Shown here: one piece after another, positions 1-64,000 of the stretch
Layout: each line of letters starts with the position of its first letter
How positions within the stretch are numbered: position 1 is the stretch's first letter
Assembly: GCA_949128115.1 (NCBI GenBank)
Contig: OX421964.1
Location: forward strand, 35,704,177-35,768,176
Reading direction: 5' to 3'
Length of the DNA stretch: 64,000 bases
DNA from: Anaspis maculata
Taxonomy: Eukaryota; Arthropoda; Insecta; Coleoptera; Scraptiidae
The notes under the pieces: model-generated
The model's database searches: none
What the model saw: the letters and a program-made list of their open reading frames with translations, nothing else
Told to the model about the DNA's origin: nothing
Position numbers and translations under genes: made by a program

Positions 1-3000
1 TCACCTCAGCCTTGCTTGAGCTTTGTCTCCAAGGACCTTAATTTTTTTTCTTAAATCTCTTTGTTTCCCTTCGGGCCGGACCGAAATGTTGACACTTATT
101 CCTCCGGAACTAGGGATAGCGCCATCGCAATTTTTTGTCAGGATTTCCTTTATAGTGTGTACTACCAACCCATCACCTCAGCATTGCTCGAGCTTAGTCT
201 CCAAGGACCTTAATTTTTTTTCTTCAATCTCTTTGTTACCCCTCGGGCCGGACCGAAATGTTGACACTAATTCCTCCGGAACTAGGGATAGCGCCATCGC
301 AATTTTATGTCAGGATTTTCTTTATAGTGTGTACTACCAACCCATCACCTCAGCCTTGCTTGAGCTTTGTCTCCAAGGACCTTAATTTTTTTTCTTCAAT
401 CTCTTTGTTACCCTTCGGGCCGGACCGAAATGTTGACACTTATTCCTCCGGAACTAGGGATAGCGCCATCGCAATTTTTTGTCAGGATTTCCTTTATAGT
501 GTGTACTACCAACCCATCACCTCAGCATTGCTCGAGCTTAGTCTCCAAGGACCTTAATTTTTTTTCTTCAATCTCTTTGTTACCCCTCGGGCCGGACCGA
601 AATGTTGACACTAATTCCTCCGGAACTAGGGATAGCGCCATCGCAATTTTTGTCAGGATTTTCTTTATAGTGTGTACTACCAATCCATCACCTCAGCATT
701 GCTCGAGCTTTGTCTCCAAGGACCTTAATTTTTTTTCTTAAATACCTTTGTTACCCTTCGGGCCGGACCGAAATGTTGACACTTATTCCTCCGGAACTAG
801 GGATAGCGCCATCGCAATTTTTTGTCAGGATTTCCTTTATAGTGTGTACTACCAACCCATCACCTCAGCATTGCTCGAGCTTTGTCTCCAAGGACCTTAA
901 TTTTTTTTCTTCAATCTCTTTGTTACCCCTCGGGCCGGACCGAAATGTTGACACTAATTCCTCCGGAACTAGGGATAGCGCCATCGCAATTTTTTGTCAG
1001 AATTTTCTTTATAGTGTGTACTACCAACCCATTACCTCAGCATTGCTCGAGCTTTGTCTCCAAGGACCTTAATTTTTTTTCTTAAATCTCTTTGTTACCC
1101 TTCGGGCCGGACCGAAATGTTGACACTTATTCCTCCGGAACTAGGGATAGCGCCATCGCAATTTTTTGTCAGGATTTCCTTTATAGTGTGTACTACCAAC
1201 CCATCACCTCAGCATTGCTCGAGCTTAGTCTCCAAGGACCTTAATTTTTTTTCTTCAATCTCTTTGTTACCCCTCGGGCCGGACCGAAATGTTAACACTA
1301 ATTCCTCCGGAACTAGGGATAGCGCCATCATACTTTTTTGTCAGGATTTTCTTTATAGTGTGTACTACCAACCCATCACCTCAGCCCTGCTTGAGCTTTG
1401 TCTCCAAGGACCTTAATTTTTTTTTTCAAATCTCTTTGTTACCCTTCGGGCCGGACCGAAATGTTGACACTTATTCCTCCGGAACTAGGGATAGCGCCAT
1501 CGCAATTTTTTGTCAGGATTTCCTTTATAGTGTGTACTACCAACCCATCACCTCAGCATTGCTCGAGCTTAGTCTCCAAGGACCTTAATTTTTTTTCTTC
1601 AATCTCTTTGTTACCCCTCGGGCCGGACCGAAATGTTGACACTAATTCCTCCGGAACTAGGGATAGCGCCATCGCAATTTTTTGTCAGGATTTTCTTTAT
1701 AGTGTGTACTACCAACCCATCACCTCAGCCTTGCTTGAGCTTTGTCTCCAAGGACCTTAATTTTTTTTCTTCAATCTCTTTGTTACCCTTCGGGCCGGAC
1801 CGAAATGTTGACACTAATTCCTCCGGAACTAGGGATTGCGCCATCGCAATTTTTTGTCAGGATTTTCTTTATAGTGTGTACTACCAATCCATCACCTCAG
1901 CATTGCTCGAGCTTTGTCTCCAAGGACCTTAATTTTTTTTCTTAAATCTCTTTGTTACCCTTCGGGCCGGACCGAAATGTTGACACTTATTCCTCCGGAA
2001 CTAGGGATAGCGCCATCGCAATTTTTTGTCAGGATTTCCTTTATAGTGTGTACTACCAACCCATCACCTCAGCATTGCTCGAGCTTTGTCTCCAAGGACC
2101 TTAATTTTTTTTCTTCAATCTCTTTGTTACCCCTCGGGCCGGACCGAAATGTTGACACTTATTCCTCCGGAACTAGGGATAGCGCCATCGCAATTTTTTG
2201 TCAGAATTTTTTTATAGTGTGTACTACCAACTCATTACCTCAGCATTGCTCGAGCTTTGTCTCCAAGGACCTTAATTTTTTTTCTTAAATCTCTTTGTTA
2301 CCCTTCGGGCCGGACCGAAATGTTGACACTTATTCCTCCGGAACTAGGGATAGCGCCATCGCAATTTTTTGTCAGGATTTCTTTTATAGTGTGTACTACC
2401 AACCCATCATCTCAGCATTGCTCGAGCTTAGTCTCCAAGGACCTTAATTTTTTTTCTTCAATCTCTTTGTTACCCCTCGGGCCGGACCGAAATGTTGACA
2501 CTAATTCCTCCGGAACTAGGGATAGCGCCATCGCAATTTTTTGTCAGGATTTTCTTTATAGTGTGTACTACCAACCCATCACCTCAGCCTTGCTTGAGCT
2601 TTGTCTCCAAGGACCTTAATTTTTTTTCTTCAATCTCTTTGTTACCCTTCGGGCCGGACCGAAATGTTGACACTTATTCCTCCGGAACTAGGGATAGCGC
2701 CATCGCAATTTTTTGTCAGGATTTCCTTTATAGTGTGTACTACCAACCCATTGTCTCAGCATTGCTCGAGCTTAGTCTCCAAGGACCTTAATTTTTTTTC
2801 TTCAATCTCTTTGTTACCCCTCGGGCCGGACCGAAATGTTGACACTAATTCCTCCGGAACTAGGGATAGCGCCATCGCAATTTTTTGTCAGGATTTTCTT
2901 TATAGTGTGTACTACCAACCCATCACCTCAGCCTTGCTTGAGCTTTGTCTCCAAGGACCTTAATTTTTTTTCCTAAATCTCTTTGTTACCCTTCGGGCCG

Positions 3001-3654
3001 AACCGAAATGTTGACACTTATTCCTCCGGAACTAAAGATAGCGCCATCGCAATTTTTTGTCAGGATTTCCTTTATAGTGTGTACTACCAACCCATCACCT
3101 CAGCATTGCTCGAGCTTAGTCTCCAAGGACCTTAATTTTTTTTCTTCAATCTCTTTGTTACCCCTCGGGCCGGACCGAAGTGTTGACACTAATTCCTCCG
3201 GAACTAGGGATAGCGCCATCGCAATTTTTTGTCAGGATTTTCTTTATAGTGTGTACTACCAACCCATCACCTCAGCCTTGCTTGAGCTTTGTCTCCAAGG
3301 ACCTTAATTTTTTTTCTTCAATCTCTTTGTTACCCCTCGGGCCGGACCGAAATGTTGACACTAATTCCTCCGGAACTAGGGATAGCGCCATCGCAATTTT
3401 TTGTCAGGATTTTCTTTATAGTGTGTACTACCAACCCATCACCTCAGCCTTGCTTGAGCTTTGTCTCCAAGGACCTTAATTTTTTTTCTTCAATCTCTTT
3501 GTTACCCCTCGGGCCGGACCGAAATGTTGACACTAATTCCTCCGGAACTAGGGATAGCGCCATCGCAATTTTTTGTCAGGATTTTCTTTATAGTGTGTAC
3601 TACCAACCCATCACCTCAGCATTGCTCGAGCTTTGTCTCCAAGGACTGGAGACA
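1..3654. repeat. 172-bp satellite array (about 21 monomers, array edge)
   Basis: The anchor CTCCAAGGAC recurs at 27, 199, 371, 543, 714, 886, 1058, 1230, 1402, 1574, 1746, 1918, 2090, 2261, 2433, 2605, 2777, 2949, 3121, 3293, 3465 and 3637. That is 21 periods, nineteen of 172 bp and two of 171 bp. Two monomer classes alternate for most of the array. Class A has CTTATT, GGATTTCC and usually GAGCTTAG; class B has CTAATT, GGATTTTC and usually GAGCTTTG. The array is cut by the left window edge and stops at about 3645. Every frame through it is open for 60-136 codons only because the unit repeats; I see no gene. Monomer length is close to a nucleosome repeat, as in many centromeric or heterochromatic satellites. 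Confidence 0.98.
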
Positions 3655-4581
3655 AGCTGGGCTTCCTGTTGTTTGTGCTCGTACCTACCGTGCGGCTGAA
3701 CTTGCTTGTGATAACTTGAGTTAGTTATCCCCGTGCATTGTGATTGCATTGAGTAGTCATAGCTTATCAATTATCACCTGCCTCAAGAGTTTGCTCAGTG
3801 ACATTCAAGTTCTTTTATGTAATTCTTCTAACAGTTGTTGTACAAGCATCAAAGTCACGCAAATCATAGATGACAACGTCTGCCAGATAAACATAAAACG
3901 TCAGTGCCGGGGTGTGTCCATAGCAACTGAAATATTAGGGTATGATCATACGGAAGCCATAAATGCGGTTTTTTGGAGTGTCTCCAGTAATCTCTACTTC
4001 TTGCTGAAGAACATTTTCTTATGTTCTTCAAACATGCACCATGATAAAGAGAATTAACTAGGCTCTATGATCATTTTTTTACGAAAGCAGAAGTGCGGTC
4101 CCACATGGAGAAATAATAGCCGAAAATGTGGCACAGATTCAAGCCTTGCGTAGTCAAAGCGGGCAAAACATGGTCTTCGAAATTGATTTACTTCTTCGTT
4201 TTCTGTAACATTTAAGTCACATATTGTGTGTTTTCATGATCAGAGAACATCCTGGCAGTATTCTTGGAACTTTTTTTGCAGAAATTCGGTTTTCGTCATA
4301 GATTATTACGAGGCCCAATTCACCCCCAAAACTGAGAACCAGCCTTTGTCTATTAACAAATAAACGGCCATCAATCAAAGTTTGGCCGAGCTGTCGGTTG
4401 ACGGCTCTATACTAGATGGAGCTGAGTGTGTTCCATGGAAAAACTTCACAGAGCAAGCAGTGTGATTTCTGTAAATCTATCGAGAAGAGAAATACAATTT
4501 TTGATTAAATTGCTGTGGAATGAAGGAGCTCGTGTGATATGTTGAAGGGCCAGTTTCCAGTGTAAACAGCAGTAACTTATG
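3655..4581. other. Unique-looking sequence right of the satellite, no gene recognised
   Basis: A 105-codon open frame lies at 3740-4057 on the plus strand, but its translation has no domain, motif or signal I recognise and it starts from a non-ATG codon. I regard it as chance. The rest holds no repeat shared with other parts of the window that I can see. Confidence 0.4.
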
Positions 4582-4723
4582 GTGCTATTCTGTAAAAAAG
4601 ATAATTCTATGTAAGCGCTGTATCGCTGCAAGATGACACATGTGACAATGCAAAACATGATTACTTTTGTCATTTTACAGCGATGTAGCGCTTACATCGA
4701 TGTTTTTTTCTACATAATAGCGC
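4582..4723. repeat. Hairpin MITE, 142 bp
   Basis: The ends form an imperfect inverted repeat of about 55 bp: GTGCTATT at 4582 pairs with AATAGCGC ending at 4723, and ATGTAAGCGCTGTATCGCTG near 4609 pairs with its near-complement near 4680-4700. There is no coding capacity. I cannot assign a superfamily. Confidence 0.75.
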
Positions 4724-4760
4724 TATTAAGCTAGAGGTTAAATCTCATGGTACCTGCTAC

Positions 4761-4953
4761 AGCCATTCTCATTTACTCGGGGTCCCCGGGGCGCAGGTTC
4801 ACCTATATTGGCGCGTCACTGGTCGAGTTCATGCAACCAGTCCGATCAACAAAGCGTCCCGGTTGAACAGCCAATTGAACCAATGAGCTTGTATACCTGA
4901 AGACCTGCGCACGAGCTGCGAGCAAAAGGAACCGCCTATATGAGAAGGTCCAT
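4761..4953 (+). repeat. Dispersed repeat family, copy 1
   Basis: This stretch matches the reverse complement of 32,855-33,191 at high identity, with shared blocks such as GCGCAGGTTCACCTATATTGG-like and TATATGAGAAGGTC segments. A third partial copy begins at 40,971. It lacks the 130-bp palindrome present inside the 33-kb copy, so it represents the uninterrupted form. No coding potential or RNA polymerase III promoter boxes are evident, so it may be a MITE or SINE of unknown type. Confidence 0.8.
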
Positions 4954-6658
4954 TAAAAGTTCATTTCAAGTAAACTACGCACAAATCAATACGTCGTTCC
5001 AAAAAATTTTGCCTTTTTTCAATTTGATGTAAATTTGAATAACTACAATGAATTTGCATTCTGTTTGAAGTGTCCGTTGGCTCGATCCTTTGACTATCAG
5101 TTCGTGGTTTTGCAAGACACTTGATAATTCACATAAATTTTGTACAGGGTGTTCAATAAGACAGTGCAAAATTTGTGAATCGTCAAGAAGCTCCCGCTCG
5201 AAAAAGAATTTTTTCTCTTGAATTTTTACCACAACAAAGACCAGGTAAGCCCTAAACTACAGGGTGTTGCTTGGATTCTATGCTCATCTCCTTTATTTAC
5301 AGGGTGAGCACACAAAATTCATCTTTTTGGTTTTGCATGGATAACTTTTTTCCTTGTTGACCGACTTTAAAAATTTGCGGCTCATATTGAAGCTAAAACT
5401 ATAGGTAAAAAGACCTAAGGATCAGAATTGACTCAAGACAAACATTCAGAGCCAAGGGTTCAATGAAATGTGGCCCAAATTTGAAACGCCATCGGCAGCC
5501 CGTTTAGAAGGAGGATTTGCTAATAGCCACGTTTCTTTCGAATAAACCATTTATTCTGAATACATTATGGTCTTTGTTCTTGTCCTAGCCACGAATTGTG
5601 TAGGTGGAGGAATTCATTTACAACTGCATGTTCAAGGAAGAGACACAGTCCCTTGTTCACCTGAAGTTGGTCGTAACCAACACTACGAAAATAAAAACAT
5701 AGTCCAGTAAAATAAGGATTTAACCTGGAACAAATTAGGGGCAGGATGAAAAAAATATGGCGATGTAGAGAATAAAAAACTGAATAAGAAAAACGAAAGT
5801 TTCATTTCCAGTCATCCCGGGAACCATGGAAAAAAAATGGAGAAGATGGAAAAACATGCGCCGCGATCTTTCTTTTGAAACGGTGAGAGAACGGTGAGAG
5901 ATGTGTAAAAACTGTTGAGGACAAAGTTGTAGGGAATTTAATAATCTACAAAAAAGTCACTGGGAGCATATGTCTAACTTCTCCAGTTTAGCCGTTTATC
6001 GCAGTCAAAGTTGCGCGCCGGTCTAGTGAAGTGGAAAAACTGTCCGCGTGACCTTCTTTCTTGGATGCTGTGAGAACGACAAGAGATATCAAAAAATTGT
6101 GAGCGACAAAGCTGTAGAGAACTGAATGCTCCACTAGAAAATTTTCAAGGCCAATTATTATCTCTTCTAGTTTAGCCGTGAACCACGTTCGAAGTTGCGC
6201 GACAATCCTGTTGATAAAGTGTTTCTTCTGGAAAACTTACAAAAACCCTAGACTCGATGAAAAAACTATGACAATGTAGAGAATGAAAAACTGGATCTAA
6301 AAAACCAAAGTTTCATTCTACACCGTTTCGGGAAATCTAAGAAAAAAAAAGGAAAACTTGAAAAATAGTGATTTGCACTCGCAGCTTCCTCATTGAATAC
6401 TGAAATAAACGTAATAAATATGGAAAATCTGAACAAACTAGATTGTAGAGAATTGAATGATCTATAGAAAATTCCATGATGTCATGTATGCATCTTTGTC
6501 GACTTAGCTACGGAGCGCTATCAAAGTTGGGGTACATGACTCGTGACGCGTCGCATATGTGGTTAAACTGGCACGACGTTGCGGTCATTGTTTGATTGAT
6601 TATAAAACATGATCAAATGATTTGAAAAAAATGTGTGCTTTGTTTAACGTCTGGGTAG

Positions 6659-6886
6659 CTACTTATTGTTAGAAATATCATTGTAGTCATTATCATCGTC
6701 TTCCGAAACGACAATGCAGGAGGCGTCAGAACAGGTGGCTCCACTGCAGTGGTGGCAAAACTTGGTACACTTGAGGTCAGCTTTTCGGCATCCACAAAGC
6801 TTCTCGCAGTTTTTCAAGCATCTCCAGGAAATCAACCGTAGCAGATTTTCGCGAGCTACGTTATCCTGGGTTCTAATAGGCATCAA
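6659..6886 (-). pseudogene. CXC-type cysteine-rich C-terminal fragment of a transposon-associated protein
   Basis: The frame encodes 75 residues. Residues about 12-55 carry regularly spaced cysteines (C23, C27, C31, C33, C39, C43, C46, C51, C55) in the order CLKNC, CGCRKADLKC, CHHC, ATC. This resembles the tesmin/TSO1-like CXC tail of a large, multicopy, unnamed invertebrate protein family whose members have upstream EEAD and DTD acidic motifs. Only the C-terminus survives. The acidic tail after it (SEDDDND) ends at a stop near the left arm of the foldback element. The upstream sequence toward 7295 shows none of the nuclease-like core. I infer an internal-deletion derivative of an autonomous element, with related coding remains at 48.9-50.8 kb. 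Confidence 0.6.
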
Positions 6887-7073
6887 CAGAGAAATGTTTA
6901 ATTTCCAACCCCATTGTTCAGGTGGACAGTTGTTTATTATCTCCGAGCTGTTGTTGAATGATCATTGTTCATCAGAAATCAGTTGAAAAACATCATTATC
7001 TAACGTGGATCACGTTTTTCTATTATATACATATTGTGTTACAAAATACGAGTACTCTCTCAGTTTTAGGCCT

Positions 7074-7215
7074 GAGTGTCACGATACTGTTTTCGTACTA
7101 TTTTGATGATATAAATATATGATTAGAAACGACAAATTCAGAAGTTCCCTAGCAACCTAGTCTCTCGTCCTAGATTTCTAGAATGAAAATATGACAAAAT
7201 AGTATAGTGACACTC
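7074..7215. repeat. Small MITE nested in the foldback loop
   Basis: The termini GAGTGTCACGATACTG and its near-complement ending TAGTGACACTC form an inverted repeat of about 30 bp across a 142-bp unit. It lies wholly inside the spacer of the 5.0-8.9-kb foldback element, so it probably inserted later. Confidence 0.6.
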
Positions 7216-8905
7216 ACGACTTCAATTTTGCCAAACAAGAAACTTTATACATAACAAAGCGTTCATCCGCGGAGTTACATTTCCAACAATAGTTACCAGA
7301 CGTTCAACAAAGCACGCAATTTTTTCAAATCATTCAATCATGTTCTATAATCAATTGAACAATGACCGCAACGTCGTGCCAGTTTGACCACATATGCGAC
7401 GCGTCACTAGTCATGTACCCCAACTTTGATAGCGCTCCGCAGCTAAGTCGACAAAGATGCATACATGTCATCACGGCATTTTCTATAGATCATTTAACCC
7501 TCTACAAGCTAGTTTGTTCAGATTTTCCATATTTATTACGTTTATTTCAGTATTTAATGAGGGAGCTGGGAGTGCAAATCGCTATTTTCCAGCTTTTTCT
7601 TTTTTTTTTCTTGGATTACCCGAAACGGTGTGGAATGAAACTTTGGTTTTTTGGATCCAGTTTTTCATCCTCTACATTGTTATAGTTTTTTCATCTAGTC
7701 TAGGGTCTTTGTAAGTTTTCCAGAAGAACCACTTCATCAACAGGATTGTCGCGCAACTTCGAACGTGGTTCACGGCTGAACTAGGAAAGATAATAACTGG
7801 CCTTGAAGATTTTCTAGTGGAGCATTCAATTCTCTACAACTTTGTCACTCACAACTTTTTGATATCTCTTATCGTTCTCACAGCATCCAAGAAGGAAGGT
7901 CACGCGGACAGTTTTTCCACTTCACTAGACCGGCGCGCAACTTTGACTGCGATAAACGGCTAAACTGAGGGAGTTAGACATATGCCCCCAGGGATTTTTT
8001 TGTAGATGACTGAATTCCCTACAACTTTGTCCCTGACAGTTTTCACACATCTCTCACCGTTCTCTCACCGTTCCAAAAGAAAGATCGCAGCGCATGTTTT
8101 TCCATCTTCTCCATTTTTTCCCATGGTTCCCGGGATGACTGGAAATGGAATTTTGGTTTTTCTTACTCAGTTTTTCATTCTCTACATCGCCATATTTTTT
8201 TCATCCTGCCCCTAATTTGTTCCAACTTCGGCCTAAAAATCGCCTCATTTTACTGGACTAACAATGAATTACCTAAACTGGTTTGTCCATTACTCATTGT
8301 TTTGATTTTTGTAGTCTTGGTTACGACCAATTTGAGGTGATCACGGGGCTGTTTCTCCTTCTTGAACATTCAGTTGTAATTGGATTCCTTCATCTACAAT
8401 TTTTGGCTAGGACAAGCAAGAAAAACCTCAATGTATTCAGAATTAATGATTTCTTTGAAAGAAAAGTGACTTTTAGCTAATCCTTCTCCCAAACGAGCAG
8501 TGGACGGCGTTTAGGATTTGGGCCAACTTTTATTGAACACTTGATGCTGAATGTTTGCCTCGACTCAATTCTGATCCTTAGGTCTTTTTACCTGAAGTTT
8601 TAGCTTTAATATGAGCCACTAGTTTTTAAAATCATCGGTCAACGACGAAAAAAGTTATCCATGCAAAACCAAGAAGATGATTCCTTTGTGCTCACCCTGT
8701 AAATAAAGGAGATAAGCAGAGAATTAAAAAAAAAATTCTTCTTCGAACGGGAGCTTCTTGGCGATTAAGAAATTTTGCACTACTTTATTGAACACCTGTA
8801 CAAAATTAATGTGAATTATCTAGTGTCTTGCAAAACCACGGACTGATAGCCAAAGGATCAAGTCAACGGACACTTCAAACAGAATGCAAATTCATTGTAG
8901 TAATC

Positions 8906-9600
8906 CAAGCTCAAGCTCACTTGGATGCCGTCGATTGTGGGCCCAATTTTATTGTAATATACTAACTAAGTCAATTCGGTGCACGTCTGTCATTTACAAA
9001 CCTTACAATTGTCCTTTGTGGTATCGTTGCCTGATCATGAGATGGGGTCTTGGCTGGCCCTTCAACTGAGGCCGTCTGACGCTGTAGACAGCAACAACTC
9101 ATACACTCTATTCACACGACTGCGTTTGCAAGACCGTGCTCCCTGACAGTGTTCTCCCACGAAGACTAATGCGCTTTTGTTTTTACTGTGGGTCAGCTAG
9201 AGGAGTAGCTGCTACCATCTGCTAATTAGGCGAGATAGGGCTGCACCCATCATCGTCACCTCCGACGATCTCATCAAGGGAGCTTAAAATTTGGTACCGG
9301 AGAGTTCACAGGGCTCAATCCCGGTCGAGCAGACCATCTGCTTGGGTGGTGGGCTGTATGTGTGGTAGATACCGTAATTCGGTACAGGGCTCTCCAAGTA
9401 CTCTGAGTGGATGACCTGCGCTCACAGAGCTCGTATACTAGCATAGCTAGTAGGATTCGTTACGGTCACAATTTTCTCCAGTTGGTAACACAAATTTGTA
9501 CCAAACTTCTCGGCCCTTGTAGCTCCATTGAACAACCTCCTTCCTGAGGTGGTTCCGTTTTGCTATACCACGGAATGTTCGCAGCATTCACCGCTCTCAA
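8906..9600. other. No gene or repeat recognised
   Basis: Short open frames only. I see no similarity to other parts of the window. A few codons of retroelement-like sequence may start just before 9600, but nothing can be named. Confidence 0.3.
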
Positions 9601-9990
9601 ACAGTGCCTCATGACCACTCGAATCGTCAGGTGTCCCGATTTCTCCCGGCCATGACTGGAATCAAACCGATGCCAGTGATTTTGGACGGAGAGCGGAAAT
9701 ATAAAGCGACTGAAAAGGAGTGCCTCGGAGTGGTGTGGGCCATTGAGAAATTTTGCGCCTACGTTGAAAGCGGCATTTCACGGTGGTCACCGACCACTTT
9801 GCTCTGAAACGAGCTCATTCAGGGGCCTGAACCTTCGACTCGTTTGTCCACCTGTAACAGTATGACTCTGCCGTGGTTCGACTAGTCGTCAGACAACGTG
9901 GTTCCGGACTTGTTCAAAAGACCAGGTTTGGTCAATAATTTGGCACCGGCGTAAACTTTCTCGAGGGTTCTCTCCAGGACGTTCGGGATC
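9600..9990 (+). pseudogene. Gypsy-type RNase H relic
   Basis: Plus-strand frames encode KYKATEKECLGVVWAIEKF, then, after a frame change, FTVVTDHFAL and further on a PGLVN-like segment. This is the order of conserved blocks in the RNase H domain and the following linker of Ty3/Gypsy pol: the ATEKECLxxVWAxEKF block, the TDHxxL block, and the segment before the integrase. Frameshifts and stops separate the blocks, so the gene is dead. There are no LTRs, and protease or RT are absent upstream. The family assignment to Gypsy rather than another LTR group is from motif style only. Confidence 0.7.
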
Positions 9991-12228
9991 CCTGATTTTG
10001 GAGAATGCAAGACGAGATTAGCAGGGACCGGTTACGTTTTCTCTTCTTTGGAAATGGCAGGGGGAGTTTCGTCTAAAAAGCGGCCCGGAGCCACCACTGA
10101 ACACTGCCACTTGCTACGCGAGAGCGTGAAGGTTGGTCGTGTCCCGGAAGCAACCTTATAATGATTATCGTGTCTAAGGAAATATCCCTAGACCTAGACC
10201 ATTGCGGTGTAAACATAGGATAATTCTTAAATAAGGTGGGAATCTCAAAATTGATTGCTAAAATTGGTAATAACGGAAATGAAATCAAATGAGGCTGATC
10301 ATAGTTTTTTGCTTTTTCGTTAAATGAAAGTCTAGAGTTTACACTCTTGTCAATTATTTGCAAATGTTCCTCTTGCCACACCACTGGCTATGATTATCAA
10401 AGACGTCATTACCTCTCAGTTAACACTTGGCGGTAGAGTGAGAGAAGTCAAGTAAATACATTTTGTACCAATGCAAAGGAGGTAGATACGCCGAAAACTA
10501 TGGAAACATTGCTGAGAAAACTATGGAAGACGTTCAAACTATGACTGGCTAGCGGTGAAGTATGTTGTTTTCGATAGATTCAAGGAACTGTGTTTCTGTT
10601 TCGAAATATTTTCAAAATTCGGAAAATGTCATGTTCTTGACAATATTGATATTGTGGGTTTCAAGTTTTTTTCAAATGGTTGGATTCGTAAGTTTCGATT
10701 TCATTCTGGTTTATTTTTCTTCGTTAGTTGTTAGTTTAGGCAAAGAGGGTTAAATTCAGAGACGCCACTCATCCTAAACATACTCTCATCTCACCCTTCA
10801 CTCGAATGACATTGTGAGATATTTTAGTGCATCCTTGACTGCGCCAAATATCCACTCACACGTCACTCAATTCCATACTACTGACAATCCAAGAGTGACT
10901 CCTTCCCCCTCCTTATTCATGAATTCGAAACTGAGCATTGAGGCCACAACACCTGGTGAGAGATAGTGAAGGTTGGGTGGCGTGGTTTGAGTTTGGTCCT
11001 GAGTGACAAAACTGCCCAACAATTATCCATCCAGTTGTCGATATTGACGATGCGGCACAAGCCTTGTTTGATAGACGCGGAAAAACAATGAATTTAGAAC
11101 AAGCTCTCTGTGGGGAATTTCCTATTTTTCCATGGAACACCAGCATAGGATAATCAGTGAAAGTGCTAAATTGATAATTACACAAACTTGACCGTCGCCT
11201 CTGTTATCTGATGCCTTTCGCTACGCGGTCCCTCAATGACCGGCAGAAAGGGGCCTCGTTTGTTCCTCATAATCCTCGTAATATTATTCATAATGCATCG
11301 CTAATGTCGTGTTTACGTGCAAGTAGGTAGTGTAGTGTGCGATTATGGTTAAAAGTGCGTATAATAGTTAATAATAACACACACAATGCAGACACGCATA
11401 GTTAGTACGGGTATAATAGGCATAACAAAGTAAATGATGTGGATAGTTCAGTAATAAGTAGCAGTAAAGGTATAGGTATACAGGTATTGAAGAGGTTAGT
11501 GGTGATTTTTTTTTCTTTTCGAGTATGGGTTCGATTAACAAAACAAAAAAAGTAAGCACACAGTTACACACACCTTGATCGGACAACGTTGCGGTCGCAT
11601 GGCCTGCTTACCTTTGACGATATGAGCGTCAAAGTTGGGGACGATTCCTGAAACAAATTAAAAACTACAATTAATATTCAAGTGCAAAGGTAACAACCGA
11701 GCGTACAGACAAAGCGCGGGAACACACGACGTTCATGTTCCAATTTAATTGCAAATTCGCGAGCAACCCTCTTTGTGTACCTATACTGCTCAGTGTTGTG
11801 TAGGTATTGTACGTGACATCGCCTCGGGCCTTGGCCGCGTATAACGAGCTTTGGTTGCTTCAGAGGGTGTAAGCCTTCGGTTGTTGTTTTTTGCGTTCAG
11901 TTGTTTGGGATTACTTTCAAATTATTTCACAGGGCTGGTCACGGGCGCCACGGCATAAACGAAAACACCAACTAATTGTTAATGCCTAATGTATAATATT
12001 AATTCTGAACCGGTTTTCCTCCATTACAGCTACAACCGCTTCAGCATGCTCCAGGGAAGTGGGCTTTCTCCATTCAAGTTTGAACATTGGGTCATCCAGT
12101 AAGCACGGACGCATGTCAAATAAACGTTCAAAAAACGTATAAACGTTTAACGTTTGTATTAAACCGTTTTCAGCTCGAGCTGGCAACTAACAATGAAATG
12201 AGATGTTCAATTAGCGTTACTGATAACT
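9991..12228. other. About 2.2 kb without a recognisable gene
   Basis: Open frames at 10,073-10,384 (minus), 10,913-11,185 (minus) and 11,986-12,186 (minus) have no recognisable domains. 11,370-11,480 is rich in TA and TAG steps typical of arthropod intergenic DNA. I see no structured repeat. Confidence 0.3.
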
Positions 12229-12233
12229 AACCC

Positions 12234-13818
12234 GGGTTGCACCAAGAAATTCAATCATGAAGTAGTAAATTGAGGATTTTTATGGACAAATTTTAGCAAT
12301 GTAGCAAATAAAAAACGCAGTTTTTTGTGAGATAATGGAGAAAAACATAGTTCACCACAACTTGCACGCATTTTCTGTCGTCAATCAACCGGCATTGACG
12401 TTATGTCCCGATATCAGATGATGCGATTTAAAAATAAAAAGGGAATAGTTGAAATGTTTTCATTTTGGTTGCGTTGTAAAGAGCAACTCAAAGAACTTTT
12501 GCCAATTAAGAGCGCTGTCTCTACGAATACAGGATGGTTCAAGAAACTTAATTTACCAAAAACTTGGATTTTTTCGCTCCAAATTTTTTTTTAAGAGCAA
12601 TTATGTTATCTTTGTCGAAAACGACATGTTTCAAAATTATTGATCAAGATGAGATGGTCAGCAGCCCATCGATCGTTTTGTGTTGGAACATTCTTGAAAA
12701 GTAACGAATCATAATCGCAACGCGGCGACAGTTTCGTCGAAAGTTAGGCCCAGATGTTGGTGTACCATGCTGAAAAACAATCAAACGATGGATAAATCAG
12801 TTCCGACAGAGTGCATCGGCTCTTGACAAAAAGTCTAATGGTCGACCCATTCAAGTGAGAACCGAAGTAAATATAGAAATGATTAGGGCAGCTTTCAGAA
12901 GGAGTCCCAGATAGTTCGAGCCCTACAAGATCCTGACTTTGCTGCAAGACTTCTTTTCAGTGAACAATTCCTTGAGAACGTAAACAATGCCCTCCAGAAC
13001 ATATTCATGAGTGACGAAGCCCATTTCAATCTGTCAGGCTACGTGAATAAGCAGAAAAATCGGTACTGGTCTGATGAAAATCCACACGAAATTCATGTGG
13101 TCCCATCACACGATCAGAGAGTGACTGTGTGGTGTAGTAGTCTGGTCAAAGGATTATTGGTCCATATTTTTTGAAGAAGACAGTGTGGCAGTAACTGTTA
13201 ATTCTGAACGCTATGTTCATATGCTGCAAAATTTCTTTACGCCAGAATTACGCCGATTTTCTGAGAACATGTGGTTCCCAGTAAGATGGGGAACATGCCA
13301 CACTTCGAGAATATCCATGGAATTTCTAAGACAAACGTTCCCTAATGGGTTAATTTCAAAAAAATTGGGATCTTGGATGGCTCCCCAAGTCGCTAGACTT
13401 GACCTTCCCAGATTTTTGGCTATGGAGATACGTAAAAAGCAAGGTTTACAACAGCAATCCCCAAAATGTTGAAGAATTGAAGCAAAACATTGGCGAAAAA
13501 ATAGGCAACATTCCGTTGGAAATGATGGCTAGGGCCATGGAAAATGTTAGGCCAAGACTTGAGGAGTGTTAAAGAGGAGGAGAAGTCAATTGTTAGATAT
13601 TATTTTCCACAACTTATCAGTTAATGGAATGTTAACTATCTTTTCTTGTTGATTCCGGAGAAAACTCGATTTTATACCACCTGCTCTTCATAATGCAGCT
13701 GAAAATAGAACTCTTAGCTGCTCCCATTTCTTTTAATAAATCCCATCTAAAATGGAGACATACATTATGGAGAACCCTGTATTAGCGTTAATTGCGTATG
13801 ATTTTTTTAGTGCAACCC
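12234..13818 (+). mobile_element. Degenerate Tc1/mariner-superfamily element
   Basis: GGGTTGCAC at 12,234 mirrors GTGCAACCC ending at 13,818, and about 20 bp at each end pair imperfectly. Between them is a decayed mariner-type transposase on the plus strand. The inner right end also carries an AGGGTTCTCC-type block (read on the minus strand near 13,780), which may mark a second, nested terminus. I cannot fix the exact boundary or a TA target duplication. Confidence 0.65.
12706..13572 (+). pseudogene. Mariner-type transposase pseudogene
   Basis: The N-terminal part (12,706-12,905) encodes a helix-turn-helix with ATRRQFRRKLG, TIKRWINQFRQ and GRP blocks. A deletion removes the second DNA-binding helix region. 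Translation then resumes in another frame with ALQDPDFAARLLFSEQFLE and the first catalytic block MSDEAHFNLSG near 13,010, followed by RYWSDENPHEIH and RVTVWCSS. The second catalytic block, normally QQDGAT, is destroyed near 13,280 by a frameshift and a stop. The third block (a DLTFPDFWLW-type segment near 13,400) survives in yet another frame, as does ELKQNIGEKIGNIP near the C-terminus. Gene order and motifs are typical of insect mariner-like transposases with a DDE/D catalytic triad. It cannot make an active protein. Confidence 0.88.
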
Positions 13819-14054
13819 AGGGTCTGGTTAGAAAATCAGGGTTCAATTTAGATTTTTAAGATTGTTGACTTTTAATTTTCAAGTTTAGAAGATGCACATA
13901 GGAGTATTTGATACGAAAAGCTCACCAAAAGTCAAAAAAAATTCAGTTGATAACGTATTCAACATTTTTTTCTTGTAGTTGGATAGTTATGACGTTAGAA
14001 AACAGCTATCAACGACGTCTGGTGCATTGAGTTAGTTGATTTCATCAAAATGGA

Positions 14055-14184
14055 GTTAGTAGCTGTAAATGTTGAAATGTATGTCGACGACTTGATTTAC
14101 ACTGAGCTCTTGAAACGGTTGGCCAGACAACGCGGGAAAATAAATCAAGTCGCGGACATACGTTTCCACTTACACAGCTTACTC
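14055..14184. repeat. Hairpin MITE, about 130 bp
   Basis: TATGTCGACGACTTGATTTA near 14,081 is the near-complement of TAAATCAAGTCGCGGACATA near 14,141. Pairing continues outward through GTAAATGTTGAAA and TTTCCACTTAC. The loop is about 40 bp. It has no coding content. Confidence 0.7.
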
Positions 14185-14756
14185 TAGTTCACCATGGGGT
14201 TTTATACAAAATTACAAAATACAATTTCATTGGCTGAATCGATGCCTGTGTGAATAAAATGACCAACCATCCAGTTGAAAAAATATATTTTAGAAATCAC
14301 CGGCATCGATAAAGAAAATACAAATTCAGTTCATCATAGTTCCAGTTCAAATCAAGTGAATGAGCGCGCCAAAAATAGTAACGGGTTGTCACATGAATGT
14401 CAGGGAACTGTCAACGTGTGCCAATCAACCTCACTATTTGCTGTTATTGGGTGTTGGTGATACGACGGCTGCTGCATGAGGAAAATATGAACAATCGGGT
14501 TGATAATCTGAATTTCGGTCGAAAAAAAGCGATTGTTAGCAGACTTGAGTCAGGTTCCCGCTTGTGTGAACCTGACGCGGGCAAAAAGAATCCACCTTCC
14601 CAAGTTGTAAAAAGAACACCAGGTCAAATATCTGGCATGTCACCTTGGTACACTGAAATGATCTGTCTGCAGCAGGTTTTCTGAATCATCGTCTTTCTGT
14701 TGGCGTGAAACACTTTGTCTCATAGCTACTGACCATAAGGGCCTTATCGAGCCACC
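14185..14756. other. No gene recognised
   Basis: Two overlapping open frames (14,275-14,460 and 14,397-14,684, plus) show no recognisable domain. They may be remains of the LTR-like repeat that follows, but I cannot show that. Confidence 0.25.
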
Positions 14757-15763
14757 AAGCAATACCACCAGTTATGTAATGTGCTTCGAGAACCAAAATC
14801 AACGAAAGCGGTGCTGAACGCCACTCCTAGAACGCTGCCTTTGTTTGACAACAACTGTCAGTAGCGATTCAGTGTTCCTCTACTGTTTCTGTTGATGGCA
14901 AGCAGTACCACCAGTCATGTGATGTGCCTCAAGAACCAAAATTAGGGAAAGCGGCGCAGAACGCCACTCCTAGAACGCCGCGCCGCCTTTGGTTGACAGC
15001 AACTGTCAGTAATCGCCAACTTCGTTGAAGTGACCATCTCGGGCCTATTTCTCTCGTCTGTCCAGATGCCAGAGCGTATGGTGAGCTTCTGGAATGTCCA
15101 AAGGTACCAAATCAGTTCACTACCTTACCATCCAATCGGCGTCTTCACCAACGTTGTCGGTTCAAATTATCAAGATCCTGCTAATCGTTGCGGTTGTCCC
15201 AAAGCGGTTGTCCCGAAGCTCATGCGTTCAAGACTCGTTGATGGGCAAACCAAGTGTTGCCTCTTATCTTTTATTTTACTGTTTAGAATAAGTTACCTAT
15301 TTGACATTTAGCGTGTTGCTGTTATATGTATTATTATTGTCTCTGCGTGAAGTAAGAGACGTTATTAGGGGGTAGCTATACCGGTTTACAACACCAATTT
15401 CCCTTGGGGTAGGACGGCAGTATGTTGTTTTTCGTGTAGGTACTCCGTTTCAGTGTCGTCGCTAGAGCTTCGTTGGGCCCTCCGAGTTCTCGCAGCGTCA
15501 TCGAAAAGGTAGGTACCTACGTTATATTTTGTAAGCCAAATCTTGCGGTATTGCTCACCCTTTCTATTGGCGTCCTCTGCGCAACGCCTCTTTATTTTTG
15601 CTAACATGCCATGTCAAGTTGAACTGTGAATATTCTTGAACCTTTTCTTCGCGATCATAAACCTGATTTTTGTAGTTCATTCTGTATTTTTAATTCTCCC
15701 AATTCCAACTATTTCCACCTCGGAATCATCAATCACTTTCAATTACGATTTCAACCCGTAATA
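14757..15763 (+). repeat. LTR-like repeat, copy A, with a partial tandem duplication at its left end
   Basis: 14,870-15,763 is highly similar to 52,316-53,173 in the same orientation; the copies differ by a few short indels and scattered substitutions. The stretch 14,757-14,869 repeats about 110 bp of the following sequence, so the left end is locally duplicated. A related 130-bp block sits at 24,063-24,196, directly upstream of Gypsy RNase H sequence. Association with Gypsy pol in two of three cases suggests an LTR or untranslated part of a Gypsy element, but canonical TG..CA ends and target duplications are not clear. Confidence 0.6.
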
Positions 15764-17845
15764 GTCACAAGCTGAAGCATTGGAAGGATATGGCTGATTA
15801 CCGCATATCTATGGTAAATTGATATAACTATACATACTGCAAAGGGAACGAATGTCCACATGATGCCCACACAGTTTGTCCGCCAAGAAACTAACCTCAA
15901 AGTTCGTTATTAAAAAAAAAAAGAATTTCCATGTCTAAGAATTGTTCAAAATTGTCCGTACTACCTATCTAGTTGAAACTACAATAACAACTAAATATAA
16001 GGCATAGAAACAGATTTTTGAACTTAGACTGCAGAGAGAAGACACCAGGGCAGTAAAACTCCAATAACCGGCCAACTTTGGCGCTCTGCGGTGGCGTCCT
16101 GTTTAATCTTACTTAACGCAATCCAGCAGGGCTAAATGTTTATTATATGGCAAACTCCATAACGCCAAGCAATTACTTAAGAAAGCGCAATAAATGTTCT
16201 GGATACTCAAAGTTTCCATGGAAAGAGGCGATTCCAAGTTTCTTGTACTGTTCTAATGCATGTTCTGGTTGTAGTACTCAGCGTTGCTGCAAGTTTTAAT
16301 TTGAGATGATTAAAATTAATTGTTGTGGATAAATGACTCTTGCCATGTTGTTGTGGTGCAAGCTATCCGTGAGGGAAGCCCTCGAGGAATTTCTAGAATA
16401 AAGGACGCTTTGTTGGAGCGGCCCAGGAGTTATGTGTGAAAAACCACCATCACGCGGGTTATATTTACGTTGATATACGGGGGTGCACCTGTAGAACTGC
16501 TACAGAATTACAATACAAAATCGAGAAGGCCGGTGCGGTGTTGGCGCACGGCAAATTGAGAGAGAATAAAAAGTAATTGTGCGAAAACTAAAGGCGAGCA
16601 CGAAACGAAACTCAATTACGGAGATGAAAGAACAATATTGGATTGAATTCATGAGGGGACTTTGTGACGAATCGTATTCTACGTCAGTCTCTTAGATGGC
16701 TGCACGAATTCTTCTTGTAAATTATGTCAGATATCTACCTAAGCTTTGAAAGCTCTGTGGTGAGAACCACCCTTGTAGCCTACCTGATGTGTGATACCTG
16801 ATCACATCTCCGTGTAGCATGCATTAAATGGCAATGCAAGCAGCATTTTTTGCTCCGTCTCACTCCAGGTCGAAGAATTTATGATTTTGCCTTTTATTCC
16901 AAAGCGTGACTTTTTGCCAGCGCTCGAAATTCTCAGAAATGTCCGGGCCATTTAATTTACCATCATCGCCAAAAAACGGTTGAATATGGTGGGTGTACCG
17001 CCGAAGAATTATTGACAATTTGAATCGTGTAAACATGAAAACCTGCATGTACGATTTTGCATGGGAGATCCTTTAATTCATTAAAAAATCATCAGCCCGC
17101 TTTCTAATTGGAATTTATTTGCAGGTGCCCGGGTTAATCGATGTTCAAAATTAAACATGCGAGCACATCAAAGTGGGTGTCCGCGACTTTTGACTCTCGA
17201 TGCAAATTAAATACATGTTCTACAATTTTTTTTAATTTTCCAACGGACCGGTATAGCTAATTCTATGTTATACCGCACGGACTTCAACACTAGATTAGGC
17301 AACGAACCCTGCGAGCTTTCGGTCGTTTTTATTGCTCTCAAATTCTAGTGTTTGGCTTGATTTTAATGGCGATATGCCGAAAAACTGCAGTCGGTGGGCC
17401 ATATGCGGCCGGCAGGGGTAATAATTCTGCCGCAGTTTTTGTTCGTCATCATCACGCATATTTAATTTAAATTGTAAAACGGAACGGCAGCTGAAAATAA
17501 GTCCGACAGACGAACACCGCGCGCGCGATGATAGAAGTGTATAGCCAGCCCAATCCGCATTTCATGCGGAATCGGAATTAAACCCAGCAGCGTTCATGTG
17601 CTGTGCGTTTCCTAGAAAATCATAGATAACCCCTGTGCGCTAGACGTATAGTTATAATGCCGATAAATTAGATGGGGCGCATTAACATAAGCCCGCGGGA
17701 AGGATCGCATGTTTATACGGGGGGTTTCCGGAATACTTTGAATTCTCTAATTTAAAATTATCTAATGAAATCAGTGAGTCCATCAGCGGTTAGATTGGTA
17801 AAAATAAATTCCATATTAAAGTCAAACAAAATGTTATACTATTAT
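15764..17845. other. About 2 kb with no gene or repeat recognised
   Basis: No open frame exceeds about 60 codons and none is recognisable. 16,600-17,800 is compositionally more complex than the repeats around it, with several TAATT/ATTTAA tracts, a CGCGCGCG stretch near 17,520 and no internal inverted repeat. It is one of the longer stretches in the window free of recognisable mobile DNA. Confidence 0.3.
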
Positions 17846-17978
17846 ACAGGGTGTTTATAAACGTTTGTTATCATATCGCCTTTGGAATCTCCTATCACTC
17901 TTTCAAATCGTGCCTTTCACTGCGACTTTTGGCCTGACCAAAGCCTGCCGCGATCACAGACGTTTATAAACACCCGGT
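17846..17978. repeat. MITE with GGGTGTTTATAAACGT termini
   Basis: GGGTGTTTATAAACGT at 17,849-17,864 is exactly inverted at 17,960-17,975. The unit is about 130 bp with a non-coding centre. ACAGGGTG-type ends are common among insect MITEs. The superfamily is not determined. Confidence 0.8.
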
Positions 17979-18368
17979 ACTTTAGTAAACGATTTGTTTA
18001 AAATCTGCTTTGGTTGGACAGGTTGGATATTCAATTCGGTATCGTTTGATGCAACCACTTGAAGGCTGCAGAAGCCAAAGTATCGGATTTCCAGGTTTTT
18101 TTGTAGAAGCCATGTTGTTGACCAATAGTTATTTTTTTGTCTGTAGGTATACCTATTATTATAGGTACCTACCAGTAGTCGATATCGGTATGTGTATATG
18201 CTATGCTCCATATCAGGTATGGTATGAGTCAGGTATAGGAGTAGAGGCGACTTTTTGCACTAATTTAGTGATGATTTTGATGCCAAGTTCTATTGACATA
18301 TTTGCACTCGTACCTACCAATGTTCAAGTTCAATACGGATACCTAAATACAAATCTTTATCGTATATA

Positions 18369-19795
18369 AACTGCTCAACGAAAAATAAGGATATTGAAAA
18401 TTGTTGCTCAAGTTCAAATAGAGATAACTCAAGGAAAAATTACCCAATTCAAAAAAAATCAACATTGCCTGATAGGACTATTCTTTGGCTACAAGGTGGT
18501 TTCATTAGTTTAATCATCCATCGCATTTTGCAAGATATACAGGGTGCCAAGGGAAGAGGTGAAAATCGGTGAATTTTCGAAGTCATCTACCTGCTTCAGA
18601 AAAAATGTCAGTTTTTTTCTGAGTTAATTTTTAAAAAGTCTGCGTCAAAATCTGTCGACTAATAGTAATTTTTCTTATTCAGTTTTCTTTTTTTTTATTT
18701 TTGAATTTTTTCATGAAATTGAAAAAATTCGATGTCGATTCTGCAAACGGCTTCTACTGAAATTTGGTGATAAGGTATGATTTTACTTATGTTTATTTGA
18801 GAAATCTATAGCTGAAGAACACATGGGCCTAGAATCGAAATTTGTTTTGAATCACAGGACAGAAGGCGCATACCCATATTCTCATAGCAAGGATGTTTCT
18901 CAGAGCAAACCCGACTGGGATGGAGGATGGTTTGGACATTTTCAATCAGCAAACATTCTTATGCCTGCTGTCCAAAGGACAAGACAAATATGTCAAAAAT
19001 TATACTGGTGATGGTTGGGAAGAAATTTATTGCAACAATAAACCTATACAATGAAAGAACATCAAACAATCAATAACTTGCATAATCGACTTCTCAAAAT
19101 CGTAGCATTCTCGAAGGGATTTATTCGAGCACTGAACGATTGAACGATCTTGCCTTGCAGTGCAGTTGTCTTTGACTTGAGCCAGGTCTTCTAGCGACAC
19201 CAGCAGTGTCCATGTTGTACTTCCATAAAAGTCTAGAAATTAGGCTTTGTGATGTTTCTCTGACCTAACTATCCTGATCTAATAAATCCAACATGTAAAA
19301 AAGTATTGCCGGATACCTCCTTGGGAAGTCACTTGTATCGGTTGGTTTAATGATTCAATGAGACGGTTTGTGAAGTGAAATCATACTTAACTATCAAATT
19401 TCAATAGAAGCCGTTTACAGAATCGACATCAATTTTTATTTGATTTCATGAAAAAAAATCAAAACTTTTTGAAAAAAAAACCTGATTCAAAAAAATTCAA
19501 TATTTAGTTGACAGATTGATGCAGGCTTTCAAAAACTGAACTGAGAAAAAATCTGACATTTTTTCTAAAACAGGTAGACCACTTCGAAAATTCACTAATT
19601 TCCACCTCTTCCCTTGGCACCCTGTATATCTTGCAAAATGCGATGTATGATCAAACTAAGGACAGCACCTTGTAGCCAAAGAATAGTTCTATCAGGCAGT
19701 GTTGATTTTTTTCAAATTGGTCAATTTTTCCTTCAGTTATCTTTATTTAAACTTGAGCGACAATTTTCAATATCCTTATTTTTCGTTGAGCAGTT
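18369..19795. mobile_element. TIR element with 430-bp arms and TA target duplication
   Basis: The left end AACTGCTCAACGAAAAATAA pairs with the right end, and the arms (about 18,369-18,800 and 19,345-19,795) remain complementary throughout, including an ATACAGGGTGCCAAGGGAAG block and its mirror near 19,610. TA flanks both ends (18,367-18,368 and 19,796-19,797), as expected for Tc1/mariner-type insertion. The centre has no recognisable transposase; a 62-codon frame at 18,823-19,011 is not recognisable. It is probably a non-autonomous derivative, and its termini are shared with 37,016-37,637. Confidence 0.85.
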
Positions 19796-20229
19796 TATTA
19801 TCATGACTTTCGGGTTCACCTATTTCGATTTTCTCACTCTGACTATGCTGCTTTCAAATTGCACATTATTTTGTATTGTTTCAAAATAATCGCCAGTGTT
19901 CCTTTCGTCTATCGTCCTCTGATCGCATTGATCGCCAAAGCAGAACTCAAACTGTAACTAACTTTATCTACTCTTATTAAATAATTCTAACATTAACTAT
20001 GCGTTTCTGATTAATTAATGACATTCATAACTCACTGCCAAAGCCCCGCCCCGTGGGTTATGGGCTCATAACCCAATGGATCCAACCAACCACAAGTGGC
20101 AATTTCCGTAAATGTAACATATCAAGGAGGCTTATGAGATGACTTGATTTTTAGTCAAATGTCAAAGAAAAAATTTACCAGGTACCTGTCACTGTAAATT
20201 TTTTATTTTGCTACATTCACGAAGCCAGA

Positions 20230-20322
20230 ATGAATTCCTACGAAAACGTAGAGCATGAACCTCCAGAAATTTTAGAAGAGGCGAAATCAGTAGTCCTGAA
20301 TCTACTACCGGAAAAGTCTTGA
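20230..20322 (+). pseudogene. Possible N-terminal fragment of a Crypton-like (tyrosine recombinase) element protein
   Basis: A 30-codon ATG frame encodes an acidic start followed by ILEEAKSVVLNLLPEKS and then a stop. A short leader of this style (acidic residues, an ExAKxxxxxLLPxKS block) opens several insect mobile-element proteins with a tyrosine-recombinase or SAM-like N-terminal domain. No continuation is visible downstream. The call rests on one short motif, so it is tentative; it could be chance. Confidence 0.25.
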
Positions 20323-20555
20323 CACAAGTCGACTTGTGTTGACTTCAGGTCGGCTGTTTTCTTGGCGGACTGCCCTCCACCATCCACCAACGCGGTGCTT
20401 GCAGCCGCAGTGGCAAAATAATTTGTCAGGTGGTCATCCAGTGCGTCTCAATCATTGAACGGTTTACATGGTAGAAACTTCATTATTAGACAAAATAATA
20501 ATGAAGGTTCATTCAACAGAATCATTCTTATCCTTGAATTGTCGTAGATAAAGCA

Positions 20556-20657
20556 TAGTATTTTACTTGCATATAATGGTTATAATCCACTCGGGTGTTT
20601 TACGATACACCCTTGTGGATTATAACTATCATTATATGCTCGTTGAATAATATACTA
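20556..20657. repeat. MITE with TAGTAT termini, 102 bp
   Basis: The left arm (TAGTATTTTACTTGCATATA, GGTTATAATCCAC) mirrors the right arm (GTGGATTATAACTATC, ending TATACTA) around a loop of about 10 bp. The TAGTAT ends recall the two hairpins at 30.8 and 31.2 kb. Confidence 0.7.
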
Positions 20658-21081
20658 TTATTGTTGCGCCATTCACTCGCTGCTTATAATATAAGAGCTT
20701 GGATGCTCTGGAGACTCCGACAAATGAAACGATCTTTGCGAGGCGCATAATATTTCTATTCCAAAACTATGCACTACCACCGCCTCGACTTTAAGTGCGA
20801 TTCATAACTCGATTTTAATTTTAGTCGCAATTTTCAAGAAGTTCAAAGATACAATTTAAGATACAATACGATTTTAACCGCAGGACGCAATCGCAACGAT
20901 TTCAAGGATTTTAAGAAGTTGACCAATATCCAACTCTTGCTATACGATCCTTACGATCGACCAATGAAAAATCAAGATAATAATATCAAGATTAATGAAA
21001 ATAAACACAGTAGTCTTCTTGGTTAGCAATGTTATGTTAGGGGATTTTCTGGGGACTTCTAGCGACAAGCTGACAGGTGAG

Positions 21082-21286
21082 CAGTGGCGCAACTAGGGGG
21101 GGGGGGTCAGCCGGGTACCCACATCCACCTGTACAAATATTTGACCGCAACGGCGCGGCGCCTCTTCAACCTTTACAATTCACACGAACATGATTGATTA
21201 TGCTAATTTTTTCGAAAAATGTTTATCTGCGGCGCCTTTTTGGCCTGTAGGTGTCTGTCTGTTCAAATGGGCTAGTTGCGCCACAG
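21082..21286. repeat. hAT-like MITE, 205 bp
   Basis: The left end CAGTGGCGCAACTAG is inverted near the right end as CTAGTTGCGCCACAG. CAGTGGCG-type termini are characteristic of hAT elements. A run of ten G residues follows the left end. I could not confirm an 8-bp target duplication. Confidence 0.65.
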
Positions 21287-21699
21287 CAGCCGGCCGGATA
21301 TATTGAAAAAGGTCTTCTTCCAACGATTTGATCAAGATAGCGCTGATACGAATCAATGGGGTCTTGCACTGCCACTTCCACACACCGAGGGCGCCACAAC
21401 CGTTGGGGGCGAATTCGACAATTTTGACGGCGTTGACGCTTCAACGACCGGCGTCCGTCATTTAATGTCTTGATTTTGAAATTGGATAACCTCTGTTTCT
21501 TGCCTAAGGTTTCAAGTCACTGTCAGTTACTGGTCAAACTACTCAAACTCCCGTGTTTTTCCCGTCGTTAGGGTCGCTTCATCGAAGTAGGCGCCCCATA
21601 CAGTAGTGGCGACCTCACGTTGAGTTTTTCAACTGCAAGGCCCCATTTACATCCTCATTGGAAGCATGCAGCCTGCAATTCCGCTATGCCACCATTCTA

Positions 21700-22640
21700 C
21701 CCCAAAGGAGGTCGACGCGACGGCACGTTTATTGGTAAAACCAGAGCATTGCAGAGAAAAGAAAGACGTGTCTCAAAGCTGAAAGGAAGTTGATGAGAGC
21801 AAACACCAGGAAACAAGGAGATAAGTTTAGACGGGAAGAATATAAGAACGCAAGAAAAACCCTCAGAATATAATATCCAATAAAAAATGCTGGGAGGAAC
21901 TGTGCAACAAAATATACGACGATGTATGGGGGGAGGGGCACCTACCGGATTGCACTCCAAGATCTCAAAATAAGGCCGGCTTTGGAAAAACTGAAAATGG
22001 AGGGAAAAAAGAAATTGCAAGACAACTCTTCCCACCAGGAAAAGTAGTAACATGGACCGAGTCCGGAAGCTACGAGATAGATCCGCTCACGTTGGAGAAG
22101 ATCTTGGAAGCGGTACGGAGATTGAAAAATGATAAAGCAGCGGGGCCGGACAGTGCGCCACCAGAGGCAATGAAGCTGATAGTGCGGGAAGGCCCTACAG
22201 GGAAGTTTTACGAATACATTATAAAGGCTCAATTACAAAAAGAGCTGGGAGAGAAAAGTAGACTTTCCAAGAACCAATTCGGCTTCAGGAAGAGGCGGTC
22301 AACAGTAGACGCGCTCAAAGCAGTAAAGGACATTGCAAACGATACGAATCCAGAAAAGGGAAGACCAGGCATACGTGTAAATTATCCGTGCTCGTTACGT
22401 TGGATATAAAAAGGTCTTCAACTCTGCCTCCTGGCAGCTCATACTGAAAGCCCTGACCAAGAAAGGAGTGAGTCCACAACTCCGAAAAGTTAAAAGAGAT
22501 TATCTTCAAAGTCGGTCGATGATAACTGAGAGTGGGAAGAAGAGAGAACATCTGGAACTTACTGGAGGCGTCGCGCAAGGAACCGTCCTAGGACCGGACC
22601 TGTAAAACGTCCTGTACGATGGCGTACTAAGTTGTTGCAG
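21700..22640 (+). pseudogene. R1-like non-LTR retrotransposon ORF2 relic
   Basis: Plus-strand frames encode, in order, NKKCWEELCNKIYDDVWG (a linker typical of R1-type ORF2), KILEAVRRLKNDKAAGPD, then after an internal deletion LSKNQFGFRKRRSTVDALK, VTLDIKKVFNSASWQLILK and GVAQGTVLGPDL. These are RT blocks in correct order and in the style of R1/I-group elements. The segment between the KAAGPD block and the QFGFRKRRST block is too short, so several RT blocks are deleted. Frameshifts and stops are frequent. There is no endonuclease domain, and the RT stops abruptly near 22,640, where a different RT begins. Confidence 0.8.
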
Positions 22641-22654
22641 AAGAACAGGAGTGC

Positions 22655-23980
22655 ACACCATGGCATAAGCAGTCTCCAAGATCTTCGAAACCGTAATCAA
22701 GAATTCCATTGTTGGGTTCTTCGAGAAGTACAACCTTTTCAATGAGGCTCAGCATTTAACAGATAGGGCAGATCTACATCTACAGCAGTCCTAGAAGCAA
22801 TTCGAAGAGTGACAGCGGCTCTGGATGGTCACCAGAGTGCGGACGGAGCTTTCTTTGTACGACTTGAGCAAAGCCTTCGACACGATTGAAGATCTACTAA
22901 GAAAACTTTACCACCACGGCATCAGGGGCAAGCCACATGATTTGCTAAGGTCCAATTTAGCTGGTCGAAGGCAGAGCGTGAGCTGGCTCGGAGAGATGTT
23001 CAAGGAAGCTGAAAACAAATATGGTGTTCCACAAGGATCCATTTTGGGACCGGTCCTTTTCATAATCCATATGAATGACTTGCCCACAAGTTAGTTCCTG
23101 CGACGTGATCCTGTATGCTGATGACACCTCCACCTTGGTGAAGACCTGGTGTGACCTGAATGTGAAAATAAAAAAATCAACCGCAGAAGCATTTGCCTGG
23201 TTCCACAACAACAAGATGAAACCGAACGAAGCAAAAACACAGAAAATTACCTCCACAACCAGCATCCCCCAAGAAAAAGAAACTGTCAAGTTCTTGGGTC
23301 TACACCTCGACTCTGGAATGAACTGGTCGGTCCATATCGATCAACTGTGCAGGAGACTCTTCGGCGCTCTACAGTATACGACGTATGGTGAGGGTCTCAA
23401 CGGTTTCTATGGCAAGAGTAGCCTACTTCACAAATTTCCCTGATGTGGCTTCCTATGCCATCCTCTTGTGGGGAGCTTCGTCAGGGGCCCAGAGGGTGTT
23501 CATCCAGCAGAAGAGAGCCTTGCGGATCCTTCTCACCCTTGGGCCAATGGAAAGTTGCAGAGACGCATTTCGGCAGTATGGCATGTACATATTCATATTA
23601 CTGCGTGGAACGTGTACACGAAGAACATCACCGATACATTAGTAATGGAAACAACCACCAGTACAACACCAGAAATAGAGAAGCACTGCAGATCCCACTC
23701 CATCGTATCAAGAGGACGCAAATTTCCGACTACTGGGCGGTGGAGTTCTATAATCATCTCCCAACCGAAATAAAGCTGCACCCACTACCATTGTTCAGGA
23801 GGTCTGTGAAGGTCTTGCTGCTGGGAAATCCCATCTATAGTTCTGAAGAGTACTTTCGTTGTTCGGTCTCATGATCAGTATTTTAGTGTGTGATAAATTG
23901 TGATATATGTTATTGTGATTATGACTTAGCCTTGGTAGTAACGGCTAAAATCGAATTGGCGGTACGAAAGTGTAAAACTA
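22655..23980 (+). pseudogene. 5'-truncated Jockey/CR1-like non-LTR RT relic
   Basis: The copy starts inside RT with SKIFETVIKNSIVGFFEKYN and proceeds through YDLSKAFDTIEDLLRKLYHH, YGVPQGSILGPVLFIIHMND, the catalytic LYADDTSTLV near 23,115, and TVKFLGLHLDSGMNWSVHID. The C-terminal part, in shifted frames, includes VASYAILLWGASSG, QKRALRILLTLG, DYWAVEFYNHLP and a final LLGNPIYSSEEYF near 23,850. The order and the C-terminal QKRA and FYNxLP blocks match the same group as the copy at 25.5-27.4 kb. At least three frameshifts and several stops make it dead. It abuts the R1-like relic without recognisable spacer. Confidence 0.85.
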
Positions 23981-24062
23981 GGGAAACGAAAAAAATAACA
24001 GAGAAGTTATTTTTATGGTAGCTACGAATTATCCAATAAAAAAAATCGGCCCAAAAAACAAT

Positions 24063-24196
24063 TCAGTGCTCCTCTGTTGTTCCTGCTGATGGCATGCTGT
24101 ACCACCAGTATGGTGTGATGTGTCTCAAGAACCAGAATGTTCGGAAGCAGCGTTGGACTCCACTTCTAGAACGCCGCGTTGTTTGACTCTGTCAGT
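24063..24196 (+). repeat. Short copy of the LTR-like repeat family
   Basis: This stretch is diverged but clearly related to 14,870-15,010 and 52,316-52,450 (shared CCACCAGT, TGATGTG, AAGAACCA and CTAGAACGCCGCG blocks). It is immediately followed by Gypsy RNase H coding sequence. Confidence 0.65.
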
Positions 24197-24204
24197 GGAA
24201 CAGA

Positions 24205-24510
24205 TGCATCAGCGTATGGTGTGGGTGAAGTCTTGACCCAGACAATCAATGGTTAAGAGAAAGTCATCTGCTATCTGTCGCGAGCTGAACACAATTATTC
24301 CACCACAGAACGCGAATGGCTTAGTGTCAAGTGGGCGATGGAGAAGCTACGACATTACCTGGAAGGTGTTCACTTTACCGTAATCACTGACCATCATTCC
24401 TTGTTGTGGTTTAATCGGTTAAAAGAGCCAACTGGCAGACCAGCACGTTGGAGTCTACGAATGCAAAGTTTTGAATTTACTATTTTTAGTACTATTATAC
24501 TAATTTAGAA
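24205..24510 (+). pseudogene. Gypsy RNase H relic
   Basis: The frames encode DASAYGVGEVLTQTING, then AEHNYSTTEREWLSVKWAME, then FTVITDHHSLLWFNRL and EPTGRPARWSLRMQSFEF. These are consecutive conserved blocks of the Ty3/Gypsy RNase H domain. One frameshift lies between the first and second block. About 80 bp later the integrase begins, so part of the connector is deleted. It belongs to the same pol as the integrase downstream. Confidence 0.88.
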
Positions 24511-24589
24511 TCAAATCCTTAAAAGTACCTTTTTGGAGATTTGGTAACGATGTCCTCTACAAGCATGTTTCCAGGTTAAATTCCTGAAT

Positions 24590-25534
24590 TAGCACGTGAC
24601 ACCGAAGAGTGGAAGATAGTAGTTCCGAAAGAGTGCAGAACTACGCTGATAGAGCCTATTCATAACAAGTATGGACATCAGGGTACCTTTAAAACCTATT
24701 GGAGGATTTTACAATTTTACTACTGGCCAAAAATGCGCCAGGATGTTGCCAAATTTGTTCGGTCATGTCTACCCTGTGCGCAAGCTAAGCCTGAACAGAT
24801 AGCTGCTGCGGGTTTTCTGGGAGAAAGACCTGTTGCAAGCCAACCCTGGGAGGTAATCAGCTTAGATATTATGAGTCCTTTGCCCAAGAGTCAGTATGGT
24901 TATGCATACATTTTGGTTATCACCGATCCTTTCAGTAAATGTCCGCTGATTCTACCTTCGCACCAGGCTAACGCTAATGCCTTATGCCGACATTTGGAAG
25001 AGGATGTGTTTCACGTGTTTAAGGTACCGCGAGTAATTGTTTGTGATAACGGCGTACAAATGAAATCGCGCAAGTTTTCTGACCTTCTAGAGAACTATAA
25101 GGTCCAGGCGTTTTTCACTCCGTTGTATTGTCCCCGACCGGACCCAACCGAGCGCGTGAACCGTGTAATCAAAACGATGTTCAAAACCTTTGTGAAAGGG
25201 AATCATTCCCAATGGGCGACAAATCTTTCCGCTGTAGGTTGCGCCATAAGATCCGATCGCCATGAGACAACTCAAGGGACGCCTTCCAAAGTGACTTTCG
25301 GACGCGAGTATATTCCTCTAGGTACTTGGCGTAAGAGTGATTCAGATAATCCTTTCAAAGGGACGAAGCGTCAATTGGGAATGCGGAAGCTCTTCGAAAA
25401 GGTGAAGTCCCGCATTGCTAATTCCCACGAAAAGAGCAAAATTCATTACAACCTCCGACATAGGTTAGTCAAGTATTCCGTTGACGATCTGGTTTTGCGA
25501 AAAAATGGTCAAATCAGACGCTTCAAATAAGTTT
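24590..25534 (+). pseudogene. Gypsy integrase, 5' part (interrupted by a non-LTR insertion)
   Basis: The zinc-binding N-terminus begins near 24,650 (IHNKYGHQG) and is completed by CLPC. From the ATG at 24,733 a 265-codon frame runs uninterrupted. It holds the catalytic core with D45 (LDIMSPLP), D105 (VCDNG) and E140 (TERVNR), a spacing normal for Gypsy integrases. The frame ends near 25,528 in LVLRKNGQ-type C-terminal sequence, shortly before the point where an antisense non-LTR retrotransposon inserted. A one-base frameshift lies just before the insertion. The rest of the integrase resumes at 27,416. The core triad is intact, but the gene as a whole is split. Confidence 0.92.
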
Positions 25535-25535
25535 T

Positions 25536-27415
25536 AATAATAATAAATAATAATAATCGTTTATTGTGAACTTATCGAAAGTTATACACTTGTCAAGTGA
25601 AGGAGGAACACGAGGTTGGAACTGAAACAAGCAACCCCAACAAACAGCAAACTGTGCTGATAAATAAGTACACAATATTGTAAACAATAACGGACAAAGT
25701 TTTTGTGCAGCATACGCACTTACAACAAATTGAAACAATCACTCAATCAAATCTGAGTCTGAGTCAAGATACTCGTCGCAAGAATAAAACGCATTATCAA
25801 GAAGAAATCTCTTGATATTTCTCTTGAAGTTTGAGACAGGCAAAACTCTGACCCTCTCAGGGAGCTTATTGAAAAATTTTACCGCCCAGTAATTGCTGCC
25901 CATCCAAGACCTGGTGAGTCGAAGAGATGGTTGGCGCAAAGCATCTTTGCCTCTTGTAACATGTACATGAAAATCGGAGTTTACCGGAAACACAGACAAA
26001 TTATTTTAGATATAAAGGAGGCACTGGAGAATATACAAACAAGGCAGGGTCATGATTTGTTCTCTTACAAAATAAGGTCTGCACTCATCCCTGTAGCCAA
26101 TACCTGCAATAACTCGGAGGGCCCTTCGCTGAAGGCGAAAGACGTCAGTCTTCATAGACGAATGTCTCCAAACGATCAACGCGTAAGTCAGGTGAGTTTC
26201 AATTAGAGAACAGTTAGCGATGCGCAGTACAGAGCCCGACACACATCCAGACAAACTCCTTGACAAATAAATCTGCCTAGACAGTTTTCCAGTAGGAACA
26301 GTGCCATAATGGTCCCACAAAAGACCTGAGTCAATATGCAGCTCCAAAAACTTTGCGGTCTCGCTGTAGTCATCTGCATGTACTCTGTTTAGTGTATAAA
26401 GAACAGTAGTGGATTTTTCGTTGTTCAGACTTAATCGATTCGAGGTAAACCACCGCTCCGCCACCCGACGCATCTCCGTATCCATGTCGACAGCGTCCCC
26501 GAACCTCTCAGCCGAGGTAAACAAAACCGTATCATCAGCAAACAACCGTATCACTCCAGCGTCTGAGAAAGGCAACTCATTCACGTAAATGAGAAAAAGT
26601 GTAGGCCCGAGGATAGATCCCTGCGGAACCCCATGTCCGATGGGGAGCGACGAAGACGAAGCCGAGGCGGACTGAGTACGCCCGCTAAGATAAGATGATA
26701 TTAATCTACAAGCACTGGGGTGGACGTTATAAAAGTAAAGCTTGCGCAGCGGAACCGAGTGAGAAACACAATCGAAAGCCTTTCCGACGTCAAGAAACGT
26801 GGTCATACCACAATTTCCCTCCTCGAACCCCTCCACCAGGTCCTCGACAAAGTCCACCAATGCCTGCGACGTTGATCTGCCACGCCTGAAACCATACTGC
26901 CTATCCGAAAAAAGGTTATTAGCCTCGAAGTGGGAGATCAGTTGGTAGTTCATAATTTTCTCAATGATCTTAGAAAAGACTGGCAGTATGGAGATGGGTC
27001 GGTAATTGTTGGGATCCGCGGCGCAACCACTCTTATTCTTGAGAACGGGTATCACTAAGGCTCTCTTGAGACAGTCAGGAAAAACGCCAGATGTTAAACA
27101 CAAATTTATGAGCCTGGTAAGAGGGACAAGGATTGGGTCAATAACAGTCTTTAGAATCTCGACACTCAACCCAAAGACGTCCCTAGACCTGCTATTTTTC
27201 AGCCCAGACACCACATCGCGAACCCTCGAGCAAGACACCTCCTCAAACCGAAAATAATTCGCAGACCCTAAGGACGATTTCAAATTTACGTTGTCAGCCA
27301 TCATTTGCACCGGATCAACCGACGCCGGAGGTAATCTGCCAAGCAAGTCATCAGCAATGCCGGTGAAGAAAACATTCAGGTCATCAGGAGAAACAGTCAG
27401 ACCATAAAGTTTTGC
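25536..27415 (-). mobile_element. Jockey/CR1-like non-LTR retrotransposon, 5'-truncated, nested in Gypsy
   Basis: AAGTTTT at 25,529-25,535 is repeated at 27,416-27,422 and flanks the element as a candidate 7-bp target duplication. The element is on the minus strand. Its 3' end is a tract of AAT/ATT repeats (plus strand 25,536-25,557) rather than poly(A), as in several I/Jockey/CR1-group elements. It starts inside ORF2, so the 5' end is truncated. The flanking Gypsy integrase C-terminal coding sequence continues on both sides. Confidence 0.85.
25739..27415 (-). pseudogene. Non-LTR reverse transcriptase, nearly intact (one in-frame stop)
   Basis: An open frame of 510 codons ends at 26,006; the first about 41 codons are antisense Gypsy sequence, so the real coding begins near 27,415. 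RT blocks are in order: NNYRPISILPVFSKIIEKI (about 177-195), QYGFRRGRSTSQA (214-226), LDVGKAFD (249-256), GVPQGSILGP (303-312) and catalytic FADD (333-336). The C-terminal HLTYALIVW and LQRRALRVIAG blocks follow. A single TAA at 26,006-26,008 interrupts the frame. The same frame then continues to 25,739 through NYWAVKFFNKLPERV and LLDNAFYSCDEYLD, the normal end of this group. Apart from that stop no frameshift is visible, so this copy is much younger than the RT relic at 22.7-24 kb. The endonuclease domain is missing. Confidence 0.92.
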
Positions 27416-27590
27416 AAGTTTTGTGCAAAACTTGCTGAAAAGAATGTAGGACCTTTCCGAATAGTAGAAGTTCTTGGTCAGGCAACCTATCGATTGGTAG
27501 ACATTGATGGTTGACATGCTAGAGTCAGAGCCTGGCATGTTTCAGACCTCCGACCTGCTCCGACTTCCAGACAACAGAAAATTTCAAGAT
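27416..27590 (+). pseudogene. Gypsy integrase C-terminus, continuation after the insertion
   Basis: The plus-strand frame encodes AEKNVGPFRIVEVLGQATYR followed by LVDIDG and, after one stop, WHVSDLRPAP. This is the chromo-like GPF/Y module and the HVxDL motif that close Gypsy integrases. It continues the frame that is interrupted at 25,535. It confirms that 25,536-27,415 is an insertion into an older Gypsy gene. Confidence 0.85.
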
Positions 27591-30500
27591 GACGAAAGGA
27601 CGAAGATGATATGGGGCATGTGTAAATTCTGCAGTTCCAGGAATTGGAACAGGAATATTTTCAGATTTTGTTTTTTTTTAATATAAAAACTGCTAGAAAC
27701 TTTTCTTGTGGACAATGAAAAAAATTCGACTGAAAATTCAAATAAAATTCAGACTGGCTATGGGGAGACCATTTAGACGAATAATTTGGAACCACAAATA
27801 CTCAACTGAAACTTTCAAAGGTTTTCTAGTTTTTTCAGCTGACACTGACCTCCACATTATCATGAAAAAATGGTTTTAAGAACAATGATCATACTTACCA
27901 CACTGGCCACACAAAAAGGCCATTTGGCGTCTAACTCACCTATATTACCAAGAAAAAATCGCCTGCGGCGCTATATTTAGGGGGCTAGATCTCCGGCTGA
28001 GATCGGTTTTTCTCGGACTTTTTTCCTTTCACCGTCATGGAGATATGGAATAAATTCTCTGAATTTTAGTTTGAAAAAGAAAACACCGGCTTTGATTTGC
28101 TGAGCATACAGAGGGCTCTTCTCTTAAGGTGAGCTAGTTATAACTCATGTTATGTAATTTGTCTATTTTTCTAGAAGGGTGCCTTAAAGCAATCGTTTTC
28201 ATAGATCGGAACCGCACGCAGAAATCCGTTTTTTGAGCGACCGCTACCCCTAGTATAGTATTATAATAATAACAATATGTAAAAGGGCTAGTTATGCGGC
28301 AGTGTCTGATGGTATATAATTATATATTTTCTGTAGGGCAGTCACGAAAGTGAGGAGGTTCGAAGTTGCTCACCTATATTCCGAAGCACGTGCTGCGAAG
28401 CCTCTGGTGGCAGATGCCATTCTGCAAGCAGAGGCACCCGAGCACCGAGCCAAGAGGCAGCGGCATCGACAGACATGTGGGCAAAGAGTAAAAAACTGAA
28501 AATAAGCGAAGAGACTTATATAACCAGCCGACCTATATATGGTCCAGACGCCCAACAATGCGGCCGTTTTTTCTTGTTTTTCGTTCGAGTTTTCTTTTTC
28601 GTTTTGGCCGAGCAAATTTTATGCGCCCGGTTCTCGACTGCTGTTGTTGCATGCATGTTCGTTTTCGTGTTGCCAAGGTCAGGGGCAGATGAAGGGCTTC
28701 TTCTTCTTGTTCTTCTTCTTCTTCTTCTTCACCATGATCTCCCACCACCCGCTCGCACATGGTGTTCGCATTATGGATTCCGAAGCGCGAGCTTTCAGAC
28801 GCGTAATGAACGGAACGACCTCCAAAGCTCGCGTTTCGAAAACTTTTTGCTCTTGTGCTCACGAAGGCCCGCTTAGGCCCAAACAAGTCTTATTGAGTTT
28901 TACTCGTTGCTTATTGGCAACAATTTTTAGATGGGTTATCTTGCGAAATGAGACCCGGAATTTATTAGGCGTCGCAGTAATGGGCCGCCGCGTTCCTATC
29001 CCCTCATTTTCCGGATAAATCCTGGATCCGCCTTTGTACACGGGCGTGTGAAATTTATTAATTGCCCTAAAATAATTGGATGCGTGCGGCTTAATGAGGT
29101 AAAAGGCGGTTTGAGCGTAATTAATAAGATTGGATAATTCATATCGGGCAAGGCACGATATATTGTGAGCTTTTGGGCTTGGGCTCTGAGTCTACACTAA
29201 ACGTTTCTTTGCTCCAAATTACGCTCGTTATCTCTTTGGCTGTGGCAAAAAATTGATTTGAATTCCAAATCGCTTTAGCCTTTACACCTTAGTTTCTTGG
29301 GTGTTCGAGAATTTAAAGGACGATGCGTGGGGTTCAGCATGAGTTAGTGCGTACCTTCTTCCAAATAATCGTTAGTACACTGGGGTATGGACATGCTGAG
29401 ATTGCTGGGAATGCTTCTGCTTGTAATTCTACTTTAACAAAAGAGGCTTTTGTACTTTTTGTGAAAGATGCAGGTAAATGCTCAAATGCATGGGCTCGGT
29501 AGGGAGGTAGGTACACATTAAATTGTATGACTAGGTGCGATTTGAGGAGGAACCCATGAATGGGACGTGCACATTTGGCGGTATTTATTTTTGTAGTCTC
29601 GGGTATTGTGCACCCTTGTTTGGAGAACCTGACCGGTAAAGCAGACGACTTTTTATCGCCCTTGCTTGATCGTCTTTGGTACCGAGTAAACAACTGCATC
29701 GCACATAGTCCAGGTATACGATAGGTGCACAGAAGTGCATAACTCTGCATACAATTCGATGACGACGCAGGTAAGTTTTCAGACAACATAAATATAAGCC
29801 AATGATCGGTATTTGGCTTTGGTACAGGGTACAGTCTCAAAAACTTTACACCAACCTCGGTGGTCTTCGGTGATAATTGGGTAGGTAACAGAGACAATCA
29901 GGCCCATAATACCTACCCTCTCATAAAGATGTGCTTTAAGCAAGTGTATTTTTATTGCCCCAAAATACAACCGAAATTACGGCCGATATTTTACGACCTC
30001 TTGCTAGATTAGCTGCCGCCAATTTTTCTAAAATTTCTTGCTTAGGTACCCCATATACCGGCTACCTATATACCTAAACTTGCATTAGTGATTTATGCAA
30101 GAGGACGCCAAGAGCTTTGCGGTCCGAAATGAATTCTGGGAATGGCAGCCGTGTAATTATATCCACGGCATATGCAGGGGGTGGGCAGGGGGACAGGAGA
30201 AGACCCGGGTTGAATACCTGGCTGGATGACTTTTAACGCAATTTCAAAGTGGCATATCTCTGATATGGGTCGAGGGAAATGCCTTTTGTTGGGGATCGGG
30301 ACCTGCCATCATAATGTGGATGTACACTCCAGCGCTATTACGCCAATATGCCTTAGATTAAACGGGTTTTCGGTTTTCGCCCATATCTTGATGTGTACAT
30401 TATACAGAGTGGGGGCCTGCTTGCTCTTCAAGCTACGAACGGAACGGCCCCGGTCCCCGAGTTTCAATTGATAGTCAAATTTGTGTAAACCTGGTATCCC

Positions 30501-30841
30501 CACTTGGTATACATTCCAAGTTAAATCTGATTATCATCAAAAATTTGCGCATTAATGTACCTATATCCCATCTAATGTACAGATATAAATTTTAGCCCTG
30601 AAAAATAATAGTGAATTATGAAAGATTGCATTTCACTTCGACTTCGAATGTTGAAAGAATTTGCTGTTATTCTCATACGTTGCCCACAAAGTATCAACTG
30701 AAAAATTAAAAAATGAATCCCTTTCTGGAACTATGAAACTAAACACAATAGTATTTTATGTATAACCAGTACGCAAAATGAATCTTTAGCGGACGAATTC
30801 GCCTGTTTATTCGTTGCGTATTAGAGTGGATAAGTCCGCTA
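27591..30841. other. About 3.2 kb without a recognised gene
   Basis: Contents I can see: a TTC-rich microsatellite at about 28,698-28,732, overlapping open frames on both strands at 28,475-29,018 that arise from it, and a 187-codon minus-strand frame at 29,334-29,897. None has a recognisable domain. 28,940-29,330 and 30,000-30,600 have complex composition and no inverted repeats, and are possible host non-coding sequence. Confidence 0.3.
28698..28732. repeat. (TTC)n microsatellite
   Basis: A near-perfect run of TTC triplets interrupted once by TTG. It explains the polyglutamate-like and polyphenylalanine-like frames around it. Confidence 0.9.
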
Positions 30842-30938
30842 TAGTATATTACATACCGAGACGGAAAATACATCATTATTGCTGAGGCTCTAGCCCGAAG
30901 CTAGAATGATGTATTTACCGTCGAGAGTATGTATACTA
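30842..30938. repeat. MITE hairpin with TAGTATA ends (first of a pair)
   Basis: TAGTATATTACATACCGAGA mirrors the right end (TCGAGAGTATGTATACTA), and AATACATCATT mirrors AATGATGTATT, around a loop of about 25 bp. Confidence 0.75.
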
Positions 30939-31221
30939 TTTTACTCACAACCATGTACTCAGCATGCAGGATTACAAGCGTTCAAAAGTTGAAATCTGAA
31001 AATTAGCTTTTTGTCGTAACTTCCAGATAGGCCGATTAATTTTGCTGAAACGTGGTTCAGATATTACTGATTGACACACTTATTGTTTGGTTGGATGCAT
31101 ATTTTGAAATTTCCCTTCTAAAGCTACCATTTCTTCACTTTCTCGGGAGGTCGGCAAGGGGTCACTTCCCGACCTCCTACTAGGTATGTGATGAAACAAT
31201 TACCATAGTGGTTGTGAGTAA

Positions 31222-31348
31222 TAGTATATTATATACCAAGGTTGAAAAAGTATTATTATAGCTGAAGCACCAGTTCAGATCTCGAAGCGCAGCTGAGGGA
31301 TATAAGGCGCTGAAGCTATAATAATTTTCTCGACCGTGGTTTATATAG
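31222..31348. repeat. MITE hairpin with TAGTATA ends (second of a pair)
   Basis: TAGTATATTATATACCAAGG pairs imperfectly with the CCGTGGTTTATATA end. The interior ATTATTATAGCTGAAG and CTGAAGCTATAATAAT are complementary. Its left end is near-identical to that of the copy at 30,842. Confidence 0.65.
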
Positions 31349-32854
31349 AAAAAAATTTCTACTTGAAAATCGCCATCCTAGTCGAGGAACAGGTTAATAA
31401 TGATGTACTTCACGGCTAGTAGTGAAAAAAAGAATTTTGCGTACGTGTTGCATACAACGTTTTTTTGATAATAAGCTCTCCAAACCATCTCCAACTCCTC
31501 CAAGCAGTAACACATACATTGGGAGGTATTTTGAATGTAGAATTAAATAGTGTTCAATCGTCTCAAGCTCCGCTACTTATCAAATTCGCGGTCTTGGAAT
31601 TTGTCGTGTTTCCGATGTCGGTCTTGAAGCATTTCTGAATTCATCTTCTGGCGTCTTGGATCTAGTCACATCCATATCCATGTTTTTCCTGAACAGTGAC
31701 ATTTTCAAAGATTTGCCATTTGGATGAAACTATAAATACCTGGAAGCTTCTTTCTCCTAAAGAAAATCTCCCTGAGGAATGCCAATAAGTTTAGGACGCA
31801 GCATTGATTAAACACTCATATGACGCTCTCACTACTTTCTTCAGCTTCTTTGTCCAAATTGGCTAGAAAACATGTTCACACAAGAAGTCCAGCTCCCAAC
31901 ACAAGACAGGGCTGGCAGCTCTTCTTGCCAGCTCATGTTCAAGAATTTCTGCTGTTCTAACTATTAAGAACATGTTTGTTTTTGTGACTCTTGTGGACTG
32001 TTGTAAAGGTCGTCATAGTTTAAGCTGCACCAAAACTACTGGCAGAACTGCCATGAAAAATGAGTGAATGACATCATTAAAAGAAGGCCCAACTCAATCG
32101 ACACACCTTGCGTTCGACAGCGGACTATTCAGAGATGATGGTGAAAAACCAGGTGATTTTTAACATTGGTCCAGCGTCAGTCTGTTGTGTGGGACGCTAC
32201 ATGTGTTGATTTTTTGGCAGCTACCTATCTTCTGCCATCAACATCTTACAAAGCAGATTGAGCAGCAGAGTGTGCTCCACAGAATCAGTAGGAACTTTTG
32301 GCCCTTCGAGCAGAAAAGCTTTTGATTCCAGAGATATTGTATAAATGTTCAAAATTTAGAGTTGTCACACGGATGATGATCCTCGTTCTGGGAAATACCT
32401 CAAGCAAAAAAAATCGACCGCGATACAATGTGGGAACGAAGGTGGTATTTTTTTTGAGTTTCCTCGCTCCATTCGACTTACTAAATTAGGAGAAATTTCT
32501 ACCTCTTATCGAAATGGTAATCCTGACTTTTTTTTATTCGAGAACTTCGAGATCCGCCAGAACAAAATTTCGGGGTTGGTCTGTGTTTGTCTATGGGTAT
32601 GTGTGTGTGCTACAAAATTTTTGTCCCTGGATGTATTTCTAAATCGTTGATAAATTTATTAACATTAATAAATAAATTTCCAAAGAGGAATCTTGCTTCT
32701 ACTTGGATGGCTCTGGCAGTTCAGGAAAAACGTATCGCCACTCACCAATGGCACTGCTGTCAAAGATACGAGGTACGAGGGCAATCGCATCAAGTTACCC
32801 TTTGCAACTACAGGAACTGATGCAGAAGCTCTACTGTTACGGTTTACGGCATCT
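31349..32854. other. About 1.5 kb with no gene recognised
   Basis: Open frames at 32,298-32,489 and 32,587-32,820 (plus) show nothing recognisable; the second overlaps the dispersed repeat that follows. I could not match the interval to any element family. Confidence 0.3.
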
Positions 32855-33191
32855 ATAGACCTTCTCATATAGGCGGTTCCCTTTGCTCGCAGCTCGTGCG
32901 CAGGTCTTTGAATATACAAGCTCACTAGTTCCATTGGCTGTTTAACCGAGAGCGCTTCGTCGATCGGGCTGGTTGCATGAACTCGACCAATGACGACCAA
33001 TATAGGTGAACCTGCGCATCGCGGACCCCAGGGGCCCTATTTTCGGGAACAGGGAACAGATCATATCCACATCACGTCGAGCTGTGATTGGTTGGCATTC
33101 ATGTTTCTATTGCGATGATTGGCCAAGGGATGTGATGTGATCCGTCTCCCGTTTACGAAAATAGGATCCCAGGTAAATGAGAACGGCTATA
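32855..33191 (-). repeat. Dispersed repeat family, copy 2, carrying an inserted palindrome
   Basis: Read on the minus strand, the outer parts (33,191-33,164 and 33,032-32,855) match 4761-4953 closely. The 130 bp between them are absent from the 4.8-kb copy and form a palindrome of their own (33,033-33,163). Confidence 0.8.
33033..33163. repeat. Palindromic MITE inserted in a dispersed repeat
   Basis: CCTATTTTCGGGAACAGGGA near 33,035 pairs with the right end (TCTCCCGTTTACGAAAATA), and CATATCCACATCAC pairs with GATGTGATGTGATC. GGACCCCAGG (33,023-33,032) and GGATCCCAGG (33,164-33,173) flank it, a 9/10 match that looks like a target duplication of about 8-10 bp. That length would fit a hAT- or P-like element. 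Confidence 0.7.
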
Positions 33192-33461
33192 GCATTGATG
33201 CTTCCAGAGACGAAGCTCATCATCATCGACAAAATCACAAAGAACAGCATTTGGCGGTTTTGCAATACCAATAGCAATTTCATCGTACAATGTCCACCTG
33301 ATGGAATTATTATTATTATTCTTTTGTGTCTAGGTTTGTACCCATTGCACTGAAGCAACAGTTTATTGTGCCCCTTGGATGTTTACTTCATAAGCCCCGT
33401 TGCCTCAAAAAGTCAAGTATAAGACTTATGGGTTTGGTTGTTATCTCCTCTGGTTCTATCC

Positions 33462-33575
33462 TGTGATCAAATGAATTCTGATTTTAGGTAGGCTGTGGCC
33501 TGGCCGAACGCAGCCTCGCACCCCTGAATATGACCAAGCCATAGCCTACCTAAAATAAGAATTCATTTGATCACA
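33462..33575. repeat. Hairpin MITE, 114 bp
   Basis: TGTGATCAAATGAATTCTGA mirrors the right end ATTCATTTGATCACA. Arms are about 43 bp with a loop of about 25 bp. It overlaps the end of the non-LTR relic that follows. Confidence 0.8.
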
Positions 33576-33830
33576 TGATATATACATAGCCCCAAAGTAC
33601 GAATGTCTGACTGCTCCAGAAGCAAGGTACTGACAAAGTATGTGGAGAGGAGTTTCTTCCTCTTCGCTACATAGCTTACAGTCAGGGTCGTCTTTTACCT
33701 TTATGGTGGTAAGATGTTTCATGAGCGAACAGTGTCCCGAGTATCTGATGGAAAGTAAGCAGTTGAAAACTTTATTTTTATTTTCACGAAAAATGCAACC
33801 ATTAGTCAATTTGACCGATGGATGATGGAT
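33546..33830 (-). pseudogene. Non-LTR retrotransposon ORF2 C-terminal tail
   Basis: The frame encodes RYSGHCSLMKHLTTIKVKD followed by CKLCSEEEETPLHILCQYLA. The pattern GHxxLxxHL, CxLCxEEEETxxHxLxxCxxL is the zinc-knuckle-like tail that follows RNase H in R1/Jockey-type elements. Nothing upstream (33,830 onward) continues the RT, so only the 3' coding tail is left. Its end runs into the hairpin at 33,462-33,575. Confidence 0.75.
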
Positions 33831-36389
33831 GATTGAGCTCAGAGCTGCCCGGCGAAAGCTGGTTATGGTATAATTTTTGTTCCTGTAGTGAAAATGTTCT
33901 ATGCCTACTTATTACCTATATTGAGTCGTCTGCTCTCCTATAGGTACCAGATCCGAAGATGCTAATTGCTAGGTCAATACCTTAATGATTGAAGTCAACA
34001 TGGCTCCGTGATTCGTGGGTGTGTACGCCACTCCAATTTTTGGTCTCAGTGTCTGGGCCACAATTTTCAATTTCTGAGAAACAAGTCGAGACGAAAGTGA
34101 CGCAACGCGAGCAAAGTGAAAAAAGTGTGAGGTTTATGCAAAATTTAATGACATCTGTGCTGTTTTAATTATTGCAGATTTACCATACGCGGCCGCAACA
34201 AATATGGTTTAATGAGCTGTGCCGAAAGAACCACCTGCCGGCTTCGTTTCAAGTTCAAATTTTCTAAGCTTTTTTTGTTGTTGCGCGATGAAATGTGCAC
34301 AAAGAAGTGACGATATAATTATTATTGTTGAGCTCGCCGAACAAAACATTTAGTTTTTCAACATTATTGAGAAAAACATGTTATTATTCCCAAACTCATA
34401 AAGATAAAAATCTAGATTCTCATCTCTCGAAACATGCAACCACTTGGAAGAAGAAGACCACCACTGAAGGCTTGAAATCACTGTTTTACTTTATTACTAT
34501 AAACGATAATAAATTAATAATAGTTGTGGTCAGTTTCAAATGATTTATCAAAATATGTTGGTACCTGATCAGTGCCTTCTGAGAAAAACTAAACATTGGA
34601 TTCTCGCCCGCGAATTTACGAGCCGACCTGAGAATTCATTCATTATATTACTCATCTCTCTGGTACAATTTTCGGCTGGGCCCCCGCCGAAAAACTTCAC
34701 CGCGACGCCAATGCTTGCAAGCAAAGCGCAGTCTCAAGGGCACCCATGGGTTGCCGTACAGTTTTTTGTGCTAGGTTAGTACCTACACCATAGCCGGCTC
34801 TTCTAATTCCGAACAGCAGGTGGGTTTGATTTTGAGAATTTGCGCTGAAATTGACGCTTTCGTGGTCCGAAATTTTATATTTGCCGACCATCAACATCAT
34901 AGACAGACGTTTATTATCCGGTCCGGATCTCCTTAATTTCACCCAGAGCGCGCAGGCATTACAGCCTTTTTTTTTCGTTTCTGGCCCGGGTGGTACGAAC
35001 AAGACTCGTTCAGGTACTAAAAGGAAATACGTTTAATGGCACTGAAACTGAAATGGCGGGTGGAAGAAGGGGGTATATCGGAACAATCATTATGGGCTCG
35101 CCGGTTTCTTGGAAAGGCTTTGGGAAAAGAGAATAATAATAAAATAAATGACCCACACACATACACATACACAACACACATACCGACGGCCTACGAATTT
35201 GTTCATGGGTTGTTTATGGTTCGAGATTTACCCATCCCATTCTAGATAATGCGTTTATGAATAATAACAGTGTAATTACCTGCTCTCAGTCTCAAGTCAA
35301 GTGAGCGAGCTCTCATTGGAAAGGAAATACCGATTACACTGTAAATTACCGAGAAATTCGAGCCGTTTAGGTTCTCGCCGGACGCTTAATTATTACACCT
35401 TTTTATCATCAGGTTAGTCATTAACCTGGATTGTTCACGTGAATTTCACAATTATTACTACCTGTGTGTGTTCGCACAATGATCGCAGGTCATAAATTGT
35501 AGCTTGCTAAAGTCATTTTCAGAATGTTGGGTATCCTTACCTGAGTACTTACCTATACTCTACACTTGTTTTGTCTGTTTCAGAACCAAACATTTCAGTA
35601 CGTTCGCAGGTATAAAACATATAAATATTTCTTAGTTTGTTACTCAAATAAAATTTCATTACATTTCACAAGGTTACAGTCAGTGTAGTGGATAGTAGGG
35701 TGGGCCGAAAAAATCGAAATCTGACAAATCGAAAAATAAAGAGTGTGGGAAACTTGTATTTGAGCTGTATAAGTACAAATCCCTATGAAAATTTGAAAAA
35801 CAATAGTTCAGGTCTTGGGGTGCCACAAAGCACTTGAAATTAAAAAAAAAATGTTTTCAATTTTTTCTGTTTTTTTTTGCCGAAGGCTTGTAACTATTAG
35901 GTCTTTCATCTTGTATGTACAATTTTCTTAGCCGAAAATTCTGCGCAGCTTTTGAAGAGTTTTTCACTGACACCGGGCGAGTGTGTGTAAAATATGACTT
36001 TTCAAGAAAGCACTTCCTTTCCTGTATTATGGACTCACACCGTTTCCCTTCTTTAATGCCGAGCTTAGTGGCACAATGCGGAGTTTTACGTGGAGAAGAA
36101 AAAGAAGAAAACAAAAGGCAAGAAAATAGAGAAAAATCAAGTGAGAGGCAAAAATTTCCAAAAATACTTCCAAAGCCAGAATATACTTCCATCGAAAATT
36201 AAGAAAAAAGGTGGTTCGTGTAACAAGGCACTAAAAGTGCAATAATAATAATCACATGTAGTATCTACCAGCACGAATACGATTCTATTTAAAATAGGAC
36301 AAAAACCACAAGGAATAAGACATTTAGAACAAGTTCCAGTCGAGATGGAGGATTTCTTGAATCTTATTCAAGTACTTGATCTGCAAGAA
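33831..36389. other. About 2.5 kb with no gene recognised
   Basis: Two opposed open frames at 35,857-36,202 (111 and 95 codons) overlap almost fully; one is rich in lysine and glutamate because of an AGAAAA-rich tract, and neither is recognisable. 34,100-35,680 has complex composition without inverted repeats. Nothing else is identified. Confidence 0.3.
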
Positions 36390-36581
36390 ATGTACCGTAT
36401 GTTCGTTAAAATTATGAATTAGGGCAGGCTGTGAACTTCGAAACGTATGTCCAAAATGTATTCCATGACGACGGCTCATCATGTTGACATCAAATTTGAG
36501 TGATTATTGATAAATTCACGACATACGTTTCTACTTCCATAGCCTGCCCTAATTCATGATTTTAACGAACATACGGTACAT
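36390..36581. repeat. MITE with TGTACCGTATG termini, 192 bp
   Basis: ATGTACCGTATGTTCGTTAA at 36,390 is matched by the inverted end at 36,581. Inner blocks AATTAGGGCAGGCT and AGCCTGCCCTAATT, and ACGTATGTC and GACATACGT, also pair. The arms are about 60 bp and very well conserved, so this copy is probably young. Confidence 0.88.
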
Positions 36582-37015
36582 GCACTAGTACAAAAAGAGG
36601 TTAAAATTTGTATACTGAATCTTTTAGGAGGCTTTGCTATAAATGCTTCAAAACAATCATGTAATACTGTCCCATCTTTCCACCATTTCTGTAACAGACA
36701 GATAGCTAGATAGATAGTATTTCTTGAGAAGGATACAATTATTGCTCTACAACGTTGAGCCTGTCAAGCATCGTCAAGATTCAGAATAAGTGTGTACTAA
36801 CTATAATAATCAACTATTTATAATAACACTGCATATGATTGGAGAGATCTTTCAAAAAACAATTTATGCAAAGTGTATCATACCTAATGTAACAGGACAG
36901 ATGGTGATACAAACTTCTAGAGCTAATTCGCCATGGAAAATGGTAACGAGACATCTATGACACTAATGTCTTGAAATGCAAAAATCCTGAGCTGAGCGTT
37001 GAAGACGGCCAAATA

Positions 37016-37637
37016 AACTGCTCAACATTTGAAATGTCGAATGTCGCCTTTTTCAAAACGGTATAACTTTGGATTGTCTCAACGGATTCCGATTTCGTTT
37101 TCACTGTTGTTTAGATACATCTTCCAGCAGTCTACTGGGCTGTCGAGATTTTTTGACTTAATCCAATTACATTCGTTACAGGGTGGAATGTGAAGCATTG
37201 CAAAACTGTACTCAGTTCAATAGATCCCCATTTTTGTAAACCTTTTTTTTTTCAAATTCTAACGATATAATCATGAAGCCTGCTGCCTGATGTCCTATCC
37301 TAATATCCTAATATCCTAATGTGACCTCAAATTGAATATGTAGATGTTTTGTTGGTTCAGAAACACACTCTAAAGTTTAGTTTGAATATGTTTCAAAAAT
37401 ATAACCTCAATTTCTTATTTTTTTAAAATGTCTAAAATGCAACTTTTACAAAAAAAAATCATATCATCATTGTTGAACTTTTGATCTGGAAAATTCGAAA
37501 GCCGATTTGAGACAAGACATCTGGCTTCATGATTATATCTTTAGAATAAAATCGGAATCGGTTGAGACAATCCAAAGTTACACTATTTTGAAAAAGGGCA
37601 AAATTTTCGATACCGACATTTCAAATGTTGAGCAGTG
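37016..37637. mobile_element. TIR element with AACTGCTCAAC ends and TA target duplication
   Basis: AACTGCTCAACATTTGAAAT at the left mirrors ATTTCAAATGTTGAGCAGTG at the right, and TA dinucleotides flank both ends (37,014-37,015 and 37,638-37,639). Complementarity extends through TTTGGATTGTCTCAAC and GATATAATCATGAAGCC. The left arm carries about 165 bp that the right arm lacks. A short ATATCCTA tandem run lies near 37,297-37,320. There is no transposase. The end sequence is shared with 18,369-19,795. Confidence 0.8.
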
Positions 37638-37879
37638 TAGATGATTCCAGAGACTCAGCGACAATTCTGAGCTGAGTGTTGAATGGCGGCCGAGGAGATG
37701 ATCAATAATCATTCAATGATCTGACCAATGATCTACTTACCTGCCTTTTCACGTTCATCTCCGAATTAAAGGACTTTGAAACACTGATATTTCATATTGT
37801 CGAACCCATTTTTCATGGGGGATCAGGTCTCAAAAGTTTGTGGCTCTCCTTGTTACAACCCGTAGCGGGAGCCCACTAA

Positions 37880-38550
37880 GCGGTCCACAGCGAAATCAGT
37901 CCACAGCTCAAACATCCCACCGGAAAAAGTCCACGACTCATTTATCCCCGAGTTCTCCCACCGCGAAGACATCCGCTGCTAAAACGATCCACCGGAAAAA
38001 AGTCCACCACGCTTATCCCCGAATTCTGACACCGCAAAGACATCCACTGCTCAAAGGGTCCACCGAAAAAAGGTCCATCACGCATTTATCGCCGAGTCTT
38101 CACACCGATAAATCATCCCACGGCTCGAATGTCCCCCCGGAAAAAAAGTCCACCGCCCATTTAGCCACTGTCATATGCCGCCTACACCCATATACTATGG
38201 GCGGTTCCAAACAGTGAATAAATGCGTGATGGATCTTTTTCCAGTGTATCGTTTCAGCAGTGGTAGAACTCGGAGATAAATGAGTCGTGGACTTTTTTCC
38301 GGTGGGACGTTTGAGCAGTGGATATCTTCGCGGTGTCAGAGCTCGGGGATGAATGCGTTGTGGGCCTTTTTCCGGTGGATGTTTTCGCGGTAGCAGAACT
38401 CGGCAATAAATGCGTTGTGGCCTTTTTTCCGGTGGATCGTATTAGCAATGGATGTCTTCGCGGTAGCAGAACTCGGGGATTGATGCGTCTCGGACTTTTT
38501 TCCGGTGGGACGTTTGAGCTGTGGGCTGATTTCGCCGTGGACTGCTGAAT
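37880..38550. repeat. Inverted minisatellite (72-bp units in two opposed arrays)
   Basis: CCACCGGAAAAA-type cores recur at about 37,917, 37,989, 38,060 and 38,134, a spacing of about 72 bp. The complementary TTTTTCCGGTGG cores recur at about 38,241, 38,299, 38,372, 38,429 and 38,502, with spacings of 73 and 57-58 bp. The two arrays face each other around 38,200. The outermost sequences (CGAAATCAGTCCACAGCTCA and its mirror near 38,535) also pair, so the whole locus is one large palindrome. Confidence 0.88.
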
Positions 38551-39091
38551 ATGGACCCCCTGCAGCTAGGTATAGCTGTATGTTGGGTGACAGTGGTAGT
38601 GCTCATCCCTAGCTAACCCAACTGTATATACGCCACTGGAATTTGACCAGCCCCCGACTGTTAATAAACTGTCGTGAATAAATTTTGTACACCAGAAAGT
38701 GGGTACGTACTTAGCTGCAAATCACCTACCTGCCTTCTAAAGACACTTTTGCTCTATAGCTGTAACTCTACGTACACATCAATCAATGGGACGTCAACTT
38801 GCGCCTTTGTTACAATTTCTAAAGACCAACACCATGTGAGTGAGTCTCAGTGATCGTGTCCTCATTCTCTCGACTATTTATTGCACCCCATTTCCAAGTA
38901 GGTACCTAACTCAACTTATAGCTTTTCGCATCCCACCAACGAATCTATTTTTAACGCACTTCTTCAAAGGGGAAGGCGCTTGCTTATGTCCTCGCTTTGC
39001 CGATTTAAGAAGTTATGACATGCGGACAAGTACCACTTCTTACGAAAATGCATTGACACATGTATGATTCTTTGCACATAACTCTGCCATA
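38551..39091. other. No gene recognised
   Basis: A spacer between two palindromic loci. I see no coding potential of note and no shared repeat. Confidence 0.3.
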
Positions 39092-40745
39092 TAGTACAAG
39101 AAACATAGATTTCAACCTCGGAATAAATATGGACGTCCTGAAAATTTGATATTCTGTTCAAAATTGAGTGCTCTATAACATATCCAAAATCGCCAAAAAT
39201 CGCACCCGGGGGTTTTGAGTTATTGGAGGGGGGTAAAAAATTGCAACTTAGAATGGAGGGGATGAAATCCGTCAATCCATTGGAAGCAAATACGTTATAA
39301 TTCGACGCATCACATCCTGTTGATACCATTTTGGCACAAAAAGTGTCGATCACTGTTGAAGGGGGGTCGTGGGGGGGGCGAAGCTCTGCTAGGTGGTCCA
39401 TTTTGTTTTTATGGCCATGTAGAACCGATCACAACAAGTTTTGTATCTTTTCCGACTAAATTCAATGTTCTGAACTCGAATCCGATGTGTTAATTTGGAT
39501 GAAAACAAGTTTGAACGAGTTAACTTGAAAAAACTTGTCTTTTCTACAACAATTTTGACGATTTGTTTTTCACTGTTAGAGGTGTTCATCTTTGAAAAAC
39601 TTTCAGGGACCATTGAATTGAAGTGTATTCTTCACGAAAATCATCTACCCCATGTTTAGTTTTGTTTCTCGAGTTTAAATAATCGATTTAAACCTGAGCT
39701 GGCTCGGCGCGGGTTCTAATAATGACCAGAACACTACAACATGCACCTGTGAATGAAAATAGCTCAAACTATTGGAAAACTAATAACTTTTCTCTAAAAA
39801 TTCGAGGATTTGTGCAGAACTGAATATCCTATAACATTAACAAAATCTGAATGGATCATGGATCGCACTGCAGGATTTTGAGTTATTCGAGGAGGAGGAT
39901 AACATTTTGTCAAGATTCGTACTCTATGAACTGTTACCTCTCCTCTCAAATAACTCAACACCCTGCAGTGCGATTCATGGCGGTTTTGTTGATGTTATAG
40001 GAAATTCAATTCTGCACAGATCATCGAATTTTCAAAGATGAGTTCTTTGTTCTTCAATAGTTTGAGCTATTTTCATATAAAGGTGCATGCTGTAGTGTTC
40101 TGGTCAGTAGTAACTGACGTGCCGGGCCGGCTCAGGTTCAAATCGATATTTTAAACTCGAGAAACAAAATTATGCGCCAACTGGACGATTTTTGTGAAGA
40201 ATACACTTCAATCTAATGACTTCTGAAAATTTTTTAAACATGAACACCTTCAACAGTGAAAAAAAAATCGTCAAAATTGTCGAAGAAAAAACAAGTTTTT
40301 TCAAGTTAACTAGTTCAAACATGTTTTCATCCAAATTTACACATTGGATTCAAGTTCAGGAGATAGAATTTAGTCGGAAAAGATACCAAACTTGTCATGA
40401 TCGGTTCTACATGTCCAGAAAAACAAAATGGACCACCTAGCAGAGCTTCGCCCCCCCCACGACCCCCCTTCAACGGTGATCGACACTTTTTGTGCCAAAA
40501 TGGTATCAACAGAATATGATGCGTCGAATTATCCCAATGGATTGACGGGTTTCATTCCCTCCATTTTAAGTTGCAATTTCCCCCCCCCCCCCTCCCTCCA
40601 ATAACTCAAAACCCCCGGGTGCGATTTTTTTGCGATTTTGTATATGTTGTAGAGCACTCAATCCTGAACAGAATATCAAATTTTCAGGACGTCTATATTT
40701 ATTCCGAGGTTTGGCCGATTTTTTTACTATTTTTCCTGTACTAAT
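39092..40745. repeat. 1.65-kb nearly complete palindrome (foldback element)
   Basis: The left arm (39,092 to about 39,890) is complementary to the right arm (about 39,930-40,745). Examples: AACCTCGGAATAAATA at 39,114 with its mirror ending at 40,711, CCTAGCAGAGCTTCGCCCCC near 40,436 with its mirror near 39,375, and CACTGCAGG with CCTGCAGTG near the centre. The loop is only about 40 bp. C and G runs of 8-13 bases sit symmetrically in the arms. Symmetric 74-codon frames (39,389-39,613 minus and 40,216-40,440 plus) are the same sequence read twice. There is no transposase. Confidence 0.9.
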
Positions 40746-40970
40746 AATTTTGGTACAATCTTTCTAAATGACGAAACTAGACGGGGTCAAAGGATTTTTC
40801 TTTGAGCCTTTACATCAACTTCAAGAATAAAGTGGAAGAGTTTCTCAACCATTTTTCGTGTGCTTCACATTAGATTCCATATATCCTAGTAATCATAACC
40901 AATAAAATTATTTATCGTAAGTTTATTACCATAAATTTCACAGGGGAAGAAGATATATCGGCAAATATAA

Positions 40971-41033
40971 TATAGACCTTCTGATAGAGACGGCTCCCTT
41001 GCTCGTGCGCAAGTCTTCATATAGACAAGTTTG
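40971..41033 (+). repeat. Dispersed repeat family, partial copy 3
   Basis: TATAGACCTTCTGATAGAGA and CTCGTGCGCAAGTCTTCATA resemble the start of the copy at 32,855 read on the plus strand. Similarity fades after about 60 bp. Confidence 0.5.
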
Positions 41034-42723
41034 AAAAATATTCACGCATTTGCAGCCAAGTGGCAGGTGGTGATGCGGGCAGGGATCACGTGATGCGGGT
41101 GCGACGCAATGCGAGCAAGAATCAAAGCGCGCCCACTGCAGCAGCCAATCGAATTCGGAAAATTTGAATTTCAAGCAATTCGATTGGTTTATCCACCTGA
41201 AGCACTTCTCATATAAACAATTAGCGCAAAGCTGGAGTATACGAGTTGCCCAGCGCCACGAGTATCTTAGGTAAATAAAAATGGCTATACAAATACAGTA
41301 GTACACAAATGTAGTAATATAAAAGTAGTATAAAGTCAAAAAAAATTTATAGTAGGTACGGAATGAGATACGTTCAACATACCCTATAGAAGGGCCAATA
41401 GGTATAGTATTTTTCACAAAATAATTGAAACTGTGTGTACCCAACTTAGCAAGGAGTCGAACCACAAATGAAACTGAAACTGAAGTTCTCTTGTCAATGT
41501 TTATCGTCAATTGACCACTGTCCCCACCCATCGATCGTAGCTTTCTTCGGGGCACCAAAATACCAACCAATATACCAGATATCTTCAAGTTTATTCGCTA
41601 TTAACATTTAAATTTTCTTAGCTAAAGCTAAACTTCTCAATGGATTATGAATTGGAAAATTATTTAAAAATTTATAGTAGATACTTTTGGAAGGGGGAAG
41701 GTGTAATATCGCGTCAATTGAAACACGTTGAAATAAACAACGGAAATCCATTAGCGACTTGCAAGCCGCAAATAACAAAAGCGCGCGTCTATGCCCTACT
41801 TTTTTTCATAAACAACAATTCAACCATCCATCGAATAAATTTCTATTATTACGATTACCGAGTGTGCAAACTTGCAATCATCAATCTAATTAGGTTGAAT
41901 GATATCTAAATTGGGAACAAAAACTTACATGATATCGGGATGAGGACGAGGAGCAGGAGGATGACGACAGCAAAAAACGCACTCTGCGGCACGGTCCCAT
42001 GGCACGAAATTACCAATTTAAACGTAATAACACCCAATTGCTCATTGTCCACGACTGATGTTCGAAGAAAAAACTACACTTTTTTTCCAAAGTAAAACGC
42101 TAAATGCGATGGCTGCTCCAATATGAGAGTTGGGTAATCGATTTTATCTTTGATGCCGATTCGATTCGAGAGGGTCGACAATGAATGGTAATTATAATAG
42201 CATGTTTACCAATGAGTATGCCAGTCAATAATGGGATTTTGTCATTGAAAATTGAAACATGTGCATCGGAGACTTGGAGGCGCAATCTTGTTTGCTTGCA
42301 TAATTATGTTGTTGTACGTTGCCCAATTCATTGTTGTAGTCAATTAGGGATCATTGTCTGACGTCACCGCATATGTGGGATCGTAATTAGATTTTAATTG
42401 TGTTCGTTTTTGGAGCGGTTCGATTTTTGCTCGTTTTACCATGAGCATCATATGCCACAATTCGTGTATCACTGGCTCCCGTCAGGTAAGGTTCAACAGC
42501 TTCAGGCAGTAATTACCAAGGAAAAACGTTACTCTTCATTCCAGCATTACCAGCATTGTACGATTTCCTTTCTACGATTTCAGGCATATAACATATCAAG
42601 AAAATAATTATTAACCATTCAGCTTTCAAAGAAGGACCTGCGGGCTCAGAATTTTGTCTCCAGAATCTGCCCGGAACTATTTAGAATTACCTATTAGTTA
42701 TTGACATACTTAGCCGATATAAA
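41034..42723. other. About 1.7 kb with no gene recognised
   Basis: It contains an imperfect palindrome around CCAATCGAATTCGG at 41,143-41,185. A 216-codon minus-strand frame (40,938-41,588) and an 89-codon plus-strand frame (41,640-41,909) have no recognisable domain; the former overlaps the dispersed repeat. I consider both chance. Confidence 0.3.
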
Positions 42724-42829
42724 CTGTCTGATTCCTACATGATTCTAGTATGGGCTGCGATTCAGGCCGCGATCAGCCGATGGCGACCAGCCAGAAACAG
42801 CCCACTAGAATCATGTAGAAATCAGACAG
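42724..42829. repeat. Hairpin MITE, 106 bp
   Basis: CTGTCTGATTCCTACATGAT is the near-complement of ATCATGTAGAAATCAGACAG, and GGGCTG pairs with CAGCCC. The loop is about 35 bp. Confidence 0.8.
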
Positions 42830-42987
42830 CCTATAGAACTGTCAGCTCAGCTACTATTATAATATCCGGTTAACGCCGGTCGAATTTTAACCGCGGAGGT
42901 TGACGTATCTGGTTTAGGACCAGTATTTTTATGTCAGATATCTTCCGGGTGCTCCTAAACTGAAGGGCAAACACCAAGTAGACATAG

Positions 42988-44390
42988 GGGTATAATCCAA
43001 TTTTTTTCTTTAATTCGTAATAAGGAGCTGAACACTCCCTTATAAGCATGTGGTAGTTTGTTTCACTTTTATCTTCATAATAGGGCGGAAAAAAATTCGC
43101 AAAGAATTCCTTTCTGAACCAGTGACGTCACTAGGTCGAGCCAGGTTATACCCTGATTGGCAACATCGCGGTTCTAGGTGCGATGGTAACTAATCCTTAT
43201 TTATTTCTGTTTAAAACAATTTCGTAACAGACGTCAAGTTAGACGTCAAACTGGAGTTTGATCTGATTGAGGTGGATGAAATAAGTGACCCAGCCGTTAT
43301 TATCTGTTATGGACAGAGGACAGAGGCTTTAAGGAAGGGAACTCAAGTTGACGACCATGGCAGATATACGTTCTAGGTACTGCACAAATACAAATTTTTC
43401 AAACGTGAAAGCGAAGAGGTGAAGCTCCCATAGTTCGTCCAGAATAAGTAAATAACTTTTAATATATCGGAAAAGAACATTCGTCCTCACCAAAAATGCT
43501 ATAAAACGGAACGTAGATAGTGTGTGGTGACTGGTGAGTATCGTTTTCGTTACTGTAAAAAGTGCGGTTGATGCTGGCGTATAAGACAGTCACCCTCGCA
43601 GTCACCCAAATTTTATCGGCCAGACTCCAGACTTGACAGAACTATTAGGGATAGGTAGGTACTTACTGTGTGCATTACAAAGCAGGTAAAAAAGCAATCT
43701 GGACGATGCTGTCGGATATGTTCAACTAAAAAGAAAGTATCCAATTTGCAAGATAAAGACGAAGGTGACACCGAAAGATAAAGTTAGTTCAGTTATTTTA
43801 AAATCGTAAGCATCAGAACTAGTATCACTTCCACTGTCTTCATCTGTGGAAGGGTTCTGGATACCGACCATTCAGCTGGGGTAGGTATTCACTGAATGTA
43901 CACAGCTTTCCATACAGTCGACGCTCACCGCTGATTGGGTGCATATTCTTTGGTATTGGAGCAACTAGCAAAAAAACATGTCTTGTCTCACCCAGGGCCT
44001 TACTTGGCATTATTGTTATGAAGACAAGCAGAGCCAGACCGTGCACAAGAAAGAACTCAATAATAACAGTAAGTACGGATTTGCATGTCAGAGCTGACAG
44101 TCTGACAACTGATTTGAATGTTTGAAACAGATCTTCGTTGCTATCGGAACTCAACTCGCAGGCGTGATCCCTGCTCGCGGGGTTGCCAGTTCAATGACGT
44201 CACTAGGTCGTCTCTTCAAACCACTATATCGTGCTTCAAACGAACCGATCCCTTCCTGCCTTTTTCAAAGAAGAATTACCGCCTTATTGTGATATTCATA
44301 GTGAAATAGGCTATCACAGGCTTATTAGGGGATGTTAATATACAAAATAAATAACTACGTAGTCCATTTTTTCAAATTGGATTATACCCC
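42988..44390. mobile_element. TIR element, 1.4 kb, termini GGGGTATAATCCAATTT
   Basis: GGGGTATAATCCAATTT at 42,988 is inverted at the right end as AAATTGGATTATACCCC. Imperfect complementarity continues inward for about 200 bp, including an AATAAGGCGG-like block and GTGACGTCACTAGGTCG against CCTAGTGACGTCATTGA. The interior (43,200-44,150) has a plus-strand segment near 43,225-43,380 that reads through KLDVKLEFDLIEVDE and a 104-codon minus-strand frame at 43,840-44,154; neither is recognised. Target duplication is unclear. Confidence 0.7.
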
Positions 44391-47300
44391 ATTATTGTGA
44401 CATTTGTATCTATGGTATCTAACCTTCTGTCAAAGTTATTTAGAGACGGACATATCGGCCCTTGGACAAACTTTGGGTTCAGCATAACTGGTTTTTTTCA
44501 AATTGTGGTCGATTAGCAGCCGCATTTTTTGTTATCAAACTGAAATTTGCTAAAGGTAGTGATTTCTGATATTCATGCATAAATTCCTACTCCCCAGTTG
44601 TTTTCGAAGTTCTATTTCAAGAAATGATAAAAGCTCATTATTGGGTCTAGACTCACATTGGGCCATTGTTCCAGTCAGACCCCACATTAATGACTCCACT
44701 TTTTATTTCCTGTAACGCCCCACTTCGAGGTCTCGACACCACAGTCTCTCTCTTCTCACAGCGTTCACTCAGGCTTTTGACCCTAGACAGTTCCCATGCT
44801 ACCCTTGATCCTAAAACCGTCTCTATAGATAATCTTTATACTAGAAGGCCCCTACACTTGGGCCTTGGATCTTTCCAGGTGAAATTACCAAGAGAACATC
44901 ACCCTTTGCCCCGCACTACCCCCCTCTATATTGAAGACTTTTACACCTGATTCCTGAGCCGCCCCACATTACAGTAGCCACTTTGACCCTCATTCCCCTT
45001 TCTAATGGTTGTCTCCACTTCCAGACAGCCAGCATACCAACGGCTTCGTTCCCTTTTTTCTGACAGCCCTAAACTCACGCATCTGCCTCAGATAGCCTCC
45101 CACTTTTGGGATTCCTCCCTATAGTGAATCTTCATGCTTGAACCTTCGTCCCGCACAGCCTCTATACCGAGAACCTCTTGTCTTCTGAACTGTCCAGCGT
45201 CGACCAGTTTGCGCTGAATTGCCCAAGTAATGCTAGGTGGGTATCAGTGAAATATTTTACGGTTGGAAAACCAAGTCAGTAGAAATAAAACTTGGCGTTC
45301 GATGGCCATTCCTCGAGTATAGGACTCCCTTCTGCTGCTCGAGAGAAGTTGCTATATTGTTTTGGGAGCGGAGATTTTGGTGAGTACTTGGATCGTTCAG
45401 CCCTTTCATGGAGTTCAACTGACCAATGTCTATTCCCTAACATGGGCATTGTTGATCACCAACCTAACCTAACCTATTTTAACAAAGGGTAAACCGCTGA
45501 AGAAATCTGTTCAAAAGAGGTGTTCCTCAGGGTTCCCCCTGGGTTGCTTGAATGGCTGCTATATTGTTTTGAGAGCGGCGGAGATTAAGAACGTTGATCG
45601 TCCAATCATTTGATGAAGTTCACCGTTCAACTGACCAATCCTCGATCGCTAACAATGCTTCGTAATACTTCATTTTTAAATCTTTGGATCTTCAGTAGAT
45701 TAATTACTTTTCTTGGTGCATCCTCACAGCTTCATAAATTCAGACGAGTTTCAGAACTTGCTTGTATATCAACAACTTGTTGTGCATGCATCAGACTGTC
45801 TTCCAATCAACCAATAGATTTTCCTCAGTTTGATGTTCAGCTCTTCAGTTTTTTGTTTTTCGCGTGCTTGTTACGTTCGGAAATTACCTCTCCCATGCTA
45901 CGCCAGTGGGAATGGCCTTTCACGTGCGTGCAGATGCTGTCAGCTGGGGACTTTCAAATTTTCGACAAGGAGTTTTGTGTTTAAGTTTGAGTCCTTCTTT
46001 TATTCCGTCGAAACTGCTGACCCAACATGGGTGAGTGAAGACCATTGTAGGTCTGCGGCTTGCGACCTCTCGGGTGAGTTTTTTCTTGCGTTTTTGTTTG
46101 TCGAAACTTGACATTTTGTTCCTCTACCCCAAAAAGCGATCACAAGCTCAAGTTACTGCGCTTCTCAAGATGTTGCCACTCGTTCGGCTCGCTGCCGATG
46201 GCGCCACATTCGTCGACAGAAGGACGCCACCGAGTGAAAAATGCACCAATGTAACAATAATTGGAGGATCTTCAAAATGATCTGTCACTCAACACAACAT
46301 CAACTGCCATTTTAGAATTCTCGAAGGGCTGCCACCCCGGCTATGGCGATGAAAGTGTCGGTTGAATTTATAGTTTTGTTCTCATTGGGTCATCCTGTTT
46401 AAATGGTGAAGTATGGGAGGGCTTTGTTTTCGTGTCGCAGTTTGCCCTTCACTTTTGAAGAATTCCTCAGGAGAAAATCGCAGTTCTCACCTGACTTGGT
46501 GGGTCGCAGCTAGCGAATACCACCCCAGAATCAATGTCAGTGTCAGAAATGTCCCCGGTGCTACTTTTTGTATTGTTCACACAACGCTCTACTACTGACT
46601 AGTTTCAAGATCATACGCCATCTGTTTGGATTAACTAAACCAGTTTCTGTTACCTAGTTACCATGCAATTTTAGAAAAAAAAAATTGGACAGAGGATAGT
46701 TTTTTTCTTATCTTCGATATACTTATCTGCAGCTATATTAATTTTTTTCAAGTACGCCTATGGCTCGAGTTTGATTTAAATGACCTGCTGTGCTTGCCCA
46801 TTTTATTTATTTATTAACACTTAAGTTTTATTTTGCAAAAACAAGTAGGTACACAGATCTTCGAGGTACTAATCGTTGTCTAGCACGCAACGGTTTTTTT
46901 CTCCACGTCTGGAGCTGACGATGTCGGCTTTCTCGACTACATCTTGGTCTCGTAAACCCAGACGTTCCAAATGCGAGCTTCAATAGTTTATTTAATACGC
47001 ATGCATAATTATTGAAAAATTGACATGTTACAAACATTTATTTATTTATTTTTTTGAATTAATTAGTTAGTGGTAATTAAATTATGAGCAATTATGAAGT
47101 AGGTTAGCCGGGTGATAAATCACTCCATCGAGATCTTCGCCGAATAATTTTCAATTGTATGACTTTGATTAATTCCAGATTAGGAAACGTGTGCGCTTAT
47201 TGTTGGCATTATGCAAGAAATTCTTGACAACATTAGCAGGATTATGTCATTAAATCATGAGATTACTATCGAGATTATCATGCCAATGAGTTATACGTGA

Positions 47301-48119
47301 TCCTTTCATTTGTGCCTGAATTTGGTCATTGTACCAAAGTTCATTGTCGGATTACGATTTTTCGGAAGTTTATCGTAAATTAGCTTGGCACTGTGATTTT
47401 TCTAGATTTAAAGAGCGTTGCTGTTGCTGCCAACTAACAGTGCTTGTCAATCCCACGTGAAAAAATGAACCCAAAATCTATATAAGGCTTTGAAAAGCAT
47501 GAGTCATTTTTTTTACTAGCATAGTGAGAGAAAATCGCACAAGATGATAGCGTCCCTGTTCACAGGCTGGCCAGGAGACTTTACTTAAGGCTGTCATTTC
47601 CATCATAAGGACAGACTGCGGACTACCGGCAGTGTTAAAGAGGCACAGAAAGACTTTCGTGTCATGACCCTCGGCTGAACCTGTCTGTCGAAAAAAAAAG
47701 ATGCCGAAAAAACAGGCAGTATATCGAGAACTGGCATGAGAATAGAAACATTTTCTCAAAACATGAAAAAAAAAAAAAAAAAAAAAGTTCCCAAAGCCCT
47801 TTTAAGTTCCCCTATTTTTAAATTTTTTGGCAAACAGGCTTGGCCACGACAGAAGAAAAAACACTAGGAAATGACGTCCTTGAGGCAAAATGCTCAAAAC
47901 TTCGAGGAAGCCACTGCAGTGCCCCTGCTCACTACACTAGCCACCAACCACTTGCACAGCTGTCGAACCAATTTTAAAGACAAACAGATCGCCCGCCGTT
48001 CGTCCCCGTTTCTTGACTTCGAACAACAAGTAGTGAGTGTTTTGTCATTTTCATCATACCGATAGCAGCATCTCTTCCTAGGTGCTGGAAAAAGAAGCCT
48101 GTCAAGTTTTGATCTTGTT
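44391..48119. other. About 3.7 kb with no gene recognised
   Basis: Contents: a CT-rich stretch at 44,640-45,230 with a 94-codon frame of no known type; a local duplication in which 45,335-45,440 and 45,545-45,650 share TGCTATATTGTTTTG and TTCAACTGACCAAT; a 15-bp CCTAA triplet run at 45,461; a run of 22 A residues at 47,766-47,787; and several short frames without domains. 46,960-47,400 is AT-rich with many ATTA/TAATTA motifs. Confidence 0.3.
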
Positions 48120-48236
48120 TTGGTAGGCGAAAAATGAATTCTGTCACCAGAAGAGATTCATATCTCCTCTCTCGAGTCGACAGAATCCTCAGTATGCTAC
48201 GTGATGTCAAGTTCCTCTCTTCAATAGATCTACGAA
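48120..48236 (+). pseudogene. Gypsy reverse transcriptase, 5' part (interrupted by a TIR element)
   Basis: The frame encodes KMNSVTRRDSYLLSRVDRIL followed by MLRDVKFLSSIDL. This is the RT segment between the RKLNxxTxxDxYPLP block and the DLRSAFWQI block of Ty3/Gypsy elements. It stops exactly where the element at 48,237 begins and resumes at 51,440. The GAA at 48,234-48,236 is part of the apparent 3-bp target duplication. Confidence 0.88.
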
Positions 48237-48540
48237 TAGTACGTTGGGTAGGCAAGAAAAAGCTGCACATTTTGATTGGAATATGCCACCTACTATGATC
48301 ATAGATAGGACCACAACAAAGCTTTTTGGCAAGAGCGCCACTTGAAAATCCGTGCAGGAAACAAGATGGCGGCCTTCAAAGATGGGCACCACCTGTTTCT
48401 TGGAATTTTTTGTAATTCAGCTTCTAGCGGTCCGATTTCAATTTTCTTTTTTTTGTATAGGAGCCCTGCTTACGATGAAGCTCATTTGCTATCACAGTTT
48501 TTTTTTTGACATTGACAGTTTGTAAAATTTTGAAAAATCT
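48237..48540 (+). repeat. Left terminal inverted repeat of the 48.2-51.4-kb element
   Basis: Complementary to 51,122-51,439 with small indels; the first 14 bp match with one mismatch. Confidence 0.85.
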
Positions 48541-48959
48541 TATTATTCAACTGTTAGTTCTAATTCATTTCATTTATCAAACACGGCTTGATATACCTAT
48601 TAACATTAGCAGTTTCCTGATCACTTTACGGATGGAAGAACAGGTTCTACTCTCCGCCTATATAAAAAGTTTCACAAAACAGCGGCACATTTGTTGAAAA
48701 CACACCGAAGATAAAAGCAAAACTGTAAAAAGACTTGATAATGGTTTACATTTTTAGAGCAAAGAATACACGAATCGAATTTTGTAGCCATGTTTGCAGC
48801 TTTCCATATTGTGTAGGCTTTGCTTAAGGTCCTTGGCCAAGTTCTTGAAGGTAGTGGTTGGATTGAAGTAAGGGCAAACTCTGGAATAAATGCAGAAGCG
48901 GGGGCCGAGGCGTATGTTTCAAAGTCAAGAGCAATTCATCAGACTGCTGGTGTTTTATA

Positions 48960-50792
48960 GAATTTACTCAAAGATTCCTATAATTTACAAGATCATTCAG
49001 ATATCTCATTTGACGAGTGGGTTGAAAAAAAAACGTTCAAACTATCCAACTTTCCGTTTCTGGTTTTCAGTATTAAATTTGAAGGTACTTCTTTTGGCGT
49101 TTGTTTGGTCCATCAGAGATGGGAACTATGAACTGTTCATTCATGCATTGAAAGAGTTGACACCGTGGTTTTTCAAAACGGATCATCTCCACTATGCTCG
49201 TTAGTTGCCAATTCATATGAAAGACTTGAAGGAACTGAAAGTTGAAGCACCAAGTGTTCACGAGCAAAACTATCAGCGGCCATCGGCTGTATTCTCCCAG
49301 TGCTCCAGCTTGTCACTCTATTTTTGCTCCAAAAAGTCATTCTACTGGAAATAGAAAGTGTATGGGATATATTTTATGTAGAAGAACGTTCAAGTACAGA
49401 GGCAAAAGTCAGTATGTTTGCTCCACTACGAAAAACTGGCACAAAAGTTTTTGAATTTGCTCGCCAAAAAGTCCTCTCACCCACGATTTCTGATTTAAAA
49501 AATGACGTCCAGCGGTTCTCTAGGGCTTTTATCGTAAGCCAAAACAGAGACATGGATTTAAAAAAAAAATTTGAACACGACAATACGAGTGCACCGCCGT
49601 CGCTTTCCTCAAATGGTGTTTTGCGAACATCTCAGAAGTCACAGCTTCTCAAAATCCTGGAACAAACCGTTGATCAATCACAGTTCCATGGATTCTGTGA
49701 CACAATAATTTATGACGGAGCAGCACTAGCACATGCTCTACCATCGAAAACATCACAGACAATTAGTCTATATTGTGACACTGAATTCAAAAACAGGATG
49801 ATTCATGATACCTACTGAAAAGTTCCATGCAAGTAGGATACACATTTTGTGGGATATTTACCACAAAACCAGCCTGAAGAGATTCGTGAGAGAGAAAAGA
49901 GGCTCTGGTATTCGTCGCCATGCAGCTAAAGAGAATGTGTTGCCAAAGAATTGGAATGATTTTCTTGCTGCGATGAAAACAAAATAAAACTGTTCAAGCT
50001 ACTTGGACAACATGCTCTTTTGAAATTTGGTTGCGCACATATTGTTACAAAAACGTAGGCAACAGGAAGAAGCAGATGGCAGAATATTGCTCGATGCCAA
50101 AGATAGTGTCGAACAAGGAGCAACGAAAATTATGATCTGTACAGTAGACACTGACGTAGTCGTTTTGGCAATATCTTTTTTCCAAACTCTGGAAAATGCT
50201 GTACAGGAGATGTGGATAATTTTTGGATCAGGAGAAGCCCAAAGATAAATGAACATCAACGCCATGGCAGAAAGAATGGGTGAATAAAGAACTGTTGCCT
50301 TGAGATGTTTCCATGCATTCAGAGGTTCAGATATAACATCGTCATTTGCAATGAAGGGTAAATAACAAACCGCCTGGAATGTATGGAAGTCCTTTCCTGA
50401 AGCGACGAAAGCATTTGGAGCCATATCTCTACCACAACAATCCATTTCCGATAAAACATTGAAGCTCTTGAAAAGTTTGTTGTCCTGCTCTACCACAAAG
50501 GTGCCCAAAATTTTCCGTCAATCATAAGAGAAAGCTTCTTTTTACAACGAAAAGTCACAATCTTCAAAACCTCCCTCCAACGAAAGAAGCACTTAGTTCA
50601 GTTAGGCAGCATGCGCTAAGGTCTGCATATCAAGCAGGACAAAGTCTGGGGCAGAGTCTGAGGGCGTGAGTACTCTACGACGGAAATCATTCCAGAACCA
50701 AACGGATGGGGATGGACTATGATTGCAAGGGAGTGGACGCCGGTTTGGTCTTGTCTAGAACTAATTTGGGCAGCTTGTCGGGAGCTGGTGTA
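48960..50792 (+). pseudogene. Decayed transposon-borne PIN/FEN-like nuclease gene (EEAD...DTD...GSD family)
   Basis: Seen in order on the plus strand, with frameshifts between: WSIRDGNYELFIHALKELTP and DHLHYAR (49,110-49,204); LKNDVQRFSRAFIVSQNRD and PPSLSSNGVLRTSQKSQLL (49,495-49,655); IIYDGAALAHALPSK (49,700-49,750); WDIYHKTSLKRFVREKRGSG, then LPKNWNDFL (49,850-49,970); EEADGRILLDAKDSVEQG (from 50,066) and TVDTDVVVLA (from 50,141); FHAFRGSDITSSF (50,308-50,346); SLPQQSISDKTLKLL (about 50,425-50,470); and WGWTMIAREWTPVWSCLELI with ACRELV ending at a stop (to about 50,793). This block order matches a large, unnamed family found in many copies in insects, cnidarians and molluscs. Known family members end in a CXC cysteine cluster, not recognisable here. 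The EEAD, DTD and G-[CS]-D motifs resemble the metal-binding acidic residues of XPG/FEN (PIN-like) nucleases; that function is my inference. Several stops and frameshifts make this copy dead. Confidence 0.82.
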
Positions 50793-51121
50793 ATGCAGCG
50801 TTCGGTTGCTCTTTCAGGAAGGAATTAGGAGAAGGTAATGGAGAAGACGAGGTGCTAGAGTCCGAATGAGAGAAATTCAGACCTATGTATTTATTTTTAT
50901 TGAAACCTATTCCAAATTCCATAAAATTGTTTAGACATCAAAAACACGTCTATTCCCATTTAATTACCTGAAGCTTTTTTTTTTCATTTTCACTCTATTC
51001 ACAGAGGGAAGAGTTTCAGGAACCAGAAACCGTTCTTTCTTCTATACAATGATCATCAGAAGCAATGAAGTGCACGAGAAATACACACATGTTAACCATT
51101 TCAATAAGTGAAGCAAAATAT

Positions 51122-51439
51122 TTCTATTTCCAAATATTACGAAACTGTAGATGTCAAAAGGAAAATGTGTGATGGCAGATAAGCTTAGCCTTCAGCAGGG
51201 TTTTATGAACAAAAAGAAAGGAAATTGAAATCGGACCGCTAGATGGTGAAAAACCACAAATTACAAAAAACAGGTGGTGCCCATCTTTGAAGCCCGCCAT
51301 CTTGTTTCCTGCACCGATTTTTAAGTGGCGCTGTTGCCAAAAAACTTTGTTCTGACCTTATCTATGATCATAGCAAGCGGCATACTCCAATCAAAATGTG
51401 CAGCTTTTTGGTTTAATTTAATGTGTACCCGACGTACTA
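51122..51439 (-). repeat. Right terminal inverted repeat of the 48.2-51.4-kb element
   Basis: Inverse of 48,237-48,540. The sequence between the end of the coding relic (about 50,793) and this repeat shows no further conserved block. Confidence 0.85.
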
Positions 51440-51655
51440 GAAGTGCATTTTGGCAAATTCTGTTGTATCAGGAGAGTAAAAAAAAGGCTTCTGGACTCTT
51501 TGGCTGAGGTTCCTTCCATTTCAAAGTGCTACCGTTTGGGTTGGCAAACGCCGCTCAAGCCCAACAGAGGCTCATGGACGCAGTGTTCGGACCAAAGCTG
51601 GAGTAAAAGATCTTTGCGTATCTAGTCAATATTACCGTTACATCTTTTAAATAAT
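51440..51655 (+). pseudogene. Gypsy reverse transcriptase, 3' part
   Basis: The frame resumes at RSAFWQI and runs on through SFHFKVLPFGLANAAQAQQR, LMDAVFGPKLE, and FAYLVNITV. The catalytic YLDD box reads YLVN here, so the RT is dead. Stops follow the KASGLFG and GPKLE segments. The match between the end of the 48,120-48,236 fragment and this start shows that the intervening 3.2 kb is an insertion. Confidence 0.9.
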
Positions 51656-52315
51656 TAAATAAATAAATAATAGGTTCATTCTCAACAGGTCAAGCTCAAT
51701 TACAGAGAATTGAAAATATGTACGTTTCGTTACGTTACACTTAAAACGGTACAAATGACATAGAATTCAACAATCACTTATAAGAATCAACATGCACATT
51801 TCAAAGCTTCAAGGAATCTGAAACCAAGCCCTTTGAACCTCGACCTTTTCTCGTGATTAATGTCAACGTCAGGGCACTTGAAATTGTATAGCTCGCACGC
51901 TGCATGCAGTGGGGAGGCTCGGAGGACGTTGGTGTTGGCTTCAGGCATCTAAAACGTCCGGTGATGACGGGCGTGGAGTCTCGGAACCGCGAAGCAAATC
52001 TGTTTTATGGAGAGCATATCTTTCTTCTGAGAGAGGGTGCTCAGCGCTTGCGCGAGACGAGCTTCACCTTCAACTCCGATGAGCGCAATTTCTTTCGTCT
52101 TTCTCAACTATCTAGGTTTCGTCGTCAACATAAAGAGCTTGAGGATCGACCCAGCAAATGCTTAAGCCATTTGTTACGGTTTCAAAAATCGACTTGGCAA
52201 TGCAGAATAATGAAACCAGGGGAACCAAAAAACAAAAGAGAGTTGGTTGTTATTTTCGGAGGCTCCGGCTGATTCTGCAAAGAAAGATCCAATAACCATC
52301 GGCCGAGTAGCAATT
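51656..52315. other. Unassigned interval with a 122-codon open frame
   Basis: The plus-strand frame 51,904-52,272 (122 codons, ATG start) encodes a basic protein with RLRETSFTFNSDERNFFRLS and many arginines but no domain I recognise. It ends just before the LTR-like repeat at 52,316. It could be a gag fragment of the Gypsy element that owns the repeat, but nothing proves it. Confidence 0.25.
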
Positions 52316-53173
52316 CAGTGTTCCTCTGCTGTACCTGTTGATGGCAAGCAGTACCACCAGTCATGTGATGTGCCTCGAGAACCAAAATCAACGAAAGCGG
52401 CGCTGAACGCCACTCCTAGAACGCCGCGCCGCCTTTGGTTGACAGCAACTGTCAGTAATCGCCAATTTCGTTGAAGTGACCATCTCGGTCCTATTTCTCT
52501 CGTCTGTCCAGATGCCAGAAGGTACCAAATCAGTTCACTACCTTACCGTCCAATCGGCGTCTTCACCAACGTTGTCAGTTGGTCCAGATTATCAAGATCC
52601 TGCTAATCGTTGCGGTTGTCCCGAAGCTCATGCGTTCAAGACTCGTTGATGGGCAAACCAAGTGTTGCCTCTTATCTTTTATTTTACTGTTTTAGAATAA
52701 GTTACCTATTTGACATTCAGCGTGTTGTTGTTATATGTATTATTATTGTCTCTGCGTGAAGTAAGAGACGTTATTAGGGGGTAGCTATACCGGTTTACTA
52801 CGCCAATTTCCCTTGGGGTAGGACGGCAGTATGTTGTTTTTCGTGTAGGTACTCTGTTTCAGTGTCGTCGCTGGAGCTTCGAGTTGAGCCCTTCGAGTTC
52901 CTGCAGCGTCATCGAAAAAGTTGGTACCTACGTTATAGTTTGTAAGCCAAATCTCGCGGTATTGCTCACCCTTTCTATTGGCGTCCTCTGCGCAACGCCC
53001 CTTTACTTTTGTTAACACGCCATATCAAGTTGAACTGTAAATATTCTTGAACCTTTTCTTCCCGATCATAAACCTGTTTTTTTTTTAGTTGATTCTGTAT
53101 TTTTAATTCTCCCAATCTCAACTATCTCCACCTCGGAATCAATCACTTTCAATTGCGATTTCAACCCGTAATA
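52316..53173 (+). repeat. LTR-like repeat, copy B
   Basis: Highly similar to 14,870-15,763 in the same orientation. It lacks 28 bp and 14 bp that the other copy has, each bounded by short direct repeats. It is followed within 150 bp by Gypsy RNase H sequence. Confidence 0.65.
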
Positions 53174-53690
53174 CATTATTCTCATCCCTAGATAATGAGG
53201 GAGAGGTCAAACGGTTTCAAGACTGCTTACGGTATCGCCGATTTATACCTCTCCGCGGCACTAGTGTCCTGTGGGGCAAAGCTACTGAAACGAGAAGAAA
53301 GTCATCGCCTATGCCACTGAACTCTTTTAAAACCCAGGCGAAATGACAGTGTTACTGAACATGAATGTCTGGGCGTAATTTCTGCGGTGAAGAAATTCAG
53401 ACCGTTCGTGAAGCGTGCGAAGTTCAAAGCGGATCATTACTATTACTATCTTCTTTGGCTCTTTAGGCTGCAGAGCCTGACTGGCAGACTAACGGGGTGA
53501 AGCGTGCGCCCGACATGGTGCTGGAACACAGCAAAGGAAAGCTCAATGTCACCGCGGGCGCACTGTCCCGTCGTATTCCTGAAGTTCTGGAGGTCAACTA
53601 GGAGGTACTGGCTGAAAACGCCGTCCTCACCACACCATTCTATCTGGGATTGCGTCGTGAAATTCAGGAGAAGTCGAATGACTATAGTTT
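53174..53690 (+). pseudogene. Gypsy RNase H relic
   Basis: Frames encode VTEHECLGVISAVKKFRPFV, then LTGRLT-like sequence, then EHSKGKLNVTAGALSRRIPE. These are the RNase H block, the GRL(A)RW block remnant, and the HxKGKxNxxxDALSR motif that precedes the integrase in Ty3/Gypsy pol. Stops and frameshifts occur throughout. The order and distances suggest a deletion of about 50-80 codons. Its neighbour upstream is the LTR-like repeat copy B. Confidence 0.75.
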
Positions 53691-55986
53691 GGCTTGCCGT
53701 TTTGTTTTATTCCAAAAAAGGAGAGTATTCTTCTAATTCTTTCATTTTTCTACTTCAAAATTAAAAAGTTGCAGGCTAAAAAAGCTTGCTTTTGGTTTCT
53801 GAAGCATTTTTCTCTTGTAAGCATGACTCTAGTGATCACGAGAGCATTAAAAAAGTACCATTCCAATGATTTCATTGAACATAAACGGTGCGTTGCCAAA
53901 GTCTCTAAACAAAAAGCACGTGCCCTTGATTTCGTTGTCATAAATTGAAGACAATAAAATTGTCATAAACGATAATACGATGAATACCGACTGTTACAAA
54001 ATCTGCAAGTACAAGAATCTCATGATCGTGTACAAACGGCCCCAGAGCTCCGAAATCGTCGAGTCTTCCGCCACATCCATCACCCTAGAAATTCCAACTT
54101 TGGTATAATACGCCACACGATAATAGACGTCGGAGAAATTTGGAGGATTCGTGTTCATCGTTATTCATTCGATCCTCAAATAATCCTCCCGGCAAATAAA
54201 GTATTAACATTGGCTTAGTTACGGCGGCGTTGCAAAGCTCAATGGAGTAATTTGCATGAGCAAAGGCACTCGGCAAGGAATTACCGAGTCATTGTGTGTG
54301 CTTACTCGGTATGAGCATCGATAAAGCGGAACGCGCGCGGTGCAAAGGTTATTGAAGCATACATTCAAGATATCGTAGTCGTGTTCTCCCCTGTATATAT
54401 AAAAAGGAAACAGCTAACGTGCCCATAATCGCAAGTACTTTGTAGTAATATGCACACACTCGTGTTGTACTACGGATCGACGGCGACGACTCAATCCTTC
54501 ATGCTGGCTAACTTCGTGTGACAAGACATGTTAACCCTTTAGCGCCTAAATGAGCGTTATGAACGCTTTCTTGAATTTTATCCATAATGCTGCGCCAAGT
54601 GAAAATAAACTTTTAGAGATATGGACACTGCAACCTTATCACATACAGAACAGGAAAGGATGTCTTGGTCAGATGGAGTCTGTGAGGGGGAGTCCTCCTG
54701 GCCAAATATGGCCAGCCTTCGTATAGCATGGTCAATTGGTGCTCGGGAGTCGACATAATTTGGAGGCGCGCTAGGTGCAAACGAACAGAGCGAGCAATTA
54801 TCAGAAGTGTTTCCTCCCGAGCTCGGTAAAGATAAAAATTCATAGAAATTTCTGATCGCAGCAACTGAAATAACAAGAATATGTTCCCTCCATTATACCG
54901 GAACGGGCTACGCCAAGCATTCATTACTCGGGATTATAACGAGATTAGCGATCAATCTTAATTACGGTGGAGCCTCGCTTTTTGGAACACTTTCAAAAGC
55001 AATACCACACAATAATTTTAATAAATAATCCCGGGCTTGCTCTGGTAGAGAACGGCGGGTCCGCCCAGTGCTCATTTTTTAAATGTCAGCTGCTATTTTT
55101 CGTCTACAAAGCACAGCATATACACACATAAATAAGCGTTTATGCCAAACGCACGTACACAGAGCATGCATCTCCCGGTAAGGACGAAAATAATACATCC
55201 AAAGGTGCACCGGGGTGTGAGGAGGAGATAAAGTTACACCTCGGCCAAGTTTTACTACACATGAGTGGGAGCGAGACGATAAGGTGGATGAAGAAGCATC
55301 GCCGGGGAGTTATTCCGACTGAAAACCCAACAATGAGATTATTCACACACAAATACCTGTTCGGGGCAACAATGGAAAAATTTGGATTTGTTATTTCCTT
55401 TTAAATGGCATAGAGGTGCCCCATACGCACACTCTGATGTCTGATATATTATGATTTTTGAGTTTTTATGAAAAGTCATGCCCGGGCTTCTTTTAATGGC
55501 GAGGGGGCTAACGCAGTAAAATGTCCAGTGGGATACTTTTTTTATGTGCGCGTTCTATTGTATGCGATCAAGTGGTGCGTTATCGAATAATCTTAAGAAC
55601 GTTGCTCTGTCTTTCTTCTTCTCTGTCTCTCTGTCGAGCATTTCATTATTAGTATTTACTCGAATATCTTTCATCGGCATTATTCAGGAAAGTAAGATGG
55701 GTGATGGCTCATAAAAAGTCTTAGGCATAGGTACCTATGCGGAGAAACAACAACTATTTTATATTAATGGAGTGCCGAGGTTCCTCAAAGTGCCGCCTCT
55801 GTCTATTAAGCTAAGGCACTCATAATATTCATTGAATAAAATTAATCAGTTGACCAAAATGGGAATTTTGGTTTGGTGTAATTAACTCTAGCGGGTTATT
55901 TTTAGTTTAGCGCAAATTAAGTGGATGTGCGGCTGAGATTCCGCGTTTAAGCAGAAGACGAAATGTTGGAGAGCATGAGAGAATCA
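53691..55986. other. About 2.3 kb with no gene recognised
   Basis: Open frames at 53,694-53,948 (plus), 54,613-54,924 (minus) and 55,140-55,352 (minus) are not recognisable. 54,000-55,950 shows no inverted repeats and has complex composition, including ATTTGCAT at about 54,250 and several TAATTA-like motifs. It may be host intergenic DNA. Confidence 0.3.
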
Positions 55987-56317
55987 TTAAGGACGGAGTC
56001 ATATTGGTAAAATAAGCGTTGCGAAATCAATCCCTGTGGGTTTATTCCTTGACCGATTGTTACCATTTAGGTCTCTTTCAAAAGCTACAAGGATGTACTT
56101 TAGTTTGAGCCCATTGGCATTTCTGAAATTTAAATTTTTTTAAAAATTTTGACATTTGAAAAAATTATTTTTGGATTTTGGAAATGCCAATGGGCTCAAA
56201 CCAAAGTACATCCTTGTAGCTTTCGAAAGAGACCTAAATGCTAAGATTCTGTCATGGAATAAACCCACAGGGATTGATTCCGCAACGCTTATTTTACCAA
56301 TATAACTCCGTCCTTAA
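55987..56317. repeat. 330-bp palindrome (foldback MITE)
   Basis: TTAAGGACGGAGT at 55,987 mirrors the end at 56,317, and the arms stay complementary through AAATCAATCCCTGTGGGTTT, GAGCCCATTGGCATTTC and their mirrors. About 130 bp per arm pair with few mismatches around an AT-rich loop of about 60 bp. Confidence 0.92.
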
Positions 56318-56639
56318 ATACGCGAATGTAAATACCGCTCGTTTCGTTTTTTCGGGACTTCTTTTTCTACCCGCGCCACCCAGTTTCTCTACAGACTTTT
56401 GCTGGCAGAACATTCTGAAAAATCAATTGATTACGTTTGGTCCTTCGAGCCGTCACGTGACTTTAGATAGAGAGAAATTTCATTCGCTGTAATGACAATT
56501 ACAGAAAACGTCGAGCATGGCGAAGATAATAATAACCAAAATAACAACAATAACATTAGACAGTAAATAACAATTCTGTATAATAAGAATCACTCAAACA
56601 AACATTCAAGATATATACTTCAAGTTGGTTAAAAAAAAC

Positions 56640-57240
56640 TCATCAGTATAGAAACTTTTTTCTAGAAGATGGTCCTTATTCTTCTTTCAAATGTCCTCCT
56701 TGGAAGTTGTTGCAAAATATTTTGATAGCTTGTTGAATACTTCCCACCCATTCCAGTACCGAATTCTTTCAGTGACAATAAGTCGGTGGTATCGTGTCGC
56801 GAAGTTTTCTCTTCCTAGTCCTCTGGTGACATAGGGGTTGAAAAGTCTCTATCCATCTCAAAAATGTCTACGTTATGGTGCATGTACTCCAGAATGTTGA
56901 AGATGAAAAGGTTGCTTAGAGTAAGTATTCTGTGATCCCCGAAGCAACCTCTGCAGAGCACTCTGTTACTAACGCCAACGAATGCTCGTTTTGCTTGCTT
57001 TTTCAGGATAAAGACTCGATCAACTTCCACAGATGCGTGGCTCAGAACATCACTCCATTCTGGATTCTGGATTTATTGGGAGGAGTTAATGGAACGTGGG
57101 CCTCACTATTAGGTCCATTGTACCCCTCCAACATCACGCCAACTGTAAGGCGAGCTGTACCTTTGCGAAGTAAGGTGCTCTTAAAGCTTATAGGTACTAA
57201 TCTGTCTGATTCTTCTTAGGCAAAGACTTCTGATGGTGAT
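56640..57240 (-). pseudogene. Non-LTR retrotransposon RT C-terminal relic
   Basis: Minus-strand frames encode WKLIESLS and, in another frame, DRVFILKKQAKRAFVGVSNR, then HRILTLSNLFIFNILEYMHH near 56,900. The DRVFxLQKxAxRAxxG, CRxxFxxxxILTLxxLYIF order is the C-terminal part of Jockey/CR1-like RTs, as in the copies at 22.7 and 25.7 kb. Frameshifts are frequent. RT catalytic blocks are missing, so the core was deleted. Confidence 0.72.
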
Positions 57241-57559
57241 CTCGAGCAAAGAACGTTGGTGTGCGTTTTTCACTTCAATTCGTCATCGATGTAAATTTCG
57301 TGGAACCGGATGGTGCTGTTTTCCTGTTGTCTTCTCGAACTAATGTACATCTTTGCATTTTCTTTTGCTGTCAAGAGCCAATTTATTGCTGCTTATCTAT
57401 TATTTGTTTCCTGAAGCATTATGTTCATCGCTACATCTACATCATCCTTGGATGGGCCACTAATCAGAAAGCTCGTATCATCCGCAAAGAGAAATGTGCT
57501 GGTATTTAGAAAATTATCAGGAAATCATTGATATAACTTATAGAAGAAGCATTTGACTC

Positions 57560-58625
57560 CAGAATGCTAGAAGCATTTTATCTGAGGTTTTGCCTCTACA
57601 GCGGACCATTTCATTACACCTTCATGGTTGTATCCACTTCGTGAAAGGTGGCTTGCAATTCTGTAGCCAATAATGTGTACGTTTTTCCAAAAATTAGGTT
57701 TATGCCAATGTTGAATACGTCAGCACCCATAGAGGCATTGGATATTTTGGTTCATTATAAGGAATTGCTTAACCTCAGTTTCTCTTGCTGCTTGCTCATC
57801 GAAAAAACTTAGGACAAATCTTTTAACAATCACTCGATCTGGCAACACCTCCTTTAATCTCTTTTCCAACAGACCATATCTGGAACCCAGAGGTTGAACG
57901 ATAAATTCTGAGACTTGTTGCTCTTTTGTTTGGTTATCATGGTCACGCCCAATCAGTCTTATTTTTCCGAAGGGAAGTGTTGCCCAATATGGGTGTTTAT
58001 ATCTTCAGAAGTAGCACTCGCTCCGCTCTACCAACATACAATTAGGCCTTCCATTCGACCGCTTTCAATCTGCTTCTTCAGAGTCTTCGAGGTTCCAGTT
58101 ATTATTCCGCTAGTAACTATTTTCCGTTTTGCCATTTCTCTCGAAATTCAATTTCTTGCTAGAAGTGCTTTTAGCCGAGCTTAAGACCCAAAAAGAAGAC
58201 CCGGGCAATGTCTTTGATAGCATTAGCATTGCCCAATTTCTTATCTGCTTTACTATCTTCTTTCTTAACCTCAGTGATGAGACTGCTTGCATTGCATTTT
58301 TCCAATAGTTTGACTATTCTTGATTGATCTTGATTCCTGAGTTCCAAGTGATCCATCAACCTTACGTACACCTTTATGCTAGCTTCGTTCTTTCGGAAAG
58401 CTCCATCCTTCGGCCCTTCAATGCATCCGCGGTCATCACTCAGGCGCCTCCATCTGTGCTACCAGGAAACAGTCTTTGCAGGAGCTGTTGAGGAATTACC
58501 TTGTGTCTTAAGTTTTTTGTTACAAGAAGTTCGATCAAATCGGCTTTGTTGTAGTTCTCAACTTGTTCAGCGAGACTTACATATCATATTTCCGCGTCTT
58601 CAGTTGGCGTCCGCCATCTTGGAAT
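57560..58625 (-). pseudogene. Probable ORF1 (gag-like) and linker of the same non-LTR retrotransposon
   Basis: Read on the minus strand from 58,600, frames encode LAEQVENYNKADLIELLVTK, DHLELRNQDQSRIVKLLEKC, KKEDSKADKKLGNANAIKDI and KSTSSKKLNFERNGKTENSY, then near 57,900 EQQVSEFIVQPLGSRYGLLE. The first parts are charged and coiled-coil-like, as in non-LTR ORF1 proteins. The later segment resembles the start of a small conserved domain between ORF1 and RT in some such elements, but I cannot name it. The position directly upstream (minus strand) of the RT tail supports a single element. I infer ORF1; no zinc knuckle is visible. Confidence 0.45.
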
Positions 58626-58670
58626 GAACGAATTATGTATACGGAATTTGAATATACGGATCATATCTAA

Positions 58671-59652
58671 ATACACACATCAAAAGAATCTGGGGGACAA
58701 GCGAATTCAGACGATTTCATATCGGTTTTCAGTGTTCGATAGCCAAATCCTTCATTTTCATGCCTTGGTCACGTCGAATACGACCAATGTTATAAAAATT
58801 CTACAGGGTGGTCAATGGAACAGTGTAAAACTGCCAAAAGTTCAGTACAAGCGCGATTTTCCAAAAAAAAATAATTATGCATTCCAATAAAACAATCATG
58901 AAGACTGGTGTTTCAGCTTTAGGTTTTTGAATTTTGTAAATCGAAGGTGAATTGACAAAGATATTGATTATTTTGTGCCGCCATGTTGAACTTCCAAGAA
59001 AGTGATCCGATTTCATTAAAACTCAGATCACACTCATGTCTGGTATAAGTAATTGGAATATCAAGGTCAAATGTCTTTTTTGGTCACTTCCAAGCCGCCA
59101 CATTGAACTTTCATATGAATGATTCGATTCTAGTGTGTTTCAAAGTTTCATTCAAAATCAGTATGTAAAAAGTTCAATAAAGCGGCTCGAAAGTGATCAA
59201 AAGTGATATTTGACCTTGAAATTCCAATTACTTGAACCAGACATAAGTGTGTTCCAAGTTTCAATAAAATCGGATCACTTTCTTCTTTCTTGGAAGTTCA
59301 ACATGGCGGCATAAAATGATCAATATCTTTGGCAATTCACCTTCGATTTTCAAAATTCAAAAACATCACTGAAGCTGAAGCACCGACCTTTATAACTGTG
59401 CTAGTGATATGCATGAAGTTTCTTTTTTGGGAAATCGCGCTCGTACTGAGCTTTAGGCAATTTTACACTATTCCATTGACCGCCCTGTAGCAACCTTATA
59501 CATTGTTCGTATTTGACGTGATCAAGGCAAAGAAAGATTGAGCTATCGAACACTGAAAACCGATATGAAGTCGCTGACGGGAATCAAAAGTAATCATCAT
59601 TTTAAAAATGGTCTGAATTTGCTTGTCTCCTAGATTCTTTTGATGTGTGTAT
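58671..59652. repeat. 982-bp palindrome (foldback element)
   Basis: ATACACACATCAAAAGAATC at 58,671 mirrors GATTCTTTTGATGTGTGTAT ending at 59,652. Inner mirrors include ACAGGGTGGTCAATGGAACA near 58,803, CCGCCATGTTGAACTTCC near 58,979, and their complements near 59,490 and 59,305. The central unpaired part is about 60 bp near 59,140. It has no coding capacity. Confidence 0.92.
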
Positions 59653-61809
59653 AAGGAAGAGCTCGTCTGCACAAGGAGTGAAGTTCAAGTAAGGAAACGG
59701 CACATTCCGGTAACACCCTGTATAACTCTACCTAATTATGTTTAACACTGTCCCGAAATAATTTCAGCTAATTATTACATCCACACTGCACTGCCGGGCT
59801 GCTGGAACTTACACGCTCAAGAAGCATGCAGGAAGAGGAGTCCACGTCCCACCTCATTAACCTGTCCGAAATATTTATGTACACATCGTCAGTTTTCTAC
59901 CGGAAAATATTCCAATTCAAAGATGATACTTTTATCTGACCTTTAGGATCTCATCGGCTCTTCGCAAGACAATTTCTCGCAGCACACAACGGTACATTAT
60001 TAGATATTATTATTCTTATTTTATTATTATGATTATTTCCGTTCCGTTCGGTGTGGCCCGATAGAGTCGGTATTTGACTTTATCACCAAGCACATTTTTA
60101 TTATGGAAGTTTCTAAACGAAAATCGCGTTTTTATGCAAATAAAAACCCATCGGACGCGGATTTTACTTGCAAAAAAAAAGCCAGTATATGAAACTCAAT
60201 CCTGCAACGCAATTCTTCCACATGTCTAACTACATTTGGTAATAAAATAGTCTAGCAGTAGTGCTCATTAAAATTTTCAAAATGTACTAAGAAGCACAAC
60301 GCACACCAGCTTCATTAATAAATAACAAATAAAACCAATTAAAATTTGGAGAAACCTCGTTACTACATTCTTTATTGGACAAAAGTTCAGCATTATCATA
60401 ACCATCACGGGCATACATATTATCAGTACCAGGTGAGCGTTACGCAAGGAAATAATAATTATGATATCATTGTTGTACAATGAGTAATAAAATTTATGAT
60501 TAGTGAAAAGTAAGGGCAGGTGTGTGTGTGTGAAAAGCTCTCTATAGGCGTTTTAATTGCTCGTGTTTAAGGAATAAATATAATTTTTTGAGCTTCTTTT
60601 TTTTAGTTTTGTGTCCGACGCTATTCACCTTGATAAATCGCCAAGAAATTCAATATGCATAAAATTAGCTTGGCACGACGATAAATAAAAATTGTTAAGT
60701 TTACTACTATGTACATAAAATAATAAATAATGATTTCTTTCATTGTGACATTCCATGCAGCAACTTTGCCGCTTCTTAAAATGCGGATTTTTTCGGGATT
60801 ATTTACGCACCCGCGGCACGGAACAGAAGAGATACAGACGGATAACGTAACGGTTTCCATGATGACGGCAGTAATAATGAAAAATTTTTAGTACTTTGAT
60901 GGAGAGTAATAATTGCGCGGAATTTCCCCCACAGAATTTTGACAATACAAGTCTGGCATACCGTCTGTGGGGCCGCGACTCATCAGCGGTTCCAAAAAGT
61001 TCAAAATTAAATTCTCGGTCCGTCAGTTTTCTTTATACCTGTGTTTCAACTCTTCTCGACAATGTCCTCCTCCTGCGAAGGTCCTCTTCAGAATATTCCG
61101 CCTGGAAGTTTCGTCTCTTCTCCAAAGTTTCCTTTTATAATAAAAATTTCATCAGGCAACATTTTCTTTTTATTCAATTCCAAGTCGACTGTCTTAATTC
61201 AATTTGCATTCGACTTGGCACTTGGCTCCTACCACTGTGGTGGTGGTGTAGGTCGCCTTAACGAGCTTTAAGCACATCGCAGGAACGTGGAAATAATGTT
61301 CGCTTCCGTGCCGGCGAGCACTTCCCGAATTTCTCGCCATCGCATCGTACACCCCATATACCCGGCGCGCAAGTCGTTCTCGGCTGCGTTCCACATATTG
61401 GGCGATAAAAAAGAACATTGTAAATTTAAATAATTACGGTATTCGTGACTTACTCGAAAATAAATTCACATTAAAATGATTCCTTTGAACGTAAATCCAG
61501 TCAGGCGAAGGCATGATTACGCCCTTTCATGGCTTCCCGCACCGCAGCATGCGCGCCCGGTTAACTACCACACTCTCTTGCTATGAACTCAAAGATACCA
61601 AATTTGATAAATAATTTCACTTGGTCACGCCAAACAGTCATGCATTGGTTGGGTATATACATATACACTTATACCAGCAGTTGTTGTGGGCATATGCCTG
61701 AGTCTATACCCAATCGCACTGTGACTGTGTTCAAATCCAGAAGTCCTCAACAGTTTCAGTTTGCTATTCTTCTTTGGGAATGGTTGTTTTAAAGGGGGTC
61801 TCTGACTTC
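59653..61809. other. About 2.1 kb with no gene recognised
   Basis: Open frames at 60,896-61,261 (plus), 61,194-61,418 (minus) and 61,583-61,792 (plus) have no recognisable domain. There are TTATTATTAT runs near 60,000 and no inverted repeat. It is possible host intergenic DNA. Confidence 0.3.
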
Positions 61810-62215
61810 GGGGCCATTTGCTGAAAATTTCTTTCCAACCCCAGCAACCTCCGAGGGACATCGATAAAGTGCGACTGGGGCTATGTTCAGTTTTCCCTTT
61901 CGATGCTCCAAAACCATGTCATATTGGAACAATCGACGTTTCACCTAGCCAAGATTGGGATCTTGATCTTGAATTCTTGAAAAACGAAAGCAAAATATGG
62001 TGATCTGTAATTGGTTTGAACTGAGTGCCTTCTACAAATGGTTGGAATATCTCGACAGTGAAGATAGCCGCAAGGCACTCGCGCTCAGTAACTCTGTAAT
62101 TATGCTTCGGTTTAGTGAGTGTACGACTGGCGTACGCAGTTACTCTTTCTGTGCCGCCAACAATTTGAGCCAGAACAGCGTCTAGACCCGTATTCAAAGC
62201 GTCAAATTGCACCAC
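61810..62215 (-). pseudogene. Gypsy RNase H relic (second pol copy)
   Basis: The frame encodes VQFDALNTGLDAVLAQIVGG, AYASRTLTKPKHNYRVTERE, and FKPITDHHILLSFFKN, then, in another frame near 61,890, a GKLN-type block. These are sequential RNase H blocks of Ty3/Gypsy pol. The protein reads well for about 98 codons, then breaks. It is the downstream neighbour of the RT fragment at 62,600-62,850 on the same strand. Confidence 0.82.
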
Positions 62216-62599
62216 AAAATTCTCGGTGAATAAGTCTGGATTAGCCAGGACGCCTACTTATGTTGGCAAAAACCTTCTGTCTAGTGAGACACTACGAGAC
62301 AGACTACGTGACACTACACCACAGACTCCATGTGAAGCTTTCAAATTCTTTCTTCATACCTTCCATCGTTGATTGATGTAATTAGGCAAAGCCGATAGAA
62401 CATCTTCATCTCCGTTGCATTTTCTGTCTGGATAATCAGTCATGGTCTTGACTTTTTCGGGGTCGGTCCATAACCCTTTCCGGTCCAGTACAAGGACGGT
62501 CAAAATAAACAGTATTTATCATTGTTCAGGGTCAAATTCCCTTCACTCAAGCGTTTGGTAATCACCTTGAGCAGGACAATATATTTTTCGTAGGATGAC

Positions 62600-62850
62600 G
62601 ACGTCACGATCTTATCAGGGGCAAGAAAACCTTCGGTTCCAGTTCCAGACTGAAGACTTCGCCCATCCGCCGTTGTTGCGCCTGCGCGGCGTCCACTTAA
62701 CCAAACCGGAGGACCACGAAATAAAATAATCCTCTGCCGGGAAGTCCAAATGCGGTTTTCTCCTTGCTCGCTCGTTCAGAAGAAATTGCCAGAAAGCCCG
62801 ACAGAGATCTATTAACGACCTGTAGCTCGCGTCAGTACACACAAAATTTT
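62600..62850 (-). pseudogene. Gypsy RT relic (second pol copy)
   Basis: The frame encodes YRSLIDLCRAFWQFLLNERA followed by KPHLDFPAEDYFISW. This is the SxIDLRxAFWQIPL and KTAFxxPxxGxYxF region of Gypsy RT. Later parts (PFGL, YLDD) are destroyed. It is about 800 bp from the equivalent region in the first copy. Confidence 0.75.
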
Positions 62851-62871
62851 GTCAACGTTAATCAAGATGGA

Positions 62872-63310
62872 TTAAGACACCCCCCATAGTCTCGAACCAT
62901 CCACTAGTGATAGTTGTTGGGGTCTTCCGGCGAGAATATGCACAGGAGGGGTCTCGACCTCAGCGCCATTCGCCAGGACTTTCTTTCGATCTTCAGCAAC
63001 TTCCGAGAGACATCGAGGAAGGGCGTCTGGAACGATGTTCAGTTTTCCCTTTCGATGCCCCAAGACCATGTTATACGTAGACAATCGAACGTTCCACCTT
63101 GGTAATCTTCCTATGGAGTCCTTGGTCTTGAATAATCAAAGCAAGGAGTGGTGGTCTGACTACTTTGAACTGAGTGCCTTCTAAAACTAGTTGGAATTTC
63201 CCGACAGCCGCAACCGCTTGCGTTCAGTAACGCTGTAATTGCGCTCCGGTTTAGTAAGGGTACGACTCATACGCAACTGCTTTTTCCGCGCCGCCATTTT
63301 GAGTTAGGGA
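62872..63310 (-). pseudogene. Gypsy RNase H and linker relic (first pol copy)
   Basis: Frames from 63,300 encode SRTLTKPERNYSVTERK, then after a frame change GHRKGKLNIVPDALPRC in the open frame 62,872-63,084. That is the RNase H block and the HRKGKxNxVPDALSRC motif that precedes integrase. Stops and frameshifts separate them. It follows the RT at 63,394-63,975 on the same strand. Confidence 0.8.
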
Positions 63311-63393
63311 CGGTGTTGAATTGGTGAAATAAGGTAATTAATTGGCGAAGTTAACGAAGAGTGAGATATGAAATTCTTGTACCAAGAGCAAAG

Positions 63394-63975
63394 TCAGCGT
63401 GACGACGACGTCGCGATATGATTAAGGTATGCAAAAATCTTCGGCCCTAGTCCCGAACCGAAGACCATCAGCAATCCTTGTGCCTGGGCGGCGTTCACTG
63501 AAGCAAATGGGAGGACTTTGAAATGGGACAATCTCCTGTCGCCCTGTCGCGTCGGAAATCCAAAGGCAGTCTTCTCCTTGATCTGCTTATTCAGAGGTAT
63601 CTGCCAAAAGAAAAGGCGGAGATCTATGAACGATTGGTACTTTGCGTCGCGAAGTAAACTCAGAATTCTGTCGACCCTCGGAAGCGGATAGGAATCTCGC
63701 TTTGTGGCAGAATTGAGTTTCCTCTCATCGAGGCAAAAACGATACTTTCCCATCTTCTTGACGACTAGGATTAGGATGATCACTAGGCTGGAGCTGTGCT
63801 CGACAATATCTGAAGACAACATTTTGTCGAGATACTTCTTTGAGGGATCAAGCATATACGGTGACGTAAGATACGGCTTCTGTCGAAATGTTTCAGCATC
63901 TCCGGTGGCTATGCTGTGAACCATTTTGGTCGTGCGGCGTGAGCGGTCGTCTCGGTTCAGTTTTCGAAATAACAC
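63394..63975 (-). pseudogene. Gypsy reverse transcriptase (first pol copy), partial
   Basis: An open frame of 193 codons with no internal stop, running off the conserved pattern only at its end. Blocks in order: KMVHSIATGDAETFRQKPY (the primer-grip-side start), KYRFCLDERKLNSATKRDSY, PLPRVDRILSLLRDAKYQSF, IDLRLFFWQIPLNKQ, EKTAFGFPTRQGD, FKVLPFASVNAAQAQGLLM, and FAYLNHIATSSS. The last block should be FAYLDDI; the catalytic aspartates are lost, so the enzyme is inactive. The window ends just upstream, so protease and gag are not seen. Confidence 0.92.
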
Positions 63976-64000
63976 TGCGACTTCGTCAATTCTTGCCAGT

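Follow-up and report, generated by a model that had tools for sequence, protein, structure and literature searches.

The 64,000-nt stretch of the Anaspis maculata genome analysed here (hereafter, the window) contains a unit with long terminal inverted repeats (TIRs) and a decayed open reading frame (ORF) with nuclease-like motifs. The question it raises is whether an XPG/FEN-type nuclease can be the transposase of an undescribed transposon lineage, as a sequence-only reading of the locus had proposed. The unit is 3,203 bp long (positions 48237-51439) and ends in TAGTACGTYGGGTA. When the left arm was aligned locally to the reverse-complemented right arm, over positions 48257-48535 and 51127-51409, the score was 334, with 50 shuffles scoring at most 27. 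Exact TAGTACGTYGGGTA occurs in the window at these two element ends alone, and with up to three mismatches allowed there are six matches versus 4.7 expected. GAA stands on either side as an exact 3-bp target-site duplication; a 4-bp duplication does not fit the flanking letters. The unit, its TIRs and its duplication had all been described correctly, with start and end exact to the base.

The insertion site provides a second line of evidence. When the flanks were joined without the element and one GAA, a reverse-transcriptase motif was restored, reading VDRILSMLRDVKFLSSIDLRSAFWQILLYQES, which aligns without gaps to chain 8r0s_A, annotated "Enzymatic polyprotein" (E 0.0005); the remaining 14 rows of that search are colicin E7 entries with chance-like E values of 0.46-0.81. 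The joined flanks also matched Pfam RVT_1 weakly (E 0.14), and flanks joined with both GAA copies kept, where the frame is also intact, gave zero Pfam matches. Since the reverse-transcriptase reading is restored, both boundaries and the 3-bp duplication are supported independently of the TIRs. Elsewhere, the window holds a satellite array (1-3646; 172-bp unit, about 21 copies, 95% matches), a 316-aa open frame that by eye is retroelement integrase-like (24580-25530) and, on the minus strand, a 511-aa open frame that by eye is non-LTR reverse transcriptase-like (26006-27541).

Table 1. Features of the element and its insertion site (window positions).
Feature	Position	Strand	Evidence
Left flank: reverse-transcriptase remnant of the decayed retroelement hosting the element	48176..48236	+	
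Left target-site duplication, GAA	48234..48236	.	
Left TIR; outermost 14 bases TAGTACGTTGGGTA	48237..48535	+	TIR alignment; at least 40 scored host-genome matches
Decayed transposase-domain remnant past the second catalytic position, P0128 680-853	48772..49258	+	tblastn, frames 1 and 2
Internal-deletion stretch; P0128 ~854-1002, including E of DQAHEQ, gone	49259..49374	+	tblastn
Open stretch, P0128 1003-1143	49375..49815	+	tblastn, open-frame list
First XPG acidic motif, YDGAA	49711-49725	+	
Decayed XPG/FEN-like nuclease domain (predicted fold)	49820..50524	+	tblastn; fold from intact homologue
Nuclease motif LWDIY	49847	+	
Nuclease motif EEAD	50066	+	
Nuclease motif VDTDV	50144	+	
Nuclease motif GSD	50324	+	
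C-terminal WGW...ACREL block	50662..50790	+	tblastn
Right TIR; outermost 14 bases TAGTACGTCGGGTA	51127..51439	-	TIR alignment; at least 40 scored host-genome matches
Right target-site duplication, GAA	51440..51442	.	
Right flank: same reverse-transcriptase frame goes on	51443..51477	+	

What the window copy still encodes was determined by tblastn with P0128, a 1,524-aa homologue. The copy covers only residues ~680-853 and ~1003-1501; it has lost the N-terminal part, catalytic positions one and two (P0128 481 and 660) and the DQAHEQ block (877-882), which holds the third. The coding remnant changes frame repeatedly and has stops in four of its five aligned stretches. The EEAD, DTD, G-S-D and WGW...ACREL blocks noticed earlier are all present over these shifting frames, the Cys-rich tail of the relatives is not recognisable, and a Pfam search with five window pieces returned nothing below E 0.1. 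What remains at this locus is a cut-and-paste DNA transposon copy that is broken and has lost internal sequence, and the internal deletion is the point that the sequence-only reading missed.

The host assembly (757.8 Mb, 50 contigs) was then searched with the two TIRs. The left TIR gave at least 40 scored matches out of 117 candidates, 88-100% identical, and the right TIR at least 40 out of 183. Thirty-one of the 40 left matches listed pair with a listed right match within 15 kb, and 14 of these pairs, the window among them, span 3,162-3,262 bp; the other nine left matches could not be paired at that distance with any of the 40 right matches listed. An exact 3-bp duplication was found in 24 of the 30 non-window pairs and an exact duplication of 4 to 10 bp in none of them (among the matches listed). 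In a control that cross-paired the left flank of one copy with the right flank of another, an exact 3-bp match was seen in 28 of 870 cases. Among the six pairs with no exact duplication at the computed ends, L074/L075 has a truncated right end, the match of L078/L079 stops 2 bases short (with the end set at that point, the flanks read TAT/TAT), L084/L085 has one mismatch, L050/L051 two, and L088/L089 and L106/L107 three each.

A genome-wide protein search revealed that the gap of the window copy (P0004 ~94 to 232) recurs in other TIR-bearing copies (C38, C1:63.87 Mb, C5:1.76 Mb and C4:4.62 Mb). Because the same gap is found in several such copies, a single shortened form was probably the ancestor of them all, the window copy included. 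L116 (2,965 bp, duplication ACA), a sister copy bearing the window TIRs, carries a different deletion: it retains P0128 680-982, where VVDQSHEQ is present close to a stop, and no nuclease part was detected in it by tblastn. It follows from the window copy and L116 together that the window TIR family once carried both protein parts. Among the loci compared, none was an intact copy closely related to the window subfamily (best 55%, over one segment).

Intact copies do exist among more distant relatives in the same genome. Seven copies, ~32% identical to P0004 and located on contigs C1 (three), C6, C7 and C9 (two), are 6,782 bp long each, except for L035 (6,783 bp). Against the reference L032, L034 shows one mismatch and L035 one mismatch plus one gap, and the other four show no difference. 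Their ends begin TAGTAGAGGAAAA, and all seven are flanked by 3-bp duplications (TAA, TAT, TTA, TAT, ATA, TAA and ATA); no 4-bp duplications were found in the seven. The duplications of these copies (L030-L036 with L041-L047) consist of A/T only, and those of the older window family include GCG, AGC and CCA. Six of the seven contain a 1,524-aa open frame with DNID, FDQ, DQALE and the nuclease motifs, and the longest frame of L035 is 993 aa. These nearly identical intact relatives must have moved recently. Two further long-ORF copies, one each and with ends placed by eye, are L013 (1,433 aa; ends TAGTCCGGTGG, duplication ATT) and L113 (1,529 aa; ends TAGGCGAGCGG, duplication TAA). L112 (1,530 aa) has no clear duplication, and neither its ends nor those of L038 and L039 (1,654 aa) could be placed with confidence. 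L038 and L039 are alike far beyond the ORF, with few differences, and may represent a larger duplication, not two insertions. The termini of the window element and its host relatives begin TAGTA, TAGTC or TAGGC.

The intact transposon encodes a single protein of ~1,500 aa, in which N-terminal Cys/His motifs, by eye putatively zinc-binding, are followed by a central DDE transposase domain of RNase-H type with a helical insertion, an XPG/FEN-like nuclease and a Cys-rich tail. The residues D, D and E are present upstream of the nuclease in 46 of the 47 aligned proteins of at least 1,400 aa, and the XPG acidic residues are nearly invariant among the relatives. In VIA-align, with a model over 400 aa, the upstream domain came out as a DDE transposase fold, with middling Z for Hermes and RAG1; a Foldseek search limited to the DDE domain returned nothing significant (best E 0.82, unrelated; RAG1 2.7). 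For the whole model, every Foldseek match stayed above E 0.001, the best being Xrn1 (0.0019) and T5 flap endonuclease (0.008). The structure model of an intact homologue supports an XPG/FEN fold for the nuclease part, in agreement with the likeness first seen in the acidic motifs. Compared with Exo1, FEN1 and XPG, the nuclease here sits within a transposon protein, and searching PDB sequences with a profile found no match at E <= 1. Pfam DUF6589 exceeded its cut-off in two of 18 scanned homologues; ten of the 18 are partial sequences (556-920 aa). No helicase domain was found among the Pfam matches of the 18. In NCBIfam, eight homologues produced only matches that fell well short of the curated cut-offs (best E 0.005), among them a single match to RQC-minor-2 (E 0.17).

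The claim that the ORF belongs to a family found in several animal groups is borne out: the family is widespread in animals. In the viral_contigs collection, no relatives were found. A 1,445-aa relative is encoded on a contig assigned to a Planctomycetota MAG (L001, JAJRVU010000273.1, 64-4401), which is probably eukaryotic DNA in that bin; no clear TIR was found there (best arms 26 nt, 73% complementary). The assembly of a Bathymodiolus symbiont includes a contig with a decayed family element (L002, NZ_CAHJWD020000426.1, 86-3367). This element has TIRs, both ends beginning TAGTAGGGTGCCC, and TTA flanks (by eye, from the printed ends), and is probably DNA of the mussel host. A limpet protein (P0142) is also among the relatives, which fits poorly with the near restriction of Academ to bivalves among molluscs that is stated in the available part of a bivalve study (PMC10294476).

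Which named group do these features indicate? CACTA/EnSpm (CMC) termini begin CACTA or CACTG, which are not the termini seen here. To our knowledge, P element transposase (6pe2) has no XPG domain, in contrast to the protein described here. The AcademX nuclease is of the XPG type. Our literature search for Academ together with XPG retrieved no paper on both, broader wording gave other subjects, and nothing related was found for DUF6589/PF20231. In the available parts of the sources, the bivalve study treats Academ transposons as DDE/D elements averaging 5,565 bp (PMC10294476), and the iMITEdb paper (PMC5199201) gives 3-bp duplications for Academ and duplications of 7-8 bp for P elements, a length that sets the P superfamily apart from the 3 bp found here. 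The accessible text of Kojima's paper (PMC10045372) assigns a nuclease and 3- or 4-bp duplications to the AcademX lineage and a helicase and 9- or 10-bp duplications to its sister AcademH, with duplication length seemingly tied to the enzyme encoded. AcademH is therefore rejected, given 3 bp in 24 of the 30 pairs (among the matches listed). With AcademX, as far as those descriptions go, the family shares an encoded nuclease, the absence of a helicase (18 homologues, Pfam), several-kb length and duplications of 3 bp in the window copy, in those 24 pairs and in all seven young copies; a DDE fold with conserved D, D and E was seen, and comparison by description brought out no differences. We therefore consider it very likely that the window element belongs, as a defective copy with an internal deletion, to the AcademX lineage of the Academ superfamily, a name given by features alone. 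In view of the accessible AcademX description, the earlier statement that no named superfamily is known to have such a protein is very probably wrong, as is "undescribed lineage" at the superfamily level.

That the XPG/FEN nuclease is itself the transposase of an undescribed superfamily would agree with its supported fold, its nearly invariant acidic residues and the fact that it makes up most of the protein left in the window copy. Yet intact proteins, those of recently moved copies included, possess a separate upstream domain with D, D and E and a DDE transposase fold, which was lost from the window copy, and we reject this reading as highly improbable. The link between ORF and element stands, since intact copies carry TIRs and target duplications around a full ORF; the assignment of transposase activity to the nuclease is not supported. 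Even less credible is a captured passenger ORF, with a different transposase moving the TIR family: window-type copies are indeed defective and shorter than their intact relatives, but those relatives, with TIRs and duplications, have DDE and nuclease parts in one open frame, and the window TIRs flank two different deletion products of one protein. A DDE plus XPG superfamily related to Academ yet separate from it is unlikely, if somewhat less so than either of these. The likeness to Academ rests on descriptions, and DUF6589 exceeds its cut-off in just two of the 18 proteins; against this, the 3-bp duplications, the nuclease in place of a helicase, the DDE transposase and the length all match the Academ and AcademX descriptions in their accessible parts.

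Returning to the AcademX assignment, we know of no experiments on the mechanism of the Academ superfamily. The DDE domain would cut the element ends and insert them into the target at positions staggered by 3 bp, and strand transfer at that stagger would account for the 3-bp duplication. The fused nuclease may act at the ends or at the target gap, where it would trim or cut flaps or the second strand; our preferred inference is a role in second-strand cleavage or end-flap trimming. The ~3.2-kb window-type copies, with their internal deletion in common, may have been spread in trans by an intact transposase and decayed afterwards. A bolder proposal, which we put forward tentatively and which may well fail, is that the seven insertions on four contigs represent an active or very recent Academ-type transposon in which the nuclease is an obligatory partner of the DDE domain, for example in the second-strand cut.

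The idea of a nuclease acting as transposase is thus corrected, and a widespread, mostly unnamed family of animal proteins finds its explanation: a DDE transposase to which a flap nuclease is fused. What keeps the locus interesting is the group of intact copies, nearly identical to one another, young elements that provide material for testing the role of the nuclease.
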